Source: Butyricimonas faecalis (GTDB lineage: Bacteria > Bacteroidota > Bacteroidia > Bacteroidales > Marinifilaceae). Taken from it: 64,000 bases of DNA. Under the pieces are notes generated by a model. It saw only the letters and a program-made list of their open reading frames with translations. It was not told the DNA's origin and ran no database searches. A program made the position numbers and the translations under genes. Where the stretch lies: positions 620,001 to 684,000 of the forward strand of contig NZ_CP032819.1 in assembly GCF_003991565.1 (NCBI RefSeq), written 5' to 3'. Within the stretch, counting starts at the first letter, position 1. Each line of letters starts with the position of its first letter. Of the stretch, positions 1 through 64,000 are shown one piece after another.

Positions 1-47
1 CGTATCAAAAAATAAGAACATCTTTACTATATATTTACGAATTATGA

Positions 48-102
48 CTTACGATTTATGATTTTCTTCACCACACCTACATTTAAAATCATACATCGTA
101 AA
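48..102. repeat. AT-rich inverted repeat (GATTT-type hairpin)
   Basis: The left arm at 48-65 (core acgatttatgatttt) pairs imperfectly with the right arm at about 85-102 (core aaaatcatacatcgtaaa), with a spacer of about 19 nt. It lies immediately beyond the fabI stop codon and could act as its transcript end. It belongs to the GATTT/AAATC hairpin family found at several other gene junctions here. Confidence 0.5.
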
Positions 103-109
103 TCCGAAA

Positions 110-946
110 TTATTTTGTTTCGCCGTTTTCAAAACTCTTGTTATACTGGTGCATTGCCCGGTAGCTCATACCCATACTGGAAAATCCACCATCGTGGAAC
201 AAATTCTGCATGGTCACTTTACGGGTCAAATCAGAAAACAAGGTGATACAATAATTTGCACATTCATCAGCAGAGGCATTTCCCAACGGGGACATCCGTT
301 CTGCAAAATCAATCAGAGAATCAAAACCTTTAATTCCGCTACCAGCCGTGGTTACCGTCGGTGATTGAGAAATCGTGTTGACACGAACCCTCTTTTCTCG
401 TCCGTAAATATACCCGAAACTACGGGCAATGGACTCCAACATGGCCTTGGCATCCGCCATATCATTATATTCAAACATCGTACGTTGTGCAGCCACGTAT
501 GAAAGAGCCACAACCGACCCCCATTCATTAATCGCATCCAATTTCTTTGCCGTTTGGAGCACCTTATGAAAAGAAATGGCTGAAATATCCAACGTTTTCT
601 GCAAAAAGTCATAATCCAGGTTATCGTAGGGACGTTTTTTTCTCACATTCAACGACATGGCCACCGAGTGCAATATAAAATCAATCTTTTCTCCCAACAA
701 CTCCATCGCCTCCTTAAACAAACGCTCCAAATCACCTTCACTAGTTGCATCTGCAGGAATCAATGGAACATTATTCTTCTCCGCAAAATCCTTGATCTGT
801 CCCATCCGGATAGATAATTCCGTGTTCGTCAGCACGATCTCTGCTCCCTCTTCCAAGCATTTCTCTGCCACTTTCCACGCGATAGACATTTCGTTCAACG
901 CACCGAATATTATCCCCTTCTTTCCTTTCAATAAATTGTAACTCAT
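110..946 (-). CDS. fabI: Enoyl-[acyl-carrier-protein] reductase [NADH] FabI
   Basis: A 278-residue short-chain dehydrogenase/reductase fold protein that catalyses the last reductive step of each type II fatty acid elongation cycle in the cytoplasm (trans-2-enoyl-ACP to acyl-ACP, with NADH). The FabI-type nucleotide-binding start is at residues 10-25. The active site is visible as Tyr150 (the SY pair), Tyr160 and Lys167, matching the FabI Y-x6-K arrangement rather than the Y-x3-K of classical SDRs. Length is normal for FabI. It follows recN by 34 nt on the same strand, so the two are probably co-transcribed. The ATG start gives a full N-terminus. Identification is firm. Confidence 0.95.
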   Translation of the reverse strand: MSYNLLKGKKGIIFGALNEMSIAWKVAEKCLEEGAEIVLTNTELSIRMGQIKDFAEKNNVPLIPADATSEGDLERLFKEAMELLGEKIDFILHSVAMSLNVRKKRPYDNLDYDFLQKTLDISAISFHKVLQTAKKLDAINEWGSVVALSYVAAQRTMFEYNDMADAKAMLESIARSFGYIYGREKRVRVNTISQSPTVTTAGSGIKGFDSLIDFAERMSPLGNASADECANYCITLFSDLTRKVTMQNLFHDGGFSSMGMSYRAMHQYNKSFENGETK

Positions 947-980
947 AAAACAGTATTAAATTAAAAAATTCTTTCTACAA

Positions 981-2639
981 TCAAGACTGGCCGAGCAGCA
1001 ACCGGGCGTTCTCTAACGCGGCTTCACTGATGACGCTTCCGCTGATCATTCCGGCTATTTCCGCTACCCGCTCTTCATCTGTTAAACGACGGATACGTGA
1101 AATTGTTCCCATCTGGTCGTCTTCTTTATATACCTTAAAATGGTGATCGCCTGCGGCTGCTATCTGAGGTAAATGGGAAATACTGATCACCTGCATCCGG
1201 CAGGCCATCTCTTTCATCATCTCGGCCATCCGGTGAGCGATTTCCCCTGAAACACCCGTGTCTATCTCGTCAAAGATAATGACCGGTAACTGTTTTGTGC
1301 GGGACAGAATATATTTCAGCGACAACATCAACCGAGAGATTTCCCCTCCGGAAGCCACTTTCACCAATTCTCCCGGCTCTTGGTTCTTGTTTGCCGAAAA
1401 CAGAAAACTCACGTCATCCTTTCCCGTGGGCGTAAAATGATCCAACGGGGTAATCATAACCTTGAACACGGCATGTTTAATCCCCATGCTTACCAACAAT
1501 CCCTGCATCTCTTCTCTCAACTTCTCCTCCGATGCCACACGAGCTGTATGCATCTTACTTGACAACGAATCCATTTCCGTCTCCACAGACTTGATCTGTT
1601 CCTCTAACATTTCGATCTGTTCTGCAAAGGATTGTATTCCTTTCAACTTTTCGCCTAACTCATCCTTTAAAGCGATCAATTCCTCGACTTTTTCCAAGCG
1701 ATGCTTGTGCAATAAATCGTACATCACGTTCAGGCGTTCATTAATCACGTCGACTCTTGCCGGGTTGTATTCCACCCGTTCCGCCATCCGTTCCGATTCA
1801 TCGGCAATATCCTCCAATTCGAGAATCACCGAACTCAAACGCTGCTCGTAATCGGTAGCTTCTTTCACGATTCCCTCCAAGGTCGCCATTTTATTCTTCA
1901 AACCTTTCAAGGATTGGATAACGGGATTATCCGATTCCGTTAATATATACGTTGATTCTGAAAAGGCGGATTTAATATTCTCCGCATTATTCAACACGGC
2001 CAACTCTTCCTCCAATTCCTGTTGTTCTCCTTCGCGCAAATGGGCTTCATCCAGTTGATTAAACTGGAATCTCAGATAATCTTCCTCTTGAGCCGCCTCC
2101 TTCGCTCGCTGTTTCAGCGAGGTCAGTTCCGACAATAACCCCTGCCGACGAATATATTTTACCCGGTAATCTTTCAGTAACACTTGATTACCGCAAAAAG
2201 CATCTAATATTTCCAGCTGATATTCCGGTTGCCCGATAAGTAAGGATTGATGCTGCGAATGCACGTCAATCAAAAAACTCCCGAACTCCTTCAATAACTT
2301 GTTATTAACGGGAGTATCATTAATAAACGCCCTTGATTTGCCATCTGCCGTCAATTCCCGTCTCACAACCACCTCGTTGTCATAATCCAAGTCATTATCA
2401 GCAAACCAGTGCTGTAAATCGTACCCCACAACATCATATGTGATTTCAACCACACACTTCTTATTCTTATCCATAATGGCTGCAACATCAGCCCGCTGTC
2501 CCAATGTCAGCCCGATCGCACCCAACAAAATGGATTTTCCCGCACCCGTTTCCCCGGTAATAATTGTAAAACCCTTCTCTAGCTCGATATTCGTTCTATC
2601 GATCAAAGCGTAATTCCCTATATGGATGTTCTTTATCAT
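981..2639 (-). CDS. recN: DNA repair protein RecN
   Basis: SMC-like ATPase that acts in recombinational repair of double-strand breaks. The N-terminus has the typical RecN opening IKNIHIGNYALID, followed by the Walker A motif GETGAGKS. A long coiled-coil middle carries many Glu/Lys/Leu, and the C-terminal half has the ABC signature region SGGEISR and the Walker B motif IIFDEIDTG. I place the start at the ATG at 2639 (552 codons) rather than the ATG at 2666: the later start matches the family N-terminus, and a near-consensus -7 box on the minus strand (TACTTTCG, plus-strand 2668-2675) would put transcription initiation at or downstream of the earlier ATG. It is divergent from nusB and followed by fabI. 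Confidence 0.94.
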   Translation of the reverse strand: MIKNIHIGNYALIDRTNIELEKGFTIITGETGAGKSILLGAIGLTLGQRADVAAIMDKNKKCVVEITYDVVGYDLQHWFADNDLDYDNEVVVRRELTADGKSRAFINDTPVNNKLLKEFGSFLIDVHSQHQSLLIGQPEYQLEILDAFCGNQVLLKDYRVKYIRRQGLLSELTSLKQRAKEAAQEEDYLRFQFNQLDEAHLREGEQQELEEELAVLNNAENIKSAFSESTYILTESDNPVIQSLKGLKNKMATLEGIVKEATDYEQRLSSVILELEDIADESERMAERVEYNPARVDVINERLNVMYDLLHKHRLEKVEELIALKDELGEKLKGIQSFAEQIEMLEEQIKSVETEMDSLSSKMHTARVASEEKLREEMQGLLVSMGIKHAVFKVMITPLDHFTPTGKDDVSFLFSANKNQEPGELVKVASGGEISRLMLSLKYILSRTKQLPVIIFDEIDTGVSGEIAHRMAEMMKEMACRMQVISISHLPQIAAAGDHHFKVYKEDDQMGTISRIRRLTDEERVAEIAGMISGSVISEAALENARLLLGQS

Positions 2640-2719
2640 TTCTACAACCTTTATTGCATAATTCATGCGAAAGTACTAATAATTTTCCATTTTCAATTTT
2701 CCGTTTTCAATTTAATTCG

Positions 2720-2727
2720 TACTTTTG
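2720..2727 (+). promoter_or_regulatory. Bacteroidota -7 promoter box for nusB
   Basis: TACTTTTG matches the TAnnTTTG -7 consensus of the Bacteroidota housekeeping sigma factor and lies 33 nt before the nusB ATG. I see no clear TTTG -33 box at the expected distance. It also supports the downstream start for nusB, because the longer open frame begins upstream of this box. Confidence 0.55.
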
Positions 2728-2759
2728 CTCACCGGTTTAAACATATAGTTCTTTATAAA

Positions 2760-3707
2760 ATGACAAGTAGAAGATTAATTAGAATTAAAGTTTTACAGCT
2801 TTTATATTCTTACACGAAGAAAGAGGGAGTGACAATCACGGAAGTAGAAAGAGATTTGTTCAAAAGTATAACCAAAAGCACGGATTTATACTACCACATA
2901 TTCCTCTTAATCACTGAAATCCAACGTCGTGCATTTTTAAAAATAGATGCTGCCCGTAATCGGAAACTTGCATCGCAACGAGAGTTAAACCCCAATACTC
3001 GTTTTATCGATAACCCGGTAATCAATCAAATCGCCAACAACCGGAAATTCAAGACCTATGTTTCCACGAATTTGATCTCTTTGAACGAGTGTCAAGATGT
3101 AGTTGCCTTGTTATATGACCGCTTGTTGGAAATGGATTTCTTCAAGCTTTATATGTCTAAACCCAGCGTGACTTACGAGGATCATAAGAAACTCGTGCTC
3201 GACATGATCACGGATTTAATCGCGGAAGATGAAGATTTCGACCAAGCAATGGAAGAAAAGAACATTTTCTGGAATGATGATTTCGAACTCGTACTGAGTA
3301 TCGTGTACAAAACGGTGAAGAACATGAAAGAAAGCTATACTGAAGACACCGTTTTCTTTATCTCCTTGTATAACGAGGAAGAAGACTTGAGTTTTGCAAA
3401 AACCCTGTTCCGAAAGTCAATTCTCGACATGAAGGAAAACTTGGAATTAGTGGATCAGTTTACAACCAACTGGGAACTCGACCGTATTTCCGATATGGAT
3501 AAATTAATCATGGATGCAGCAATTTGCGAACTGAAATATTTCCCGTCAATCCCCGTAAAAGTGACCTTAGACGAGTATATCGAGATTTCCAAGAACTATT
3601 GTTCCCCGAAAAGTAGCGGGTTTATCAATGGTGTTCTCGACAAAACGGTGGCTCTTCTGAAAGAAAAGAATGAAATCAGAAAAGTCGGACGAGGTTTAAT
3701 GGAGTAA
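2760..3707 (+). CDS. nusB: Transcription antitermination factor NusB
   Basis: The C-terminal part (from about residue 180) carries the NusB/RsmB all-helical fold, ending with the recognisable 'DEYIEISKNYCSPKSSGFINGVLD' type helix (only key residues quoted: DEY, EIS, K-SS-FINGVLD). NusB binds boxA RNA with NusE/S10 during rRNA transcription. At about 315 residues it is roughly twice the E. coli length; this extended form with an added N-terminal domain is usual in Bacteroidota. The start is the ATG at 2760 (MTSRRLIRIKVLQLLYS). The frame extends 46 codons further upstream, but that extension looks like translated intergenic sequence and overlaps the promoter box. Divergent from recN. Confidence 0.9.
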   Translation: MTSRRLIRIKVLQLLYSYTKKEGVTITEVERDLFKSITKSTDLYYHIFLLITEIQRRAFLKIDAARNRKLASQRELNPNTRFIDNPVINQIANNRKFKTYVSTNLISLNECQDVVALLYDRLLEMDFFKLYMSKPSVTYEDHKKLVLDMITDLIAEDEDFDQAMEEKNIFWNDDFELVLSIVYKTVKNMKESYTEDTVFFISLYNEEEDLSFAKTLFRKSILDMKENLELVDQFTTNWELDRISDMDKLIMDAAICELKYFPSIPVKVTLDEYIEISKNYCSPKSSGFINGVLDKTVALLKEKNEIRKVGRGLME

Positions 3708-3721
3708 TACCACCCCCTCCA

Positions 3722-3748
3722 GCTCCCCCTCATACAGGGGGAGAGCTG
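3722..3748 (+). terminator. Hairpin after nusB, inside a repeat-like element
   Basis: ctccccct (3724-3731) pairs with agggggag (3737-3744), extended by AGCT/AGCT with a two-base bulge. No T tract follows. It sits between the converging nusB and receiver genes and could end both transcripts. It is the 5' part of an element (about 3715-3790) that shares TGATTACCAGGYGG with 52199-52262. Confidence 0.45.
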
Positions 3749-3834
3749 ATTACCAGGCGGATTCCCACCTATGTAACGAGAGCTAGAGACCATATCCATT
3801 TCCCGAACTTCACTTTTGGATTGCCCCTCTTCGT

Positions 3835-4275
3835 TTATGAATTTCGTCTGAATCTACTCCAGAATGTTTTCCGTTCTTCAGTCTTTGGCACTTCTAAACG
3901 CTTCCATTCCTTTCTTTCTTGAGAACGTCTAAATGCCGCCTTGATACGCCATTCCAATTCTTTCGGATAACAATTTCCTTTATCAATACATTCATCAGCA
4001 CCCTCATTCAAGAGAGTATAATCCGGCAGATTACTATACATCACGATAGCAATATCATCTCCCGTTGCCCTGACAAGACGCATCACCTCTTCTCCCGTCA
4101 TTTCCGGCATATTTCCATCCAGAAGCAATACATCATAACGGCCTTTTTGATATTCATCCCAAGCTTTCTGCCCATCCTCAGCCAAACATACATTGAATCC
4201 ACACTCTTTTAACATCTTCACTTTAAATTCCTGTGCAAACGTGTCATCCTCCGCATACAAAATTTTTATTTTCAT
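3835..4275 (-). CDS. Stand-alone response-regulator receiver protein
   Basis: A 146-residue protein made of a CheY-like receiver domain (about residues 1-125) with a short basic C-terminal tail (rich in Lys/Arg) and no DNA-binding or enzymatic output domain. The acidic pocket is Glu9/Asp10/Asp11, the phospho-acceptor is Asp53 (in LLLDGNMP), the switch Ser is Ser81 and the conserved Lys is Lys99. All catalytic positions are intact, so phosphorylation is expected. No histidine kinase is encoded nearby. Such single-domain regulators act by protein-protein contact or in phosphorelays. The target is unknown. Confidence 0.85.
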   Translation of the reverse strand: MKIKILYAEDDTFAQEFKVKMLKECGFNVCLAEDGQKAWDEYQKGRYDVLLLDGNMPEMTGEEVMRLVRATGDDIAIVMYSNLPDYTLLNEGADECIDKGNCYPKELEWRIKAAFRRSQERKEWKRLEVPKTEERKTFWSRFRRNS

Positions 4276-4411
4276 ACATTACGTATTTAGTTATTCTTTC
4301 AACAAAGGAACGGTTTATTTTTACAATAGAAGAATTCAAACATGATAAGATTGTGAGAATTTTCAAAAAATAGAGATATTGATAGTAATATCAACGATTT
4401 TATTCCTATAA

Positions 4412-4439
4412 GTGAAGGGTGGCTTTTGCCACCCTTCAC
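4412..4439 (-). terminator. Perfect hairpin between LOG gene and receiver gene
   Basis: gtgaagggtggc (4412-4423) and gccacccttcac (4428-4439) form a perfect 12-bp stem with a TTTT loop. It lies about 105 nt beyond the LOG-family stop codon and upstream of the receiver gene on the same (minus) strand. The flanking U-tract is weak, so it could be an inefficient terminator or an RNA-stabilising hairpin. Confidence 0.55.
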
Positions 4440-4545
4440 GTTCTAAACTAAACTAACCAAACTTTTGTATCACTACAATAGTCAACTCATACGCTATATT
4501 AGCCTTGTAAATATAGAATATAAATATTAAAAAAACAAGTTTTTA

Positions 4546-5109
4546 TTAATATTTACTTGAAAAATCTTTAGCCCGATAATTTTTGATGTACGCCACCGCC
4601 TCTTCCACCGTGTTCACAACCGTGTACAACCCATCATAGGCCTCCGACACGAATCCTTCTTTGCGAATATTACTGATAAAAAGAAAAAAATACTCGTAAA
4701 AATCATTCGTATTAAGGAAAATAACCGGTTTATTATGTATTCCAAGTTGTTTCAAGGTAATCACCTCCGTGATCTCTTCCAGTGTTCCCCATCCTCCGGG
4801 TAAAGCAATAAAAGCATCCGCTTTTTCACGCATCATGCTCTTTCGTTCTTTCATATCGGAAGTCACGATTAATTCAGAAATACCCTCCGCCGAGACACCC
4901 CGGTCCACGATGCATTGTGGAATGATTCCGGTCACCTTACCTCCACTGTTCTTCACGGCATCCGACACCTCACGCATCAACCCGCAATTTGTTCCGCCAT
5001 ACAGCAACTCCCATCCCTGCATCACGATTTCTTTCCCTAAATCAGCCGCAGCTTCAAAATACACGTCATCAACACTCTCCGATGATGCACAAAACACACA
5101 AATTTTCAT
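4546..5109 (-). CDS. LOG-family protein (TIGR00730), nucleotide 5'-monophosphate phosphoribohydrolase
   Basis: A 187-residue Rossmann-fold protein of the LONELY GUY family. The signature PGGWGTLEE is at residues 104-112, and the upstream conserved Arg of MMREKADAF is at about residue 94. Characterised members cleave N6-modified AMP (cytokinin ribotides) or AMP/pyrimidine nucleotides to a free base plus ribose 5-phosphate. In bacteria the physiological substrate is usually unknown. The N-terminus MKICVFCASS is typical and fixes the start. It is transcribed in the same direction as gyrB upstream, separated by about 107 nt holding an AT-rich inverted repeat. Confidence 0.88.
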   Translation of the reverse strand: MKICVFCASSESVDDVYFEAAADLGKEIVMQGWELLYGGTNCGLMREVSDAVKNSGGKVTGIIPQCIVDRGVSAEGISELIVTSDMKERKSMMREKADAFIALPGGWGTLEEITEVITLKQLGIHNKPVIFLNTNDFYEYFFLFISNIRKEGFVSEAYDGLYTVVNTVEEAVAYIKNYRAKDFSSKY

Positions 5110-5120
5110 AGATTAAAAAA

Positions 5121-5200
5121 GTTACAGGTTGCAAGTTATCCCTTCATAAAACAAATTGCAGATTAATAGCATAAACCTGTACCCCATTAACCTGCAATTT
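5121..5200. repeat. AT-rich inverted repeat (GTTACAAGTT-type)
   Basis: The arm gttacaggttgcaagtt (5121-5137) is partly complementary to aaacctgta (5173-5181) and aacctgcaattt (5189-5200). It lies in the gyrB/LOG intergenic space. A related element is at 40318-40358. It may serve as the gyrB transcript end. Confidence 0.4.
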
Positions 5201-5216
5201 GGAACAACATTGATGC

Positions 5217-7199
5217 TTAAGCATCAATGTTAGCATATGTAGCATTCTGCTCGATAAACTGTCTACGAGGCGGAACATCGTCACCCATAAGCATGGAGAA
5301 AATACGGTCTGCCTCAGCAGCATTCTCGATTGTCACTTGGCGTAACGTTCTACCATCGGGAGACATGGTCGTGTCCCACAACTGTTCTGCTGTCATTTCA
5401 CCAAGACCTTTGTAACGCTGGATATGCAAACTGCTCTCCTTGCCTGCTCCCATCTCCTGAATCAACTGTAAACGCTGCTCCTCCGTCCAACAATAACGTT
5501 GCTCCTTTCCTTTCTTCACGGAATAAAGAGGCGGGGTGGCAATATAAAGGTAACCGTTTTCAATCACAGATCTCATGTAACGGAAGAATAACGTCATAAT
5601 CAACGTGGCAATGTGCGCCCCGTCGACATCGGCATCGGCCATGATCACGATCTTGTGATAACGTATTTTTTCCAAGTTAACCGCTTTACTATCTTCTGCC
5701 GTACCGATCGTGATTCCCAAAGCTTGGAAAATCATCTTGATCTCCTCACTTTCCCATACCCGGTGAGCCAACGCTTTCTCCACATTCAGGATTTTACCTC
5801 TCAAGGGAAGAATAGCCTGAAATTTACGGTCGCGACCTTGTTTGGCGGTACCCCCTGCCGAATCTCCCTCGACGAGGAATATCTCACAATTCTCCGGGTT
5901 ATTATCCGAACAATCTGCCAATTTACCGGGTAAACCGGAACCGGAAAGTACAGTCTTCCGTTGCACAAGTTCACGGGCTTTACGAGCCGCATGACGAGCT
6001 TGCGCGGCAAGGATCACCTTATCCACGATAGCGCGGGCATCTTTCGGATGCTCCTCCAGGTAGTTTGCCAATGCAACGCTCACGGCCTGAGCCACGGCCG
6101 ACCCCACCTCGGTATTACCTAATTTTGTCTTCGTCTGTCCTTCAAACTGAGGTTCTGCCACTTTTACGGAAATAATGGCCGTTAAACCTTCCCGGAAATC
6201 TTCCCCGCTAATATCAAACTTCAATTTACTTAACATCCCGGAATTGTCTGCATACGTCTTCAGGGTTTGCATCACCCCTCGACGGAACCCGGCAAGATGC
6301 GTTCCTCCCTCAACCGTGTTGATATTATTTACGTAAGAGTAAACATTTTCTTTGAACTCCGTGTTGTAATGCATGGCCACCTCTATCGGAATACCATTCT
6401 TCTCGGTGGTGATATGAATGGTTTCATCAATCAATTTCTCCCGGTTTTCATCCAAATATTCCACGAATTCACTTAACCCTTTTTCCGAGTAGAAAACTTC
6501 AGATTTAAACTCGTTAGTATCCGGATCAATTGTTCGCTTGTCTGTCAACGACAGGCGAATGCCCCGATTCAAATAAGCCAGTTCCCGTAAACGGGCAGCT
6601 AAAATATCATATTTATATTCTGTTACATAAAATATAGAATCATCCGGCTTGAAATAGATCGTTGTACCCGTCCGATCTGTTTCGCCAATCACTTGTACAT
6701 CAGCTAGCGGGGCTCCTTTACTATATTCCTGACGCCAAATCTTACCTTCGCGGTAAATAGTAGCAACCAATTTCGTGGAGAGCGCGTTCACACAAGATAC
6801 TCCTACCCCGTGAAGCCCTCCGGAAACTTTATAAGAACCTTTATCAAATTTACCTCCGGCATGCAACACCGTCATCACAACTTCCAGTGCCGAGCGATTC
6901 TCTTTCTGATTCATCCCGGTCGGGATTCCACGACCATCATCGCTCACACAGATCGAATTATCCTCGTTAATCGTTACCTCTATATTTTTACAATAACCGG
7001 CCAACGCTTCATCAATCGAGTTATCAACCACCTCGTACACCAAATGATGCAATCCCTTCGTATTAACATCTCCAATATACATGGACGGACGCATACGAAC
7101 AGCCTCCAACCCCTCCAACACTTGAATACTATCAGCCGAATATTCGTTATTCGTTTGCTCTATTTCTTCACTCATGTTCTGCTCTAATTCTTCATTCAT
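5217..7199 (-). CDS. gyrB: DNA gyrase subunit B
   Basis: ATPase subunit of type IIA topoisomerase that introduces negative supercoils with GyrA. It has the GHKL ATPase domain with EVVDNSIDEALAG, DGRGIPTG and GGLHGVGVSCVNALS. The transducer domain follows, then the TOPRIM domain with EGDSAGG and the DADVDGAH metal site, then the C-terminal QRYKGLGEM and the M-DDV-PRR-FIE tail. At 660 residues it is the short GyrB form typical of Bacteroidota, without the proteobacterial insertion. The start could also be the ATG eight codons downstream (7175). A minus-strand TATATTTG box (plus 7286-7293) is a likely promoter, giving an 80-nt leader. There is no dnaA or dnaN beside it, so this is not an origin neighbourhood. 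Confidence 0.96.
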   Translation of the reverse strand: MNEELEQNMSEEIEQTNNEYSADSIQVLEGLEAVRMRPSMYIGDVNTKGLHHLVYEVVDNSIDEALAGYCKNIEVTINEDNSICVSDDGRGIPTGMNQKENRSALEVVMTVLHAGGKFDKGSYKVSGGLHGVGVSCVNALSTKLVATIYREGKIWRQEYSKGAPLADVQVIGETDRTGTTIYFKPDDSIFYVTEYKYDILAARLRELAYLNRGIRLSLTDKRTIDPDTNEFKSEVFYSEKGLSEFVEYLDENREKLIDETIHITTEKNGIPIEVAMHYNTEFKENVYSYVNNINTVEGGTHLAGFRRGVMQTLKTYADNSGMLSKLKFDISGEDFREGLTAIISVKVAEPQFEGQTKTKLGNTEVGSAVAQAVSVALANYLEEHPKDARAIVDKVILAAQARHAARKARELVQRKTVLSGSGLPGKLADCSDNNPENCEIFLVEGDSAGGTAKQGRDRKFQAILPLRGKILNVEKALAHRVWESEEIKMIFQALGITIGTAEDSKAVNLEKIRYHKIVIMADADVDGAHIATLIMTLFFRYMRSVIENGYLYIATPPLYSVKKGKEQRYCWTEEQRLQLIQEMGAGKESSLHIQRYKGLGEMTAEQLWDTTMSPDGRTLRQVTIENAAEADRIFSMLMGDDVPPRRQFIEQNATYANIDA

Positions 7200-7425
7200 A
7201 TGATATATTTAATTGTTTTTCCTTATTCCTCATATTCACTAAACCACTCATTTACAGCGAGTATTTAGTCCAAATACAAAACATACAAATATAGGAAAAA
7301 TCGGCTATAATATCGAAAGTTTCAATATATATTTTTCTTTCGTTAACACATCAACGAATCACCATCTTTAATACCGGATTTCAAATACACCGTCACCCCC
7401 ACTCTCGACAATTCCCTCTTTATCT

Positions 7426-8112
7426 TCATATCTTCTGGGGATTGATCGTCTCGGGCAAACATTTCATGTATCGCTCCAAACGCTCAAACTGTTCCCGAAT
7501 CGGGGAATATTCCATTTCCCCTACTTTATCACGATACAAATCGAACAAGCCGAGAGTCCCCCGCTTGTCATGAGTATTCAAATAATACAAACAAATTCCA
7601 TGCAAAACACGTTCCCCGGTCCAAACAGCCAAAGGAGCCCAACCCGAAACATTGAAAATATCCAACGCTTTCTCTAACTTCTCATAATCGTTCATTTCCT
7701 TGAAAAAAGAAAGCCCCACGCTCTCGAACTCCACAATCCATTTCTGCACGAGCGAATGAAGTTTTGCAATTTTCATTCGAAACCAAGGTTTGTCATTCAA
7801 AGGTATTCCCAAATACTTGTAAACCCACCCGACATCCAGCACACCACAAATAGGCATGGAATCCTTTTCCAATATCGCCGCCTTGTAGAATTGGCTGACT
7901 TTCTTACAAGTGACAAAATACTCCGTACGCAAAGACAACTGATTATTTTCCCAGTTTGTAAACCGAAGAACACACTCGTTCCTCCACTCCTGATCCTCAT
8001 AAACAAATGCATTTTTAGCCTTCATGAAATGATAACCATGCCTCTCCATGACCGGAACAATTTGCTCAATAAAAAGCCCCTTGATACCCTCACCTTTCAT
8101 TCTCGTATGCAT
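7426..8112 (-). CDS. Hypothetical protein, 228 aa
   Basis: I do not recognise a family with confidence. The product is soluble with no signal peptide or membrane segment and is rich in Trp, Tyr, Phe and Lys (for example NDKPWFRMKIAKLHSLVQKW). The N-terminal half has alternating hydrophobic/charged strands such as VLRFTNWENNQLSLRTEYFV. It resembles small cytoplasmic DUF proteins that are often annotated near immunity or regulatory genes, but that is only an impression. The first two Met codons (MHTRM) are both possible starts. It lies 97 nt downstream of the ATP-grasp gene on the same strand, so the two may be co-transcribed. Confidence 0.6.
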   Translation of the reverse strand: MHTRMKGEGIKGLFIEQIVPVMERHGYHFMKAKNAFVYEDQEWRNECVLRFTNWENNQLSLRTEYFVTCKKVSQFYKAAILEKDSMPICGVLDVGWVYKYLGIPLNDKPWFRMKIAKLHSLVQKWIVEFESVGLSFFKEMNDYEKLEKALDIFNVSGWAPLAVWTGERVLHGICLYYLNTHDKRGTLGLFDLYRDKVGEMEYSPIREQFERLERYMKCLPETINPQKI

Positions 8113-8209
8113 ATGCTTATCTATAAATTACTCATCCTTTTTATCAACGGCAAAGAGAATAAAATTTTCTTTATTTTCCCTATAAAAGTTCATAAAGTTT
8201 ACAAACTTT

Positions 8210-9409
8210 TTATTTATCACCTACATATAATTCAGCGACAAAGCGTGACTCGCGAGATACCGGTGTTAAATTTATATATCCGGCTGTTATCCGCCCCGTC
8301 TTTACTTGCAAAGGATACGCATCTCTATTTTCTTCCACCGATTGCATAATCTCTCCCGGCTTTGGAGAAAAACGAATCGTAAAAACACCCTCGACCTCTT
8401 CTTGCAAAAAACGCTGCAAAGCGATTGAAACAATCCCCATATTATAACGCAGATTTATCTCGACACAAGGCTGTACGCCAAATCCTCCCGACTCATCTTC
8501 GTATATCATCATATCCACGCCCAAACATCCCACGTACTTCCCGTGAAACACCGAGGTCAACACCTTCTCCAACTGTTCCCGTATCTCATGCAGGAGACCC
8601 ATGCCCGTGTATCTTGAGATCATCCCTTCCAAACGAGCACGCGATGCCACCCTATTCCCCTCGTATTCCCCCCGGCGACTAGTTTGAAAAACAGAATACC
8701 CAAGAAAATTCAAGTGAAACAAACGATCCATCTCAAACTCCATGGCAAAATCCAGTACCCGGTTCAACCTTTTTTCCACCATCACGTACCCTTGTTTATG
8801 CAAGAAACCGGATAAAACTTCCTCTTCTTTACCGGTCATCTGCCCTTTCGGGATAAAAAGTACCCCTTTACCGGAAGAAGACCAAGGAGCTTTTACCACG
8901 ATATCCCTCTTTTCTGACAACAACCGAATTTCTGCCAATGTCCTACATTCACAAGGGATAACCTCTTCTCCTATACCGGGAATAGCGCGTATCATATCCG
9001 TCAAACAAGCAGCAGCCACTCGCCGACTATACAAACCTCTCCGTTCCTCACTCCACGTGGCCATCACACTCTCCCTAAACTGCTCGTTACAACGACTTTT
9101 CAAATCTTTCAATAAATTATGAACCCGGGGACTCCATCCCCAAGGCTTTATCTCGTTAAAAGAAAGTAATTGAGCTTTTTCCCAGATAATCGGTTGGCAA
9201 TCCAACCCAAAAACTTCTCTTCTACCTTTCATAAAATTCAAGTCCGGCATTCTCGCAACCAACACGTAATCAGCATTTTTCGCTAAATATGCAGATAAAA
9301 ATGCCAGATCACCAGCCATGATGGAAATATTTGCTTTGGGTGTATAACCATTTGTTCCATTGGCTATTGAAATTTCATTATCCGGATTAAACAGGTACAA
9401 ATCTTGCAT
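8210..9409 (-). CDS. ATP-grasp fold protein of unknown substrate
   Basis: A 399-residue cytoplasmic protein with features of an ATP-grasp carboxylate-amine ligase. Residues 170-184 read IVVKAPWSSSGKGVL, like the ATP-grasp Lys plus glycine-rich loop (Lys173, Lys181). GVDMMIY at 297-303 and CVEINLRYN at 315-323 supply the Asp and Glu/Asn/Arg magnesium and phosphate ligands (Asp299, Glu317, Asn319, Arg321). The N-terminus (LFNPDNEISIANG) is not a standard ATP-grasp start and may form a substrate domain. No obvious pathway neighbours are present, only the 228-aa hypothetical gene downstream. A minus-strand TATTTTTG box (plus 9428-9435) lies just upstream, implying a very short leader. Confidence 0.7.
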   Translation of the reverse strand: MQDLYLFNPDNEISIANGTNGYTPKANISIMAGDLAFLSAYLAKNADYVLVARMPDLNFMKGRREVFGLDCQPIIWEKAQLLSFNEIKPWGWSPRVHNLLKDLKSRCNEQFRESVMATWSEERRGLYSRRVAAACLTDMIRAIPGIGEEVIPCECRTLAEIRLLSEKRDIVVKAPWSSSGKGVLFIPKGQMTGKEEEVLSGFLHKQGYVMVEKRLNRVLDFAMEFEMDRLFHLNFLGYSVFQTSRRGEYEGNRVASRARLEGMISRYTGMGLLHEIREQLEKVLTSVFHGKYVGCLGVDMMIYEDESGGFGVQPCVEINLRYNMGIVSIALQRFLQEEVEGVFTIRFSPKPGEIMQSVEENRDAYPLQVKTGRITAGYINLTPVSRESRFVAELYVGDK

Positions 9410-9534
9410 GCTTGTTAAATTTTAGTACAAAAATAACACTTTTGGCTCAAATATTGTACTACTATATAAAAGCCGAACAACGAAGACCTAAACGGATATC
9501 CACATTTATACAGATTTTAGCGTAATAACAACAA

Positions 9535-9561
9535 GTTTCATTTATTTGTAAAAAGTGAAAC
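9535..9561. promoter_or_regulatory. Palindrome-like candidate operator upstream of the Dcu gene
   Basis: GTTTCA (9535-9540) and TGAAAC (9556-9561) form inverted half-sites around an A/T-rich centre in the intergenic space between the divergent ATP-grasp and dcu genes. Position and symmetry suggest a regulator site. No matching regulator is known from the sequence. Confidence 0.25.
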
Positions 9562-9643
9562 ATTCATTTCGAGATCATCGTAGGACATATTGTGTAACAC
9601 TTGATAATGATTGGAAAAATATAACCTTAAACCAATAAATGAA

Positions 9644-10954
9644 ATGATTTTACAATTAGCTTTCGTTTTAACAGCAATCATCATCGGAGCGCGTCTAGGT
9701 GGCATCGGACTAGGTGTCATGGGAGGTATCGGATTGGGGATACTGACATTCGTGTTCGGCCTGCAACCAACGGCACCCCCTATTGACGTTATGCTCATGA
9801 TCGTGGCAGTTATATCCGCGGCAGCGTGTATGCAGGCTGCCGGAGGATTGGACCTTATGGTTAAGGTGGCCGAACGATTATTAAGAAAAAATCCGGCACA
9901 GGTCACCATTTTAAGCCCATTAGTAACATACATCTTCACGTTTATCGCCGGTACGGGTCACGTGGCTTATTCCGTACTTCCGGTGATCGCCGAGGTAGCC
10001 ACGGAAACCAAGATTCGTCCGGAACGCCCCCTGGGAATAGCGGTGATCGCTTCTCAACAAGCCATTACCGCCAGTCCCATCTCTGCAGCCACGGTTGCAT
10101 TGCTGGGATTGCTAGCCGGCTTCGACATTACTTTGTTTGACATTTTGAAAATCACGATTCCCGCCACGCTAATCGGCGTACTCGTCGGGGCATTCTTTTC
10201 CATGAAGGTTGGCAAAGAACTCGTTGATGACCCGGAATATCAAAAACGTTTGAAAGAAGGCGTTTTCAATGACAAAAAATACGAACTGAAAAATGTTGCC
10301 AACCAGAGAAAAGCAAGTCTATCGGTTTTTGTTTTTATCATTGCCACGGTATTCATCGTGCTATTCGGTTCATTCGATACCATGCGTCCTTTATTCATAA
10401 TCAACGACGAACAAGTAGTATTGGATATGCCATCCATCATTGAAATAATCATGTTATCCGCAGCAGCGCTCATATTACTCATAACTCGTACCGACGGGTT
10501 GAAAGCCGCACAAGGTTCCGTCTTCGGTGCCGGCATGCAAGCCGTGGTAGCCATCTTCGGTATAGCCTGGATGGGCGATACATTCTTACAAGGGAACATG
10601 ACAGAACTAAAATCCTCTATCGAAGAAATTGTCAGCCAAATGCCCTGGTTGTTCGGTATAGCCCTATTCGTGATGTCTATCCTGTTGTATAGCCAAGCAG
10701 CTACCGTTCGGGCACTCATGCCCCTCGGAATAGCCTTGGGAATATCGCCTTACATGCTGATCGCCATGTTCCCGGCTGTCAACGGGTATTTCTTCATCCC
10801 CAATTACCCGACCGTAGTCGCTGCCATCAATTTCGACCGAACGGGTACAACACGAATCGGCAAATACGTGCTAAACCACTCGTTCATGATGCCCGGACTT
10901 GTTGCTACGGTTGTGGCAGTAGGACTTGGACTACTCTTTATACAGATTTTCTAA
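9644..10954 (+). CDS. dcuA: Anaerobic C4-dicarboxylate transporter, Dcu family
   Basis: A 436-residue polytopic inner-membrane protein of the DcuA/DcuB family, which exchanges external fumarate, malate or aspartate for internal succinate. The N-terminus MILQLAFVLTAIIIGARLGG and the internal TFIAGTGHVAYSVLPVIAEVA and ASQQAITASPISAATVALLG segments are characteristic. I start at the ATG at 9644; the frame can be read from a TTG at 9611, but the added 11 residues do not fit the family. The next gene, 36 nt downstream, is a secreted asparaginase whose product aspartate is a Dcu substrate, and porin genes follow. The choice between DcuA and DcuB is uncertain; the asparaginase link favours an aspartate/fumarate role. 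Confidence 0.92.
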   Translation: MILQLAFVLTAIIIGARLGGIGLGVMGGIGLGILTFVFGLQPTAPPIDVMLMIVAVISAAACMQAAGGLDLMVKVAERLLRKNPAQVTILSPLVTYIFTFIAGTGHVAYSVLPVIAEVATETKIRPERPLGIAVIASQQAITASPISAATVALLGLLAGFDITLFDILKITIPATLIGVLVGAFFSMKVGKELVDDPEYQKRLKEGVFNDKKYELKNVANQRKASLSVFVFIIATVFIVLFGSFDTMRPLFIINDEQVVLDMPSIIEIIMLSAAALILLITRTDGLKAAQGSVFGAGMQAVVAIFGIAWMGDTFLQGNMTELKSSIEEIVSQMPWLFGIALFVMSILLYSQAATVRALMPLGIALGISPYMLIAMFPAVNGYFFIPNYPTVVAAINFDRTGTTRIGKYVLNHSFMMPGLVATVVAVGLGLLFIQIF

Positions 10955-10990
10955 ATACTTCAATTATAAGTAAATTTTAAACTACAGGTT

Positions 10991-12052
10991 ATGAAAATGT
11001 TTAAGAATTTAAGTTTGCTGGTAGCCTTAGTGCTATTCACTGTCGCGACCACGTTCGCGCAAAAGTTGCCTAACATCCATATCCTGGCAACAGGAGGTAC
11101 GATCGCCGGAACCGGAGCTTCTTCAACCGGAACCAACTACACGGCCGGACAAGTTGCCATCGGTACGCTTCTATCTGCCGTACCGGAAATTCAGAAAATA
11201 GCCAATGTAACCGGAGAACAAATCGTTAAGATCGGTTCTCAAGACATGACGGACAACGTGTGGTTGACACTTGCCAAAACAATCAACAAATTACTGGCAA
11301 GAAAAGACATTGACGGAATCGTGATCACCCACGGGACCGACACGATGGAAGAAACCGCTTATTTCTTGAATCTCGTTGTGAAAAGCAACAAACCCGTCGT
11401 ACTCGTAGGTGCAATGCGCCCCTCTACCGCTCTTAGCGCCGACGGTCCGTTAAACTTATACAATGCCGTGGTGGTTGCCGGAGCAAAAGAATCCATGGGC
11501 AAAGGAGTTTTGGTTTCCATGAACGGCATCATCCTCGGGGCTCACAGTGTTTTAAAAATGAACACGATTGACGTCCAAACTTTCCAAGCCCCCAATTCTG
11601 GAGCCCTCGGTTATGTCTACAACGGTAAAGTATTCTACAATCAATCCCCGTTGAAAAAACACACCAGCCAATCCGTATTTGATGTAACAAATCTGAACAC
11701 TCTTCCGAAAGTAGGTATCGTGTACAGTTATTCAAACATGGAAGGTGATGTCGTTAAAATGATGGCCAACAGCGGTTATAAAGGAATTATCCATGCCGGA
11801 TTAGGTAACGGAAACATCCACAAAAACGTGTTCCCCGAATTAATCAACGCACGCAACAACGGCATCCTTATCGTTCGTTCCACCCGTGTTCCGACAGGAC
11901 CTACCACACTGGATGCGGAAGTAGATGACAATCAATACAAATTCATCGCATCGCAAGAATTGAATCCCCAGAAATCAAGAATCCTCTTGATGTTAGCTTT
12001 GACCAAGACAAACGACTGGCAACAGATTCAACAATATTTCAACGAATATTAA
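10991..12052 (+). CDS. ansB: Type II L-asparaginase, exported
   Basis: Hydrolyses L-asparagine to aspartate and ammonia. A Sec signal peptide (about residues 1-23, cleavage after TTFA) sends it to the periplasm, as in type II enzymes. The two catalytic Thr regions are visible as ATGGTIAGTGAS (about 33-44) and THGTDTMEET (about 113-122). The region VGAMRPSTALSADGPLNLYNA is the third conserved block. The mature length (about 330 residues) is normal. The gene sits between a Dcu transporter and a porin with short gaps (36 and 26 nt), so it very likely belongs to an operon turning external asparagine into aspartate for fumarate respiration. Confidence 0.95.
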   Translation: MKMFKNLSLLVALVLFTVATTFAQKLPNIHILATGGTIAGTGASSTGTNYTAGQVAIGTLLSAVPEIQKIANVTGEQIVKIGSQDMTDNVWLTLAKTINKLLARKDIDGIVITHGTDTMEETAYFLNLVVKSNKPVVLVGAMRPSTALSADGPLNLYNAVVVAGAKESMGKGVLVSMNGIILGAHSVLKMNTIDVQTFQAPNSGALGYVYNGKVFYNQSPLKKHTSQSVFDVTNLNTLPKVGIVYSYSNMEGDVVKMMANSGYKGIIHAGLGNGNIHKNVFPELINARNNGILIVRSTRVPTGPTTLDAEVDDNQYKFIASQELNPQKSRILLMLALTKTNDWQQIQQYFNEY

Positions 12053-12078
12053 CGCGTGAAAGAAGAAAAACTCAGAAT

Positions 12079-13242
12079 ATGAAAAAATTAGCTTTATTAA
12101 TACTTGTTATCGGTTGTGCGACAGGTGCTTTCGCACAAAATACCACGAACGAAAAGCCCCTCTTCGAACGAGTAACCCACATAGAGAAAAAAATAGACTG
12201 GTTCAACTTCTATTTGAACATGCAAGGTTCATTTGATGCCAGTTTCAATTATGACCAAAGCGGGCTAAGCGAGGCAGCATTCAAAATGCGTCAATTCCGT
12301 ATCGAGGCAAAAGGGAACATTACCCCTTGGTTATCCTATCGTTGGAGACAGCGTTTAAACCGCGGGAACAACGGGGGAAACAACATAGACAACATGCCGA
12401 CCTCCATTGATATTGCCGGCATCGGGGTAAAATTGAATGACCAATTCTCATTCTTCGCCGGAAAACAATGTGCCGCGTACGGTGGAATCGAATTTGACTT
12501 GAACCCGATCGAAATCTACGAGTATTGCGACATGATCGAGAACATGAGCAACTTCATGACCGGTTTGAACATCGCTTACCAAATCTGTGACAACCATCAA
12601 CTTCAATTCCAAATCCTGGACAGCCGTAACGGTTCCCAAGAGGAAACGTACGGTCCCGGTTTTGAAAAAAGCCGTGCCCCACTCTTGTACACGTTGAACT
12701 GGAATGGAAACCTATTCGACGGGATATATAAAACCCGTTGGTCGGCATCCGTGATGTCAGAAACAAAAAACAAACAAATGTACTACTACGCGTTAGGTAA
12801 CGACTTTACTTTCTCAAAAAAAGTAAATATGTTTGTCGACTTCATGTATTCCGACGAACAGATCGACCGGAAAGGTATCATTACCGGAATCCTAAAAGAA
12901 CAGAATGCAGATCTCGATGACCACAACGCTCTTGACGCGGAATACCTGTCAGTCGTGACAAAAATAAACTACCGTTTCCAACCGAAATGGAATGCCTTCG
13001 TGAAAGGAATGTATGAAACGGCCTCCGTGACAAAAACACGCGGTGACATCGAAAAAGGGAACTATCGTACCTCCTACGGTTACTTGGCAGGTATCGAGTA
13101 CTACCCGTTAGAAGACAGCAACTTGCATTTCTTCTGCACCTTCGTGGGACGTTCTTACAAATTCACGGACCGTGCCGCACAAAAAGGATACAACACACAA
13201 CGACTGGAAGTCGGATTTATTTACCAATTACCGATGTTCTAA
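12079..13242 (+). CDS. Outer-membrane porin, OprP-like, paralogue 1
   Basis: A 387-residue predicted beta-barrel with a signal peptide (about 1-19, GAFA cleavage), a short N-terminal coiled-coil-like stretch (LFERVTHIEKKI), many alternating aromatic strands and a C-terminal Phe (YQLPMF) typical of BAM substrates. It resembles the phosphate-selective porin O/P family (PF07396), although the true substrate is unknown. It closely matches the gene at 14182, sharing for instance LSYRWRQRLN and the PIEIYEY/PIEIYQY block. It lies 26 nt after asparaginase, suggesting uptake of asparagine, aspartate or C4-dicarboxylates across the outer membrane. A strong hairpin follows. Confidence 0.82.
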   Translation: MKKLALLILVIGCATGAFAQNTTNEKPLFERVTHIEKKIDWFNFYLNMQGSFDASFNYDQSGLSEAAFKMRQFRIEAKGNITPWLSYRWRQRLNRGNNGGNNIDNMPTSIDIAGIGVKLNDQFSFFAGKQCAAYGGIEFDLNPIEIYEYCDMIENMSNFMTGLNIAYQICDNHQLQFQILDSRNGSQEETYGPGFEKSRAPLLYTLNWNGNLFDGIYKTRWSASVMSETKNKQMYYYALGNDFTFSKKVNMFVDFMYSDEQIDRKGIITGILKEQNADLDDHNALDAEYLSVVTKINYRFQPKWNAFVKGMYETASVTKTRGDIEKGNYRTSYGYLAGIEYYPLEDSNLHFFCTFVGRSYKFTDRAAQKGYNTQRLEVGFIYQLPMF

Positions 13243-13250
13243 CGATTCAT

Positions 13251-13313
13251 AAACAGGGTAAATCAAACGTGGGGGATACTTAAAAATATTCCCACGCTTG
13301 ATTTACCCTGTTT
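13251..13313 (+). terminator. Long terminator hairpin after porin 1
   Basis: The arms 13251-13273 and 13291-13313 form a 23-bp stem with a single mismatch (core aaacagggtaaatcaa), a 17-nt loop, and TATTTTG after the stem. It should end the dcu-ansB-porin transcript. Confidence 0.8.
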
Positions 13314-13316
13314 TAT

Positions 13317-13347
13317 TTTGAAATTGGTTGAGTGAATGTTATTTTTG
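13317..13347 (+). promoter_or_regulatory. Promoter of the OmpA-family lipoprotein gene
   Basis: TTTG at 13317-13320, a 19-nt spacer and TATTTTTG at 13340-13347 match the Bacteroidota -33/-7 consensus exactly. This implies a leader of about 47 nt before the ATG. It begins directly after the upstream terminator hairpin. Confidence 0.75.
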
Positions 13348-13401
13348 CACCACAAATAAAGTACGAATTTACAATTTAAATTTATAAACAAAACTATCAC
13401 T

Positions 13402-14094
13402 ATGAAAAGAGCTAATCTACTCACTATTTTAGTGTTAAGCGGAAGCATTATTTTCTCAGGATGTGCCTCCATGAGCAACACGGGAAAAGGTGCCGCTATC
13501 GGAGGCGGCGGTGGTGCTGCACTTGGTGCCGGTATCGGAGCATTAGTCGGAAAAGGTAAAGGGGCAGCCATCGGGGCAGCCATTGGTGGTGCGGTGGGAG
13601 CCGGAACAGGAGCCTTGATCGGTAGAAAGATGGACAAACAGAAAAAAGAACTGGAAGCCATCCAAGGGGCTCAAGTAGAAACGGTTACTGATGCCAACGA
13701 CCTGCAAGCCATTAAAGTGACTTTTGACAACGGTATATTGTTCGCCACGAACTCCAGTCAATTAAGCGCGTCGTCCAAAGATGCCTTGACAAAATTCGCC
13801 ACGTCACTAAAGAACTCTCCGGAAACGGACATCACGATCTACGGCCACACGGACAACACCGGAACCCGTGCCGTGAATGAAAGAATCTCCAAAGAACGTG
13901 CGGAAGCTGTTGCAAACTTCTTGGTTGGCAACGGAATCGCCCGCAACAGAATCACCACGGAAGGACTCGCGTTCGATCAACCGGTAGCCGACAACAGCAC
14001 GGCAGAAGGACGTGCTAAAAACCGTCGTGTAGAAGTGTACATCACGGCAAGCGCGAACATGATCAAACAAGCAGAAGAAGGTACCTTGAAATAA
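13402..14094 (+). CDS. Glycine-zipper OmpA-family lipoprotein
   Basis: A 230-residue lipoprotein with a lipobox ending at Cys21 (IFSGC). Residues about 30-75 are a glycine/alanine-zipper segment (repeated GAAIGGAxGAG-like blocks) that can insert in the membrane. Residues about 100-215 are an OmpA-like peptidoglycan-binding domain with ILFATNSSQLS, IYGHTDNTG and RAKNRRVEVYI. The architecture matches YiaD-type proteins that anchor the outer membrane to peptidoglycan. It has its own promoter and terminator and sits between two paralogous porin genes, so it may be expressed independently of them. Confidence 0.9.
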   Translation: MKRANLLTILVLSGSIIFSGCASMSNTGKGAAIGGGGGAALGAGIGALVGKGKGAAIGAAIGGAVGAGTGALIGRKMDKQKKELEAIQGAQVETVTDANDLQAIKVTFDNGILFATNSSQLSASSKDALTKFATSLKNSPETDITIYGHTDNTGTRAVNERISKERAEAVANFLVGNGIARNRITTEGLAFDQPVADNSTAEGRAKNRRVEVYITASANMIKQAEEGTLK

Positions 14095-14114
14095 GATACA
14101 ATCAGCAAATAACA

Positions 14115-14168
14115 CTAAAAGCTGGAAGGCTGTTTTCGAACGATCTCCAGCTTTTAGTTTTTTTTTAA
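14115..14168 (+). terminator. Rho-independent terminator after the OmpA lipoprotein gene
   Basis: ctaaaagctgga (14115-14126) pairs perfectly with tccagcttttag (14146-14157), followed by a run of about ten T. Confidence 0.9.
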
Positions 14169-14181
14169 TCCAATAACAACG

Positions 14182-15366
14182 ATGAGAAAAAAACTATTAC
14201 TAATCACGCTATTAGCACTATCGCTACACGGGCTGTCAGCCCAAGGCCTGTTATCCCATCTGAACGACACGACAAGCAGACGAACCCTTTTCGAAAGAGT
14301 AGCAAACATCGAGAAAAAGAATAATCTCTTCAACTTGAAATTGCACATGCAAACCACGTTCAACGGGACATTTACAGACGGAACATTCGAGCAGGCTGCC
14401 TTCAAAATGAACCAGCTCCGACTGGAAGCCCGCGGTGACCTCAACGACTGGCTTTCCTACCGTTGGCGGCAACGCTTGAACAGCAGCAACACCCCTCACG
14501 CGTTGGACAACCTCCCCTCCTCCATCGATTATGCCATGATCTCCGTGCGTTTGACTGATAAACTCGTCACCTCCATCGGGAAACAGGCAGCAGCATACGG
14601 TGGTTTCGAGTACGATTTGGACCCGATTGAAATCTACCAGTACAGTGACATGATCGATTACATGCTCTTCGATTTCATGACCGGTATCACCTTCTCGTAT
14701 CAAGTCACCCCAACCCAAGAACTTGCATTACAAATCGTGAACAGCCGAACGGCTTCCATGGACGATATTTACGGGCAACTCCCGGGAGACGTGGAAGAAA
14801 GCCATGCACCTCTCGCTTACACGGCCAACTGGAACGGCAACTTCTTCAACGACAAGTTGAGAACCCGCTGGTCATACTCCCTACTCAGTCTGGCCAAAGG
14901 ATACAACAACCATTTTTACGCCATCGGTAACGAACTGGATTTAGGAAAGTTCAACATGTACCTCGATTTCTACCTTTCTGACGAAGAACTCGACAACCGA
15001 GGCATTGTTTCAAGCCTCCAACGTCTTCAAGGGAATGCCGATTGCATCAAAAATGCCCGTTACGAATCCTGGGTTACCAAATTAAACTACCGGTTCCAAC
15101 CCAAGTGGAATATTTTCGTGAAAGGAATGTACGAGAATGCCTCTGTTTACAAATATGCCGATCAAATAGAAAAAGGGAAATACCGGACAGCTTATGGGTA
15201 TTTCGGTGGAATCGAATACTATCCCACCACGGAAAACCTACACTTCTTCGCGTCGTATATCGGGCGTTCTTATCGATTCACGGGTAAAGCCAAAGCGTTG
15301 GGAGCCGAAAACTACTCCACCTCAACTTTATCCATCGGGTTAATCTACCACATCCCGTTGTTTTAG
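14182..15366 (+). CDS. Outer-membrane porin, OprP-like, paralogue 2
   Basis: A 394-residue beta-barrel with a signal peptide (about 1-20, LSAQ) and a C-terminal Phe (HIPLF). It aligns along its whole length with the porin at 12079. Shared features include the N-terminal LFERVxxIEKK segment, LSYRWRQRLN, the AAYGG-(I/F)E-(F/Y)DL block and the YRFQPKWN-FVKGMYE strand pair. The start is only a few nt after the T-run of the upstream terminator, so its own promoter is not obvious and read-through past that terminator may drive it. The substrate is unknown; proximity to asparaginase and Dcu suggests small acidic or amide compounds. Confidence 0.82.
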   Translation: MRKKLLLITLLALSLHGLSAQGLLSHLNDTTSRRTLFERVANIEKKNNLFNLKLHMQTTFNGTFTDGTFEQAAFKMNQLRLEARGDLNDWLSYRWRQRLNSSNTPHALDNLPSSIDYAMISVRLTDKLVTSIGKQAAAYGGFEYDLDPIEIYQYSDMIDYMLFDFMTGITFSYQVTPTQELALQIVNSRTASMDDIYGQLPGDVEESHAPLAYTANWNGNFFNDKLRTRWSYSLLSLAKGYNNHFYAIGNELDLGKFNMYLDFYLSDEELDNRGIVSSLQRLQGNADCIKNARYESWVTKLNYRFQPKWNIFVKGMYENASVYKYADQIEKGKYRTAYGYFGGIEYYPTTENLHFFASYIGRSYRFTGKAKALGAENYSTSTLSIGLIYHIPLF

Positions 15367-15388
15367 ATTTACAAAATCAACATGAATA

Positions 15389-15413
15389 AGGGCAACCTTT
15401 TAAAGGTTGCCCT
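15389..15413 (+). terminator. Terminator after porin 2
   Basis: agggcaaccttt (15389-15400) and aaaggttgccct (15402-15413) form a compact hairpin. It lies between the converging porin and aconitase-like genes and may work in both directions. Confidence 0.7.
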
Positions 15414-15493
15414 CTTCCCTGCCTCGGCACCCCGACACAGAAAAAAACAACACACACATAAATATCAATAGCTTCTTCTTCCTACTCCCGTAT

Positions 15494-17254
15494 TCAAGAA
15501 AAAGCATTTACCAATCCTCCTTTCGCAAGGATGTCTTGAAATTCCGCGTCAACATGAGGGAGCTTATACGCTCTCTCGTTCAAATATAGTACATGATTTT
15601 CGTCATCTATTGTCAGCCGTTCCCCTGACGTGTAAGCATCCACCACGGCCCAATCAATAAGAATCCGTAACCCGTGATTAATAGCCATCCGGTAGAAATC
15701 CCGGTTCACCGATTTCGCGATGACCAGTTTCACCCCCACGGCCACCAATCCCGTCGCCGCATGCTTCACGAGTCGTCCACACCCGAAATTCTCCCCGGCG
15801 ATAATAATATCTCCCGGCTTCACGTCGCAAGTGAAATTCGGATCCAACCCTTTAAACAAATAAGGTTTAATCTCTTCCACCTGTTCAAGTGTCAATCGAC
15901 AGGTCAACTTTTCCGAGAAAATCTGGCTACTGGATATATTATCTATATCCCCGTAATTCCACACCCCGTTACTCTTGCGATAATCATACTCTCCCAGCAC
16001 GACGGGTTCAACCCGGGGAACATTATATTTATATTGGGCACCCTCGAAATGAATCATCGGGGTCAGTTCCCCTCGCAGTGCGGTCATGGCCACGGTTGCC
16101 GGAGAAGCGATATATTTTTCGACTCCGGAGTGATTGTTCCCCCCGATGTACTGACTATTGGCAGTAGAGATAAAACAGCTGTTTCCGACAGACGCCACGC
16201 GTCCCACTCCCAGGCAAGGCCCGCAACTGGAACCAAGCACCACGGCCCCCGACTGTGCGATCTTATCGATAATGCCCTCTTCAACCGCCCGCAAATATAT
16301 ATCCCTGGAAGCCGGGACCACGAATAACTGGAACCCGTTAGCAATATGTTTGTCTTCCAAGATCATGGATACCAACCGCAAATCTTCCAATCGTCCCGAA
16401 GCACAAGCCCCGATGAGCCCTTGCTGTATTTTCAGCCCGACAAGCTCCTCAACTGCTTGAAGAACATTGTTTCCCGTGTCATACACCATGGGAAAGACAT
16501 TCGCCAGATCGATCTCTATAAACCGGGAATAAACGGCCTCTTCGTCCGCCCAAACACCCCGTACCGCCGGTTCATTAAAATAGTCGGCCAACCGATCGTC
16601 CGGAGGAAAAGCAGAACTGACCACGCCCATTTCCGTAGAAATATTGGCTATCGTCATTCGATCATCGATGGACAAGGAGGCAACCCCTTCCCCGTGATAT
16701 TCGATCGCCAACCCGTTCACGTCCAACTTACTCAATATACCCTTGATCCACAAAGCCAAATCTTTGGCAAACACCCCTTCCGGCAGACGGTTCTTTAAAA
16801 CGATCTTCACCGTCTCGGGCACCCGGAACCACATTTTCCCCGTTTTCCATAACACGGCCGTCTCCGTTTTATTAATCCCCATGGCCAACGTGTTGAACGC
16901 TCCTGCCGTGGCGGTATGCGAATCGCTCCCGACAACCAACATCCCCGGACGTACCAGTTCGGAAATAATCTGGTGCCCGATCCCGCGGTCACAGTCATAG
17001 AAATGCTCTATACCCTGCTCTTCCACGAAATCCCGTATCGAATTATATTCCAACGACAACTCGTTGATCACTCCCGACACCTTCCCGTCCAGCACGATCA
17101 CCAACTGGGAGGGCTTGTACACGCGGGTACCGTGAATTCGTTCAAACAAAAACCTAACCCGTGCCGAATTATCGTGACTCATCACGTAATCCGGTTCACG
17201 GACCACGATACTCCCACATTCGGCATTTAATATCTTCTCTACAAATGTTCGCAT
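15494..17254 (-). CDS. Divergent fused aconitase / isopropylmalate isomerase superfamily enzyme
   Basis: A 586-residue protein in which the LeuC-like large domain (about 1-430) and the LeuD-like swivel domain (about 445-586) are fused. The [4Fe-4S] ligands are visible: Cys284 (GACASGR), Cys344 and Cys347 (SSCGPC). GSDSHT (109-114) and IYLRAVEEGII-type elements are also present. Two canonical substrate-binding motifs are altered: the NRNF-GR loop reads NSQYIGG (366-372), and the swivel signature GSSREHA reads GRLVKHA (493-499 region), so the usual Arg and Ser ligands are missing. It is therefore unlikely to be ordinary aconitase or isopropylmalate isomerase. It is probably a hydro-lyase acting on another substrate, perhaps one with fewer carboxylates. 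cutC lies 63 nt upstream on the same strand; no leucine genes are nearby. Confidence 0.8.
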   Translation of the reverse strand: MRTFVEKILNAECGSIVVREPDYVMSHDNSARVRFLFERIHGTRVYKPSQLVIVLDGKVSGVINELSLEYNSIRDFVEEQGIEHFYDCDRGIGHQIISELVRPGMLVVGSDSHTATAGAFNTLAMGINKTETAVLWKTGKMWFRVPETVKIVLKNRLPEGVFAKDLALWIKGILSKLDVNGLAIEYHGEGVASLSIDDRMTIANISTEMGVVSSAFPPDDRLADYFNEPAVRGVWADEEAVYSRFIEIDLANVFPMVYDTGNNVLQAVEELVGLKIQQGLIGACASGRLEDLRLVSMILEDKHIANGFQLFVVPASRDIYLRAVEEGIIDKIAQSGAVVLGSSCGPCLGVGRVASVGNSCFISTANSQYIGGNNHSGVEKYIASPATVAMTALRGELTPMIHFEGAQYKYNVPRVEPVVLGEYDYRKSNGVWNYGDIDNISSSQIFSEKLTCRLTLEQVEEIKPYLFKGLDPNFTCDVKPGDIIIAGENFGCGRLVKHAATGLVAVGVKLVIAKSVNRDFYRMAINHGLRILIDWAVVDAYTSGERLTIDDENHVLYLNERAYKLPHVDAEFQDILAKGGLVNAFS

Positions 17255-17317
17255 ATATTGAATTTAGAAGTTAGAAGTCAACCTGTAGAATGAACATCTC
17301 CCCCTGAATTTTATGTT

Positions 17318-18070
17318 CTAAATTTTACCTTGCACATGATCTAAAACGGCCTTTATCTTCTCCGCGTCACTATAGTACTGCTCGTACTCCGGCAGTCCAG
17401 GAACCCCGCCCATGAACACGTTCGGGTTACGGAATTTCATTTCACTATCCCGACTGCTCTTCCCGCTCAAGTGAATGGCATCCACCCCCAATTCCATTAA
17501 TGCACGGGCATTCGCGGCATTCACGCCACTTCCCGCCATAATTTGCACGCGTCCTCCCGCCTGTTTCACCAAGGCTTCGATTTGCTCCATACCCTCGTTT
17601 ACCGTGTTGCGTCCTCCCGAGGTCAACACCCGGTAGCACCCGGCCTCGATAATCCCCTCCAAAGCCTCTTCCATATTCCTTGTCATATCTATCGCCCGGT
17701 GAAACGTTACTTTCAAAGGAGCCGCCAACTCGACCAATTCCCGCGTGCGTTGCACGTCAACCGAACCGTCAGCGTTCAATATCCCCAACACGACGCCATC
17801 CGCCCGGCACGCTTTGGCAAACCGGATATCCTCCTTCATCACCTCAAACTCCAGGTCTGAATAAAGAAAATCACCCCCTCTGGGGCGAATCATCACGTAA
17901 AGTTGTATGGATAACTTTTCCCGGGCCATACGAATCATGGCCGCGGAAGGGGTGGTTCCCCCGTCATACATCCCGGAGCACAACTCCACCCGGGACGCTC
18001 CTGCCTGCTGGGCATTCAAGCACGATTCCAAAGAAAAAGTACATATTTCGACCTCGATATTATTCTTCAT
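17318..18070 (-). CDS. cutC: CutC family protein
   Basis: A 250-residue TIM-barrel protein of the CutC family, historically linked to copper tolerance though its enzymatic activity remains unclear. Diagnostic blocks are VEICTFSLESCLNAQQAGASRVELC (key residues E8, C10, S13, C17, Q21, E29, C31), YVMIRPRGGDFLYSD, TFHRAIDM, VLTSGG and IMAGSGVN. Length is normal. A TAATTTTG -7 box on the minus strand (plus 18110-18117) is a plausible promoter about 40 nt upstream. It probably shares a transcript with the aconitase-like gene downstream. Confidence 0.92.
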   Translation of the reverse strand: MKNNIEVEICTFSLESCLNAQQAGASRVELCSGMYDGGTTPSAAMIRMAREKLSIQLYVMIRPRGGDFLYSDLEFEVMKEDIRFAKACRADGVVLGILNADGSVDVQRTRELVELAAPLKVTFHRAIDMTRNMEEALEGIIEAGCYRVLTSGGRNTVNEGMEQIEALVKQAGGRVQIMAGSGVNAANARALMELGVDAIHLSGKSSRDSEMKFRNPNVFMGGVPGLPEYEQYYSDAEKIKAVLDHVQGKI

Positions 18071-18408
18071 TCCGCCTTGTCAATTTATTATTTCGTTCTA
18101 CGAATATAACAAAATTATTGCTAAACTTCAAATAAAAAGCAAGGATAAAATGCACGTTGTCTCTTAAATTGCTTCTAACTCACATGTATTCAAGAAAGTA
18201 TCATGTATCAAAAAAGAATAAAGGGAGAAATAAGCATGCGGCATTAAAATACATTTGCCCCTCCCCGACAGCATAGTCACTCTCCAAACGAGTTTGCAAC
18301 GAAGGGGATCTGTCTGTCATTCCTTTTTCGGCCCTTATTTCCCGCCTAACTCTCCACTAGTTCCCGTTTATTTCGGCTACAAAATTAAAACAATCGAGAA
18401 CAAATTCA
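18071..18408. other. Intergenic region without a gene (cutC-lipB)
   Basis: Apart from the putative cutC -7 box (18110-18117) I see no coding potential, tRNA-like fold or clear repeat in this stretch. It is moderately GC-rich around 18255-18370, which differs from the AT-rich spacers elsewhere. Confidence 0.4.
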
Positions 18409-18437
18409 TGGCGGGAAGTGCATGACATTTCCCGCCA
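18409..18437 (-). terminator. Hairpin after lipB
   Basis: tggcgggaa (18409-18417) pairs perfectly with ttcccgcca (18429-18437), 8 nt beyond the lipB stop codon. On the minus strand the following sequence is only weakly T-rich. Confidence 0.65.
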
Positions 18438-18444
18438 AATTATA

Positions 18445-19125
18445 TTAAAGCGTGTAAAAATCCATCCCGAAAAGTTCCTCGAAATACTTCTTCACGATCG
18501 TTTTCACTTCTGCCACGGGGACCTCGTGCCCCACCTCCTTCGCAATAGAAGTTACCCCCTTATCCACGAAGCCGCACGGGTTGATGTAATTGAAATAATT
18601 CAAATCCGTATTCACGTTTAGCGCGAAACCATGCATTGTCACGTAACGGGAACATTTAATCCCGATCGCGCATATCTTGCGGGCCCGGGGCGTGTGGGCA
18701 TCCAACCATACTCCCGTGGCACCTTCCAACCGTTCCCCGGTAATCCCGAACTCTCCCACGGTACGGATAACCACCTCTTCCAACCGATCCACGTACTCTT
18801 TTACACCCACCCCGAAATTGGCCATGTCAATGATCGGGTACACGACCAGTTGGCCGGGGCCGTGATACGTAATATCCCCACCCCGGTTTACCTTCACGAA
18901 TTCAGCATGAGCAGCCTGCAACTGGATGGCACCAATCAGCATATTGGCCTCGTTCCCGCTCTTCCCCAGCGTGTACACGTGATTATGCTCCACGAAAATC
19001 ATGCAATTCCCCGTTTCCTCTCCCCGTAATTTCGCGGCGATAATCTCGTTATGCAGTTCTTCCTGCTGCCGCCACACGGGCATGTAGCTCGCGGTTCCCA
19101 GATCAATTAACCGTGTCCGTTTCAT
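18445..19125 (-). CDS. lipB: Octanoyl-[ACP]:protein N-octanoyltransferase LipB
   Basis: Transfers octanoate from acyl-carrier protein to lipoyl domains, the first step of endogenous lipoate synthesis. Signatures are HNHVYTLGKSG, the RGGDITYHGPGQLVVYPI block, the Lys of ICAIGIK and the acyl-accepting Cys in NPCG. At 226 residues the length is normal. It begins 3 nt after lipA, in line with translational coupling of the two steps. Confidence 0.96.
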   Translation of the reverse strand: MKRTRLIDLGTASYMPVWRQQEELHNEIIAAKLRGEETGNCMIFVEHNHVYTLGKSGNEANMLIGAIQLQAAHAEFVKVNRGGDITYHGPGQLVVYPIIDMANFGVGVKEYVDRLEEVVIRTVGEFGITGERLEGATGVWLDAHTPRARKICAIGIKCSRYVTMHGFALNVNTDLNYFNYINPCGFVDKGVTSIAKEVGHEVPVAEVKTIVKKYFEELFGMDFYTL

Positions 19126-19128
19126 AAC

Positions 19129-19983
19129 TTATCTCACATGCTTTTCGGCGTGGTAACTGGAGCGAACCAACGGACCGCTCTCCACGTAACGGAACCCTTT
19201 TTCCAACCCGATACGCTCGTATTCCTGGAAGGTTTCCGGCGTCACGTACTCTTTCACTTCAAGATTCGCCTCGGACGGTTGCAGGTACTGACCGATTGTC
19301 ATCACCTTACAGCCGACGGCCAGCAGATCATCCATTGTCCGGAGAATTTGTTCACGCGTTTCCCCCAATCCCAACATGATCCCGGATTTGGAAACGATAC
19401 CCGATTCCGAAACCTGGCGGATCACCTGCAAGGAGGTATCATATTTCGCCCGGCTACGCACGCCGTCCGACAATTCTCTCACCGTTTCCAAGTTGTGTGA
19501 AATCACTTCCGGGCGAACCTCGATCACCTGTTGCACGAGTTCCCGCCGTCCCTGGAAATCCGGGATCAGCACCTCCATTGTCGTTTCGGGATTCACCCGT
19601 TTCACGGCCTCGATCACTTTCACCCAGTGAGCCGCACCCAAATCAGCCAGATCATCCCGATCCACGGAAGTGATCACGGCGTGTTTCAAACCGAGCAATT
19701 TCACTGAATTAGCGATGTTTTCCGGTTCCGCGGGATCCAACGGGGCCGGACGCCCGGTTTTCACGTTACAGAACTTGCACGAACGGGTACACACGTCCCC
19801 GCCAATCATAAACGTTGCCGTCCTGTTTCCCCAGCATTCGCCCTGGTTGGGACACATACCACTGGTACATATCGTATGTAGATTATGCTTTCTAACTATA
19901 TTTAATACCTCCGTGGAACTCTGCCCTTTCGGTAATTTGATCTTCAACCATTCCGGTTTTCGTCTGCTATTACAACACGTCAT
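19129..19983 (-). CDS. lipA: Lipoyl synthase LipA
   Basis: Radical-SAM enzyme inserting two sulfurs into octanoyl-lipoyl domains. The auxiliary cluster motif is Cys39-x4-Cys44-x5-Cys50, and the radical-SAM cluster is Cys65-x3-Cys69-x2-Cys72 (CTRSCKFC). The C-terminal RSSYHA supplies the Ser ligand of the auxiliary cluster. At 284 residues the length is normal. The unusual N-terminus MTCCNSRRKP has two extra cysteines but is otherwise unremarkable. It is first in the lipA-lipB operon and divergent from the cyclophilin gene. Confidence 0.97.
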   Translation of the reverse strand: MTCCNSRRKPEWLKIKLPKGQSSTEVLNIVRKHNLHTICTSGMCPNQGECWGNRTATFMIGGDVCTRSCKFCNVKTGRPAPLDPAEPENIANSVKLLGLKHAVITSVDRDDLADLGAAHWVKVIEAVKRVNPETTMEVLIPDFQGRRELVQQVIEVRPEVISHNLETVRELSDGVRSRAKYDTSLQVIRQVSESGIVSKSGIMLGLGETREQILRTMDDLLAVGCKVMTIGQYLQPSEANLEVKEYVTPETFQEYERIGLEKGFRYVESGPLVRSSYHAEKHVR

Positions 19984-20133
19984 ACTCTCTTTTTTTTATC
20001 GTACGCGAATATACGACGAAGTTTTTAAATACATGCCGATATTTTCGATCTTTCAAGGCGCGAAATTCGGGGGAAACCCTCTTTTTTTAACTATATTCAA
20101 ATAACAGAAATTGCGTTAAATAAACTTGGACGA

Positions 20134-20165
20134 TTTGCATTCATTCGGATTATACTCTACATTTG
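20134..20165 (+). promoter_or_regulatory. Promoter of the cyclophilin gene
   Basis: TTTG at 20134-20137, a 20-nt spacer and TACATTTG at 20158-20165 match the Bacteroidota consensus. The box ends 28 nt before the ATG. Confidence 0.7.
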
Positions 20166-20193
20166 TTTGCGATAATTCAAAATCAATTTCGTA

Positions 20194-20637
20194 ATGTACA
20201 GAGCAGAAATACACACCGAGAAAGGTGTCATGAAGGTTCTTTTTTTTGAAAAAGACGCGCCGAATACCGTTGCCAACTTTGTAAAACTCGCCCGCGAAGG
20301 CTTTTATGACGGATTGACGTTCCACCGGGTTATCCCGGATTTCGTGATCCAGGGCGGTTGTCCCAAAGGCGACGGGACCGGGGGACCGGGTTACACCATC
20401 AAATGTGAATTAAACGGGGATAACCAGTATCATGACCGGGGAGTGCTATCCATGGCTCATGCCGGGCGGGATACCGGAGGATCGCAATTCTTTATTTGTC
20501 ATAACCGTAGAAACACGGCTCACCTGGACAGACGCCACACGTGTTTCGGACAGGTTTACGAGGGATTGGAAGTCATTGATGCCATCCGTCAGGGAGACAA
20601 AATAATCAAAATTGTCATCACGGAGGAAAATGAATAA
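20194..20637 (+). CDS. Cyclophilin-type peptidyl-prolyl cis-trans isomerase
   Basis: A 147-residue cyclophilin without a signal peptide, so a cytoplasmic PpiB-like folding catalyst. The active-site Arg is in [13 protein letters not shown], followed by [15 protein letters not shown] and [12 protein letters not shown]. This last block departs slightly from the usual LDGKHTVFG. Length is slightly short but complete. It has its own promoter and a bidirectional terminator downstream. Confidence 0.93.
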
Positions 20638-20667
20638 GCCTGTGTTCTTAGTTGTTTAAATAATTCA

Positions 20668-20705
20668 GAAAAGCCGAAGTGTTTATGCAACAACTTCGGC
20701 TTTTC
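20668..20705. terminator. Bidirectional terminator between cyclophilin and ptb
   Basis: gaaaagccgaagt (20668-20680) pairs perfectly with acttcggcttttc (20693-20705). The A-rich start and T-rich end of the stem suit termination of both converging transcripts. Confidence 0.82.
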
Positions 20706-20723
20706 ACTTGTATCTTGCTTATC

Positions 20724-21632
20724 TTACTTTGCAAAAAGAGCAGCCAGCGCGATAGAATTCAATTTCGCGTCCACGCTGTCACCCCTGGAAGAGAGCACGC
20801 TCGGGGCAGTTGCACCCACAAGGATGGCACCTTGACGAGCGTTAGCCAACTTCGTGTTCGTTTTGTAGAACACGTTACCGGATTCGATGTTCGGGAATAC
20901 CAAGCAGTCGGCATCTCCCGCTACCGGAGATTTGATTTTCTTGATCTCGGCAGCTTCCTTATCGATAGCCACGTCAAGAGCCAACGGTCCGTCGATGTCG
21001 ATATTACCTAACTGGCCTCTCTCTCCCATCTTGGCAAGAATAGCGGCATCCGTGGTAGATTCCACCTTCGGAAGTACTTGTTCCGTGGCAGAAATCATGG
21101 CCACTTTCGGGCGTTGCACACCGAGAGCGTTGGCAATCTGGGTAACGTATTTCACGATAGCCATTTTCTGGCTGAAATCCGGAGCCGGAATGATAGCGGC
21201 ATCACTGAACACCAACAATTTGTGGTAATTCGGGCACTCCATCACAACCACGTGAGATAAGGTGGCTTTCGGGGGCAACAAACCGCAATCTTTATTCAAG
21301 ATGGCACGCATATATTTGTCGGTACTAACCAAACCTTTCATGATAAAGTCAGCTTCCTTGTCACGTACCATTTGTACGGCTTTGGCAGCTGCTTTGGTAT
21401 CCACCGGCTCGTGTACAATTTTAAAACGGGAGATATCAAAACCATGCTCAGCGCACACTTTTTTGATTTCGTTCTCGTCACCGCATAAGGTTGCTTCAAC
21501 AAGTCCCATTTCAACTGCTTTGTTTACAGCTTCAATAGAGTGACTATCGTTAGCATAAGCTACAACCAAACGCTTTTTTTGGGTATTTCCCTTCAATAAC
21601 TCGTAGATGTCATCAATTTTCTGTATTGCCAT
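20724..21632 (-). CDS. ptb: Phosphate butyryltransferase (Ptb family)
   Basis: A 302-residue phosphate acyltransferase of the Pta/Ptb family converting butyryl-CoA and phosphate to butyryl-phosphate and CoA. Blocks typical of Ptb are KGLVSTDKYMRAILNK, LSHVVVMECPNYHKLL and the ending GATAPSVLSSRGDSVDAKLNSIALA. Length matches Ptb, not the longer Pta forms. A butyrate kinase gene would normally be adjacent but is not in this window. A TATTTTTG box lies upstream on the minus strand. Confidence 0.88.
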   Translation of the reverse strand: MAIQKIDDIYELLKGNTQKKRLVVAYANDSHSIEAVNKAVEMGLVEATLCGDENEIKKVCAEHGFDISRFKIVHEPVDTKAAAKAVQMVRDKEADFIMKGLVSTDKYMRAILNKDCGLLPPKATLSHVVVMECPNYHKLLVFSDAAIIPAPDFSQKMAIVKYVTQIANALGVQRPKVAMISATEQVLPKVESTTDAAILAKMGERGQLGNIDIDGPLALDVAIDKEAAEIKKIKSPVAGDADCLVFPNIESGNVFYKTNTKLANARQGAILVGATAPSVLSSRGDSVDAKLNSIALAALFAK

Positions 21633-21682
21633 GGCAAACTTATTTTTTACTTAATTAGTGATTTATGTTTAAAATTTGGAAG

Positions 21683-21690
21683 CAAAAATA
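21683..21690 (-). promoter_or_regulatory. Putative -7 box of ptb
   Basis: The minus strand reads TATTTTTG here, about 50 nt before the ptb ATG. A CAAA (TTTG on the minus strand) lies 23 nt further out, slightly wider than the usual spacing. Confidence 0.5.
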
Positions 21691-21771
21691 ACGCTTTTTG
21701 ATGAAAATGGAAACAAAAAGATGCTTTTTGATTTTAGATTCTAATCACTTCGTTTATTCTTAATTTTAAAT

Positions 21772-21779
21772 TACTTTTG
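21772..21779 (+). promoter_or_regulatory. Putative -7 box of the MFS gene
   Basis: TACTTTTG matches TAnnTTTG. It overlaps the TTG codon that opens the longest reading frame of the MFS gene, so translation must begin downstream of it. Confidence 0.5.
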
Positions 21780-21806
21780 TCTTTCGAAAAGAAAAATAGA
21801 AATCAC

Positions 21807-22985
21807 GTGTCGTTAAAAAAAAATATCATAGCACTCTACTTGATCAAGGTTTCCAAATGGTTTACCCTGGTGATGCCTATCATTGTGCTATTTTACAAGG
21901 AATGCGGGCTGGATTTGGCGGATATATTCATCTTGAAGAGCATTTACTCCATCGCCATGGTGTCGCTGGAGATACCGACGGGTTATCTGGCCGACGTGTG
22001 GGGACGCAGGAATTGCTTGATCGCGGGGTGCATATTCTGCTTCCTGGGATTCTCCAACTATTCGATCTCCGACACGTTCACGGCATTTTTTCTCTCGGAG
22101 GTGTTGCTTGGATTCGGTCAAAGTTTGGTATCCGGGGCCGATTCCGCCCTACTCTACGACACCATGCTACATTACAAAAAAGAGGATGAGTACCTGAAAT
22201 ACGAGGGAAGAGTCACCATGATCGGGAATTTTTCGGAGGCTTTTGCCGGGATATTCAGCGGCCTACTGGCTGTTTACTCCCTCCGGCTCCCGTTTTACGT
22301 GCAAAGCGGGATCGCGTTCATCGGGATTCCGGCCGCCATTGCCTTAACCGAACACGCTGCGAAAACCAGGATAAAAAACTCTTTTGCCAATATCGTACAG
22401 ATTATTCGATACTCGCTTTTCACGAACAAGGAGTTGTGTTATAACATCATGTTCTCCGGTATCATCGGGGCAGCCACGCTCACGATGGCTTGGTTTGTTC
22501 AACCTCTCTTGATAGAACTGGATACTCCGACCACTTGGTTTGGGATCATCTGGACCATTCTAAATCTCACCGTCGGGATCTCGGCCCTTTACTCGGACAA
22601 ACTGGACCAACGCCTGGGGAGCATGAAGATGTACACGTTAATCTTGTTCTTTATCACGGGGGGATATATTGCCGTGGCCTTTAACGTTTCGTATATCGGT
22701 TTGGTATGCCTATTCTTTTTTTATATCGTGCGGGGTTTTGCCACTCCGATATTAAAAGGATATATCAATCAAATCACCTTTTCCGAAATGCGGGCTACCG
22801 TGTTGTCCATCCGTAACTTTGTCATCCGGCTCATGTTCGCGGCCATGGCACCGCTTGTCGGTTGGTTACACGACTTGTATTCTCTTTCTATCGCCCTGCA
22901 AGCCACGGCCGTTATTATTTTCGTACCCGGGTTGCTCTTCTTGATCCTGCAATATCGCTACAAGCCGAAAGAACCTTCCGTGTAA
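21807..22985 (+). CDS. Major facilitator superfamily transporter
   Basis: A 12-helix inner-membrane carrier of the MFS. The loop between helices 2 and 3 has the diagnostic GYLADVWGRRN (the G-x-L-aD-x-x-GRR motif A). Helix-rich segments continue to the basic C-terminus RYKPKE. Substrate is unknown; the family includes drug and sugar efflux proteins. The frame opens at TTG 21777, but a -7 box overlaps that codon, so I place the start at the GTG at 21807 (393 residues). No ATG is available until after the first helix. No regulator gene is adjacent. Confidence 0.78.
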   Translation: MSLKKNIIALYLIKVSKWFTLVMPIIVLFYKECGLDLADIFILKSIYSIAMVSLEIPTGYLADVWGRRNCLIAGCIFCFLGFSNYSISDTFTAFFLSEVLLGFGQSLVSGADSALLYDTMLHYKKEDEYLKYEGRVTMIGNFSEAFAGIFSGLLAVYSLRLPFYVQSGIAFIGIPAAIALTEHAAKTRIKNSFANIVQIIRYSLFTNKELCYNIMFSGIIGAATLTMAWFVQPLLIELDTPTTWFGIIWTILNLTVGISALYSDKLDQRLGSMKMYTLILFFITGGYIAVAFNVSYIGLVCLFFFYIVRGFATPILKGYINQITFSEMRATVLSIRNFVIRLMFAAMAPLVGWLHDLYSLSIALQATAVIIFVPGLLFLILQYRYKPKEPSV

Positions 22986-23005
22986 AATATATCACAAGAA
23001 AACAA

Positions 23006-23037
23006 AAGAGAGGTTAGCTTTAACGACAACCTCTCTT
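23006..23037. terminator. Bidirectional terminator between MFS and adk
   Basis: aagagaggtt (23006-23015) pairs with aacctctctt (23028-23037), between two converging genes. Confidence 0.75.
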
Positions 23038-23059
23038 CATTTTATTTTCCGACAGAAAC

Positions 23060-23632
23060 TTACCTTATGTCTTCGAGTATTTTGGTTATAGCCTGAAATA
23101 CGTCTTCCACGGTACCATGTCCATTCACAGAAAAATGTTTTTTCTGAACCTTGTAATGATCAGCCACGGGCAGTGTCTTGGCCCTATATTCGCGGAAACG
23201 ATTTTCAATCACCTCCTCGTTGTCATCGGCACGTCCTTCAATCTTAGCACGCTCCAACATACGGCGCATTAATTCGTCGTGAGGGACATCAATACTCACC
23301 AACGCGCTCAACGGATGTCCCGTTTTAGCCAGCATCTCGTCAAGAATTTCGGCTTGTCTTACCGTTCTGGGGAACCCGTCAAACAAAAAACCATCCACGT
23401 CTTTGTGATGTTCGATGCTATTTTTGATTAATGCAACCACAAACTCGTCAGATAATAACTCGCCTTTATTAATAATTCCGGCAGCCATTTTACCAAAATC
23501 CGTTCCTTCGGCTATCTCTTTACGAATCATCTCCCCTGTTGACAGATGCGCCAGATTGTATTTTTCAACAATCTTTTTCGCCTGAGTACCTTTCCCGGCT
23601 CCTGGAGGGCCAAACAATGCAATATTCAGCAT
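23060..23632 (-). CDS. adk: Adenylate kinase
   Basis: Converts AMP and ATP to two ADP. It has the P-loop GPPGAGKGT (8-16), the AMP-binding LSTGEMIR and DGFPRTVRQA, and a short lid (RAKIEGRADDNEEVIENR). At 190 residues it is the short-lid form lacking the zinc-binding insertion, as usual in Bacteroidota. A TACCTTTG -7 box lies on the minus strand (plus 23694-23701), about 60 nt upstream. Confidence 0.96.
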   Translation of the reverse strand: MLNIALFGPPGAGKGTQAKKIVEKYNLAHLSTGEMIRKEIAEGTDFGKMAAGIINKGELLSDEFVVALIKNSIEHHKDVDGFLFDGFPRTVRQAEILDEMLAKTGHPLSALVSIDVPHDELMRRMLERAKIEGRADDNEEVIENRFREYRAKTLPVADHYKVQKKHFSVNGHGTVEDVFQAITKILEDIR

Positions 23633-23830
23633 GACAATAACTTTATTTTATTCCTTTTGATGTATTAATTGTTTCATTTTATGAACTCAGGCACAAAGGT
23701 ATACTTTAATCCAAATTATAAAATAGAAAAGTCAGAATATTTTCTAATTTTATGTTTTGAATAGCATCATTTTTACATAATCATGAATTCCAATATTTAA
23801 AAGACTTCATGATAAAGTCATTCGTGTGAA

Positions 23831-24190
23831 TTACTCTTCCACTTTTTCAAGTATGTCAAGCCCCGAGTAATAGGTTCGATGGTATGATTTTTTGCCCGTC
23901 GCATTCATTCTAGACAAAATGTACTTGATATTTCCCTGGTTATCAACTTCATAATCTTCCACGAATCCATATCTAGCTTCTTCCTTTATGTATTTTCGCC
24001 CCTCCTCGTCCGGAATAACCCGCCGGAAAGCAGGAGTTGTAATTTTCACCTTTTCATTCACCTCAAACTGCTTGTTTTCATTAATATACTGCTCTTTCAG
24101 TTGCCTTTCCTGCTCCCGATATCCGGCTATAATTTCTTCCAGATCTCTCATAGAAGTTAGATATTCTTCTTTTGTCATGGTTTTATTCAT
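23831..24190 (-). CDS. Hypothetical protein, 119 aa
   Basis: I do not recognise a family. The first half is a charged helix likely to form a coiled coil (MRDLEEIIAGYREQERQLKEQ). The second half is strand-rich with a KVKITTPAFRRVIPDEEGRKYIK segment, and may be a small beta domain. There is no signal peptide. It stands alone with about 200 nt of AT-rich sequence on each side. Codon usage seems comparable to its neighbours, and the start at MNKTM has two possible Met codons. Confidence 0.6.
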   Translation of the reverse strand: MNKTMTKEEYLTSMRDLEEIIAGYREQERQLKEQYINENKQFEVNEKVKITTPAFRRVIPDEEGRKYIKEEARYGFVEDYEVDNQGNIKYILSRMNATGKKSYHRTYYSGLDILEKVEE

Positions 24191-24405
24191 TTATCGAAAC
24201 AATTTACCTACACTTTTTGCATTATAAATGCTATTATCTCCTTGTAATTACAAATATACGAAATAAATCAAACAGTTTATTAATTTTGTTGTAAAATTAG
24301 CAATATTGCATATAAGTGTACGAAAACATTTATACTGCATTACTTCTGTTCTTGAAAATTACATTGTAATTTAGTACATTCGCAGGTATTTCCGGAATCA
24401 AAAAT

Positions 24406-26760
24406 ATGAACAAAAAAAAGACTACAACACGAAAAAAAGCCGCGAAGAAGAAACAAAGTATCTTTGCTCGTGTTTTCAAAACGATATTATTGAGTAGTTT
24501 ACTGGCTGCTATTCTCGTCGGGCTTTTCGTATGTTGCGTGTACTACGGAACGTGGGGAAAAATTCCAGACTACCAGGATTTGAGGGAAATTCGTAATAAC
24601 GAGGCCTCTTCCCTGTATAGTGAGGACGGGGAGTTGCTCGGAAAATATTACGTGGAAAATCGTACGAACGTCATGTTCGGCAGTATATCCCACCATGCCA
24701 TAAACGCCTTGATCGCTACTGAAGACGTGCGCTTTTACGAGCATCATGGATTCGATAAAATCAGTATGTTGAGGGTATTGTTCAAGACGTTACTACTGGG
24801 AGACAAGAGTTCGGGAGGGGGAAGTACGATCAGCCAGCAACTGGCCAAAAATCTCTATCCCCGTCAGTACAACAGTCGTTTCATGATTCCGGTGATCAAA
24901 ATCAAAGAGATCATCACGGCGCATCGCCTTGAAAAATTATACTCCAAGGATGAAATTCTCACGCTGTATTTAAACACCGTGTCTTTTGGCGAAGGCACAT
25001 TCGGTATTGAAAGTGCCGCCCAAAAGTATTTTTCCACGACGGCAACACGTCTCTCCGTTCCGGAGGCCGCCACGCTGATCGGACTCTTGAAAGGGCCTTC
25101 TTACTACAATCCCCGCGTACATCCCGATCGCACGTTACAACGACGCAACACGGTGATCGCCCAGATGGTCAAGTACGATTACCTGACGGAAGAGGAAGGA
25201 GAAGCCTTGAAACAAGAAAAGTTACATCTCCGCTTCAAGCCCTTAAATCACTATTCCGGTCTGGCACCCTATTTACGTGAACAAATCCGCCAAGATGCCG
25301 TCAAGTTCATTGCCGAATACAACGAGGCAAACAGTACCAATTATGACTTGTATAAAGACGGGCTAAAATTGGTCACCACGATTGATGCTGAGATGCAACG
25401 TTACGCGGAAAAAGCGATGCGGCAGCACATGAAATCATTGCAACACGCTTTCTACACGCATCTGGGGAAACAAGAACCGTGGGATAAGGAGAAAAATCTT
25501 CTCGATAACGCCATTAGGGAAAGCGAGGTGTACAAGGAGTTGAAACGTCAGGGACTTAACGAGAAAGACATCCTCGCCGCCATGAACGAGAAAAAGCCCA
25601 TGACTATTTATAGCGCGTATCAAGGGGAGGTCGAAATGCAAATGTCTTCCATCGACTCGATCAAGCACTACTTGAAAATACTTCAACCCGGCATGATTGC
25701 CGTGGAACCCCAATCCGGAAAAATAAAAGTATGGATCGGGGGACTGGATTTTAAGTATTTCCAATATGATCAAGTGTTGGCCCCCCGTCAAGTCGGTTCC
25801 GTGTTCAAGCCGGTCGTTTACAGTGCAGCCATTGAACAGGGAGCCCGAGTCGATGCCTACTATAATAATGAACAAAAAAGTTACCCGGAATACGACAACT
25901 GGACGCCTCGAAATTCGAACAACCAGTACGGTGGTTACTACACGCTGAAAGGGGCTTTAAGTCAATCCATCAATACGATTGCCGTGCAAGTTCTTCTACA
26001 AACAGGGATTGACGCCACGATAGGACATGCCCGTCGTTTGGGGATACAAAGTGAACTGCCCGCGGTCCCCTCCCTCGCCTTAGGAGCTGCCAATATTCCT
26101 CTCCGGGAAATGATTCTTCCCTACTTGTGTTATGCAAATAACGGCATATCGACAACGCCCCATTACCTGCTTTCCATAAAAGACCGGGAAGGACGTATTC
26201 TTTACGAGGCCGAACCTCCCCGCGGAGAACGGGTGCTCCCGGCAGAGCAGGCTCATATTATGTCCTCCATGCTTTCCACCGTTATCCAAGAAGGAACAGG
26301 AAAAAGACTGCCCAATAATTACGGGCTGGATATTTCCCTAGCCGGAAAAACCGGAACCACCCAGAATCAAGCCGACGGCTGGTTTATTGGCTACAACCCT
26401 CGTATCGTCGTGGGCATAAGAGTCGGGGCCAACAACTCCCGCGTACATTTCAACTCCACGGCATTAGGACAAGGAGCCAACATGGCTCTCCCCATCTTCG
26501 GGTTATTCATGCAGGAATGCCTGCAAAGTAATACTTACGCCTATTGGTCCAGATTGTCCTTCCCGGTTCCACCCGTGGAGGTAGAAAAAGAACTGGAAGT
26601 TCCCACGTTCAAGGAAAACATAAATTTGTGGGAAAGATTGACCAACCAAAAACTGGAAAAAGTAAAGAAACAAGATACAGAAAAAGATACCGAATCTCCC
26701 AAGAAAAAAGGTTTCTTCCGGAAAATCGGGGACCTGTTCAAGAAAAAAGACAAAAAATAA
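24406..26760 (+). CDS. Class A penicillin-binding protein (PBP1a-like)
   Basis: A bifunctional peptidoglycan glycosyltransferase/transpeptidase anchored in the inner membrane by one helix (about 25-47) after a very basic N-terminus. The glycosyltransferase domain (about 75-250) has catalytic Glu106 in ATEDVRFYEHHG and the SGGGSTISQQLAKNL block. The transpeptidase domain has Ser465-x-x-Lys468 (GSVFKP), Ser521-Ile-Asn523 and Lys648-Thr-Gly650. The KKD-rich C-terminal tail is basic. At 784 residues the length is normal. A small membrane-protein gene begins 6 nt after the stop and is probably co-expressed. Confidence 0.95.
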   Translation: MNKKKTTTRKKAAKKKQSIFARVFKTILLSSLLAAILVGLFVCCVYYGTWGKIPDYQDLREIRNNEASSLYSEDGELLGKYYVENRTNVMFGSISHHAINALIATEDVRFYEHHGFDKISMLRVLFKTLLLGDKSSGGGSTISQQLAKNLYPRQYNSRFMIPVIKIKEIITAHRLEKLYSKDEILTLYLNTVSFGEGTFGIESAAQKYFSTTATRLSVPEAATLIGLLKGPSYYNPRVHPDRTLQRRNTVIAQMVKYDYLTEEEGEALKQEKLHLRFKPLNHYSGLAPYLREQIRQDAVKFIAEYNEANSTNYDLYKDGLKLVTTIDAEMQRYAEKAMRQHMKSLQHAFYTHLGKQEPWDKEKNLLDNAIRESEVYKELKRQGLNEKDILAAMNEKKPMTIYSAYQGEVEMQMSSIDSIKHYLKILQPGMIAVEPQSGKIKVWIGGLDFKYFQYDQVLAPRQVGSVFKPVVYSAAIEQGARVDAYYNNEQKSYPEYDNWTPRNSNNQYGGYYTLKGALSQSINTIAVQVLLQTGIDATIGHARRLGIQSELPAVPSLALGAANIPLREMILPYLCYANNGISTTPHYLLSIKDREGRILYEAEPPRGERVLPAEQAHIMSSMLSTVIQEGTGKRLPNNYGLDISLAGKTGTTQNQADGWFIGYNPRIVVGIRVGANNSRVHFNSTALGQGANMALPIFGLFMQECLQSNTYAYWSRLSFPVPPVEVEKELEVPTFKENINLWERLTNQKLEKVKKQDTEKDTESPKKKGFFRKIGDLFKKKDKK

Positions 26761-26766
26761 TTCACC

Positions 26767-27033
26767 ATGAAAACAATAAACAAGACCTCTCTATTCCTTG
26801 CTCTTATCATACTGGCCATTGCTTTCAGTATTATATCCATGATTGCAGCCCCGGCTGAAATGCGTTATTCTTGGCACGGGCTGAACCCGTGGAATACCGT
26901 TCAGGCCGTACCACTCATGTTCAAACGATTCTTTAAAACGAATGATTGGATTATTTATTCTTTATCCGTGTTAATTATCGTTTATCTTTGGTGGAGAATC
27001 TATGCCCTGGTGAACAAATTTAGAAGGTCATAA
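26767..27033 (+). CDS. Small two-helix membrane protein downstream of PBP1
   Basis: An 88-residue protein with two predicted transmembrane helices (about 8-28 and 61-80) and a loop containing YSWHGLNPWNTVQAVPLMFKRFF. I do not recognise a family. It begins 6 nt after the PBP1 stop codon, so it is likely to be translationally linked and may partner or regulate the synthase. The short gap to the converging antiporter gene (5 nt) leaves no room for a terminator. Confidence 0.65.
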   Translation: MKTINKTSLFLALIILAIAFSIISMIAAPAEMRYSWHGLNPWNTVQAVPLMFKRFFKTNDWIIYSLSVLIIVYLWWRIYALVNKFRRS

Positions 27034-27038
27034 ACCCT

Positions 27039-28175
27039 TTATTCTTTCACCCCGTACACACTTTGGGATATACGTTTCACGGCGATCACGAAGAAGCCAG
27101 TTAAAACGAGGTTAAGTACCAAACTTAGAATAGAGATAATCAACGCGGGACCTCCTAACTGGTATCCCATGGCGATCACGATAATTCCAGCACCGACCTC
27201 TCCTCTCGTGAACATACCGATCGAAAGTGCCAAACGCTCTTGAATTTTCCGGTCTCGATAGAAGAATAACGGGAACATTTTCCCCAGGTTTGAAAGAATC
27301 GTTACAACGATTACATGAAAAATCAGAATTCCCCATCCGGGCATGTCTCCCCCAGTTTCCAAACCGATAAAAATAGGCGTACTCAACCCGACCAAAAACA
27401 TAAACAGGTATGAAATAAAACTAGAAGCTCTTTCTTCTTCCCGCGAGTGATTGTGTACGGTTTTCATTACCATTCCCAAGACGAATGCCGGTAACAGTAC
27501 CTCGATATGAATCGCCCCGTCTTGTCCCATCAATGCTTTTGAAATCAGATACACGCTCTCGAATGCAGCCACTATACACACGGAATAGAGCAGAATAGCC
27601 CTCCAGGATTGTGACAAGTTCAATGAATTCAACCGTTTCCATCCGAATATTAAAAGGACACAAACCACCCCGATAATAACAAACAATTGCCATTTGAAAC
27701 CGATCATCAATATTTGTAACGGAATCATCAACAAGATAGTATCCAGGTCATCAAATATAGCCAGCACTTGTGTTTTCTTGTAGATCCACTCCTTTTTCAA
27801 CCCGGCAGCAGCAAGCATCGTAAAGAGAATTCCCGCTGAGGTGGGAGCGGCAAACCGGCTGATCAGTAAATTATTCTCCCACGACAATCCCGTGTCCAAG
27901 AAAAAGATATAATAACAAGCTATCAGAAGCCAAGGTACAGCCGCCGTTGCCATAGCAATAAAATAGTCTTTCGTGTACGAACGCCATTTTGCCTTATCCA
28001 ACTCGAATTCCCTCCCCACGTTGATCATGATAAAAGCAAGACAAATAAAAAGTAACCATTTACTTATCGATGCAAACGTTCCATACGTACTTCCTAAGGT
28101 TGAGGGAAGTATTTGAGAAAAAAATAAGCCGCAAAGTAAGAAAATAGAAAATAAAAAAACTTTCTTCATCCCCAT
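27039..28175 (-). CDS. Cation:proton antiporter (CPA superfamily)
   Basis: An inner-membrane protein of about 12 helices. The ion-binding helix carries the double-aspartate motif AIFDDLDT, typical of electrogenic Na+/H+ antiporters of the NapA/NhaA type. FTRGEVGAG corresponds to the conserved RGE helix of CPA2 members. The first helix (KKVFLFSIFLLCGLFF) also resembles a signal anchor. The frame could be extended to an ATG at 28214, but a perfect -7 box lies between (plus 28192-28199), so I start at the ATG at 28175 (MGMKK); the ATG at 28169 is also possible. Length is about 378 residues. It may use or replenish the Na+ gradient made by NQR, but this is inference. Confidence 0.82.
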   Translation of the reverse strand: MGMKKVFLFSIFLLCGLFFSQILPSTLGSTYGTFASISKWLLFICLAFIMINVGREFELDKAKWRSYTKDYFIAMATAAVPWLLIACYYIFFLDTGLSWENNLLISRFAAPTSAGILFTMLAAAGLKKEWIYKKTQVLAIFDDLDTILLMIPLQILMIGFKWQLFVIIGVVCVLLIFGWKRLNSLNLSQSWRAILLYSVCIVAAFESVYLISKALMGQDGAIHIEVLLPAFVLGMVMKTVHNHSREEERASSFISYLFMFLVGLSTPIFIGLETGGDMPGWGILIFHVIVVTILSNLGKMFPLFFYRDRKIQERLALSIGMFTRGEVGAGIIVIAMGYQLGGPALIISILSLVLNLVLTGFFVIAVKRISQSVYGVKE

Positions 28176-28191
28176 TGAAATTAATTTATCA

Positions 28192-28199
28192 CAAAGATA
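28192..28199 (-). promoter_or_regulatory. -7 promoter box of the antiporter gene
   Basis: The minus strand reads TATCTTTG, an exact TAnnTTTG match, about 17 nt before the chosen ATG. It decides the start, because the longer open frame begins upstream of it. Confidence 0.6.
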
Positions 28200-28271
28200 G
28201 GGATTTTCAAGCAATTATCTATCGTTATTTAAAATGTATCTAGTTAAAAAATGTACATCAAAATCCTTGAT

Positions 28272-30203
28272 TTACTCGTATTTAATCGCATCAGGTTTAT
28301 AAACACGGTAATCATAAAATCCATTTCTTCGACGACTGGACACGTTCACCTCTATGCTATGCATATCGGGTGGACCTTTGGGATAAAAAGCAAAACGTAT
28401 ACTTACGTTCTTGAGGATCAAGTTATCATTTCGCAAATTCAGGCTAAAACCGATCCCCCAATACGATTGGCTATTCAATATATTCTTCTTCTCCCGGGCC
28501 AGCACGCCCCAATCCACGAACCCGGTAACCGACACCCGAAATCCTCTTTTGATATAAGGCATGAACAACGTTGCGGACATGGAAGCAGAAAGTCGTTGCG
28601 TTCCGCACGTGGTATCGGAATCAAATCCCCGGATGTTGGCATCCTCGAAATAAATACAATCATCCGGATTCCGCTTGATTCCTAACACGTAATCCACGTT
28701 ACCATAAAAGCGCAAGCGGTGGCGGGACAGATCGTACAAACGACTGATGTATTGGCTTCCGACTTTAAACACGCCACTCTCCGCCGTGTAACCGTTCAAA
28801 AAAGTACCTAAAGCCGCGTACCAAGAATGGTATCTTTCCGTGTACTTGTTGAACCACGAATAATGCCATTCCGTTCCCAAGTACCCGTACTTCGTGAAGT
28901 CGCTCTTCTCGTACCCGAAAAGCAATGTTCCTGAAAGTCCGGATGGAATATCCTCTGTTCGCCCGAAATCATAGATCAAGTTAGCCTTGAAGTACTTGAT
29001 TTTGGTGAATGTCAAGGCTCCCATGACGCGATTACGGTCATAATAGAAATGATTGGAATCGCTCGACACTTGCGGACGATCGACAAAACTCGTTCCTGTG
29101 TAACGTCCCGTGAGGTAGAATATCCGGTTGTAACTATGCTTTTCCGGTAAATAAAAAGATGTTCCTCCCCAAAAGTCCCACAAGCGATAATTAAATAATT
29201 CCACGGGCTTATTTATATCCCGGTCGACTAATGATTTTGAGGAATACACTCGACTATACGCCGCTCCTCCAGCCCATTTCGTCTTGTACGTCAAAAACTC
29301 TTTATCCAGTTCCACCCGCAAAATATTCTGATTATAGGAGTTCTCGTACAGCCCATAGAAGTCCATGTGAGAGCCAAGAAGGTTACTGGCTTTATACTCG
29401 ACCAAGTTTCCCCAGGCTTGATCTTTATTTCCTCGAAAACTGGCTTCGTAATGCAAACTATGCCCCAGTTTGAACAAGTTTTTGGTTTCCAATCCCAGGT
29501 CTACTGCGTTCAAGAAGTTACTCCACACCTCCCCCGTCCATGAAAATTCATCCTTGCAAATAACCACCAGATTGACTTGATTCGTGTCGTTTTGCACTTC
29601 CTGTATTTCGATCAACGCATCATCCACGTTCGACATCGATTTCAGCAACTGTTCGTTCTGTACCAACTCGAAAGGGTCAACTGGCATTCCCGGCCTCACG
29701 GTCAACTGTTTTTTTATCACCCGTTCGGACGATTTCTGGTGAACGGAATTTGCCATACTCAACAGCCATTGCAAACTGTCCTGTAAAGGAAGCGTGTCGT
29801 TAACACTCGTTCCGAAAGGAGATAAGATTTTCACGTAAATATCATGGATGGTCTTTCCTTGGTAAGGTTTGTAACGATCCTCGCTATTCTCCGTTTGTAC
29901 AATATCGATATTAATCTTCCGAGGATTCACGAAAATCATTTTGTACAACTCTTTCGTCCACCCTCTACGATAAGCGACCTCCTTGATCTTGGAATACTCA
30001 TATTGGAGAGTATCCCGAATTAAACTATCCGGCAGGAAAACCACGTTACTTTGTTTCAGTGAATCAGGAAGTTTTATAAGGTCATACCCTTTATTCTCAC
30101 GCACGTTGAATGATAAAGGCCTTGCATTTGCTTGACTTTCCACGAGTAACACCCATGTCAGCATCCATATCATACAACGAATAATCACACGCTTCCTTTC
30201 CAA
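28272..30203 (-). CDS. POTRA/beta-barrel outer-membrane protein, Omp85-like
   Basis: A 643-residue exported protein with a signal peptide (about 1-27). Residues about 110-230 look like one or two POTRA-type domains (YKPYQGKTIHDIYVKIL and RPGMPVDPFELVQNEQLLKSM). From about 235 onward is a run of amphipathic aromatic strands typical of a 16-strand barrel. The C-terminus does not end in an aromatic residue, which is unusual for a barrel. I classify it as an Omp85-superfamily relative; whether it secretes or inserts proteins is unknown. It is the last gene of a tight three-gene operon after ApbE (5-nt gap). Confidence 0.65.
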   Translation of the reverse strand: MERKRVIIRCMIWMLTWVLLVESQANARPLSFNVRENKGYDLIKLPDSLKQSNVVFLPDSLIRDTLQYEYSKIKEVAYRRGWTKELYKMIFVNPRKINIDIVQTENSEDRYKPYQGKTIHDIYVKILSPFGTSVNDTLPLQDSLQWLLSMANSVHQKSSERVIKKQLTVRPGMPVDPFELVQNEQLLKSMSNVDDALIEIQEVQNDTNQVNLVVICKDEFSWTGEVWSNFLNAVDLGLETKNLFKLGHSLHYEASFRGNKDQAWGNLVEYKASNLLGSHMDFYGLYENSYNQNILRVELDKEFLTYKTKWAGGAAYSRVYSSKSLVDRDINKPVELFNYRLWDFWGGTSFYLPEKHSYNRIFYLTGRYTGTSFVDRPQVSSDSNHFYYDRNRVMGALTFTKIKYFKANLIYDFGRTEDIPSGLSGTLLFGYEKSDFTKYGYLGTEWHYSWFNKYTERYHSWYAALGTFLNGYTAESGVFKVGSQYISRLYDLSRHRLRFYGNVDYVLGIKRNPDDCIYFEDANIRGFDSDTTCGTQRLSASMSATLFMPYIKRGFRVSVTGFVDWGVLAREKKNILNSQSYWGIGFSLNLRNDNLILKNVSIRFAFYPKGPPDMHSIEVNVSSRRRNGFYDYRVYKPDAIKYE

Positions 30204-30208
30204 TAAAA

Positions 30209-31198
30209 TTACTCCTCTAACACTAACGTTTTCAATCGATCAGACATCCAAACCTCTCGTTCTCCCTGTTTATTTTGGTAAATAAAACAAGCCTCTATAT
30301 AAGGATTATCTAACACTATTTTTTTAGCTTCTTCCGTTCCCAATACCATACATGCCGTCGCATAAGCATCTGCCTCCATACATGTCGGAGCATATACGGA
30401 AGCTCCCAATATATCTTGTTGGACAGGATAACCGGTCCGAGGGTTTATCGTGTGAGAATATTTTTTTCCATCCACCACGTAAAAACGGCGATAATTCCCG
30501 GATGTTGCCAACGCACCTTCCCGCAAAGCCAACACGAGCTGCAATTCCCGGTTTGCCGCTGCCACATCGTCAATCGGTTTGTCGATCCCGATATGCCACG
30601 GGCGTTGCTTATTACTTTCCCCTTTCACGCGGATTTCACCACCGATCTCGATCATGTAATTTTGTACTCCTTTCCGATCAAAAAACTCGGCTACAAGATC
30701 CACGCCCAATCCTTTGGCAATGGAACTGGCATCCATCTGTACCCCCTCCACCCGTTTCACTAACCGCTCTCCTTCTAATTGCACTTTATCCATTCCCACG
30801 TATTGCAACAGCGAATCGACTTTCTCGCCCGAAGGCAATTTCTCGTTTTTAAAACCGAATCCCCAAGCATTCACCAGCGGACCCACGGTTACATCAAAAG
30901 CCCCACCCGTTGCTTCGTTCACCTCTTTTGCTTTCCTGTACATGATTACAAAAAGCGAGTCCACCTGTTCACATTCTCCCCGGTTCCACCGGGCAATTAC
31001 AGAGTTTTTGTTGAACATTGACAAGGACTGATTCACCCGTTCCATCTCTTGACGGATTTCCACGGCGTAGTCCGTTTCACTCTGGTATGACACATGGTAA
31101 ACGGTACCATACACATGGCCTTCCGTAAAACGGTATACATTACGCTGACATCCCATCACCAACACCAGCCCGCAAATGATAATCCCCAATTTTTTCAT
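30209..31198 (-). CDS. apbE: FAD:protein FMN transferase ApbE, lipoprotein
   Basis: Transfers FMN from FAD to a Thr in target proteins such as NqrB and NqrC. The lipobox ends at Cys17 (LVMGC), so it is anchored as a lipoprotein in the periplasm. ApbE motifs include MDASSIAKGLGVDLVAEF, EIGGEIRVKG, SGNYRRFY, SHTINPRTGYPV and the metal-binding DAYATACMVLG. At 329 residues the length is normal. It lies between two Omp85-like genes (8 and 5 nt gaps), not beside its likely NQR targets, which are at 57-59 kb in this window. Confidence 0.94.
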   Translation of the reverse strand: MKKLGIIICGLVLVMGCQRNVYRFTEGHVYGTVYHVSYQSETDYAVEIRQEMERVNQSLSMFNKNSVIARWNRGECEQVDSLFVIMYRKAKEVNEATGGAFDVTVGPLVNAWGFGFKNEKLPSGEKVDSLLQYVGMDKVQLEGERLVKRVEGVQMDASSIAKGLGVDLVAEFFDRKGVQNYMIEIGGEIRVKGESNKQRPWHIGIDKPIDDVAAANRELQLVLALREGALATSGNYRRFYVVDGKKYSHTINPRTGYPVQQDILGASVYAPTCMEADAYATACMVLGTEEAKKIVLDNPYIEACFIYQNKQGEREVWMSDRLKTLVLEE

Positions 31199-31206
31199 AC
31201 ACTTTT

Positions 31207-33396
31207 CTAAAAATAATATCCCAAATTAAAATAAAAGCCCAGCTTCTTTGACCAATCGGAAAGACTGAACACGAAATCAATCGGTCCCACGATACTATCG
31301 TATGAATATCCGACACCTCCACCCCAAATATCATTGCCACCCAATATATCAAAGAAGTTGGCCTCTTGTTTCGCGTAATTTCCGGCCAGAGAAACATAAT
31401 GGTTACGACCGATATTATATCTTACCTTGACTTTGGCCACCATGAGTGAATTATCAAATATCTCCAGATGTTGAATTCCCAAGAAAGGTAACTGTTGATC
31501 GACATACCTCCCGGCTACATCCCCTCCCATGCAATTCAAATAAGGATAGGGAACACCATGTCCCACCAGCACTCGTCCGTAGATCGACGGGATAAATTTC
31601 ACTCGACGGGTGATGGATAGCACAGACTCGAAATCCAGCCCGATGGCAGAGAAGGGGGCTCCATCATTATAAGTAATCAAGTTATCCGTGTACAAGGAAT
31701 AATCCACTTTCAGCGACATTCCCCGTGTCGGATAATAGCGTTTATCGAAGGTTTCCAAGTGTGCCAGTCCATAATAACTAAAGAACCCTTCCGGTTTCAC
31801 GGAGATATTATGATCTTTGTCCGAGAAGAGGAATGAATCGTAATTGTAATACTCGTAACGAAGACCCAATTGTAATTTGAAGTTACGGAAATAAATATCA
31901 GAACCTCCCAGGTTTATCCGATGAACCCCGTAATCCACGTTATCCGTTTTCTTTCCCTTGGTATAAATATCCAGGTTGTTGTACTTGAACATGTATTCCA
32001 ATTCAAAACGCCGCAGGAAAGTATTTCCCAGCGAATAGTTCAACTTCACATAGGGATTCATGCTCAAACGTCCGGTCAGGGAAAGCCGCGAACCTCTCAA
32101 ATCCTTGTGTGTAAGCGTGGTATTCAACAAAATAGCTGCCATTTCCTCTGAATCAAACCGGAAACCCAGGTTCAAAGAACTCATTGATTTTTGTTTCAGT
32201 ATCAATTCCAAATCATACACCGGACCACCGCTAAGCCTGTAACTTACGCTCGAAAATGCCCCGATCCCGTATAATTCAGCAATTGCCTCGTGCAGATCGT
32301 CCAACGTGATTTGGCTATAATCTTTTATCCGTATCTTTTTCCGTAACCACTTCTCATCTCGTTCATTAATTCCTGACAAATGAACGCGTGCCACCCGTAT
32401 CGTATCATTCTTGATAATGATATCTTCAGATACTTTTTTGGGTTGGAAACTTTCTGCAAGTCCCAGCTCTTTCTTTAATTGCATCAATTCATCCCATTGA
32501 CTCCGAGCCACATCCTCCCCTCGCAGGATCAGCGTGTCGATAGCACTTGACGAGAAACTGGCTGCCGAATAAGGGGTAACATCCGGCTTGATGTAGATGT
32601 TTACCATCTTTTTATTTTCTTCGTACTTCTGTATACCCAGAAAAGAGGTCATCTGGTCAAGAATTCCCATCACAGATTCCAGTCCGGAAGCATTTTTCAG
32701 CTCGGCCTGCACATCCACCCCGATAATTATATCGGCACCCATCGCTTTAGCTATATCCACCGGGAAATTATTGGAAATTCCTCCATCCACCAATACCATA
32801 CTATCCTGTCGTACGGGAGCAAAAGCCCCCGGAATGGCCATACTCGCACGCATAGCCAAGGGCAACACTCCGTAATCCTGTATCACCTCCTTACCATCCA
32901 CCAAATTACTCGCCACGCAGGCAAAAGGAATAGGTAATTTCTTAAAATCCAACGAATCATGGTAACCGATGGTCAAGTCCGAGAATAGATTGTAAACATT
33001 CTGCCCACTGATAAATCCCGATGGAATTTTGATTTCCCGGTTATTCTTTATCGGCACGGAAACCAAATACTTTTCCGTTTCCTCTTTCTCAGAGAAGGGG
33101 AGATTATAACGATATACTTTATCACTCAACAGGAACATCCAGTCCTGCCTTCTTACCAAGCAATCCATCGCGTGCGCATCGTATCCGATCGCATACAACG
33201 CCCCGACAAGGGACCCCATACTTGTCCCTGCAATGTAATCAATCGGGATCCCGGCTTCCTCCAACACCTTCAATACACCGATATGTGCCACGCCTTTCGC
33301 CCCCCCACCACTCAACACTAACCCGACCTTTTTCCGTTGTCCTTGAGCATCTAAAATGACAAATAAAACAAGAAGAAAAACAAAAATTCGTTTCAT
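31207..33396 (-). CDS. Patatin-like phospholipase fused to POTRA and Omp85 barrel
   Basis: A 729-residue exported protein (signal peptide about 1-19). Residues about 24-220 form a patatin domain with the oxyanion loop SGGGAKG, the nucleophile elbow GTSMG (Ser) and the Asp of DGG. A POTRA-like region follows at about 325-400 (IRVARVHLSGINERDEKWLRKK). A C-terminal barrel of about 320 residues ends in the aromatic LGYYF. This matches the type Vd (PlpD-like) architecture and related Bacteroidota proteins. Whether the lipase is released, surface-exposed or periplasmic is unknown. It is first in the operon with apbE and a second barrel gene. Confidence 0.88.
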   Translation of the reverse strand: MKRIFVFLLVLFVILDAQGQRKKVGLVLSGGGAKGVAHIGVLKVLEEAGIPIDYIAGTSMGSLVGALYAIGYDAHAMDCLVRRQDWMFLLSDKVYRYNLPFSEKEETEKYLVSVPIKNNREIKIPSGFISGQNVYNLFSDLTIGYHDSLDFKKLPIPFACVASNLVDGKEVIQDYGVLPLAMRASMAIPGAFAPVRQDSMVLVDGGISNNFPVDIAKAMGADIIIGVDVQAELKNASGLESVMGILDQMTSFLGIQKYEENKKMVNIYIKPDVTPYSAASFSSSAIDTLILRGEDVARSQWDELMQLKKELGLAESFQPKKVSEDIIIKNDTIRVARVHLSGINERDEKWLRKKIRIKDYSQITLDDLHEAIAELYGIGAFSSVSYRLSGGPVYDLELILKQKSMSSLNLGFRFDSEEMAAILLNTTLTHKDLRGSRLSLTGRLSMNPYVKLNYSLGNTFLRRFELEYMFKYNNLDIYTKGKKTDNVDYGVHRINLGGSDIYFRNFKLQLGLRYEYYNYDSFLFSDKDHNISVKPEGFFSYYGLAHLETFDKRYYPTRGMSLKVDYSLYTDNLITYNDGAPFSAIGLDFESVLSITRRVKFIPSIYGRVLVGHGVPYPYLNCMGGDVAGRYVDQQLPFLGIQHLEIFDNSLMVAKVKVRYNIGRNHYVSLAGNYAKQEANFFDILGGNDIWGGGVGYSYDSIVGPIDFVFSLSDWSKKLGFYFNLGYYF

Positions 33397-33525
33397 AGAT
33401 TTCAGAATTTAAATTTAAGAGGTTAGAATCAAAAAAAAATACTATTCTTCTCGCTCTAAACTTCCCAAAAATACAAAATTCCCACAATATTAGCAACTGC
33501 CTTCAAAAACTAAAAGTCGAAAAAA

Positions 33526-33563
33526 AACTCTCCCTTCTAGCTCTGAAGTGCTAGAGGGAGAGT
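33526..33563. terminator. Terminator-like hairpin after the S9 peptidase gene
   Basis: ctctcccttctagc pairs with gctagagggagag with one bulged T, and the loop is tctgaagt. It lies downstream of the S9 peptidase (minus strand) and upstream of the patatin gene. Its arm resembles the 3715-3790 element (AGGGGGAGAGCTGAT). Confidence 0.6.
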
Positions 33564-33605
33564 TGATAATATCAACAGGACTTTTCAGCCCCTCTTCATT
33601 TTCAA

Positions 33606-35729
33606 TTACTTCAAATAATCCTCGAAATAATTCGTCACTTTTTGCATTAAATGAATCCGATCCCGTCCCATCACGTTATGCTCGGCACACGGGTAAGGGA
33701 AGTAATCCACTTGCACGTTGTTCTTGATACACTCCCGGATAAAGCTCAAACTTTGTTCCCAAACCACAACCGGATCAACGGCTCCCTGACAAATCAACAA
33801 CTTCCCTTTCAAGTCTTTTGCCTTGGCGATCAAGCTCGTTTTAGCATATCCTTCCGGATTTTCCTGCGGGGTATCCATGTAACGCTCCCCGTACATCACT
33901 TCATACCATTTCCAATCGATCACAGGCCCCCCGGCAACGGCTACTTTATAGATATCGGGATAATTGGTGATCAATGAAATCGTCATGAAACCACCGTAAC
34001 TCCAACCGTGAACCCCGATACGGTTCGCATCTACCCATGGGAAAGATTTCAACCACTCGATTCCCTTCACTTGATCCTTCATTTCAACTTGACCACACTG
34101 GCGATGAATAATATCCTCGAATGCCTTACCGCGATTCGGCGTACCGTGATTATCAATCACGAACACCACGTAACCATGTTGAGCCATGTACATCTCCCAC
34201 GTCCGCAATAAAGCGTTCCACGTATTGGTCACTAATTGTGCATGAGGTCCCCCGTACACGTAATGAATCACCGGATATTTCTTGTTTGGATCAAAATCCA
34301 TCGGTTTGATCAAACGATAGTATAAATCACTACCATCATCCGCTTTAATCGAACCCAACGTGATCTCCCCGAAGTTATAATCCTTATTCGGATTCTCCAC
34401 TTCCTGCAAACGACGTACTACTTTACCGGCATTTGTTGTCAAATCCACGTTACGAGGTACTTTAATACTGCTATAATTATCTATAAAATAAGCACAGTCG
34501 CCACTCATCGTGATATTGTGCCATCCCTCTTCCGTTGTCAGACGGTTTTTCTTTCCGCTTTTCACCTCTACCCTGAAAAGTTGTTTCTCTACCGGAGAGA
34601 TTTCTGATGAAAGGTAATACACGTATTTTCCGGCAGCATCAGCAGCAACGAATACCACATCGGCATCCACATCTGTCAAACGACGAATTAATTTACCATT
34701 CACGTCATGCAGGTAAAGATTCATGAAACCATCCCGGTTATTCGTAGAGTAGATAAATTGTTTCGGATTGTTAGCCAAAAACACCAGCCCGCTTTGCGGT
34801 TCCACGTAAGTATTGGACTTTTCCTCGAATAAGGTAGCAATGAATTTACCTGTTGACGCATCATATTTATTCAAACGCATATGGTTCTGTCCCCGATTTA
34901 GCACCTGAATATATACCATATCAGACTCCGGGGCCCAAGTAATTCCCGTCAAGTACTGCTCCCGGCCAAAATCATTCACATCCAAGAAAATCGTCTTGGC
35001 AGAAGCGATATCATAAACACCAAGACTTACCAGCTCGGATTTCATGCCCGCCATCGGGTACTTGATCTCCTTCAATTCACCCGTACGAGTATTGATGTCC
35101 AACAACGGGAAATTAGTCACTTGACTCTCGTCCTTACGGTAAAATCCCAATTTCTTCCCATCCGGAGACCAAAAGATACCTCCCGTGATTCCAAATTCAT
35201 TCCGGCTAACCACCTGTCCGTTCACGATATTCTTATCCTCGTCCGCGGTAACGGTATAACTATTTCCACGCTCATCCATGTAATACAAGTTGTTACCGAT
35301 CGTGTAAGCATACCTGTTGCTTGCTTTAGAATAAGTTTCGTTAGCTGCCCCTTTCGGGAAAGTAAATTTCTGTTTCACCTGCTTCTTTACTACATCAATG
35401 TGATAAACAGTTCCCTGGCGAGCGATTACCAGCGTATTGGCATCCAACCAAGAAAAATTTGGGAATCCTTTTAATTCGGCACCCAATATTTTGTTCAGTT
35501 CCGCCACCGTGAGTAATACCTTTTTTTCACCTTTATCGACAGATTCACTCATCAAACCTTCCCGATCCAGATAGGTCAACTGATTCTTGTCGCCTTGCCA
35601 TTGAATATACTTAGACCGGGGATACAAATGATATCCCATCACGGCCTCTTCCATGGTTAAAACCTTCTTTTGTGCACTCAAATCGAACATCATACTTAAT
35701 CCGATTATTGCCAAAAACATCCTTTTCAT
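33606..35729 (-). CDS. S9 family dipeptidyl peptidase (DPP IV-like)
   Basis: An exported serine peptidase of 707 residues with a signal peptide (about 1-19). The N-terminal part is a beta-propeller (about 40-440), and the C-terminal alpha/beta hydrolase has the triad Ser577 (GWSYGG), Asp652 (AVDPVV) and His684 (CAEHNV). It resembles prolyl dipeptidyl or tripeptidyl peptidases of Bacteroidales that release N-terminal peptides from proline-containing substrates in the periplasm. It begins the run of genes toward 33.6 kb and lies 22 nt downstream of the nitrilase gene, so may share its transcript. Confidence 0.92.
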   Translation of the reverse strand: MKRMFLAIIGLSMMFDLSAQKKVLTMEEAVMGYHLYPRSKYIQWQGDKNQLTYLDREGLMSESVDKGEKKVLLTVAELNKILGAELKGFPNFSWLDANTLVIARQGTVYHIDVVKKQVKQKFTFPKGAANETYSKASNRYAYTIGNNLYYMDERGNSYTVTADEDKNIVNGQVVSRNEFGITGGIFWSPDGKKLGFYRKDESQVTNFPLLDINTRTGELKEIKYPMAGMKSELVSLGVYDIASAKTIFLDVNDFGREQYLTGITWAPESDMVYIQVLNRGQNHMRLNKYDASTGKFIATLFEEKSNTYVEPQSGLVFLANNPKQFIYSTNNRDGFMNLYLHDVNGKLIRRLTDVDADVVFVAADAAGKYVYYLSSEISPVEKQLFRVEVKSGKKNRLTTEEGWHNITMSGDCAYFIDNYSSIKVPRNVDLTTNAGKVVRRLQEVENPNKDYNFGEITLGSIKADDGSDLYYRLIKPMDFDPNKKYPVIHYVYGGPHAQLVTNTWNALLRTWEMYMAQHGYVVFVIDNHGTPNRGKAFEDIIHRQCGQVEMKDQVKGIEWLKSFPWVDANRIGVHGWSYGGFMTISLITNYPDIYKVAVAGGPVIDWKWYEVMYGERYMDTPQENPEGYAKTSLIAKAKDLKGKLLICQGAVDPVVVWEQSLSFIRECIKNNVQVDYFPYPCAEHNVMGRDRIHLMQKVTNYFEDYLK

Positions 35730-35751
35730 GCTTTACTTTTAGCTGTTATTA

Positions 35752-36519
35752 TTAATCTTCAATTGTAAATTCATCCCGATCTTCCAACACGGGAAACTTC
35801 CGTCGAAATTCCCGTAAAGCCTTCAAATCAATATTCACCTGTTTCACCTCGTCGGCAAAAGGTTCACAAGCAGCCAGTACCTCCCCTTTGGGAGAGATCA
35901 CCGCCGAATCGCCGGAATAATTCAATCCTACCCCATCTTCGCCTACGCGATTCACCCCGACCACGTAACATTGATTTTCTATTGCTCTGGCCATCAATAA
36001 TATCTGCCACGGTTGTCTTCTCGCCTCCGGCCAATTAGCCACGTACACGGCCAAGTCATACGCACCCGTGTTACGGCTCCACACGGGAAAACGTAAATCG
36101 TAACAAATGAATGGAGCGATTCTGACCCCTTGATAATCAAACACCAACAATTCATTCCCTGCCGTAAAATGCTCTTTTTCCTCTCCCATCGTGAACAAAT
36201 GTTTCTTGTCATAATGCAAGATTTTACCATCCGGGAAAGCCGCCAGCAAACGGTTGTAATAATGTTCATCTTCGAAATAAGCAGTCGATCCCATAATCAA
36301 GGCATCCTTTTCCCTGGCCCATTCTTGCATACACTGGTAAATAGCCTCGTAAAAAGGTGTCACCCGTTCTTTCCCCTTCATGGTAAACCCCGAAGCAAAC
36401 ATCTCGGGTAGAACGATCACATTCGCTCCTTCTATCGCCGCTATCCGCTTGTTAAAAAGTTTCAAGTTCACCGGCACATTCTCCCATTCCAGGTGTGCCT
36501 GTACGATCGCAACATTCAT
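35752..36519 (-). CDS. Carbon-nitrogen hydrolase (omega-amidase/YafV-like)
   Basis: A 255-residue nitrilase-superfamily enzyme with the catalytic triad Glu39 (LPEMF), Lys105 (YDKKHLF) and Cys139 (ICYDLRFP). The close fit of DKKHLF and FICYDLRFPVW to YafV/Nit2 suggests hydrolysis of alpha-ketoglutaramate or alpha-ketosuccinamate (omega-amidase, metabolite repair). No transaminase gene is adjacent. It is preceded by the PlsC-like gene and followed by the S9 peptidase gene, all on the minus strand. Confidence 0.9.
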   Translation of the reverse strand: MNVAIVQAHLEWENVPVNLKLFNKRIAAIEGANVIVLPEMFASGFTMKGKERVTPFYEAIYQCMQEWAREKDALIMGSTAYFEDEHYYNRLLAAFPDGKILHYDKKHLFTMGEEKEHFTAGNELLVFDYQGVRIAPFICYDLRFPVWSRNTGAYDLAVYVANWPEARRQPWQILLMARAIENQCYVVGVNRVGEDGVGLNYSGDSAVISPKGEVLAACEPFADEVKQVNIDLKALREFRRKFPVLEDRDEFTIED

Positions 36520-36550
36520 ATATACTATATTATTATGTAACTAATTTCGT

Positions 36551-37105
36551 TTAATCGCCCGCGGAAAAGTTTTCCGGATGACGCGGGTTCACATCCTTAT
36601 AAGTTGACATGATGTATTTTAAATCCGCATCGGGATCACCTGTCGGTTCAAACCGAGGTCCCCACGTACAATATTTATCCTTGTAATCAATACGCCCCAG
36701 ATATACCGGAACCCCAGCCTCCTTGGCAATCACCAGAAATCCCTTTTTCCATTTTTTCCGTTTTTTCCGGCTTCCCTCCGGGGTTATGGTCAAATACATA
36801 ACATCCCGCTTTTTGAATTCTTCCACCATCCTCTCCACGATATGATTCTCCTTGTTTCCTCGATCAACGGGAATCACGTTCAATGCTTTCAAAATCGGTC
36901 CTAACGGAAAAAAGAAAAATTCTTTCTTCATCAAAATATAAGTAGGAATCCCTTGACTTATAAAAGTCAGCTTTCCCCAGATAAAATCCATAACAGAAGT
37001 ATGCGGTACGGATATGACTACCGCCTTTTTATCCGTGGGCAAACCTCCCCTAAGTTTCCACCCGAACATCTTCAATATCAGCCGTGCAATATGTTTCATA
37101 ACCAT
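36551..37105 (-). CDS. PlsC-like lysophospholipid acyltransferase family protein
   Basis: A 184-residue protein of the PlsC/LPLAT fold with the HTSVMD motif (H-x4-D), VDRG in the middle and TPEGSRKK as the substrate-phosphate motif. It resembles the short acyltransferases often annotated as 1-acyl-sn-glycerol-3-phosphate acyltransferase. The natural acceptor is unknown. Start is either of two near Met codons (MVM). A long basic stretch RKKRKKWKK follows the PEGSR motif. It begins the minus-strand run that includes the nitrilase. Confidence 0.85.
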   Translation of the reverse strand: MVMKHIARLILKMFGWKLRGGLPTDKKAVVISVPHTSVMDFIWGKLTFISQGIPTYILMKKEFFFFPLGPILKALNVIPVDRGNKENHIVERMVEEFKKRDVMYLTITPEGSRKKRKKWKKGFLVIAKEAGVPVYLGRIDYKDKYCTWGPRFEPTGDPDADLKYIMSTYKDVNPRHPENFSAGD

Positions 37106-37181
37106 TCTGTTTTCTGAAATTCCGTCAAAGTTAGTGTTTTTTGAGGAAAGATAAAATTATTGATAAAACTTCGGTAAACTA

Positions 37182-37212
37182 TTGGTTCATACAAAAACAA
37201 TTACTACTTTTG
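37182..37212 (+). promoter_or_regulatory. Promoter of rplU-rpmA
   Basis: TTGG (37182-37185), a 19-nt spacer and TACTTTTG (37205-37212) match the Bacteroidota consensus. A leader of about 75 nt follows with a short gtgg/cccac fold (about 37246-37260), which could be a ribosomal-protein leader. Confidence 0.7.
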
Positions 37213-37293
37213 CCGAGCGAAAATTTAACCTCAGGGGTATAACAAGTGGAGAAATCCCACCCCACGGTATTAACTTAATAATGAAATAGAACA

Positions 37294-37605
37294 ATGTACG
37301 CAATTGTAGAAATCGCAGGACAACAATTCAAAGTTGAAAAAGACCGTAAAGTCTATGTTCACAGACTGACTGCAGAAGAAGGCGCTCAAGTTGAATTCGA
37401 CAAGGTGCTTTTAGTAGACAACGAAGGTGACATCAAAATCGGAACTCCGGTTGTAGAAGGAGCTAAAGTTACGGCAAAGGTATTATCTCACGTGAAAGCT
37501 GACAAAGTGATAGTTTTCAAGAAAAAGAGAAGAAAAGGATATTGTAAGAAAAACGGTCATCGTCAATGTATGACTCAGATTCAAATCGAAGCTATCAACG
37601 CTTAA
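37294..37605 (+). CDS. rplU: Large-subunit ribosomal protein bL21
   Basis: A 103-residue protein with the standard N-terminus [17 protein letters not shown] and the [16 protein letters not shown] block near the C-terminus. Followed 32 nt later by rpmA, the usual L21-L27 pair. Confidence 0.97.
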
Positions 37606-37637
37606 TTTATTTTGTAACTTCTAAAATTTAAAACGAT

Positions 37638-37898
37638 ATGGCACACAAGAAAGGAGTCGGTAGCTCTAAGAACGGTCGTGAATCAGAAAGTAAACGATTA
37701 GGAGTAAAGGTATTTGGCGGACAATTTGCTAAAGCAGGTAATATCATCGTTCGTCAAAGAGGAACAGTACACAACCCGGGATTAAATGTGGGTATGGGTA
37801 GAGATCACACCTTATTTGCATTGATCGACGGAAAAGTTGTTTTCAGAAAAAAACAAAACAACAAATCTTACGTTTCTATTGAGGCTATCGCTGAATAA
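37638..37898 (+). CDS. rpmA: Large-subunit ribosomal protein bL27
   Basis: An 86-residue protein with the N-terminal [20 protein letters not shown] and the [12 protein letters not shown] block. The N-terminus begins directly with the mature-like MAHKKG, with no cleavable extension. A Rho-independent terminator follows. Confidence 0.97.
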
Positions 37899-37918
37899 GT
37901 AGAAAAATGAACATATTT

Positions 37919-37957
37919 AAGCTCCTGTCCTTACAAAGTACAGGAGTTTTTTTTATT
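37919..37957 (+). terminator. Terminator after rpmA
   Basis: ctcctgt (37922-37928) pairs with acaggag (37940-37946), followed by eight T. It separates the ribosomal pair from serS. Confidence 0.88.
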
Positions 37958-38036
37958 TTTACGCCTCGAAACAAGAACATCAATGTTCCCGTTTCGATGA
38001 TTTAAAATTGAAAGCTAAAATTTAAAATTACCAGAG

Positions 38037-39311
38037 ATGCTAAACCTTAAATTTATTCAGGAAAACAAAGACACGGTCATTCGGAGATTAGCCGTAAAAA
38101 ACTTTGATGCCAAGGAATTAGTTGAGAAAATTATTGCTCTCGATAACGAGAGAAAAAATTTACAAAAAGAATCGGATAACAAACAATCCGAAATGAATAG
38201 CATCTCCAAAGAAATCGGCTCCTTGATGAAAGCCGGAAAAAAAGAGGAAGCCGAACAAGCACGGGCTAACACAACCCGTCTGAAAGAAGAGATTGCAGCT
38301 TTGACTGCCCGACATAATAGCACTCAGAATGAGTTGAACTCACTGATTGTCCGTTTACCGAATTTACCACACGAATCCGTACCTCCCGGAAAGAGCGATG
38401 CGGACAACGTGATTGTAAAGATCTGCGATAACGTGCCTGCCCATGAAGAAGGCCAACTGCCCCACTGGGAATTGGCGAAAAAGTATCAGTTGATCGATTT
38501 CGAGGTAGGCGTGAAGATCACGGGTGCCGGATTCCCTGTCTACAAAGGTTTGGGAGCCCGTCTACAAAGAGCCTTAATCTATTTCTTCTTGGAAGAAAAC
38601 ATCAAAGCAGGCTACCAAGAAGTCATGCCCCCGCTTGTTGTCAATGAAGATTCAGGTTTCGGCACCGGTCAGTTGCCCGATAAAGACGGCCAGATGTACT
38701 ACGTGAACGAAGATAAGCTATACCTTATCCCCACGGCAGAAGTGCCCGTCACCAACCTTTACCGGGACATGATCGTGGATGCCGATCAGTTGCCAATCAA
38801 AAATACGGCCTACTCCGCTTGTTTCCGCCGGGAAGCCGGATCATACGGGAAAGACGTACGCGGGTTGAACCGTCTGCACCAGTTCGACAAAGTTGAAATC
38901 GTGCAAATCACCCGTCCGGAAATATCTTACGAGGCTCTTGACGACATGGTAAAACACGTGGAAGGATTACTCATTAAGTTAGGTTTACCCTATCGTATCG
39001 TACGCCTGTGCGGTGGTGATCTGAGTTTTACCTCTGCCCTAACCTTCGATTTCGAAGTATATTCAAAAGCACAAGATCGTTGGCTGGAAGTAAGCTCTGT
39101 TTCCAATTTCGAAGAGTATCAGGCAAACCGACTGAAACTGCGTTTCCGAGATAAAGGAGACAAGAAAACAACAATGGCACACACTCTGAATGGTAGCGCT
39201 TTGGCATTACCGAGAATCGTGGCCGCATTGTTGGAAAACAACCAGACACCGGAAGGGATCCGGATCCCGGATGTACTCCGCGGATTCATGGGTGTTGACT
39301 ATATAAAATAA
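38037..39311 (+). CDS. serS: Seryl-tRNA synthetase
   Basis: A 424-residue class II synthetase. An N-terminal tRNA-binding coiled coil spans about 30-100. The catalytic domain has the motif 2 region CFRREAGSYGKDVRGLNRLHQFDKVE (key residues R, E, G, R, H) and motif 3 near LNGSALALPRIVAALLEN. It charges tRNA-Ser. The upstream spacer holds AT-rich repeats rather than a clear promoter. Confidence 0.97.
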   Translation: MLNLKFIQENKDTVIRRLAVKNFDAKELVEKIIALDNERKNLQKESDNKQSEMNSISKEIGSLMKAGKKEEAEQARANTTRLKEEIAALTARHNSTQNELNSLIVRLPNLPHESVPPGKSDADNVIVKICDNVPAHEEGQLPHWELAKKYQLIDFEVGVKITGAGFPVYKGLGARLQRALIYFFLEENIKAGYQEVMPPLVVNEDSGFGTGQLPDKDGQMYYVNEDKLYLIPTAEVPVTNLYRDMIVDADQLPIKNTAYSACFRREAGSYGKDVRGLNRLHQFDKVEIVQITRPEISYEALDDMVKHVEGLLIKLGLPYRIVRLCGGDLSFTSALTFDFEVYSKAQDRWLEVSSVSNFEEYQANRLKLRFRDKGDKKTTMAHTLNGSALALPRIVAALLENNQTPEGIRIPDVLRGFMGVDYIK

Positions 39312-39317
39312 AAACTG

Positions 39318-39369
39318 AAAACTAAAAGATAAAAGTTAATCCTCCACGGATCTTTTATCTTTTAGTTTT
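39318..39369. terminator. Hairpin of the ACTAAAAGATAAAAG family after serS
   Basis: aaaactaaaagataaaag (39318-39335) pairs perfectly with cttttatcttttagtttt (39352-39369), an 18-bp A/T stem. An inner ATCC/GGAT pair may extend it. It can act as the serS transcript end. Close relatives occur at 44685-44744 and, as a half-element, at about 47651-47684. Confidence 0.65.
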
Positions 39370-39386
39370 TAACTTTTAGATTTAAC

Positions 39387-39692
39387 ATGCGATTTATATA
39401 CAACACCACATTCAGTATTGACGAAAACATTGCAGAGGAGTTCATTCAAGTCGTTCAAGGCGGCTACATCGCTTATCTTAAAAGCAAAAATCTTTGTAAT
39501 GACATCCTATTTACCCGTGTCATGATTCGCGAAGGAGAAGGATTATCTCTATCCTTGCAACTCATATTTCCCTCTGCCGAAGAATACACGATCTTCATCG
39601 AAGTCTACAAGGATAGATTGCTACACATGCTGGTAGATGTGTTCGGAGAGAACCTCTTATATTTCAGCACGACACTCGAAGAAATCGAATAA
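39387..39692 (+). CDS. DUF4286-like small protein
   Basis: A 101-residue cytoplasmic protein beginning MRFIYNTTFSIDENIAEEFIQ, which matches the small DUF4286 family found beside ruvC in Bacteroidota. The remainder has strands (SLSLQLIFPSAEEYTIFIEVY) and a hydrophobic helix, perhaps a ferredoxin-like dimeric fold. No function is known. It is 49 nt upstream of ruvC on the same strand. Confidence 0.75.
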   Translation: MRFIYNTTFSIDENIAEEFIQVVQGGYIAYLKSKNLCNDILFTRVMIREGEGLSLSLQLIFPSAEEYTIFIEVYKDRLLHMLVDVFGENLLYFSTTLEEIE

Positions 39693-39741
39693 ATTGACAT
39701 TCAGGCAGATTTTCGCTATATTTATAAACTAAAACAGATCA

Positions 39742-40296
39742 ATGGAAAAACTAATCATGGGGATAGACCCCGGTACAAACTTCATGGGATATGCAATTCT
39801 TAAAACAACCGGGAAGAATTGTAAACCGGAACTTGTCGTGTCGGGAGTCGTTGACATGAAAAAAATGACCGATCCGTATCTCAAACTGCAAAGAGTATTC
39901 CAACGCACGCTGCAAGTCATTGACTCTTACCACCCGGACGAACTGGCCATCGAATCGCAATTCTACGGTAAAAACATCCAGTCCATGTTAAAACTCGGAC
40001 GGGCACAAGGGGTCGCCATTGCTGCCGCTCTACAACGGAATATCCCCATTTTCGAATATGCCCCGAAAAAAATCAAAATGAGCATCACGGGCACAGGAGA
40101 AGCTTCCAAAGAACAGATTGCCCTTCTGCTAGGCAAATTCATGACAATACCGACCACCATTTCCACCTTGGACGAAACGGATGCCATCGCCATCGCCTAT
40201 TGCCACCACCTACAAGGCAACCTGCCTACCACGGGAAACCCCAAATGCAAGGATTGGGGTGACTTCATCAAACAAAATCCGGATAAGGTTTTGTAA
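39742..40296 (+). CDS. ruvC: Crossover junction endodeoxyribonuclease RuvC
   Basis: Holliday-junction resolvase of 184 residues with the acidic active site Asp9 (GIDPGTN), Glu71 (AIESQF), Asp144 and Asp147 (LDETDAIAIAYCHH). The nearby Lys/Arg-rich patch contacts DNA. No ruvA or ruvB lies in the window. Confidence 0.95.
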   Translation: MEKLIMGIDPGTNFMGYAILKTTGKNCKPELVVSGVVDMKKMTDPYLKLQRVFQRTLQVIDSYHPDELAIESQFYGKNIQSMLKLGRAQGVAIAAALQRNIPIFEYAPKKIKMSITGTGEASKEQIALLLGKFMTIPTTISTLDETDAIAIAYCHHLQGNLPTTGNPKCKDWGDFIKQNPDKVL

Positions 40297-40317
40297 AACA
40301 ATAAATTGTTTTACAAA

Positions 40318-40358
40318 GTTACAAGTTATGACAAACTTGTAACCAATTAACTTGTAAC
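40318..40358. repeat. AT-rich inverted repeat (GTTACAAGTT-type)
   Basis: gttacaagtt (40318-40327) is followed by two copies of its complement aacttgtaac (40334-40343 and 40349-40358), so two alternative hairpins are possible. It is related to the 5121-5200 element. Confidence 0.5.
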
Positions 40359-40366
40359 CTGTAACA

Positions 40367-40398
40367 AATCGGGCCATAGCTCCCGCTACGGCCCGATT
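40367..40398. terminator. Hairpin between ruvC and the TPR lipoprotein gene
   Basis: aatcgggcc (40367-40375) pairs with ggcccgatt (40390-40398), extended inside by TAGC/GCTA. It lies between two converging genes. Confidence 0.7.
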
Positions 40399-40420
40399 CA
40401 ACATGCAAAGTCAAACAATT

Positions 40421-42109
40421 TTAATCAACAATATTCAAATAAATACTTTCTTGAGCGTAAGGATAAAATTCTTTATCAGTACTTGCCATTCCTTTCAATT
40501 GCGGGTCAAGTTGTATCGCTTTTTGTAAAGCGCTAGCCATCGTCTGTACATCTTTCACTCTTGCCGCAGCCACGGCCATCATATAATATTCATACCCTTC
40601 CGTCAAATTCAACTTCTTCAATGTCTCCAGGGCAGCCCGATTATCATTAGCCATCAACTGAGCATAAGCCAAGTTCACGTTCGGCATCGTTTTCAAGTAA
40701 GGAATAGCCTTATTGTACTCTTTATTTTTCAATAACAATATCCCCAAGTTGTACTTCGCCTCCTTCTTTATAGAAGCTTTCGTGTACATATCTTTAGCTT
40801 GAGTATTATTCCCTTCATTTTGATAAACAATTCCAAGATTGTTCATCACTTCCGGTTTTTGATTAATTACAACTGCCGATTCCAGTAATTTTTTAGCTTT
40901 TCTATAATCCTTGTTCCGGATAGCGATAACGGCCAAATCATTCAGCAAGTTTACATCCGTACGAGCAGATAAAACAGAAGTCTCTTGTAATTGAGGCACG
41001 TAATAAGTCGTCACTTGATCCTCCACTTGCGTCACTTCAGGCACGGTATAAAAAATATAGAAATCAGCCCGCCGCAAGGTCGGAAGAATCACATCTTTCA
41101 ATTCCGGTACCGTCTTAATATATGATTCCAACACGGCATCCCGTTTCTTCAAATTCGGGGCATTCTGCAAATCTTTCACCATTTGCGCCTTATTCTTCAA
41201 GTTGGAATCATTCAACAACATATACAGCCCTTCCCAATTCTCGCTCACCTTGTTGGAAACGATAAATTTAGCATTCTTTGCCATCGGTGTGTTAGCCAAT
41301 CCCAAATCTTTCATGAAATAAGCCTTGGCCGTATTGAAACGATTCGTGGTCAAGTTCTTGTTCAGCCTTTCCGGTCCCTCCGGAGAACTGGAAACGTACA
41401 TCAACATATTAGTAATCTTGGCATTCTTTTCAGCCAATATTTTCTTCATCTCTTGAGCAGCCTGCGTCATGACAGACGACTTTCGTTGTGCATCCGTGAT
41501 CACGGATTTAGATAACGGGAATAACACGTACCCGCTAATAATTCCCACACCCGTGGACGGAACATCTTTCACGAAAGTTTCGGTAAACAAAGGAATTGCA
41601 TCCGGATTATCCGGTAGAGAATACATGTATGTTTTCCATTCCTTCACCCCGTTCGTATTCAATATAGCCGGAGTAAACTCAACGGTTTTATTCCCCATGA
41701 TCGCCTCAATATCAGCGATAAGTACCCCTTTTTGCATACCGTCACGATAAGGGAATGACAAATTGTATGTACCTAGCGTATTCCCCTTGTATTCCACCAC
41801 CGGATAATCGGTTCCCTTCACCTTCACTCCTTGAAAATAAAGCGGTCCCATCGCTTCTTCCCCACCGGGATATTGCATTTTAGGAGTCACTTTCAAGATT
41901 AACTTTTTATAAAATTGCTTCGGGGCAAAAGCAATATTATAATTAAAATTCACTGCCCCATCCACCGCAGTCAACTGCTGAGGAGAAACTTTCCCCACAA
42001 TGGCCGTTTCGATGGCCTCTCTCTCCAACTTCTTCATGGTATTACACCCCACCATCAAGAAAGAGAGCATCAAAATAACTCCACTCGTTATCAACGATAA
42101 TTTTCTCAT
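40421..42109 (-). CDS. TPR-containing lipoprotein
   Basis: A 562-residue lipoprotein with a lipobox ending at Cys22 (FLMVGC). Residues about 30-300 are strand-rich and of unrecognised fold. From about 390 to the end are tetratricopeptide repeats (VNLLNDLAVIAIRNKDYRKAKKLLESAVV, key residues N, L, A, Y, A, L; then NNLGIVYQNEGN and YNLGILLLKNKEYNKAIPYL). TPRs usually mediate protein contacts, so it may be a periplasmic assembly factor. No function can be assigned. The gene has its own hairpin downstream and is divergent from the glycine-lipid genes. Confidence 0.8.
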   Translation of the reverse strand: MRKLSLITSGVILMLSFLMVGCNTMKKLEREAIETAIVGKVSPQQLTAVDGAVNFNYNIAFAPKQFYKKLILKVTPKMQYPGGEEAMGPLYFQGVKVKGTDYPVVEYKGNTLGTYNLSFPYRDGMQKGVLIADIEAIMGNKTVEFTPAILNTNGVKEWKTYMYSLPDNPDAIPLFTETFVKDVPSTGVGIISGYVLFPLSKSVITDAQRKSSVMTQAAQEMKKILAEKNAKITNMLMYVSSSPEGPERLNKNLTTNRFNTAKAYFMKDLGLANTPMAKNAKFIVSNKVSENWEGLYMLLNDSNLKNKAQMVKDLQNAPNLKKRDAVLESYIKTVPELKDVILPTLRRADFYIFYTVPEVTQVEDQVTTYYVPQLQETSVLSARTDVNLLNDLAVIAIRNKDYRKAKKLLESAVVINQKPEVMNNLGIVYQNEGNNTQAKDMYTKASIKKEAKYNLGILLLKNKEYNKAIPYLKTMPNVNLAYAQLMANDNRAALETLKKLNLTEGYEYYMMAVAAARVKDVQTMASALQKAIQLDPQLKGMASTDKEFYPYAQESIYLNIVD

Positions 42110-42207
42110 AGTTCTCTTTTTTTGCGTTTAACTTATTCTATCCATTAAAAATGTTCATATTTTTCAATTCATATCCTCTCTAACGAATTTTATTGAATAA
42201 GGTTTTT

Positions 42208-42215
42208 TATCTTTG
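42208..42215 (+). promoter_or_regulatory. -7 promoter box of the glsA-glsB pair
   Basis: TATCTTTG is an exact TAnnTTTG match about 40 nt before the ATG. A TTG lies 12 nt upstream, closer than the usual -33 spacing. Confidence 0.5.
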
Positions 42216-42255
42216 CCAAAAGTTTTAAAACAAGGAGATTCAATTCACATTTATT

Positions 42256-43071
42256 ATGGAAGAAACTGTTAAACCGATATACATTGAACAGCTTTTTAAA
42301 AGTAAGAATCCCAAATTGGCCCGCTGGATTCCGAAATTCGTTTATTCATTTTTAAAACGTGTCATCTGCCAAGACCAGATCAACGACTTCATCTCTAAAT
42401 ACGGGGATCGGAAAGGTTTGGATTTTGCCGAAGGCATCTTGGAATATCTTGATATTTCTTACATTATCGAAGGTAAAGAAAATTTACCGGACCCCAACGG
42501 ACGTTATATCTTCGCGGCCAATCACGCTTTGGGAGGACCGGATGGTATCATCCTGATCTCTTTCTTGGGGAAAATATATAAAAAACTGAAATTCCCGGTA
42601 AATGATTTACTGATGAATCTCAAAAATCTTAATAACATCTTTTTACCGGTTAACAAACACGGGGCCTTAGCCAAGGAAGCCGCGGTTGACTTGGAAAACG
42701 CCTTTGCCTCCGATGCCCAGGTCATCACCTTCCCTGCCGGAATGGTAAGCCGCAAAATTAAAGGCGTGGTGAAAGATTTGGAATGGCAAAAAAGTTTCGT
42801 GGTAAAAGCCGTTAAATACCAGCGGGACATCATTCCGATACGAGTAAAAGCGGAAAATTCAAAATTCTTTTATAATTTAGCAAACTTTCGTACCAAAATA
42901 GGACTAAAAGTAAATCTCGAAATGATGTATCTTCCCAAAGAAACATTCAACAAAAAAGGTTCAACATTTACTCTGATTATCGGAAAACCTATTAAATGGG
43001 AAACGCTGGATAAAAGCAAGACACCGAAAGAATGGGCGGAAGAAATAAAGAACATTGTCTACCAATTATAG
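42256..43071 (+). CDS. glsA: Acyltransferase of the PlsC family, probable glycine-lipid O-acyltransferase
   Basis: A 271-residue PlsC-fold protein. The motif region reads NHALGGPDG, so the His and Asp are separated by five residues (H-x5-D), as in the Bacteroidota family that includes GlsA/OlsA. FPAGMVSRKIKG replaces the usual EGTRS motif. The family adds the second (ester-linked) acyl chain in glycine- or ornithine-lipid synthesis. The partner N-acyltransferase gene begins 13 nt downstream, which supports the pathway. The exact head group (glycine, serine-glycine or ornithine) cannot be read from sequence. Confidence 0.78.
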   Translation: MEETVKPIYIEQLFKSKNPKLARWIPKFVYSFLKRVICQDQINDFISKYGDRKGLDFAEGILEYLDISYIIEGKENLPDPNGRYIFAANHALGGPDGIILISFLGKIYKKLKFPVNDLLMNLKNLNNIFLPVNKHGALAKEAAVDLENAFASDAQVITFPAGMVSRKIKGVVKDLEWQKSFVVKAVKYQRDIIPIRVKAENSKFFYNLANFRTKIGLKVNLEMMYLPKETFNKKGSTFTLIIGKPIKWETLDKSKTPKEWAEEIKNIVYQL

Positions 43072-43084
43072 ATCTACATAAACT

Positions 43085-44038
43085 ATGCAACCAGTTATCT
43101 ATCCTGTAAATAAAGCGAAATTATTAGCAGAACTAACAGAAGAAAGATTCATTCGTAAAACCAACAAGGGAGGAAACGAAATTTACTCGTTTAACGCTTT
43201 CAACAGTCCTAACTTGATGAAAGAAGTAGGCAGGTTACGGGAATTAACTTTCAGAACAGCCGGAGGGGGTACAGGAAAAGAGGTTGATATTGACCCGTTT
43301 GACGTTGACGAACAGGTTCCCTACCAGCAATTAATCGTGTGGGACCCGAAAGAACAAGAAATTCTAGGCGGCTACCGGTATATTCTATGCGATAACCTTC
43401 CTTTAAATCAAGAAGGAGAACCCAACCTGGCCACCACCGAACTTTTCCGTTTCTCCGAGACATTCAAAAAGCAATATCTCCCTAAAATGATCGAACTGGG
43501 ACGTTCTTTCGTACAACCTTTGTACCAGTCTACAAAAATGGGACGCAAGTCCCTGTTCGCCTTAGATAACTTGTGGGACGGACTGGGAGCCCTTACCGTG
43601 GAAAATCCGAACATGGAATATTTCTTCGGGAAAGTAACCATGTACACCAGCTTCAACATCGAAGCGCGCGACATGATTTTATTCTTTATGCGAAAGTACT
43701 TTAAGGATACAGAAAAACTTGTCGAACCGATTACTCCGCTGGAAATTCATATCGATGACAATAAACTCGGAAAAATACTTTGCGGGAATAACTATGACGA
43801 AGATTACCGTATTCTTTCCCGCTATGTCAGGGAACATGGAGAAAACATCCCCCCCCTGGTAAATGCCTACATGAGCCTGTCGCCTTCCATGAAAACCTTT
43901 GGGACGGCCATAAATTCAGGCTTTGGCGGTGTGGAAGAAACAGCTATTCTGATCAAGATTGCAGATGTGTACGAAACCAAAAAAGCCCGTCACATCTCGA
44001 CATACATTCCTCGAATACTGCGGTTAAGAAAATTTTAA
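43085..44038 (+). CDS. glsB: GNAT-like amino-acid N-acyltransferase, probable GlsB/OlsB
   Basis: A 317-residue acyltransferase of the OlsB/GlsB type that forms the amide bond of the glycine lipid precursor using acyl-ACP. The GNAT-like core includes VGRLRELTFRTAGGGTGKEVDID and WDPKEQEILGGYRYILC (key residues R, E, F, R, D; W, D, G, Y, R). ELGRSFVQPLYQ and the hydrophobic helix WDGLGALT follow. It is paired with the PlsC-like gene. The stop codon directly abuts that of the converging LysE gene. Confidence 0.82.
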   Translation: MQPVIYPVNKAKLLAELTEERFIRKTNKGGNEIYSFNAFNSPNLMKEVGRLRELTFRTAGGGTGKEVDIDPFDVDEQVPYQQLIVWDPKEQEILGGYRYILCDNLPLNQEGEPNLATTELFRFSETFKKQYLPKMIELGRSFVQPLYQSTKMGRKSLFALDNLWDGLGALTVENPNMEYFFGKVTMYTSFNIEARDMILFFMRKYFKDTEKLVEPITPLEIHIDDNKLGKILCGNNYDEDYRILSRYVREHGENIPPLVNAYMSLSPSMKTFGTAINSGFGGVEETAILIKIADVYETKKARHISTYIPRILRLRKF

Positions 44039-44653
44039 TCAGACGACCACAAAGATTAAACTGATTCCGATGACAAAATAAACCAACGACTCGATGATAT
44101 GCATAATCAACGAGAAATGAACATTTTGCATCAACCGACGAGACAAACGATCTGCCAGCAAAGCTATCAAAGAGAAGATAACAATAGCTTGCGCCATAAA
44201 AAGCAACCCCAGCACCAGTAACTCTCCTGCCGGATTCTCCGCGGCAGGACTTACAAACTGGGGGAAAAACGCGATAAAAAACAACAATACTTTCGGATTC
44301 AGAATATTCATCAGAATCCCCTTGCGGTACAGCTTATACTCCACCCCGGCAACCGTTGGTAAAGCCAGTGAATTTTCCTTCCGGTGGATAAATGATTTCA
44401 CACCCAAATAGATCAAGTAAGCCGCCCCCATGTACTTCAGCACGCTAAATGCCACCGGAGAATTATACAGGATCCAAGAAAGCCCCAGGCTTACAGCCGC
44501 GGTATGGGCGATTAACCCCGTACACAGACCGCAAGCGAAAATAATCCCCGCCTTCTTTCCCCGGGTAATACTTTGCGTGATCACGAATAAAATATCCGGC
44601 CCCGGCATCAGGGTCAATAATATGGCTGCACTTAGAAAACCCAGTATATTCAC
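44039..44653 (-). CDS. LysE/RhtB family amino-acid exporter
   Basis: A 204-residue inner-membrane protein with five to six helices. The N-terminus has the family motif LTLMPGPDILFVITQSITRGKKAG, with the conserved proline-glycine-proline (PGP) and the loop R-GKKAG. Substrate could be lysine, homoserine, threonine or others. It converges with glsB with no intergenic base. The downstream hairpin position is therefore inside glsB, so no terminator is evident for this gene. Confidence 0.88.
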   Translation of the reverse strand: MNILGFLSAAILLTLMPGPDILFVITQSITRGKKAGIIFACGLCTGLIAHTAAVSLGLSWILYNSPVAFSVLKYMGAAYLIYLGVKSFIHRKENSLALPTVAGVEYKLYRKGILMNILNPKVLLFFIAFFPQFVSPAAENPAGELLVLGLLFMAQAIVIFSLIALLADRLSRRLMQNVHFSLIMHIIESLVYFVIGISLIFVVV

Positions 44654-44684
44654 TTGAAAAAGCTAAAAGTTAAAAACTAGTTTA

Positions 44685-44744
44685 GACTAAAAGATAAAAG
44701 CTAATAGTCCTAATCATTGAACTCTTAGCTTTTATCTTTTAGTC
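44685..44744. terminator. Hairpin of the ACTAAAAGATAAAAG family before the LysE gene
   Basis: Arms 44685-44704 and 44725-44744 form a perfect 20-bp A/T-rich stem (core actaaaagataaaagct) with a 20-nt loop. It is located after the PhoH stop (minus strand) and upstream of the LysE gene. It can end the phoH transcript. Confidence 0.7.
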
Positions 44745-44751
44745 CTTATTT

Positions 44752-46092
44752 CTACAACAAGTTACTTGCCACCTCTGCCAAATAACTTCTCTCCCCTTTT
44801 TCCAAATGCACGTGGGCAAAAATATCCTGTCCCTGCATTCGATCAAACAAGTGTGACAAACCATTCGACTGTCTGTCCAAGTAAGGAGAGTCAATCTGGT
44901 CAATATCCCCCGTGAACACCATCTTCACGCCCTCTCCCGCACGGGTGATAATCGTCTTAACCTCATGCGGCGTAAGATTCTGCGCTTCATCCACGATGAA
45001 AAAGACGTTTGACAAACTCCGTCCCCTGATATAAGCCAGCGCGGAAATCACCAGACGTTCGTCTTTCAACATATCCTCGATCAGCCGGTTCTCCGAGCTA
45101 TGCATATTATAACGATGCTTAATCACGGCCAGATTATCAAACAAGGGCTGCATATACGGACTAACCTTCTCGTTCACATCCCCCGGCAAATACCCCAAAT
45201 CCTTATTTGACAAAGCCACGATCGGACGTGCCAGGTAAATCTGTTCGAACGCCTTATTCTGTTGCAATGCCGCGGCCAAAGCCAGCAACGTCTTTCCCGT
45301 TCCGGCCTTACCGCTTAAGGCAACCAACGATATATTCGGGTTCATCAACGCGTCCAATGCAAACGCCTGCTCCGAATTCTTCGGGTAAATACCGAAAGTA
45401 TTTAACTTCTCTACCTTCCGTACTACTTTCCGAACCGGATCGTAACAAGCCAACACCGAATTACTACCATTCTTTAATATATAATAATTGTTGCCTTTTA
45501 TCTCTTCTTTCGGGAAGAACGTTTCCACGGGAACTCCCGCTTCACCGCTCTCGTAAAGCTTGGCGATCAGCTCTTGAGAAAAATCCTCTTTTGTCTCTAT
45601 ACACTTGTTCAGCGACACCTCCAGATCTTTCACCTGATCGGTCTTGTAATCCTCGGCCAAAATACCCAGAGACCTCGCCTTCATCCTCAAGTTCATATCT
45701 TTCGACACCAGAATGACCTTTTCCCCTTTTCTCTTCTCTGTTACATATTCGGCAATGGCCAATATCCGATGATCGGGTATATCTTCGCTAAAAGAGTCAT
45801 TCATCTTGGGGGAGAACGGGACACCCGTCTGGATAAACAAACGCCCCCGTCCCTTACCTAGCGGGGCTCCTTTTTCAAAAAAATCCGATCCGGAAATCTG
45901 ATCCAATTCCCTGACAAACTCACGGGCATGATAATTAATCTGGTCATTCCCGCGTTTAAACTTATCTAATTCCTCCAATACCGTGATTGGAATAACAATA
46001 TCATTATCCTCGAAATTATAGATGGATCTGTAATCGTGTAAAATCACATTCGTATCTAATACAAATGTTTTCTTATTCTTCGTTTTAGCCAT
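44752..46092 (-). CDS. PIN-PhoH family ATPase
   Basis: A 446-residue cytoplasmic protein with an N-terminal PIN-like nuclease domain (FVLDTNVILHD, later VILVSKDMNLRMKA) and a C-terminal PhoH P-loop domain. Walker A is SGKAGTGKT, Walker B is FFIVDEAQN, and GDIDQID follows. PIN-PhoH proteins (YlaK-like) are thought to be RNA helicase/nucleases. Length is normal for the fused form. It is followed by the LysE gene and preceded by lepB on the same strand. Confidence 0.92.
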   Translation of the reverse strand: MAKTKNKKTFVLDTNVILHDYRSIYNFEDNDIVIPITVLEELDKFKRGNDQINYHAREFVRELDQISGSDFFEKGAPLGKGRGRLFIQTGVPFSPKMNDSFSEDIPDHRILAIAEYVTEKRKGEKVILVSKDMNLRMKARSLGILAEDYKTDQVKDLEVSLNKCIETKEDFSQELIAKLYESGEAGVPVETFFPKEEIKGNNYYILKNGSNSVLACYDPVRKVVRKVEKLNTFGIYPKNSEQAFALDALMNPNISLVALSGKAGTGKTLLALAAALQQNKAFEQIYLARPIVALSNKDLGYLPGDVNEKVSPYMQPLFDNLAVIKHRYNMHSSENRLIEDMLKDERLVISALAYIRGRSLSNVFFIVDEAQNLTPHEVKTIITRAGEGVKMVFTGDIDQIDSPYLDRQSNGLSHLFDRMQGQDIFAHVHLEKGERSYLAEVASNLL

Positions 46093-46137
46093 AATGTAAT
46101 TTTTAAAAACAATGACAAGTTACAAAATATAATAACA

Positions 46138-46163
46138 AAAAAAGCGGCTCACGCCGCTTTTTT
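46138..46163 (-). terminator. Terminator after lepB
   Basis: gcggc (46144-46148) pairs with gccgc (46153-46157), flanked by A and T runs that extend the stem and supply a U tract. It immediately abuts the lepB stop codon. Confidence 0.85.
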
Positions 46164-46164
46164 T

Positions 46165-47544
46165 TTAATGTATAAACCGGAACAACCTGTTCCAACGTAT
46201 CTTACCCAAGAAAGATTTATCCTTATCCAAAGAAAGCCAGATAAAATAAGCCTTCCCGACAATATGATCCTCCGGAACGAAGCCCCAGTAACGGGAGTCG
46301 GCCGAATTATGACGGTTGTCCCCCATCATCCAGAAGTAATCCATCTTGAAAGTATACTTATCTGCCGGGGAGCCGTTAATATATATTACAGAATCCTTTA
46401 CCTCCAGCTTATTCTCCTCGTATGCCCCGATAATACGGTCATAAAGCGGTAAATTCTCCAACGTCAGATCGATCGTTTCCCCTTTCTTCGGGATCGGTAG
46501 CGGTCCGAAATCATCACGGGTCCACGGGTAATTCGGGCTATACGGGAATATCAGTCTGTCCTCCTCTTCACGAGTCACCGACAGGACATTCGACATCTTC
46601 TTGATCTTCTCCACCATCTCAACCGTCAAAGGCAACACGTAACAATTATTTCCCCTATAACCGCTATTAATATCCTCCATGGAAACACCCATCTCCTGCA
46701 ACTTCACCCTATTAAACGGTGCATTCACGATAATATCATAATTATATTGCATCTTATCATTGTCCTCCAACTTCTTCCCGTTCACGTAAAGCACGGCATC
46801 TTTCATTTCCAGGACATCACCCGGCATCCCGACGCATCGCTTGATATAATTCTCCCGTTTATCCACCGGACGAGCGATAATCTCATTCTCCCGCCAGATT
46901 TTTTTACGAGCGATAGACCAAGCTTCCTCCGGGGTTACACTCAATCCCTGCTCCCATGCTGCATCCTGAACATCAGGCAGCTTTCCTCTGATTTGCGAAT
47001 AGTAATCCGGGTTCTCCCTTCCAACGACAACCGTATCCCCCGCCGGGAAATTAAACACGACAATATCCTCTCGTTTGACCTCTCCCAACCCGGCAATCCG
47101 TTTGTAGGGCCATTGTATCAAGTCCGAATAAGCCTTCGTTGACTGGGTGAAAGGCAAGGTATGATGAGTGAACGGTACTGACAACGGGGTATTAGGCAAT
47201 TTCGGCCCGTAAGCCACCTTGCTCACGAAAAGATAATCCCCGACCAACATGGACTTTTCCATAGAGGAAGTCGGGATCGTGTACGCCTCGAAGAAAAACA
47301 TCCGGATCAATGTAGCCGCGATAATTGCAAAAATCAAAGCATCAATCCATTCCACCGCCTTGCTCTGTTTTTCCACTCCTTTTTTCTTCCAGAAAGCCCA
47401 GTGTACCTTCTTCGTGATATAAATATCAAACAGGACAGGCACGCCTAACAACAGCCACCAACTCCCGATCCATAACGTCCAAAGCAGGTACACGAAAAGC
47501 ATACACCCGAATTTAAACCATCTATTTGTCAATATCCTACTCAT
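46165..47544 (-). CDS. lepB: Signal peptidase I
   Basis: Membrane-bound Ser/Lys peptidase cleaving Sec signal peptides. Two N-terminal helices (about 11-40 and 66-84) precede the catalytic Ser94 in PTSSMEKSM. The general-base Lys235 is in NYIKRCVGMPGD, with MGDNRHNSADSRYWGFVPE as the conserved C-terminal box. At 459 residues it is longer than E. coli LepB, as is usual in Bacteroidota, because of an insertion in the catalytic domain. dapB lies upstream on the same strand. Confidence 0.95.
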   Translation of the reverse strand: MSRILTNRWFKFGCMLFVYLLWTLWIGSWWLLLGVPVLFDIYITKKVHWAFWKKKGVEKQSKAVEWIDALIFAIIAATLIRMFFFEAYTIPTSSMEKSMLVGDYLFVSKVAYGPKLPNTPLSVPFTHHTLPFTQSTKAYSDLIQWPYKRIAGLGEVKREDIVVFNFPAGDTVVVGRENPDYYSQIRGKLPDVQDAAWEQGLSVTPEEAWSIARKKIWRENEIIARPVDKRENYIKRCVGMPGDVLEMKDAVLYVNGKKLEDNDKMQYNYDIIVNAPFNRVKLQEMGVSMEDINSGYRGNNCYVLPLTVEMVEKIKKMSNVLSVTREEEDRLIFPYSPNYPWTRDDFGPLPIPKKGETIDLTLENLPLYDRIIGAYEENKLEVKDSVIYINGSPADKYTFKMDYFWMMGDNRHNSADSRYWGFVPEDHIVGKAYFIWLSLDKDKSFLGKIRWNRLFRFIH

Positions 47545-47552
47545 ATTATTTC

Positions 47553-47640
47553 TTGATTTATGATTTTAGATTTTAGATTCCAACCGAACAAGACCAACAC
47601 TTCTTTCATTCTAAATTCTAAATTTTAAATTTTAAATTTC
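47553..47640. repeat. GATTT-type inverted repeat between dapB and lepB
   Basis: The left arm 47553-47580 is made of repeated GATTTTA units. The right arm 47610-47640 is made of TAAATT/TAAATTT units, giving an imperfect long stem. It belongs to the same family as 48-102, 49184-49281 and the nqr spacers. Confidence 0.5.
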
Positions 47641-47663
47641 AAACTAAATTCAACTTTTATCTT

Positions 47664-48395
47664 TTAGTTTTCATCTTTTATCTTAATCAGGTCCTCCATT
47701 CCAAACATCCCCTTTTTCCCCATCAAAAACTCCGCTGCCATCACAGCCCCTTGGGCAAAACCATCCCGGGAATAAGCGGAATGATATATCTGAATTTCAT
47801 CCACGCCCGATTTATACGTTACCGAGTGAATCCCCGGAACCTCACCCTCTCTTTTAGCTTTCACGGGCAACTCTCCCGCTTCCACCTTCCCCTCGTCCAA
47901 CACCCAAGACGTGTATTCCGGATGCTCTTTCAAAATATCTTTTGCCAAAGTAAGCGCTGTCCCACTGGGGGCATCCAGCTTATGAATATGATGGGTTTCC
48001 TCGACAGAAACTTTATAATCGGCAAATCGAGCCATCGTCCGTGCCAGCCACCGATTCAGATGAAAAAATATATTCACCCCGATACTATAATTGGACGCGT
48101 AAAAGAAGCCTCCCCCCAGTTGCTCGCGCGACATCATCACCTCGTCCCATCTTTCCAACCATCCCGTCGTGCCGGACACCACCGGAACATGATTACGGAA
48201 ACACCAATTATAATTATCGACTGCCACGACCGGGGTTGTGAATTCAATCGCGACATCCGCTTGTTTCAACTGATCATCCGTACACGTTGCCCGGTTATTC
48301 TCATCCACGATCAACACGACTTCATGCCCTCGCGCCCGAGCCAAACGCTCTATCGCTTTTCCCATTTTCCCGTATCCAAGTAATGCAATCTTCAT
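47664..48395 (-). CDS. dapB: 4-hydroxy-tetrahydrodipicolinate reductase
   Basis: A 243-residue NAD(P)H reductase in the diaminopimelate/lysine pathway. It has the Rossmann start MKIALLGYGKMGKAIER, the central EFTTP and VSGTTGW blocks, and the catalytic EETHHIHKLDAPSGTA loop. Length is normal. The lysine pathway product feeds peptidoglycan, but no other dap genes are adjacent. lepB begins about 120 nt downstream on the same strand. Confidence 0.94.
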   Translation of the reverse strand: MKIALLGYGKMGKAIERLARARGHEVVLIVDENNRATCTDDQLKQADVAIEFTTPVVAVDNYNWCFRNHVPVVSGTTGWLERWDEVMMSREQLGGGFFYASNYSIGVNIFFHLNRWLARTMARFADYKVSVEETHHIHKLDAPSGTALTLAKDILKEHPEYTSWVLDEGKVEAGELPVKAKREGEVPGIHSVTYKSGVDEIQIYHSAYSRDGFAQGAVMAAEFLMGKKGMFGMEDLIKIKDEN

Positions 48396-48451
48396 TCTAT
48401 TAATTAAAAAAAATAATGTATCACTATTTTACAAAGATAATATTTAAAAAT

Positions 48452-48481
48452 AAAAAAGGCCACCCGAGGGCAGCCTTTTCT
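48452..48481 (-). terminator. Terminator after rplT
   Basis: aaaaaggc (48453-48460) pairs with gcctttt (48473-48479); the A run becomes a U tract on the minus strand. It ends the thrS-infC-rpmI-rplT transcript. Confidence 0.8.
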
Positions 48482-48496
48482 GATATTTTATAATTA

Positions 48497-48850
48497 CTAA
48501 GCTAACTCTTTCACTTTCGCAACGATCGCTTTGAAAGCTTCCGGTTGATTCATGGCCAAATCAGCCAGAACTTTACGGTTCATGTTTACCTCAGCTTTAT
48601 GAACTAAGCCCATAAACTTAGAGTAAGACAAACCTTCCATTCTAACCGCAGCGTTAATTCTCTGAATCCACAACGCTCTAAATTCTGATTTTTTCTTCTT
48701 TCTGTCACGGTACGCGTACGTTAAGCCTTTTTCATACGTGTTTTTGGCAACCGTCCAGACATTTTTTCTTGCACCAAAGTTACCTCTGGTTTGACTTAAC
48801 ACCTTTTTTCTACGTGCTCTTGAAGCAACGGCATTTTTAGCTCTTGGCAT
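48497..48850 (-). CDS. rplT: Large-subunit ribosomal protein bL20
   Basis: A 117-residue basic protein with the typical [24 protein letters not shown] N-terminus and the RNAL-IQRINAA-type helices. Preceded by an 86-nt gap after rpmI that could hold an L20-binding leader. Confidence 0.97.
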
Positions 48851-48936
48851 AATCTTTTGTTTTTTGAATGTTAGCGCCCCTCAAGGAACTTAACTGGCAT
48901 AACATCCCGGTTAATTACTGTTTTTTTTTAAATTTC

Positions 48937-49131
48937 TTAGATACAAAGCATTTTTCTCACAGTTGCATCGTTAGCAATGTCAACGATAGACGTATGAGTC
49001 AAATTTCTTTTTCTCTTGGTTGCTTTCTTGGTCAGAATATGACTTTTAAAAGCATGTTTTCTCTTAATCTTCCCGGTAGCAGTCAAAGAAAATCTTTTCT
49101 TTGCACTACTTACACTCTTCATCTTTGGCAT
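48937..49131 (-). CDS. rpmI: Large-subunit ribosomal protein bL35
   Basis: A 64-residue protein beginning [20 protein letters not shown] with the [14 protein letters not shown] block. It sits between infC and rplT as usual. Confidence 0.96.
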
Positions 49132-49183
49132 TTGTTCTAATTTTAATTTGTTTCAGAATATATGTAATTATAAAATACCTTAT

Positions 49184-49281
49184 TAATTTTAGATTTAATG
49201 ATTTTAGATTTCAGATTGAAACATTCCATGATTTTGAATACAGAAACCGATTCATTCCAAATTCCAAATTTTAAATGCTAA
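49184..49281. repeat. GATTT-type inverted repeat inside the infC-rpmI spacer
   Basis: The left arm (49184-49219) holds ATTTTAGATTT units. The right arm (49251-49281) holds AATTCCAAATTTTAAAT units. The element lies inside the infC-rpmI-rplT operon. Confidence 0.5.
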
Positions 49282-49288
49282 ACTTTCA

Positions 49289-49822
49289 CTATTTTTTCGG
49301 GGCGATAACCACGATCATCTTCTTCCCTTCAAGCATGGGCGCGGATTCCAACTTCCCGTAATCTTCCAACGCGTTGACAAAGCGTTCCAACAAGTCAGCC
49401 CCTTGATCTTTAAACAGAATCGAACGACCCTTGAAGAACACGTAAGCTCTCACCTTCGCACCTTCTTGCAGGAACCCGATCGCGTGTTTCAACTTGAAAT
49501 TGAAATCATGATCATCTGTCTGAGGCCCGAAACGGATCTCCTTTACAACGACTTTCACGCTCTTGGCTTTAATCTCTTTCTGCTTTTTCTTCAACTGATA
49601 CAGGAACTTGCTGTAATCAATGATCCTGCATACAGGTGGATCGGCATTGGGGGATATCTCTACCAGATCAGCTCCGGCAGCTTCAGCCATGGCTAAAGCT
49701 TCTTTTAAAGAATAAACACCCGCTTCTACATTTTCACCAACAACTCTCACAGAAGCAGCCCGAATTTGCTCGTTCACTCTGTGCTGTGGCTTGTCATTTT
49801 GACCTCTGCCCCTAATTTCCAT
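49289..49822 (-). CDS. infC: Translation initiation factor IF-3
   Basis: A 177-residue factor preventing premature subunit joining. It has the [18 protein letters not shown]-terminal domain, the linker with [13 protein letters not shown], and the C-terminal [22 protein letters not shown] block. It starts at an ordinary ATG rather than the AUU/AUA start seen in some species. It follows thrS by 32 nt. Confidence 0.96.
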
Positions 49823-49854
49823 TGTTCTTGCTATAATTAATCCTCCTTTTATTA

Positions 49855-51807
49855 TTATTCATTGTAGATAGAGTTCAACTGAGCCTCTACCTCTTTATTT
49901 ATCATTTCAGCAAACTCTTCCGTTGTCATCGATCCTTTATCTCCCTCCCCTTGACGACGAACAGAAACTTTATTCTCGTTCATTTCCTGCTCACCGACAA
50001 TCAACATGTAAGGAATCTTTTTCAACTCGTTATCACGTATCTTACGACCAATCTTTTCGTTACGATCGTCTAAAACGGTGCGAATGTCGGAATTATTTAA
50101 GAAATTTACAACTTTTTGAGCATAATCGTTGTATTTTTCACTGATCGGGAGCACCACGACCTGATCCGGCGTCAACCACAACGGGAATTTTCCACCCGTA
50201 TGCTCGATCAGCACGGCCACGAAACGCTCCATACTTCCGAACGGCGCCCGGTGAATCATAACCGGACGATGCTTCTGGTTATCGGCACCCGTGAATTCCA
50301 AGTCGAAACGTTCCGGCAAATTGTAATCCACTTGAATCGTTCCCAACTGCCATTTCCGACCGATAGCATCCTTCACCATGAAATCCAGCTTCGGTCCATA
50401 GAAAGCAGCCTCACCCAACTCTACCGTCGTTTTCAATCCTTTCTCGGCAGCAGCCTCGATAATAGCACTCTCGGCCTTCTCCCAGTTTTCGTCGGTTCCG
50501 ATGTATTTTTCCTTGTTATTCGGGTCTCTCAAAGAAACCTGCGCGGTGAAATTATCGAAACTCAACGCTTTGAATATCGTGAAAATAATATCGATCACTT
50601 TCTTGAACTCCTCTTTCAACTGATCGGGCGTACAGAACAAATGGGCATCATCCTGCGTGAACCCGCGCACCCTTGTCAACCCGTGCAATTCCCCGCTCTG
50701 CTCGTAACGATACACCGTACCGAACTCGGCAAAACGCACCGGAAGATCCTTGTACGACCGCGGTTTGAACTTGTACATCTCGCAATGGTGCGGGCAGTTC
50801 ATCGGTTTCAACATGAACTCCTCGCCTTCCTGCGGGGTCGTGATTACCTGGAAACTATCTTTACCGTACTTCTGGAAATGTCCTGAAGTCTTGTACAAAT
50901 TCACGTTACCGATATGCGGCGTGATCACCTGCTGGTAACCGTATTTCTTTTGCACTTTACGCAAGAAAGCCTCCAGACGATCTCTCAACATGGCACCCTT
51001 CGGCAACCACATCGGGAGTCCCGAACCAACCGCTTGCGAGAACATGAACAACTCCATCTCCTTACCGATCTTGCGATGATCGCGTTGTTTGGCCTCCTCC
51101 ATCATCACCAACCACTCGTCCAACATTTTCTGTTTCGGGAAAGTAATTCCGTATATACGGGTTAACATCTTGTTGTGTTCATTCCCCCTCCAGTAAGCCC
51201 CCGCAACAGAAGTCAACTTGATAGCCTTGATATAGGATGTATTAGGCAAATGCGGTCCGCGGCACAAATCCGTGAAATCACCTTGACGGTAATACGTGAT
51301 TGTCCCGTCTTCCAAATCGTTGATTAACTCTACCTTATATGTCTCGTTGAGCGATGAAAAATGATTCAACGCCTCTTGCTTACTAACGTCTATCCTGCAA
51401 TATTCCTCGTTCTTTCTTGCCAATTCCAACATCTTCTTCTCGATCTCCGCCAAATCTTTCTCTTGGATAGCAACACCTTCTCCCGGGTCCACGTCATAGT
51501 AGAAACCATTTTCAATAGCCGGACCGATACCGAACTTGATATTCGGGTAAATAGCCTGCAAAGCTTCTGCCATAAGGTGTGCAGATGAGTGCCAGAAAGC
51601 ATGGCGTCCCTCTTCATCGTCCCATGTATATAGCTTAATCTCGGAGTCTGTTGTTATACCGCGCGTCAAATCCCACGTGACGCCATTTACGGATATAGAC
51701 AACACTTCCTTAGCCAGCTTATGGCTAATCGACTTAGCTATGTCCATGCCGGTAACCCCGGACTCGAACTCTTTTACATTCCCATCGGGAAATTTAATCT
51801 TTACCAT
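49855..51807 (-). CDS. thrS: Threonyl-tRNA synthetase
   Basis: A 650-residue class II synthetase with an N-terminal TGS domain, the editing domain with [11 protein letters not shown], the catalytic core with [10 protein letters not shown] and [15 protein letters not shown], and a C-terminal anticodon-binding domain. It is the first gene of the thrS-infC-rpmI-rplT cluster and has a perfect promoter upstream. Confidence 0.97.
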
Positions 51808-51849
51808 TCTGCTTTCTTTTAGTTATTACTCTTTGTAATTTACGAACTG

Positions 51850-51880
51850 CAAAACTATAAAAAAACATCGGGATATCAAA
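51850..51880 (-). promoter_or_regulatory. Promoter of thrS-infC-rpmI-rplT
   Basis: On the minus strand a TTTG -33 box (plus 51877-51880), a 19-nt spacer and TAGTTTTG (plus 51850-51857) match the Bacteroidota consensus exactly. Leader length is about 36-40 nt. Confidence 0.75.
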
Positions 51881-52020
51881 GAAAAAGCCCGGCTTAAACA
51901 TGCCCTTTGCCTTGAAAAAGAATCCGACACCATGTATGCCCCGAAACACCCCCATTTCATCTTTAACAAATACAAATAAATGCTATCTTATATCTATTTC
52001 ATTGCCTTCATATTGCCACC

Positions 52021-52063
52021 CGCTCCCATTCCGCTCCCATTCTCCTCCCATTCCGCTCCTATT
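52021..52063. repeat. 11-bp tandem repeat, about four copies
   Basis: Units of cgctcccattc (with variants tcctcccattc and cgctcctattc) repeat four times head to tail. The stretch is a pyrimidine-rich, GC-richer island within AT-rich intergenic DNA. Confidence 0.65.
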
Positions 52064-52198
52064 CCTATTGAAAAAATATTAAAATATAATATATTCTATA
52101 TACAAGCTGATTCATCTATGATACCAAGCAAATACATGGAATATAGGAATTTGATTTATAACATCCTATACAACAGGGATCATCTTCGTCTAAAACAA

Positions 52199-52262
52199 GG
52201 CGACACGTAGAGGTTAGCACGGGAGGGTAAAACCACCTGGTAATCAACCCCCTCCTTGCTAG
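52199..52262 (-). repeat. Degenerate intergenic element sharing TGATTACCAGGYGG
   Basis: Read on the minus strand, GGAGGGGGTTGATTACCAGG and the following GG...TAAC segment resemble the 3735-3780 element read on the plus strand (GGGGGAGAGCTGATTACCAGG). The copies differ in several positions and are probably decayed. Confidence 0.45.
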
Positions 52263-52362
52263 TAAAGATAAAAAAGTAAACGTAAAAAAGCACCGGTTCG
52301 TGCAACTGGAATCTAAAATCTGGAATCTAAAATCTAAAATTTAACATCTGAAATTAATAAAG

Positions 52363-52998
52363 CTATTCCTGCCCGTGCAATTTATTGAATAAAATGGCCA
52401 AGTTCGTGTATATTGTCGTGTTTTGCACGGCGATATGGGCAGGAACCTTGATCCGGGCCGGGGTAAAGTTCCAAATAGCCTTGATTCCCCAAGCAACCAT
52501 TAAATCGGCCACATTTTGGGCACATTCGGCCGGAACGGTAATAATACCTATCGCCACGTTACATTCTCCCGGCATACCCCGGAACTGGTCCACGTGAAAA
52601 ATTTCGACATCATTAATCTTTGTTCCGATTTTAGACTTGTCCACGTCGAAAGCCTTCTGTATATTCAACCCGAAATTCCTTAATCCCTTATCCTGCAGCA
52701 AGGCACACCCTAGTGAACCTGCCCCGACCAGAAAGGCATTATTAATTTTATTGAAACCAAGAAAGTCATCCAGTATCTCCACGAAATTATCCACCTCGTA
52801 ACCGACACGAGTTTTCCCGGAGATACCGGTATGTGATAAATCTTTCGTCACTTGCGTGGCGTCTATTTCCATGTATTCAGCAATTCTTGTCGATGAAACG
52901 TATTTCTCCCCCTGTTTTTGCAATGTTTTCACGAAAGAAAGATACGCGGGCATCCGCCTCAAAACAGGAACTGGAACAATTTTACTATCATTAGCCAT
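52363..52998 (-). CDS. rex: Redox-sensing transcriptional repressor Rex
   Basis: A 211-residue NADH/NAD+-sensing repressor. An N-terminal winged helix (PVPVLRRMPAYLSFVKTL, SSTRIAEYMEIDATQVTKDLS) precedes the Rossmann domain with FLVGAGSLGCALL and the NFTPARIKVP block. The frame extends 52 codons further upstream, but that part overlaps the bactofilin gene, and the family N-terminus begins at MANDSKIVPVP, so I start at the ATG at 52998. It follows bactofilin by 64 nt on the same strand. Rex binds DNA when NADH is low and often controls fermentation or respiration genes. Confidence 0.93.
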   Translation of the reverse strand: MANDSKIVPVPVLRRMPAYLSFVKTLQKQGEKYVSSTRIAEYMEIDATQVTKDLSHTGISGKTRVGYEVDNFVEILDDFLGFNKINNAFLVGAGSLGCALLQDKGLRNFGLNIQKAFDVDKSKIGTKINDVEIFHVDQFRGMPGECNVAIGIITVPAECAQNVADLMVAWGIKAIWNFTPARIKVPAHIAVQNTTIYTNLAILFNKLHGQE

Positions 52999-53062
52999 AT
53001 AACGTTCTAAAATTTCTGCAAAGTTATATCTTTTCGGCGAGATTCGACACAAAGAATTTGCA

Positions 53063-53437
53063 TTATTTCTTATCTGTTGTTTCCGGACGAACAACTGTTT
53101 TGGCTGACGCGACCATATAACATTCCCCGTTAAACACGGCCCCGGCCTCAACAAGCATCGTTGTCGTGGAAATCGTTCCCTTCACGTTTGATTTTGCCCT
53201 TAACACGACAATACCGGTCGAGACGATATCCCCCTCCACGTTTCCATACACGTTGATATTCGGAGAATTAACTTTTCCCTTAACACGAGAAGAAGGCCCG
53301 AGGATCAAACGCCCATCAGTACGAACCGTCCCGACTAGCGAGCCGTCTATCCGTATGTCTCTTGGCGTTTGAATATCACCCTCCACGACAGCACCTTCAC
53401 TCAAAAGATTCAAGATTGCCTGTACATCTTTTTCCAT
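53063..53437 (-). CDS. Bactofilin family cytoskeletal protein
   Basis: A 124-residue polymer-forming protein of the bactofilin/CcmA family. The body is a right-handed beta-helix with repeated short strands such as DGRLILGPSSRVKGKVNSPNINVYG (key glycines and hydrophobics). The N-terminal segment (MEKDVQAILNLLSEGAVVEGDI) replaces the usual short disordered tail. Bactofilins help shape or localise envelope enzymes. No M23 peptidase, a common partner, is adjacent; rex follows. Confidence 0.87.
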   Translation of the reverse strand: MEKDVQAILNLLSEGAVVEGDIQTPRDIRIDGSLVGTVRTDGRLILGPSSRVKGKVNSPNINVYGNVEGDIVSTGIVVLRAKSNVKGTISTTTMLVEAGAVFNGECYMVASAKTVVRPETTDKK

Positions 53438-53768
53438 ATTTCTATTTCATTTTTTATTCCAACAATTAGCATGTTTTCTTACCATGACATCGTAATTCCG
53501 GGTCTAAAGTTAGCGAAATTCCATCAGATACATATATCATTTTCACCGACATACACACGTTATTTACTTCATTTTCCATGCTCTCCCAATAGAATACATG
53601 AAAAGAATATACCGTACAGCCTATATCTCTAAAATTCATTTCACGCTCGTACGCGATAAAAGTTACATGTTTATTATGTATTATTAACTTTTCATTTCTT
53701 TAATGCCTTCTCTTTTTCACTAAAAAGAAATATCAAAGTCCGGACTTACACCCACCGTATATTTTTAC
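53438..53768. other. Intergenic region without a gene (bactofilin-folC)
   Basis: An AT-rich divergent spacer with no convincing frame or RNA fold. Only the folC -7 box at its 3' end can be recognised. Confidence 0.4.
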
Positions 53769-53776
53769 TATTTTTG
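53769..53776 (+). promoter_or_regulatory. -7 promoter box of folC
   Basis: TATTTTTG matches TAnnTTTG and lies about 41 nt upstream of the ATG. No clear -33 box. Confidence 0.5.
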
Positions 53777-53817
53777 CCCGCTCAATAAGATGAACCAGTT
53801 TATTTAAAAGAACATAC

Positions 53818-55092
53818 ATGAATTACAAGGAAACATTAGAATGGCTGTTTGCCCAACTTCCCATGTATCAGAGAGAAGGCAAGGCCGCGTACAAAGCCAA
53901 TTTGGATAATACGTTAAAACTGGACGAACACTTCGGTTCCCCGCACAAGCAATTCAAAACGATCCACGTGGGAGGTACGAATGGCAAGGGGTCCGTGTCT
54001 CACATGTTGGCTTCCATTTTACAGGAAGCCGGGTATAAAACCGGACTGTACACGTCCCCGCATTTGAAAGATTTCCGGGAACGTATCAAAATAAACGGGG
54101 AGATGATCACGGAAGAATACGTGATCCATTTCGTGGAAGAGAACAAATCGTTTTTCGCCGAAATCAAACCTTCCTTTTTCGAAATGACGGTAGCCATGGC
54201 TTTCCAATATTTCGCAGAGCAACAGGTTGATATCGCTGTTATTGAAGTAGGGCTTGGGGGACGGTTGGACTCCACGAATATCATTACCCCCCTGGCCTCG
54301 GTGGTCACGAATATTTCATTCGATCACATGGCTCTTCTCGGTGACACGTTGGAAAAAATCGCACGCGAGAAAGCCGGGATCATCAAACCCGGTATCCCCG
54401 CTATCATCGGGACGAAAGATGCCTCCAGTGATTTTGTTTTCATTGAAAAAGCAAAAGAATGCGGAAGTCCCCTTGAATTCGCGTCCGAAAACTGGCAAGT
54501 AACACGGGATGACAAGAATGTTTACCGGTTGGAGAACAAAAACGGGGTCGTGTTTGCCCCCGTGCAAGCAGACTTGAAGGGGCTTTATCAACGAAAAAAT
54601 ATTCCGGCCGTTCTGGAAACTATTCTAACCCTCAGGAACAATGGTTTGCATATTTCCGATCAAAACGTGTATGACGGTATTGCCAACACCATTCGCAACA
54701 CGGGACTGCTTGGACGCTGGCAGGAATTATCACAAGCGCCTTACACGGTATGCGACACGGGGCATAACATCGACGGACTGACCGAGATTGTCGCGCAACT
54801 AAAAACCTGCACGTACGAAAAACTTCATTTCGTGATCGGTATGGTAAATGATAAGGACGTGGACAGCGTGTTGCATATTCTGCCCAAAGATGCTATCTAT
54901 TATTTCTGCAAAGCCTCTATCCCCAGGGCCATGGACGAAAAGATTTTAGCCGAGAAAGCCCGGGCAAATCATCTTCACGGGACAACCTTCCCGACCGTCG
55001 CGGCAGCCTATCAAGCAGCCCGCGATGCTGCCGGCGAGCGGGATATGATATATATCGGGGGAAGTACCTTTGTTGTAGCGGAAGTGATTTAA
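53818..55092 (+). CDS. folC: Folylpolyglutamate synthase / dihydrofolate synthase
   Basis: A 424-residue Mur-ligase-fold enzyme that adds glutamate residues to folates. The P-loop region is GGTNGKGSVSH, the Mg/Asp region is EVGLGGRLDSTNII, and the C-terminal domain holds the HNIDGL block. Length is normal. It has its own promoter and a shared terminator with the META lipoprotein gene. Confidence 0.95.
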   Translation: MNYKETLEWLFAQLPMYQREGKAAYKANLDNTLKLDEHFGSPHKQFKTIHVGGTNGKGSVSHMLASILQEAGYKTGLYTSPHLKDFRERIKINGEMITEEYVIHFVEENKSFFAEIKPSFFEMTVAMAFQYFAEQQVDIAVIEVGLGGRLDSTNIITPLASVVTNISFDHMALLGDTLEKIAREKAGIIKPGIPAIIGTKDASSDFVFIEKAKECGSPLEFASENWQVTRDDKNVYRLENKNGVVFAPVQADLKGLYQRKNIPAVLETILTLRNNGLHISDQNVYDGIANTIRNTGLLGRWQELSQAPYTVCDTGHNIDGLTEIVAQLKTCTYEKLHFVIGMVNDKDVDSVLHILPKDAIYYFCKASIPRAMDEKILAEKARANHLHGTTFPTVAAAYQAARDAAGERDMIYIGGSTFVVAEVI

Positions 55093-55108
55093 AATAAGGT
55101 CATAAAGA

Positions 55109-55139
55109 AAAGAGTGTCAAAATCAGTTTGACACTCTTT
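55109..55139. terminator. Bidirectional terminator between folC and the META lipoprotein gene
   Basis: aaagagtgtcaa (55109-55120) pairs perfectly with ttgacactcttt (55128-55139). The loop is aatcagt. Confidence 0.85.
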
Positions 55140-55176
55140 CTTTAACTACACGAAAAATCAAACTATAAACTTTATC

Positions 55177-55602
55177 TTATTCCTTTTCAGGCGTTTCTTT
55201 TTGCGCTTTGAATACCGCGATCACGTTATTATTATCTTTCAGCGTCAACTTATCATTCTTGATGATAAAACTCTTCGTATCTTCCAGCACCTTGAAAAAA
55301 CTGGTTTCAATATCCATATCAGGACAAGCCATCCGGGTCGCTCCCATCCCGCTAAAAGTTAATTGCGATTCATTTTGCTCGTAAGTACCAAAAAAACGAT
55401 TACATCCGGCCCTTCCAAATACTTTCTTATTATCGCTTTCAAGCGTGATGAAGACCTCGCTTCCCCTTTCTTTGAACTTAATTTCTTTTCCGTTCAAACT
55501 CTCCGCTACCCATTTCACCCCGGTCAGAGAAACACTCTCTTTTGCCGATTTGCACGAAGCCATCCATATTGTTAGTAGACAACAAAAAAATATTCCTTTC
55601 AT
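55177..55602 (-). CDS. META-domain lipoprotein (HslJ-like)
   Basis: A 141-residue lipoprotein with a lipobox ending at Cys17 (WMASC). The META domain spans about 25-130, with VKWVAESLNGKEI, the GRAGCNRFFGTY block and TRMACPDMDIETSFFKVL. The two central Cys are conserved in this family. HslJ-like proteins are linked to envelope stress and novobiocin resistance in E. coli, but the mechanism is unknown. Confidence 0.88.
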   Translation of the reverse strand: MKGIFFCCLLTIWMASCKSAKESVSLTGVKWVAESLNGKEIKFKERGSEVFITLESDNKKVFGRAGCNRFFGTYEQNESQLTFSGMGATRMACPDMDIETSFFKVLEDTKSFIIKNDKLTLKDNNNVIAVFKAQKETPEKE

Positions 55603-55802
55603 AATTCAATCTCTATTTTTGGATAATTAGTAGTCATTCGTTTTCTTACTCTTGTTAGCAAATACTATGCCAAAAAGCCATGTACTCAACCATTGCCACC
55701 TCATTCAAAGATTCATTTGTTTGAAAAAAACGTACCGTGAAAAAAAACAACTAAAGGGACGAATTAACCTTTGAATTACTGAATAAATTCAATAATTGAT
55801 TA

Positions 55803-55810
55803 TATATTTG
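55803..55810 (+). promoter_or_regulatory. -7 promoter box of the nqr operon
   Basis: TATATTTG is an exact match, about 75 nt before the nqrA ATG. The TTTG candidate upstream (55770-55773) is about 29 nt away, wider than the usual spacing. Confidence 0.5.
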
Positions 55811-55884
55811 CACGTATTTTTAAAATGAATAATTATAGGGTAAATTAGAAATAATTATCTACATATCAAAAACATAATAGAACA

Positions 55885-57240
55885 ATGTCCAAGGTTATAA
55901 AACTGAAAAAGGGCCTTGATATCAAGTTAAAAGGAGAAGCAGAGAATCTGGTAAAAAGCATTGAGAAATGTGATTTTTACGCGGTCAAACCGACAGACTT
56001 TCGTCTACTTACCCCCAAACTTGCAGTAAAGGCAGGCGATCAAGTGAAAGCGGGCGACGTGTTGTTTATCAACAAGTACAGGCCCGAAGTCAAATTCACA
56101 TCACCTGTTAGCGGTACAGTCGAAGCCGTGAACAGAGGAGAGAGAAGAAAATTACTGGAAGTCGTGGTTAAAGCGGATGCCCAGATCCAATACAAAGATT
56201 TTGGAGCCGCCGACGTGAACAAACTTTCCAGGGAGGAAATCATCGAAAAATTGCTTGACAGTGGCGTATGGCCCATGATCAAACAACGTCCGTACGACAT
56301 CATCGCGAACCCGGCCGATATGCCGAAAGCGATATTCGTGTCCGGTTTTGATTCCGCACCTCTCGCTCCGGATTTTGACATTACTCTTACAGATGAGTTG
56401 GCCGCGCTTCAATCCGGAATCGATTGCTTAAACAAGTTAGGCGGTAAAAACGTGAACTTAAACTTGAAAGAAGGTACGCCGTCATCGTCCGTGTTCACCA
56501 AGCTGAAAAACGTGGAGGTAAATTACTTCGCGGGACCGCATCCGGCTGGGAATGCAGGAATCCAGATACACCACTTGAACCCGATCAATAAAGGAGAGAT
56601 CGTTTGGGTGGTAAATGCCATGGATCTTGCCATTATCGGGCGATTATTTATTTCCGGTAAATTCGATGCCCGCAAGACGATCGCTCTGGTGGGGTCGGAA
56701 GTTGAAAAGCCCGCTTATTACAAGACTATTTTAGGTGCAAACATCGGTTGCATCGTGAACGGGAAACTGAAGAACCAAGTTCATCAACGTATTATTTCCG
56801 GTAATGTACTCACGGGTTACAAGGTTAGCGAAGAGAATTATCTCGGATACTATAATAACATGGTAACGGTTATTCCCGAAGGAGATCATTACGAATTTTT
56901 GGGCTGGGCCGCTCCCGGGTTCAATAAATTCTCCATATCAAAAACGTTCCCCTCTTTCTTATGCCCGAAGAAGAAATACACCCTTGATGCCAATTATCAC
57001 GGGGAAGAGAGAGCTTTCGTGGTGACAGGCCAATACGAGAAAGTCCTTCCCATGGACATTCTTCCCGTTTACCTGCTGAAAGCCGTACTGGCAGAGGATT
57101 TGGACAAGATGGAACAACTCGGAATGTACGAGGTTGTCCCGGAAGATATGGCTTTATGCGAGTTCGTTTGTACCTCTAAAACCCCGGTACAGGAGATCCT
57201 GGAAAAAGGTATAGAGTTAATGATAAAAGAACTAAGCTAA
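55885..57240 (+). CDS. nqrA: Na+-translocating NADH:quinone reductase subunit A
   Basis: A 451-residue peripheral subunit of the sodium pump. The N-terminus IKLKKGLDIKLKGEAE is typical and has no membrane segment. The body contains the barrel-sandwich and Rossmann-like parts (KAGDVLFINKYRPEV, GPHPAGNAGIQIHH, VVNAMDLAIIGRLF). It is the first gene of nqrABCDEF. Confidence 0.95.
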   Translation: MSKVIKLKKGLDIKLKGEAENLVKSIEKCDFYAVKPTDFRLLTPKLAVKAGDQVKAGDVLFINKYRPEVKFTSPVSGTVEAVNRGERRKLLEVVVKADAQIQYKDFGAADVNKLSREEIIEKLLDSGVWPMIKQRPYDIIANPADMPKAIFVSGFDSAPLAPDFDITLTDELAALQSGIDCLNKLGGKNVNLNLKEGTPSSSVFTKLKNVEVNYFAGPHPAGNAGIQIHHLNPINKGEIVWVVNAMDLAIIGRLFISGKFDARKTIALVGSEVEKPAYYKTILGANIGCIVNGKLKNQVHQRIISGNVLTGYKVSEENYLGYYNNMVTVIPEGDHYEFLGWAAPGFNKFSISKTFPSFLCPKKKYTLDANYHGEERAFVVTGQYEKVLPMDILPVYLLKAVLAEDLDKMEQLGMYEVVPEDMALCEFVCTSKTPVQEILEKGIELMIKELS

Positions 57241-57325
57241 TTTTAAATTGCAAATTTTAAATTGTCAACTCCTTGATGGAACACGATTCAAAATTTAAAA
57301 TCTAAAATCTAAAATTTAAAATTAT
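57241..57325. repeat. GATTT/TTTAAA-type inverted repeat between nqrA and nqrB
   Basis: caaattttaaattgt on the left pairs loosely with attcaaaatttaaaat and the following TCTAAAATCTAAAAT run on the right. It lies inside the nqr operon. Confidence 0.5.
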
Positions 57326-57329
57326 AAAG

Positions 57330-58484
57330 ATGAATTTTTTACGCAATTATTTAGATAAGCAAAAGCCAAAATTCGAAAAGGGAGGCAAACTATACAAGTT
57401 GCATTCTGTTTTCACGGGTTTTGAGTCTTTTCTTTTCGTGCCTAACCGCACGACATCTTCAGGCTGTAATATCCGGGACGCGATCGATCTGAAAAGAACC
57501 ATGATCGTTGTCGTACTGGCCCTTATTCCGGCTCTTTTATTCGGTATCTACAACGTGGGGTACCAGCATTTCAACGCGATGGGAACGCTGGCGAACACAG
57601 GTTTCTTCGAGTTGTTCTTCTATGGATTGTGGAGAGTATTACCCATGATCGTTGTTTCTTACGTGGTCGGGTTGGGTATTGAATTTGCCGCCGCGCAGAT
57701 CAGGGGACACGAGATCAACGAGGGATTCCTCGTATCCGGTCTGTTAATCCCGATGGTTATGCCGATCAACGCTCCCCTTTGGATGGTAGGAGTTTCTACC
57801 GCCTTCGCGGTGATTATCGGTAAAGAAATCTTTGGCGGTACCGGTATGAACATCTGGAACCCGGCATTATTAGCCCGTGCTTTCTTCTTCTTCTCCTACC
57901 CTTCCATGATTTCAGGAGATAAGGTATGGATTGCCGGAATGCCCGACGGGTTCTCGCAAGCCACCCCGCTTGCAGAGGTATCTCAGGGGCTACCTATGAC
58001 GTATGATATGTCTTCCATGTTCTGGGGATTTATCCCGGGATCCGTGGGTGAAACATCCACGTTCTGCATCCTGCTTGGGGCTATTCTGTTAATTGCCACC
58101 GGAATCGGTAGCTGGAAGATCATGCTTTCCACTTTCATCGGAGGTTACTGCATGGCTTTATTGCTTAACTACACGTTGCCCGCGACCAATCCGTACGCGG
58201 CAATCACCCCGATTACCCATTTAATCATGGGAGGTTTTGCTTTCGGAGCCGTATTCATGGCTACAGACCCTGTAACATCGGCACAAACGGAAAGAGGGAA
58301 ATGGATATACGGTTTCATTTTAGGTGTCATGGCCATCCTTATTCGTACGCTTAACCCCGGTTATCCGGAAGGAATGATGTTAGCCATCCTGTTAATGAAC
58401 ACCTTTGCTCCGCTTATTGACTGGTTTGTTGTCCAAGGCAACATCAAGCGCAGACTGAAAAGAGCTAAACAATTTCAGATTTAA
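57330..58484 (+). CDS. nqrB: Na+-NQR subunit B (flavinylated membrane subunit)
   Basis: A 384-residue integral membrane subunit with about ten helices. The predicted FMN-attachment Thr212 lies in GFSQATPLA, where the usual SGAT is SQAT. Conserved glycines near the transport helices (GGTGMNIWNPALLARAFFF) are present. NqrB carries riboflavin and covalent FMN and takes part in sodium transfer. The motif change is noted, but the Thr acceptor is kept. Confidence 0.94.
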   Translation: MNFLRNYLDKQKPKFEKGGKLYKLHSVFTGFESFLFVPNRTTSSGCNIRDAIDLKRTMIVVVLALIPALLFGIYNVGYQHFNAMGTLANTGFFELFFYGLWRVLPMIVVSYVVGLGIEFAAAQIRGHEINEGFLVSGLLIPMVMPINAPLWMVGVSTAFAVIIGKEIFGGTGMNIWNPALLARAFFFFSYPSMISGDKVWIAGMPDGFSQATPLAEVSQGLPMTYDMSSMFWGFIPGSVGETSTFCILLGAILLIATGIGSWKIMLSTFIGGYCMALLLNYTLPATNPYAAITPITHLIMGGFAFGAVFMATDPVTSAQTERGKWIYGFILGVMAILIRTLNPGYPEGMMLAILLMNTFAPLIDWFVVQGNIKRRLKRAKQFQI

Positions 58485-58548
58485 GATTTCATGATTTCAG
58501 ATTACCTAAAAACAATCGTAAATCATAAATCGTAAATCACTAAATCTT
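58476..58548. repeat. GATTT-type inverted repeat between nqrB and nqrC
   Basis: The left arm (58476-58504) has AGATTT/GATTTC units, overlapping the nqrB stop. The right arm (58515-58548) has AAATCATAAATCGTAAATC units. It forms an imperfect stem within the operon. Confidence 0.5.
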
Positions 58549-58555
58549 TAATGAG

Positions 58556-59329
58556 ATGAACAAACAAGGAAATACATATACCTTTATTTATTCCATCGTT
58601 TTGGTTGTCGTAGTTGCAGCCATTTTGGCGATAGTGTCTCTTTCACTGAAGCCATATCAAGATGAGAATATAGAGAACGAGAAGAGACAAAACATTCTGA
58701 GTTCTGTAAATGTTAGTTCTACCCCGGAGACTTCGGCTGAATTGTTCAATAAGATCATCACGAAACAATTCATTCTGAACTACAAGGGTGAGGCTATCGA
58801 AGGAAACGCTTTCGCCGTGGACATCCCGACGGAAGGTAAGAAACTTCAGAAAGCGCTAAAAAATCCGGAACTTCAGAAAGCGTTGAAGGACGGACAACTG
58901 CTTTCAGAAACGATCAAAGATGACAAAGCATTGGCAGATATCAAATTCCCGGTATTCGTGGCCGATGTTGACGGTGCCATCAAGTATGTCCTGCCGACCT
59001 ACGGGGTTGGGCTTTGGGGGCCTGTTTGGGGGTATATTTCTTTAAACGAGGACAAAAACACGGTTTACGGGGTTTTGTTCGATCACAAAGGAGAAACTCC
59101 CGGGCTTGGAGCCGAGATCACTCAACCGTTTTTCCAAAAGCAATTCAGCGGAAAGACTATTTTTGAGAACTCCTCTTTAAAAGCCATCACGGTGAAGAAA
59201 GGCGGCAACGCAACCGGGGCACACGAAGTTGACGGAATCTCCGGGGGTACTATTACATCAAAAGCAGTTGAGACCATGATTGCCGACTACTTAAAATGTT
59301 ACGAACAATTCTTAAAACAAATACAATAA
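58556..59329 (+). CDS. nqrC: Na+-NQR subunit C (flavinylated subunit)
   Basis: A 257-residue subunit with one N-terminal helix (about 10-32) and a periplasmic domain. The FMN acceptor Thr232 is in [10 protein letters not shown], where the usual SGAT reads SGGT; the ApbE-type context (D-x-I-S-G-x-T) is kept. The stop codon overlaps the nqrD start (TAATG), so the two are translationally coupled. Confidence 0.94.
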
Positions 59330-59973
59330 TGAGCGATAAAGAAACATTATTTTCAGCTAAGAACCGAGGCTTGTTACTCGGCCCCTTGAGCAAAAATAAC
59401 CCCGTTCTGGTACAGATTCTGGGTATATGTTCTGCTCTCGCCGTAACCGCGAAAATGGAACCGGCCATCGTGATGGCTCTTTCGGTTACAGCCGTAACGG
59501 CATTCTCTAACGTGATTCTTTCGCTACTGAGAAATACAATCCCGACACGTATACGTATTATAGTGCAATTGGTGGTGGTTGCCGCACTGGTAATCATCGT
59601 GGACCAAGTACTGAAAGCATTTGCTTACGAGGTAAGTAAACAATTGTCCGTGTTCGTCGGGTTGATCATCACAAACTGTATCATCATGGGACGTATCGAG
59701 GCGTTCGCCTTGGGCAACAAACCGTGGCCTTCATTACTTGACGGTATCGGTAACGGTCTCGGATACGGTTTAGTCCTCGTTATCGTGGCATTCTTCCGTG
59801 AATTACTCGGATCCGGAACTTTGTTCGGAGTAAAAGTAATCCCGCAAATATTCTACGATTGGGGTTATCAAAACAACGGTCTGATGATTCTTCCCCCGAT
59901 GGCGTTGATGCTGGTGGGGCTGATCATCTGGGTTCACCGTTCCAAGAACAAGGATTTAATAGAACAGAAATAG
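59329..59973 (+). CDS. nqrD: Na+-NQR subunit D
   Basis: A 214-residue membrane subunit with six helices, homologous to NqrE and RnfA/E. The N-terminus [32 protein letters not shown] is typical, so I start at the ATG at 59329 that overlaps the nqrC stop. The conserved [16 protein letters not shown] region holds the cysteine that coordinates iron with NqrE. Confidence 0.95.
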
Positions 59974-59996
59974 TCAACTAATAGTGAAATAACGAT

Positions 59997-60617
59997 ATGG
60001 AAAATCTATTAAATATATTTGTACGGTCCGTATTCATTGATAACATGATCTTTGCTTACTTTTTGGGTATGTGTTCATACCTTGCGGTATCGAAGACCGT
60101 GAAGACATCATTCGGATTAGGTATTGCCGTCGTATTCGTGTTATTGATCACCGTTCCGGTGAACTACTTGCTGGATAACTTCGTGTTGAAAGCCGGTGCT
60201 TTAAGCTGGTTATTAGGTGAAAGTGCAGCAAATATCGACTTGAGTTTCTTGAGTTTCATCATGTTTATCGCGGTTATTGCCGCCATCGTGCAACTCGTGG
60301 AAATGGTGGTTGAAAAGTTTGCCCCGGCTCTCTACAACCAGTTAGGAATCTTCCTTCCGTTGATCGCGGTAAACTGCGCCATCATGGGTGCATCTTTGTT
60401 CATGCAGGAAAGAGGATACGCTAACATTGGAGAGGCAACCGCTTTCGGTTTGGGTTCAGGTATCGGCTGGATGCTCGCCATCGTGGGTATTGCCGCTATT
60501 CGCGAGAAACTGACATATTCAAACATCCCTGCCCCGCTTAGAGGTATCGGTATTACCTTTATCGTGACGGGATTGATGGCTATTTCATTCATGAGTTTCT
60601 TGGGAATTAACCTGTAA
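59997..60617 (+). CDS. nqrE: Na+-NQR subunit E
   Basis: A 206-residue six-helix membrane subunit with [21 protein letters not shown] (here [17 protein letters not shown]) and [16 protein letters not shown] blocks. The two Cys partner with those of NqrD for a membrane iron centre. It begins 23 nt after nqrD. Confidence 0.95.
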
Positions 60618-60626
60618 AGTAATTTT

Positions 60627-60700
60627 TGATTTATGATTTTTGATTTCAGATTACACACGATGAATCAAGAATTGTAAATCGTAAATCATTAAATCTAAAA
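60627..60700. repeat. GATTT-type inverted repeat between nqrE and nqrF
   Basis: The left arm (60627-60652) has TTGATTTATGATTTT units. The right arm (60673-60700) has GTAAATCGTAAATCATTAAAT units. The stem is imperfect with a spacer of about 20 nt. Confidence 0.5.
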
Positions 60701-60705
60701 TTAAA

Positions 60706-61974
60706 ATGATGTTATTAGCAATAAATACAACAATTGTCATGTCGGGGGTCATCGTGTTCCTTATCGTAACACTGATTCTGGTAGGCATGCTTTTGTTCGC
60801 CAAGGCCAAACTGACTCCCAAAGGAGAGGTGAAGGTTGATATTAATCATGGCGAAAAGGAATTAGTAACCGAACCGGGGTCCACGTTGTTGGCCACCCTT
60901 GGAAACAACAAGATCTTCCTTCCCTCGGCTTGTGGAGGTAAAGGTTCATGCGGTATGTGTCGTTGTCAGGTTGAATCCGGAGCAGGGTCTATCCTACCGA
61001 CAGAAACAGGGTTCTTCTCTTATAAACAACAACACGACAACTGGCGTTTGGCTTGCCAAGTGAAAGTGAAAGAGAATATCGAAATGCACATTCCGGAAGC
61101 AGTTCTTGGAATCAAGAAATGGGAATGTGAAGTGGTTTCTAACAGAAACATCTCTACTTTCTTGAAAGAATTCGTGGTAAAATTACCGGAAGGCGAAAAT
61201 TTGAAATTCAAATCCGGTGGATACATCCAGATTGACGTACCCGCAATCGATGTTGACTTCAAGACTTTCGATATTGACGAGAAGTATAAGGCAGACTGGG
61301 AGCGGATGAAGATGTTCGATCTCAAAATGCACAATCCGGAAGCTACTTACCGGGCTTACTCTATGGCCAACTCCCCGGCGGAAGGTAACATTATCATGTT
61401 GAACATTCGTATCGCTACTCCCCCGTTTGACAAAGCCATCGGTGGTTTTGCCAACGTGAACCCCGGTATCTGTTCTTCATACATCTTCTCTCGCAAACCG
61501 GGAGATAAGGTAAATATTTCCGGACCTTACGGAGAGTTCTTCTTGAGAGACACGAATAATGAAATGATGTTTATCGGTGGTGGTGCCGGTATGGCCCCCA
61601 TGCGTTCACACATCTTTAACCTCTTCCACACGATGCACACCGATCGTAAAGTTACTTTCTGGTACGGTGCGCGTGCTTTGCAAGAAGCTCCTTACGTGGA
61701 TGAGTTCAACAAGATTCAAGAAGAGAACCCGAACTTCCACTGGACGCTGGCTCTTGACAGACCGGATCCCGTGGCAGATGCGGCAGGCGTGGCTTATAAA
61801 CCGGGCTTTGTTCACCAAGTAATCTTCGAGAATTATTTGAAGAATCATGAAAACCCTGAAGATATTGAATATTACCTCTGCGGTCCTCCTATGATGATCT
61901 CGGCAGTAACCAAAATGCTGTACGACCTTGGAGTTCCGGATGAAAACGTGATGTACGATAACTTCGGAGGATAA
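60706..61974 (+). CDS. nqrF: Na+-NQR subunit F (NADH dehydrogenase subunit)
   Basis: A 422-residue subunit that takes electrons from NADH. It has one N-terminal helix (about 11-32), a [2Fe-2S] ferredoxin domain with Cys76, Cys82, Cys85 and Cys117, an FAD-binding domain with RAYSMANSP and an NADH-binding domain with GGGAGMAPMRSH, ending YDNFGG. A terminator hairpin follows. This completes a canonical nqrABCDEF operon. Confidence 0.96.
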   Translation: MMLLAINTTIVMSGVIVFLIVTLILVGMLLFAKAKLTPKGEVKVDINHGEKELVTEPGSTLLATLGNNKIFLPSACGGKGSCGMCRCQVESGAGSILPTETGFFSYKQQHDNWRLACQVKVKENIEMHIPEAVLGIKKWECEVVSNRNISTFLKEFVVKLPEGENLKFKSGGYIQIDVPAIDVDFKTFDIDEKYKADWERMKMFDLKMHNPEATYRAYSMANSPAEGNIIMLNIRIATPPFDKAIGGFANVNPGICSSYIFSRKPGDKVNISGPYGEFFLRDTNNEMMFIGGGAGMAPMRSHIFNLFHTMHTDRKVTFWYGARALQEAPYVDEFNKIQEENPNFHWTLALDRPDPVADAAGVAYKPGFVHQVIFENYLKNHENPEDIEYYLCGPPMMISAVTKMLYDLGVPDENVMYDNFGG

Positions 61975-61982
61975 TCAAAATA

Positions 61983-62012
61983 AAAAAAGCTGCTTGTGAA
62001 AGCAGCTTTTTT
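61983..62012 (+). terminator. Terminator of the nqr operon
   Basis: aaaaaagctgctt pairs with aagcagctttttt (about 62000-62012) with a short gtga loop, then T and A-rich sequence. It stands between the converging nqrF and PbgA-like genes. Confidence 0.88.
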
Positions 62013-62013
62013 A

Positions 62014-63891
62014 TTATTTCTTTAAAAACATATTCTTAAATTCTATCGCTTCAAGCAGTAACCCGGCATTTACCTGATTTCTAGAAAGACGATTTAACGA
62101 AGAATCCGTCACGTGTATATTCCCGGCTACCTTTTTTTCGTAGATCACGTTGTCCATGATAAAAGCATAGTTTTGCGGGTCTCCGGCCAGATGAAAAGGC
62201 GGCCGCTCGGGATCAAATAAATCTTTTCCCATAGAAAAGTCCCCCGCTGGATTCTTTACTCCCAGCACTTGTTTCATTAAAGTCGGCGTCACATCGTAAT
62301 GAGATGTTCTATGCGAATACACTCCGGGAGTGTTTCCCGGATAATACAGGATAAACGGAACATGCACTTGTGCATTCGAGAAATCACTTCCATGGCCCCA
62401 AAAGTTCTTCTTATTCTCGTTAAATTCCTGCCCGTGATCCCCGGTAATAACAATCACGGAATTATCTAACAACCCGTTCGCCTCCAATTTATTCACCACT
62501 TTTCCCACAAGAGAATCCACGTAATAGGCGCAATTACGGTACAAGTTAAAGAACGGTTCTGGATCCAGGTTATTATTCAAAGCCAGATAATTGGCATAAT
62601 CCCACGAAGGCTGAAATTTCTTACGATAAGGAGCCGGAATGTCTATCGCGTGCAGCAAATCATAAAATACGAAAGAAAAGAACGGTTTATTTACCTCTTT
62701 CCGTTCATCCAAGTAATTCAGAAAGTCTTCCGTGATCTTGTTATCCCGATCAAAAGGAGTGGCTCCCGGTGTTTCTTTGCGAATATCTTTCACCTCCCCG
62801 AAGATGATGCGATAAAAAGGAGGATTCACGAGAGTTGCACTGGCGAATGTTTCTATATCATATCCTCTTTCCAATAAATTCTCGATAAATAAAGGCTGTA
62901 CTCCCGTACGTTCAAAATCTTGCCAGTAGGTTGCGGAAATACCGAAAAACAAACCGAATATCCCACCTCGTGTGCCATTACTGGAACTCAAATGACGATT
63001 GAATACCGCAGAACGATCGCCAAAAGCCCGGATGTTGGGACAGCATTCCCGGGTAAAGGTTCTGAAATTCCATGAATCCAAAATAAGATAGATTATATTC
63101 AACGGTTTCACGCTATCCACTTTTTCCAGAGGATAAAGAGGGTACACGAAACTATGCCCCTGCCCTTTATCCGGGTTATTTACATACAAGTCCTCCTTTT
63201 TGACCACCCCCAACTTCAACATCAATCGGTTGGCCGTCAAAGGATAGTATTGTGGCAAACAAGCCGATACTTCCATGATCGAGTTCACGTTGGCAGCCGC
63301 GGCATAAGCATGAGTTAATTGGGGAGCAATACAAGAAAACAAGAAAAGATAAATCCCTATTTTCACCTGTTTAGAAGTAACATACCGGGCATATCGATAA
63401 GCAATAAAAACAACAGCCAAAGTAAACAGCAAGATAAGTAACCCGATAAGTACTCCATGCAGGATCAACGTGTTGTTAAACACGAACACCTGACTCCCAC
63501 CCCCACCAAAAGCCAGATCCAGCACGAATCCGTTGATATGAAATTTATACAACTGAAAAACAATCCCGTTCAAATAGGCCAGCACGTTCAATAAAAATAT
63601 AGCACAAGTGAATAATATCGTACCCACGTTCCGCATTTTCTGCCACCACGTGAAGGGAAGATATAAAATGACCCAAGGAATCAACGTGAAAAGAAAAGCT
63701 TGCCCCAATGCCGCTATCAAATAATAAAGACCTCCGGTGAAATCCAAGGATTCCCAGTAATTACTATTCACGAGATAAATCACAAATTGAACAAGTAACA
63801 TGCAAGAGGCACAGGCATAAAACAAGAAACCCCTCTTCAAATAATTCATTTTCCCGGTGTAAACTTTTGATTTAGAAGTATCAAATATCAT
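62014..63891 (-). CDS. PbgA/YejM-like membrane sulfatase-fold protein
   Basis: A 625-residue protein with five N-terminal helices (about 18-205) and a periplasmic alkaline-phosphatase/sulfatase-like domain (about 245-590). Matches to PbgA/YejM-type proteins are NIIYLILDSWNFRTF and SSSNGTRGGIFGLFFGIS, plus VIVITGDHGQEFNE and WGHGSDFSNAQVHVPFILY. Relatives regulate lipopolysaccharide synthesis or transport lipids rather than hydrolyse sulfate esters. The Asp/His residues of the fold are partly kept. The start may be at the ATG at 63849 (MNYLKRG). No LPS genes are adjacent. Confidence 0.82.
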   Translation of the reverse strand: MIFDTSKSKVYTGKMNYLKRGFLFYACASCMLLVQFVIYLVNSNYWESLDFTGGLYYLIAALGQAFLFTLIPWVILYLPFTWWQKMRNVGTILFTCAIFLLNVLAYLNGIVFQLYKFHINGFVLDLAFGGGGSQVFVFNNTLILHGVLIGLLILLFTLAVVFIAYRYARYVTSKQVKIGIYLFLFSCIAPQLTHAYAAAANVNSIMEVSACLPQYYPLTANRLMLKLGVVKKEDLYVNNPDKGQGHSFVYPLYPLEKVDSVKPLNIIYLILDSWNFRTFTRECCPNIRAFGDRSAVFNRHLSSSNGTRGGIFGLFFGISATYWQDFERTGVQPLFIENLLERGYDIETFASATLVNPPFYRIIFGEVKDIRKETPGATPFDRDNKITEDFLNYLDERKEVNKPFFSFVFYDLLHAIDIPAPYRKKFQPSWDYANYLALNNNLDPEPFFNLYRNCAYYVDSLVGKVVNKLEANGLLDNSVIVITGDHGQEFNENKKNFWGHGSDFSNAQVHVPFILYYPGNTPGVYSHRTSHYDVTPTLMKQVLGVKNPAGDFSMGKDLFDPERPPFHLAGDPQNYAFIMDNVIYEKKVAGNIHVTDSSLNRLSRNQVNAGLLLEAIEFKNMFLKK

Positions 63892-64000
63892 AAACGATTG
63901 TATTTAGAAATGATCATATAATAGTTGCAAATAAAAAGCATTAAATCGACTTTTCAATCATTTTCTTAAAAATTCATTCTCAATTATTTAATTCTTTTTC

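Follow-up and report, generated by a model that had tools for sequence, protein, structure and literature searches.

A fused aconitase-superfamily protein of Butyricimonas with conserved iron-sulfur ligands and replaced substrate-side residues

The gene and its surroundings

The stretch of DNA analyzed here (the window) is 64,000 nucleotides long and carries, at 15494..17254 on the minus strand, a gene for a fused aconitase-superfamily protein of 586 residues (P0001). Matches to PF00330 (3.3e-72) and PF00694 (1.6e-8), both above their curated cut-offs, lie in one chain, in agreement with an earlier note on this DNA that described a fusion of the large and small domains; the open reading frame given there is a real gene, and its strand is minus. 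The cutC gene (17318..18070, minus strand) lies 63 bp upstream, and we would guess from this spacing that the two genes are co-transcribed. That cutC, and not a leu gene, is the neighbor had been pointed out before and is borne out, with no LeuC in the genome. Just 3′ of the gene is a terminator-like hairpin of 12 pairs (15388..15414, minus strand), which is weak evidence because chance alone would give 3.6 such sites in the region, where four occur. Promoter and terminator scans of the region gave counts near chance, and no riboswitch or other RNA family was found in the window at gathering scores. Two similar proteins of 387 and 394 residues that belong to one cluster (12079-13242 and 14182-15366) flank a gene for a 230-residue protein that appears OmpA-like by eye; the 394-residue protein has no NCBIfam match.

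No paper on this protein in Butyricimonas or Odoribacter splanchnicus was found in one library of open-licence papers, with broader queries run on titles and the starts of abstracts. Searches of plasmid and phage sequences returned no match of at least 60% identity. Five of the 38 phage records listed (MT835515, MT835578, MT837267, MT837859, and MT835471) hold fused aconitase relatives at 28-34% identity; these "Bacteriophage sp." records are unannotated, come from human faeces, and are possibly bacterial DNA.

Family scores and active-site residues

The curated families that score highest against P0001 are the LeuC-type homoaconitase/isopropylmalate isomerase groups, with scores below the respective cut-offs for NF001614 (330.8, cut-off 385), TIGR01343 (323.1, cut-off 385.7), and TIGR02086 (323.1, cut-off 410.15); P0001 is in fact below the cut-off of every one of the best 25 of 26 curated families. 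Its nearest solved structures are likewise an isopropylmalate/citramalate isomerase and a homoaconitase (PDB 4nqy, 4kp1, and 4kp2), which we take to be from Methanocaldococcus jannaschii. In those structures the large and small subunits are separate chains, whereas P0001 is fused and has lost catalytic residues. The Pfam AcnX family (PF04412) gives an E value of 0.11 and 11.6 bits against a cut-off of 31.5. Two proteins, P0003 and P0056, bear the JGI name "3-isopropylmalate dehydratase large subunit 1"; metabolic reconstructions that follow such names would assign a leucine step for which the genomes tested give no support.

Residue numbers of the canonical enzyme are those of mitochondrial aconitase, transferred through structure-database alignments and a multiple alignment. 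The roles of individual aconitase residues are general knowledge, apart from those of the Ser642 base, the cluster cysteines, and His101. The [4Fe-4S] ligands are intact, as the earlier note had it: Cys284 (16403..16405, minus strand) aligns with Cys358, and Cys344-Gly-Pro-Cys347 (16214..16225, minus strand) supplies the equivalents of Cys421 and Cys424. Asp111-Ser112-His113 (16916..16924, minus strand), the counterpart of Asp165-Ser166-His167, is also kept. At Asp56-Gly57-Lys58 (17081..17089, minus strand), Asp100 is retained and the catalytic His101 is gone, LDHN having become LDGK, so that the catalytic Asp100-His101 pair is reduced to D56-G57. This loss is new to the present analysis, as is that of the small-domain TD aspartate, presumably Asp568, which is Ser443 here and turns the motif into SS.

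Two further replacements reported earlier align with aconitase and isopropylmalate isomerase (IPMI)-type enzymes without doubt. NSQYIGG (residues 366-372; 16139..16159, minus strand) stands in place of NRNFxGR, with S367 at the position of Arg447 and with Arg452 also gone, and GRLVKHA (residues 493-499; 15758..15778, minus strand) stands in place of GSSREHA, with R494-L495-V496 for Ser642, Ser643, and Arg644 and a new Lys497. P0001 therefore has neither the serine base of the SSRE(H) loop nor the NRNF arginine by which aconitase, IPMI, and homoaconitase are recognized. A check had been proposed of whether shifted residues supply the missing Arg and Ser ligands. The positive charge is partly shifted rather than vanished, because R494 occupies the Ser642 position and K497 the E645 position; no arginine is present in STANSQYIGGNNHSGVEKYIASP of the window protein.

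Conservation of this pattern was assessed in two sets of relatives. A protein search that scored 8000 candidates returned 1925 matches; the best 120 of these plus the query gave 118 sequences longer than 560 residues, which a crude ungapped filter at about 90% identity reduced to 50 (the derived set). The best 120 relatives of the Labilibaculum ortholog, also longer than 560 residues, were reduced to 66 by the same kind of filter and represent a fused paralogue with canonical motifs, which we call canonical paralogue B. All residue counts rest on one MAFFT alignment. Each of the three cluster cysteines is present in 50/50 derived and 66/66 canonical sequences, and Asp100, His147, Asp165, Asn258, and Glu262 are each present in 50/50 of the derived set, where Ser166 (46/50, Thr in four), His167 (49/50), and Asn446 (46/50) are nearly as well kept; each of these residues is 66/66 in the canonical set. 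On the substrate side, residues found in all 66 canonical sequences are almost uniformly missing from the derived ones: His101 (0/50; Arg 33, Gly 17), Ser642 (0/50; Lys 24, Arg 13, Gln 8, Pro 2, and Gly, Glu, and Thr one each), Ser643 (0/50; Leu 49), Arg644 (0/50; Ile 31, Val 12), Arg447 (1/50), and the TD aspartate (5/50; Glu 26). Arg452 follows a different course. Present in all 66 canonical sequences, it is kept in 33 of the 50 derived ones, which places its loss on the Butyricimonas side; in the subgroup with Gly57 (n = 17), one sequence keeps it and one has a gap.

The clear signal is thus a split between the iron side, where 11 positions are each kept in at least 46/50 sequences, and the substrate side, where seven substrate or acid-base positions are all replaced in P0001, and not a general pile-up of changes. 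Across the derived set, 71 positions that are at least 95% conserved in canonical B are altered, 24 of them newly fixed; no significant clustering of this divergence around the active site was detected (Fisher p 0.058; p 0.18 for newly fixed positions). A chance origin of the altered motifs is ruled out by the residue counts in the 50 derived and 66 canonical sequences. New invariants have also appeared, namely Lys58 and E65 (each 50/50), with Lys497 close behind (47/50); the adjacent H498 is present in 50/50.

The residue at 494, the Ser642 position, is basic in 37/50 derived sequences and that at 497, the E645 position, in 48/50; with Arg452 in 33/50, these counts leave unestablished the earlier suggestion of a substrate with fewer carboxylates. 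They also speak for a protein that would still be a di- or tricarboxylate (de)hydratase, R/K494 and K497 having taken over from Arg644 and Arg452 still serving on the Odoribacter side. We consider this improbable: Arg447, Arg452, and Arg644 are all gone in the window protein, and its genome encodes neither citrate synthase nor LeuC nor a dehydrogenase for isocitrate or isopropylmalate.

Relatives, genome content, and selection

In a scan of named genomes, of which the best 80 of 529 loci were used, the derived loci carried the labels Butyricimonas (67-95% identity, plus one locus at 62%), Sanguibacteroides (67%), Odoribacter laneus (55%), and uncultured Odoribacter (53%). The genomes with the derived pattern form one family-level group of Butyricimonas, Sanguibacteroides, and Odoribacter, all known gut bacteria. 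A match at 1e-100 was obtained in 27 of 56 genomes from the family of the window; 15 of the matches are derived (at least 54% identity, one a fragment) and 12 canonical (45-48%), and none of the 27 has an internal stop. When 393 genomes were drawn evenly from the order, 136 had a match at 1e-140; among these, identity above 50% is confined to the family of the window and the rest stand at 42-48%.

The 72 remaining loci among the best 80 of 529 are canonical, with NRNF and SSREH kept in 72/72, and are labeled Labilibaculum, Marinifilum, Bacteroidales, Cloacimonadota, Chlorobiota, Delongbacteria, Desulfuromusa, and others. Canonical paralogue B shares with P0001 the domain fusion, the length, 42-48% identity, and the cluster and iron-side residues. 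Unlike P0001, it keeps NRNF, SSREH, and the DH and TD motifs (the last two in 66/66), and it occurs in genomes that, where tested, have citrate synthase and the Iso_dh family (8/8). It scores 483.7 on NF001614, above the cut-off that P0001 does not reach, and several records in Bacteroidales, Cloacimonadota, and other groups name it an "aconitase/3-isopropylmalate dehydratase large subunit family protein." No characterized member of this fused clade was found in our literature and database searches.

A tree of the large domain was built from 68 rows (18 derived, 22 canonical B, 16 of the related paralogue A, and 12 others). The derived rows form one clade (support 100) on a long stem of 0.61, and together with canonical B (40 of the 68 rows) they stand apart from paralogue A, LeuC, and the aconitases (support 98). 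Canonical B alone is recovered as one side with a support of only 43; the tree was made by a quick method and has long branches elsewhere, and it is compatible with the derived clade being either nested in canonical B or sister to it. The phylogeny that the earlier note had asked for hence places P0001 in the fused clade, outside the LeuC and aconitase clades. An assignment to LeuC, aconitase, homoaconitase, or AcnX is rejected on the strength of the curated family scores, the residues, the phylogeny, and the gene content of the genome.

Canonical B is often one half of a pair. For 52 of the 72 canonical loci there is a second fused family member no more than two genes away on the same strand, and in 49 cases it bears the paralogue-A motif SSRQQ; among the 20 loci without one, eight have less than 2 kb of upstream sequence. 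Some loci of our two scans are the same place under two identifiers, and the 72-locus counts use one scan alone. The pair is a tandem of one canonical and one non-canonical fused aconitase: in paralogue A (L016:7924-9786 and 15 other loci), His101 is replaced by Cys (15/16) or Thr (1/16), and in 16/16 His147 is Thr, Asn258 is Ser, and Arg452 is Lys, with Arg447, Ser642, and Arg644 retained. An AsnA-family gene (344 residues; two copies tested) separates the two fused aconitases in L092, L105, and L111 (= L020) and adjoins paralogue A on the opposite strand in L076 and L102.

In seven canonical loci, mostly labeled Cloacimonadota, an Iso_dh-family gene precedes the fused pair, usually followed by an HDIG protein (an assignment scored on one copy, L088). 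The Iso_dh-family protein of about 395 residues (L112:92-1279; also L045, L051, L061, L088, L099, and L114) is possibly an uncharacterized dehydrogenase; the one copy scored, that of L112, is homoisocitrate/isocitrate-dehydrogenase-like and below every equivalog cut-off among the families listed. Inspection of the sequence starts by eye suggested a two-subunit 2-oxoacid oxidoreductase in L045, and succinyl-CoA synthetase and a class I fumarase in L046. The ancestral role of the clade was likely tricarboxylic acid isomerization in a TCA-like route.

The derived genomes look different. The window genome (completeness 99.99%, contamination 4.9%) has no match to PF00285 (citrate synthase) or PF00180 (Iso_dh), families that were found in 13/14 and 14/14 control genomes, respectively, and it encodes no other PF00330 protein. 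Citrate synthase is present in 0/12 derived genomes (the 12-genome counts exclude G062 and G079) and in 0/6 relatives of the same family without B, versus 8/8 canonical genomes. The Iso_dh family has no match in 10/12 derived genomes and is found in 8/8 canonical ones; in the two exceptions, G007 and G027, the single match adjoins leuC. The derived protein is the sole PF00330 protein in 10/12 derived genomes. It is thus kept without its presumed pathway. The six relatives that lack citrate synthase as well as B indicate that some members of the family can do without B and that loss of the citrate pathway does not by itself require it.

Gene neighborhoods vary between genera, and no single pathway emerges from them. 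In 11 of 14 derived genomes cutC adjoins the gene or lies within about 1 kb; in the other three the distances are 29 kb, 75 kb, and about 400 kb. It also occurs in 3/6 relatives without B and in 5/6 canonical genomes, at listed positions far from canonical B; common ancestry alone may thus account for the link, and the value of cutC as a pathway clue is undercut. The only, faint, hint that the substrate might be phosphorylated comes from CutC, which matches phosphate-binding barrels (TMP synthase and IMPDH) weakly and below threshold. An MFS transporter gene of the window (21777..22985, plus strand), 4.5 kb from the gene, is 51-56% identical to an MFS gene beside the canonical fused pair and hints at a trace of the ancestral locus; as a partner it was set aside, being present in only four of 12 distinct derived loci (the window, L030, L031, and L035). 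Three Odoribacter-side loci have a peptide-deformylase-family protein directly upstream (L143:10232-10894, L144:8454-9095, and L025:10667-11281), two of these proteins with a lipoprotein-type start by eye, and a carbon-nitrogen hydrolase (one copy tested) lies 3′ of the gene in some Butyricimonas and Sanguibacteroides loci.

In three Butyricimonas pairs with the window, the dN/dS of the gene is 0.061, 0.073, and 0.059 (the last with a saturated dS of 2.3); a fourth pair gave no finite dS. For the neighbors the values are 0.038-0.127 for cutC, 0.038 and 0.064 for lipB, 0.020-0.047 for lipA, 0.015-0.025 for asparaginase, 0.016-0.039 for DcuB, and 0.134-0.155 for the gene at 8210. Within Butyricimonas the gene is thus under purifying selection, yet some of the seven genes compared are more constrained: its dN/dS exceeds that of lipA, asparaginase, and DcuB (0.015-0.047). 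These values bear on whether the gene is a decaying relic of a lost TCA branch. Loss of catalytic residues does go together with the absence of citrate synthase and isocitrate dehydrogenase, and some family members lack B altogether (G017, G032, G008, G019, and G029 among them). However, a dN/dS of about 0.06, close to that of cutC and lipB, indicates that the gene is not decaying. With no internal stop in the 27 family matches and with new invariant residues, decay or a pseudogene is hardly credible.

Possible functions of the altered site

The reading that we favor, with a confidence slightly better than even, is that loss of the oxidative TCA branch left a tricarboxylate isomerase without its pathway, and that this protein was re-specified and would still act as an Fe-S Lewis-acid hydro-lyase, now on a new substrate. 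The gene would derive from canonical B, a fused LeuCD-type enzyme of Bacteroidales and some other phyla, which would have been kept with an altered active site when citrate synthase, isocitrate dehydrogenase, and paralogue A, all absent from the Butyricimonas, Sanguibacteroides, and Odoribacter genomes tested, were lost. C284, C344, and C347 would hold a cluster with an open iron corner framed by D56, H94, D111, H113, N204, and E208, and this iron could act as the Lewis acid on a hydroxyl group of the substrate. The new conserved lysines K58 and K497 would replace the Ser/His/Arg set, and proton transfer could fall to K58, adjacent to the missing His101, and to K497/H498 of what was the SSREH loop. 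The substrate would be a small hydroxy compound, perhaps with a phosphate or a single acid group, and distinct from citrate, homocitrate, and isopropylmalate; speculatively, CutC may serve the same pathway.

The earlier proposal of a substrate unlike citrate or isopropylmalate is supported by the residue changes and, independently, by genome content, as neither citrate synthase nor Iso_dh nor another PF00330 protein is encoded. That dehydration chemistry is kept, as also proposed, we can only infer, since with Ser642 and His101 both the general base and the acid have disappeared as well. Re-specification is favored by the derived clade (support 100) and its junction with canonical B (98), by the split between iron and substrate sides, by the dN/dS of about 0.06, by citrate synthase in 0/12 derived versus 8/8 canonical genomes, and by K58 in 50/50 and K497 in 47/50 sequences. 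Against it stand the variability of the Ser642 position (K 24, R 13, Q 8, and five others), which is unlike that of a catalytic residue, neighbors that give no clear pathway, and the lack of significant focusing of change on the active site.

The superfamily offers a precedent for other substrates in AcnX, which includes cis-3-hydroxyproline dehydratase and mevalonate 5-phosphate dehydratase (PMC8184944, in excerpt). The same excerpt describes the cluster cysteines and the role of His101 in aconitase and calls the Ser642 base central to its catalysis. For AcnX type I the proposed proton donor to the leaving hydroxyl is a lysine without homology to His101; this type retains the serine base and differs in domain order, and in AcnX the cluster ligands are altered (PMC8184944). 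AcnX type I is the nearest precedent for an acid-base role of lysine.

Because AcnX type I keeps its serine base, the loss seen here may mean that catalysis was abandoned. P0001 would then be a pseudoenzyme in which the fold and the [4Fe-4S] cluster serve as a redox or iron sensor, a scaffold, or a cluster store, comparable to the iron regulatory proteins except that the cluster would be retained. The base, the acid, and the carboxylate ligands are indeed lost together with the cluster ligands invariant, even AcnX type I has the serine (PMC8184944, in excerpt), and the gene is under purifying selection in a genome without an obvious pathway for the protein. However, D111, H94, N204, and E208, seemingly needless in a mere sensor, are each conserved in 50/50 sequences, and the new lysines of the catalytic loops are nearly invariant. 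The net charge is not suggestive of RNA binding either, with a pI of 5.3 for P0001 and means of 5.55 for the derived and 6.16 for the canonical set; an RNA-binding regulator, judged from charge, is unsupported. We regard a pseudoenzyme as unlikely, if well short of negligible, and sequence alone cannot separate it from the re-specified enzyme.

Taken together, the chances seem to us about even that this branch, which lacks the serine base and occurs in genera without a citrate pathway, has arrived either at Lys/His-based Fe-S dehydration of an undescribed substrate or at a regulatory role with the cluster retained. In both cases the function would, to our knowledge, be without example among members of the fold. 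A lineage under purifying selection that has lost Ser642 and kept the cluster ligands amounts to a natural experiment on the capabilities of an aconitase-type iron site deprived of that base.

A partial parallel is found in Escherichia coli YbhJ, annotated as a putative hydratase. Like P0001, it lacks His101, with a serine in its place; unlike P0001, it keeps both NRNF-type arginines and has the swivel loop GSAREQ. The YbhJ at L117:2004-4265 aligns with Ser for His101 and Val for Asn258 and retains the Arg and Ser ligands.
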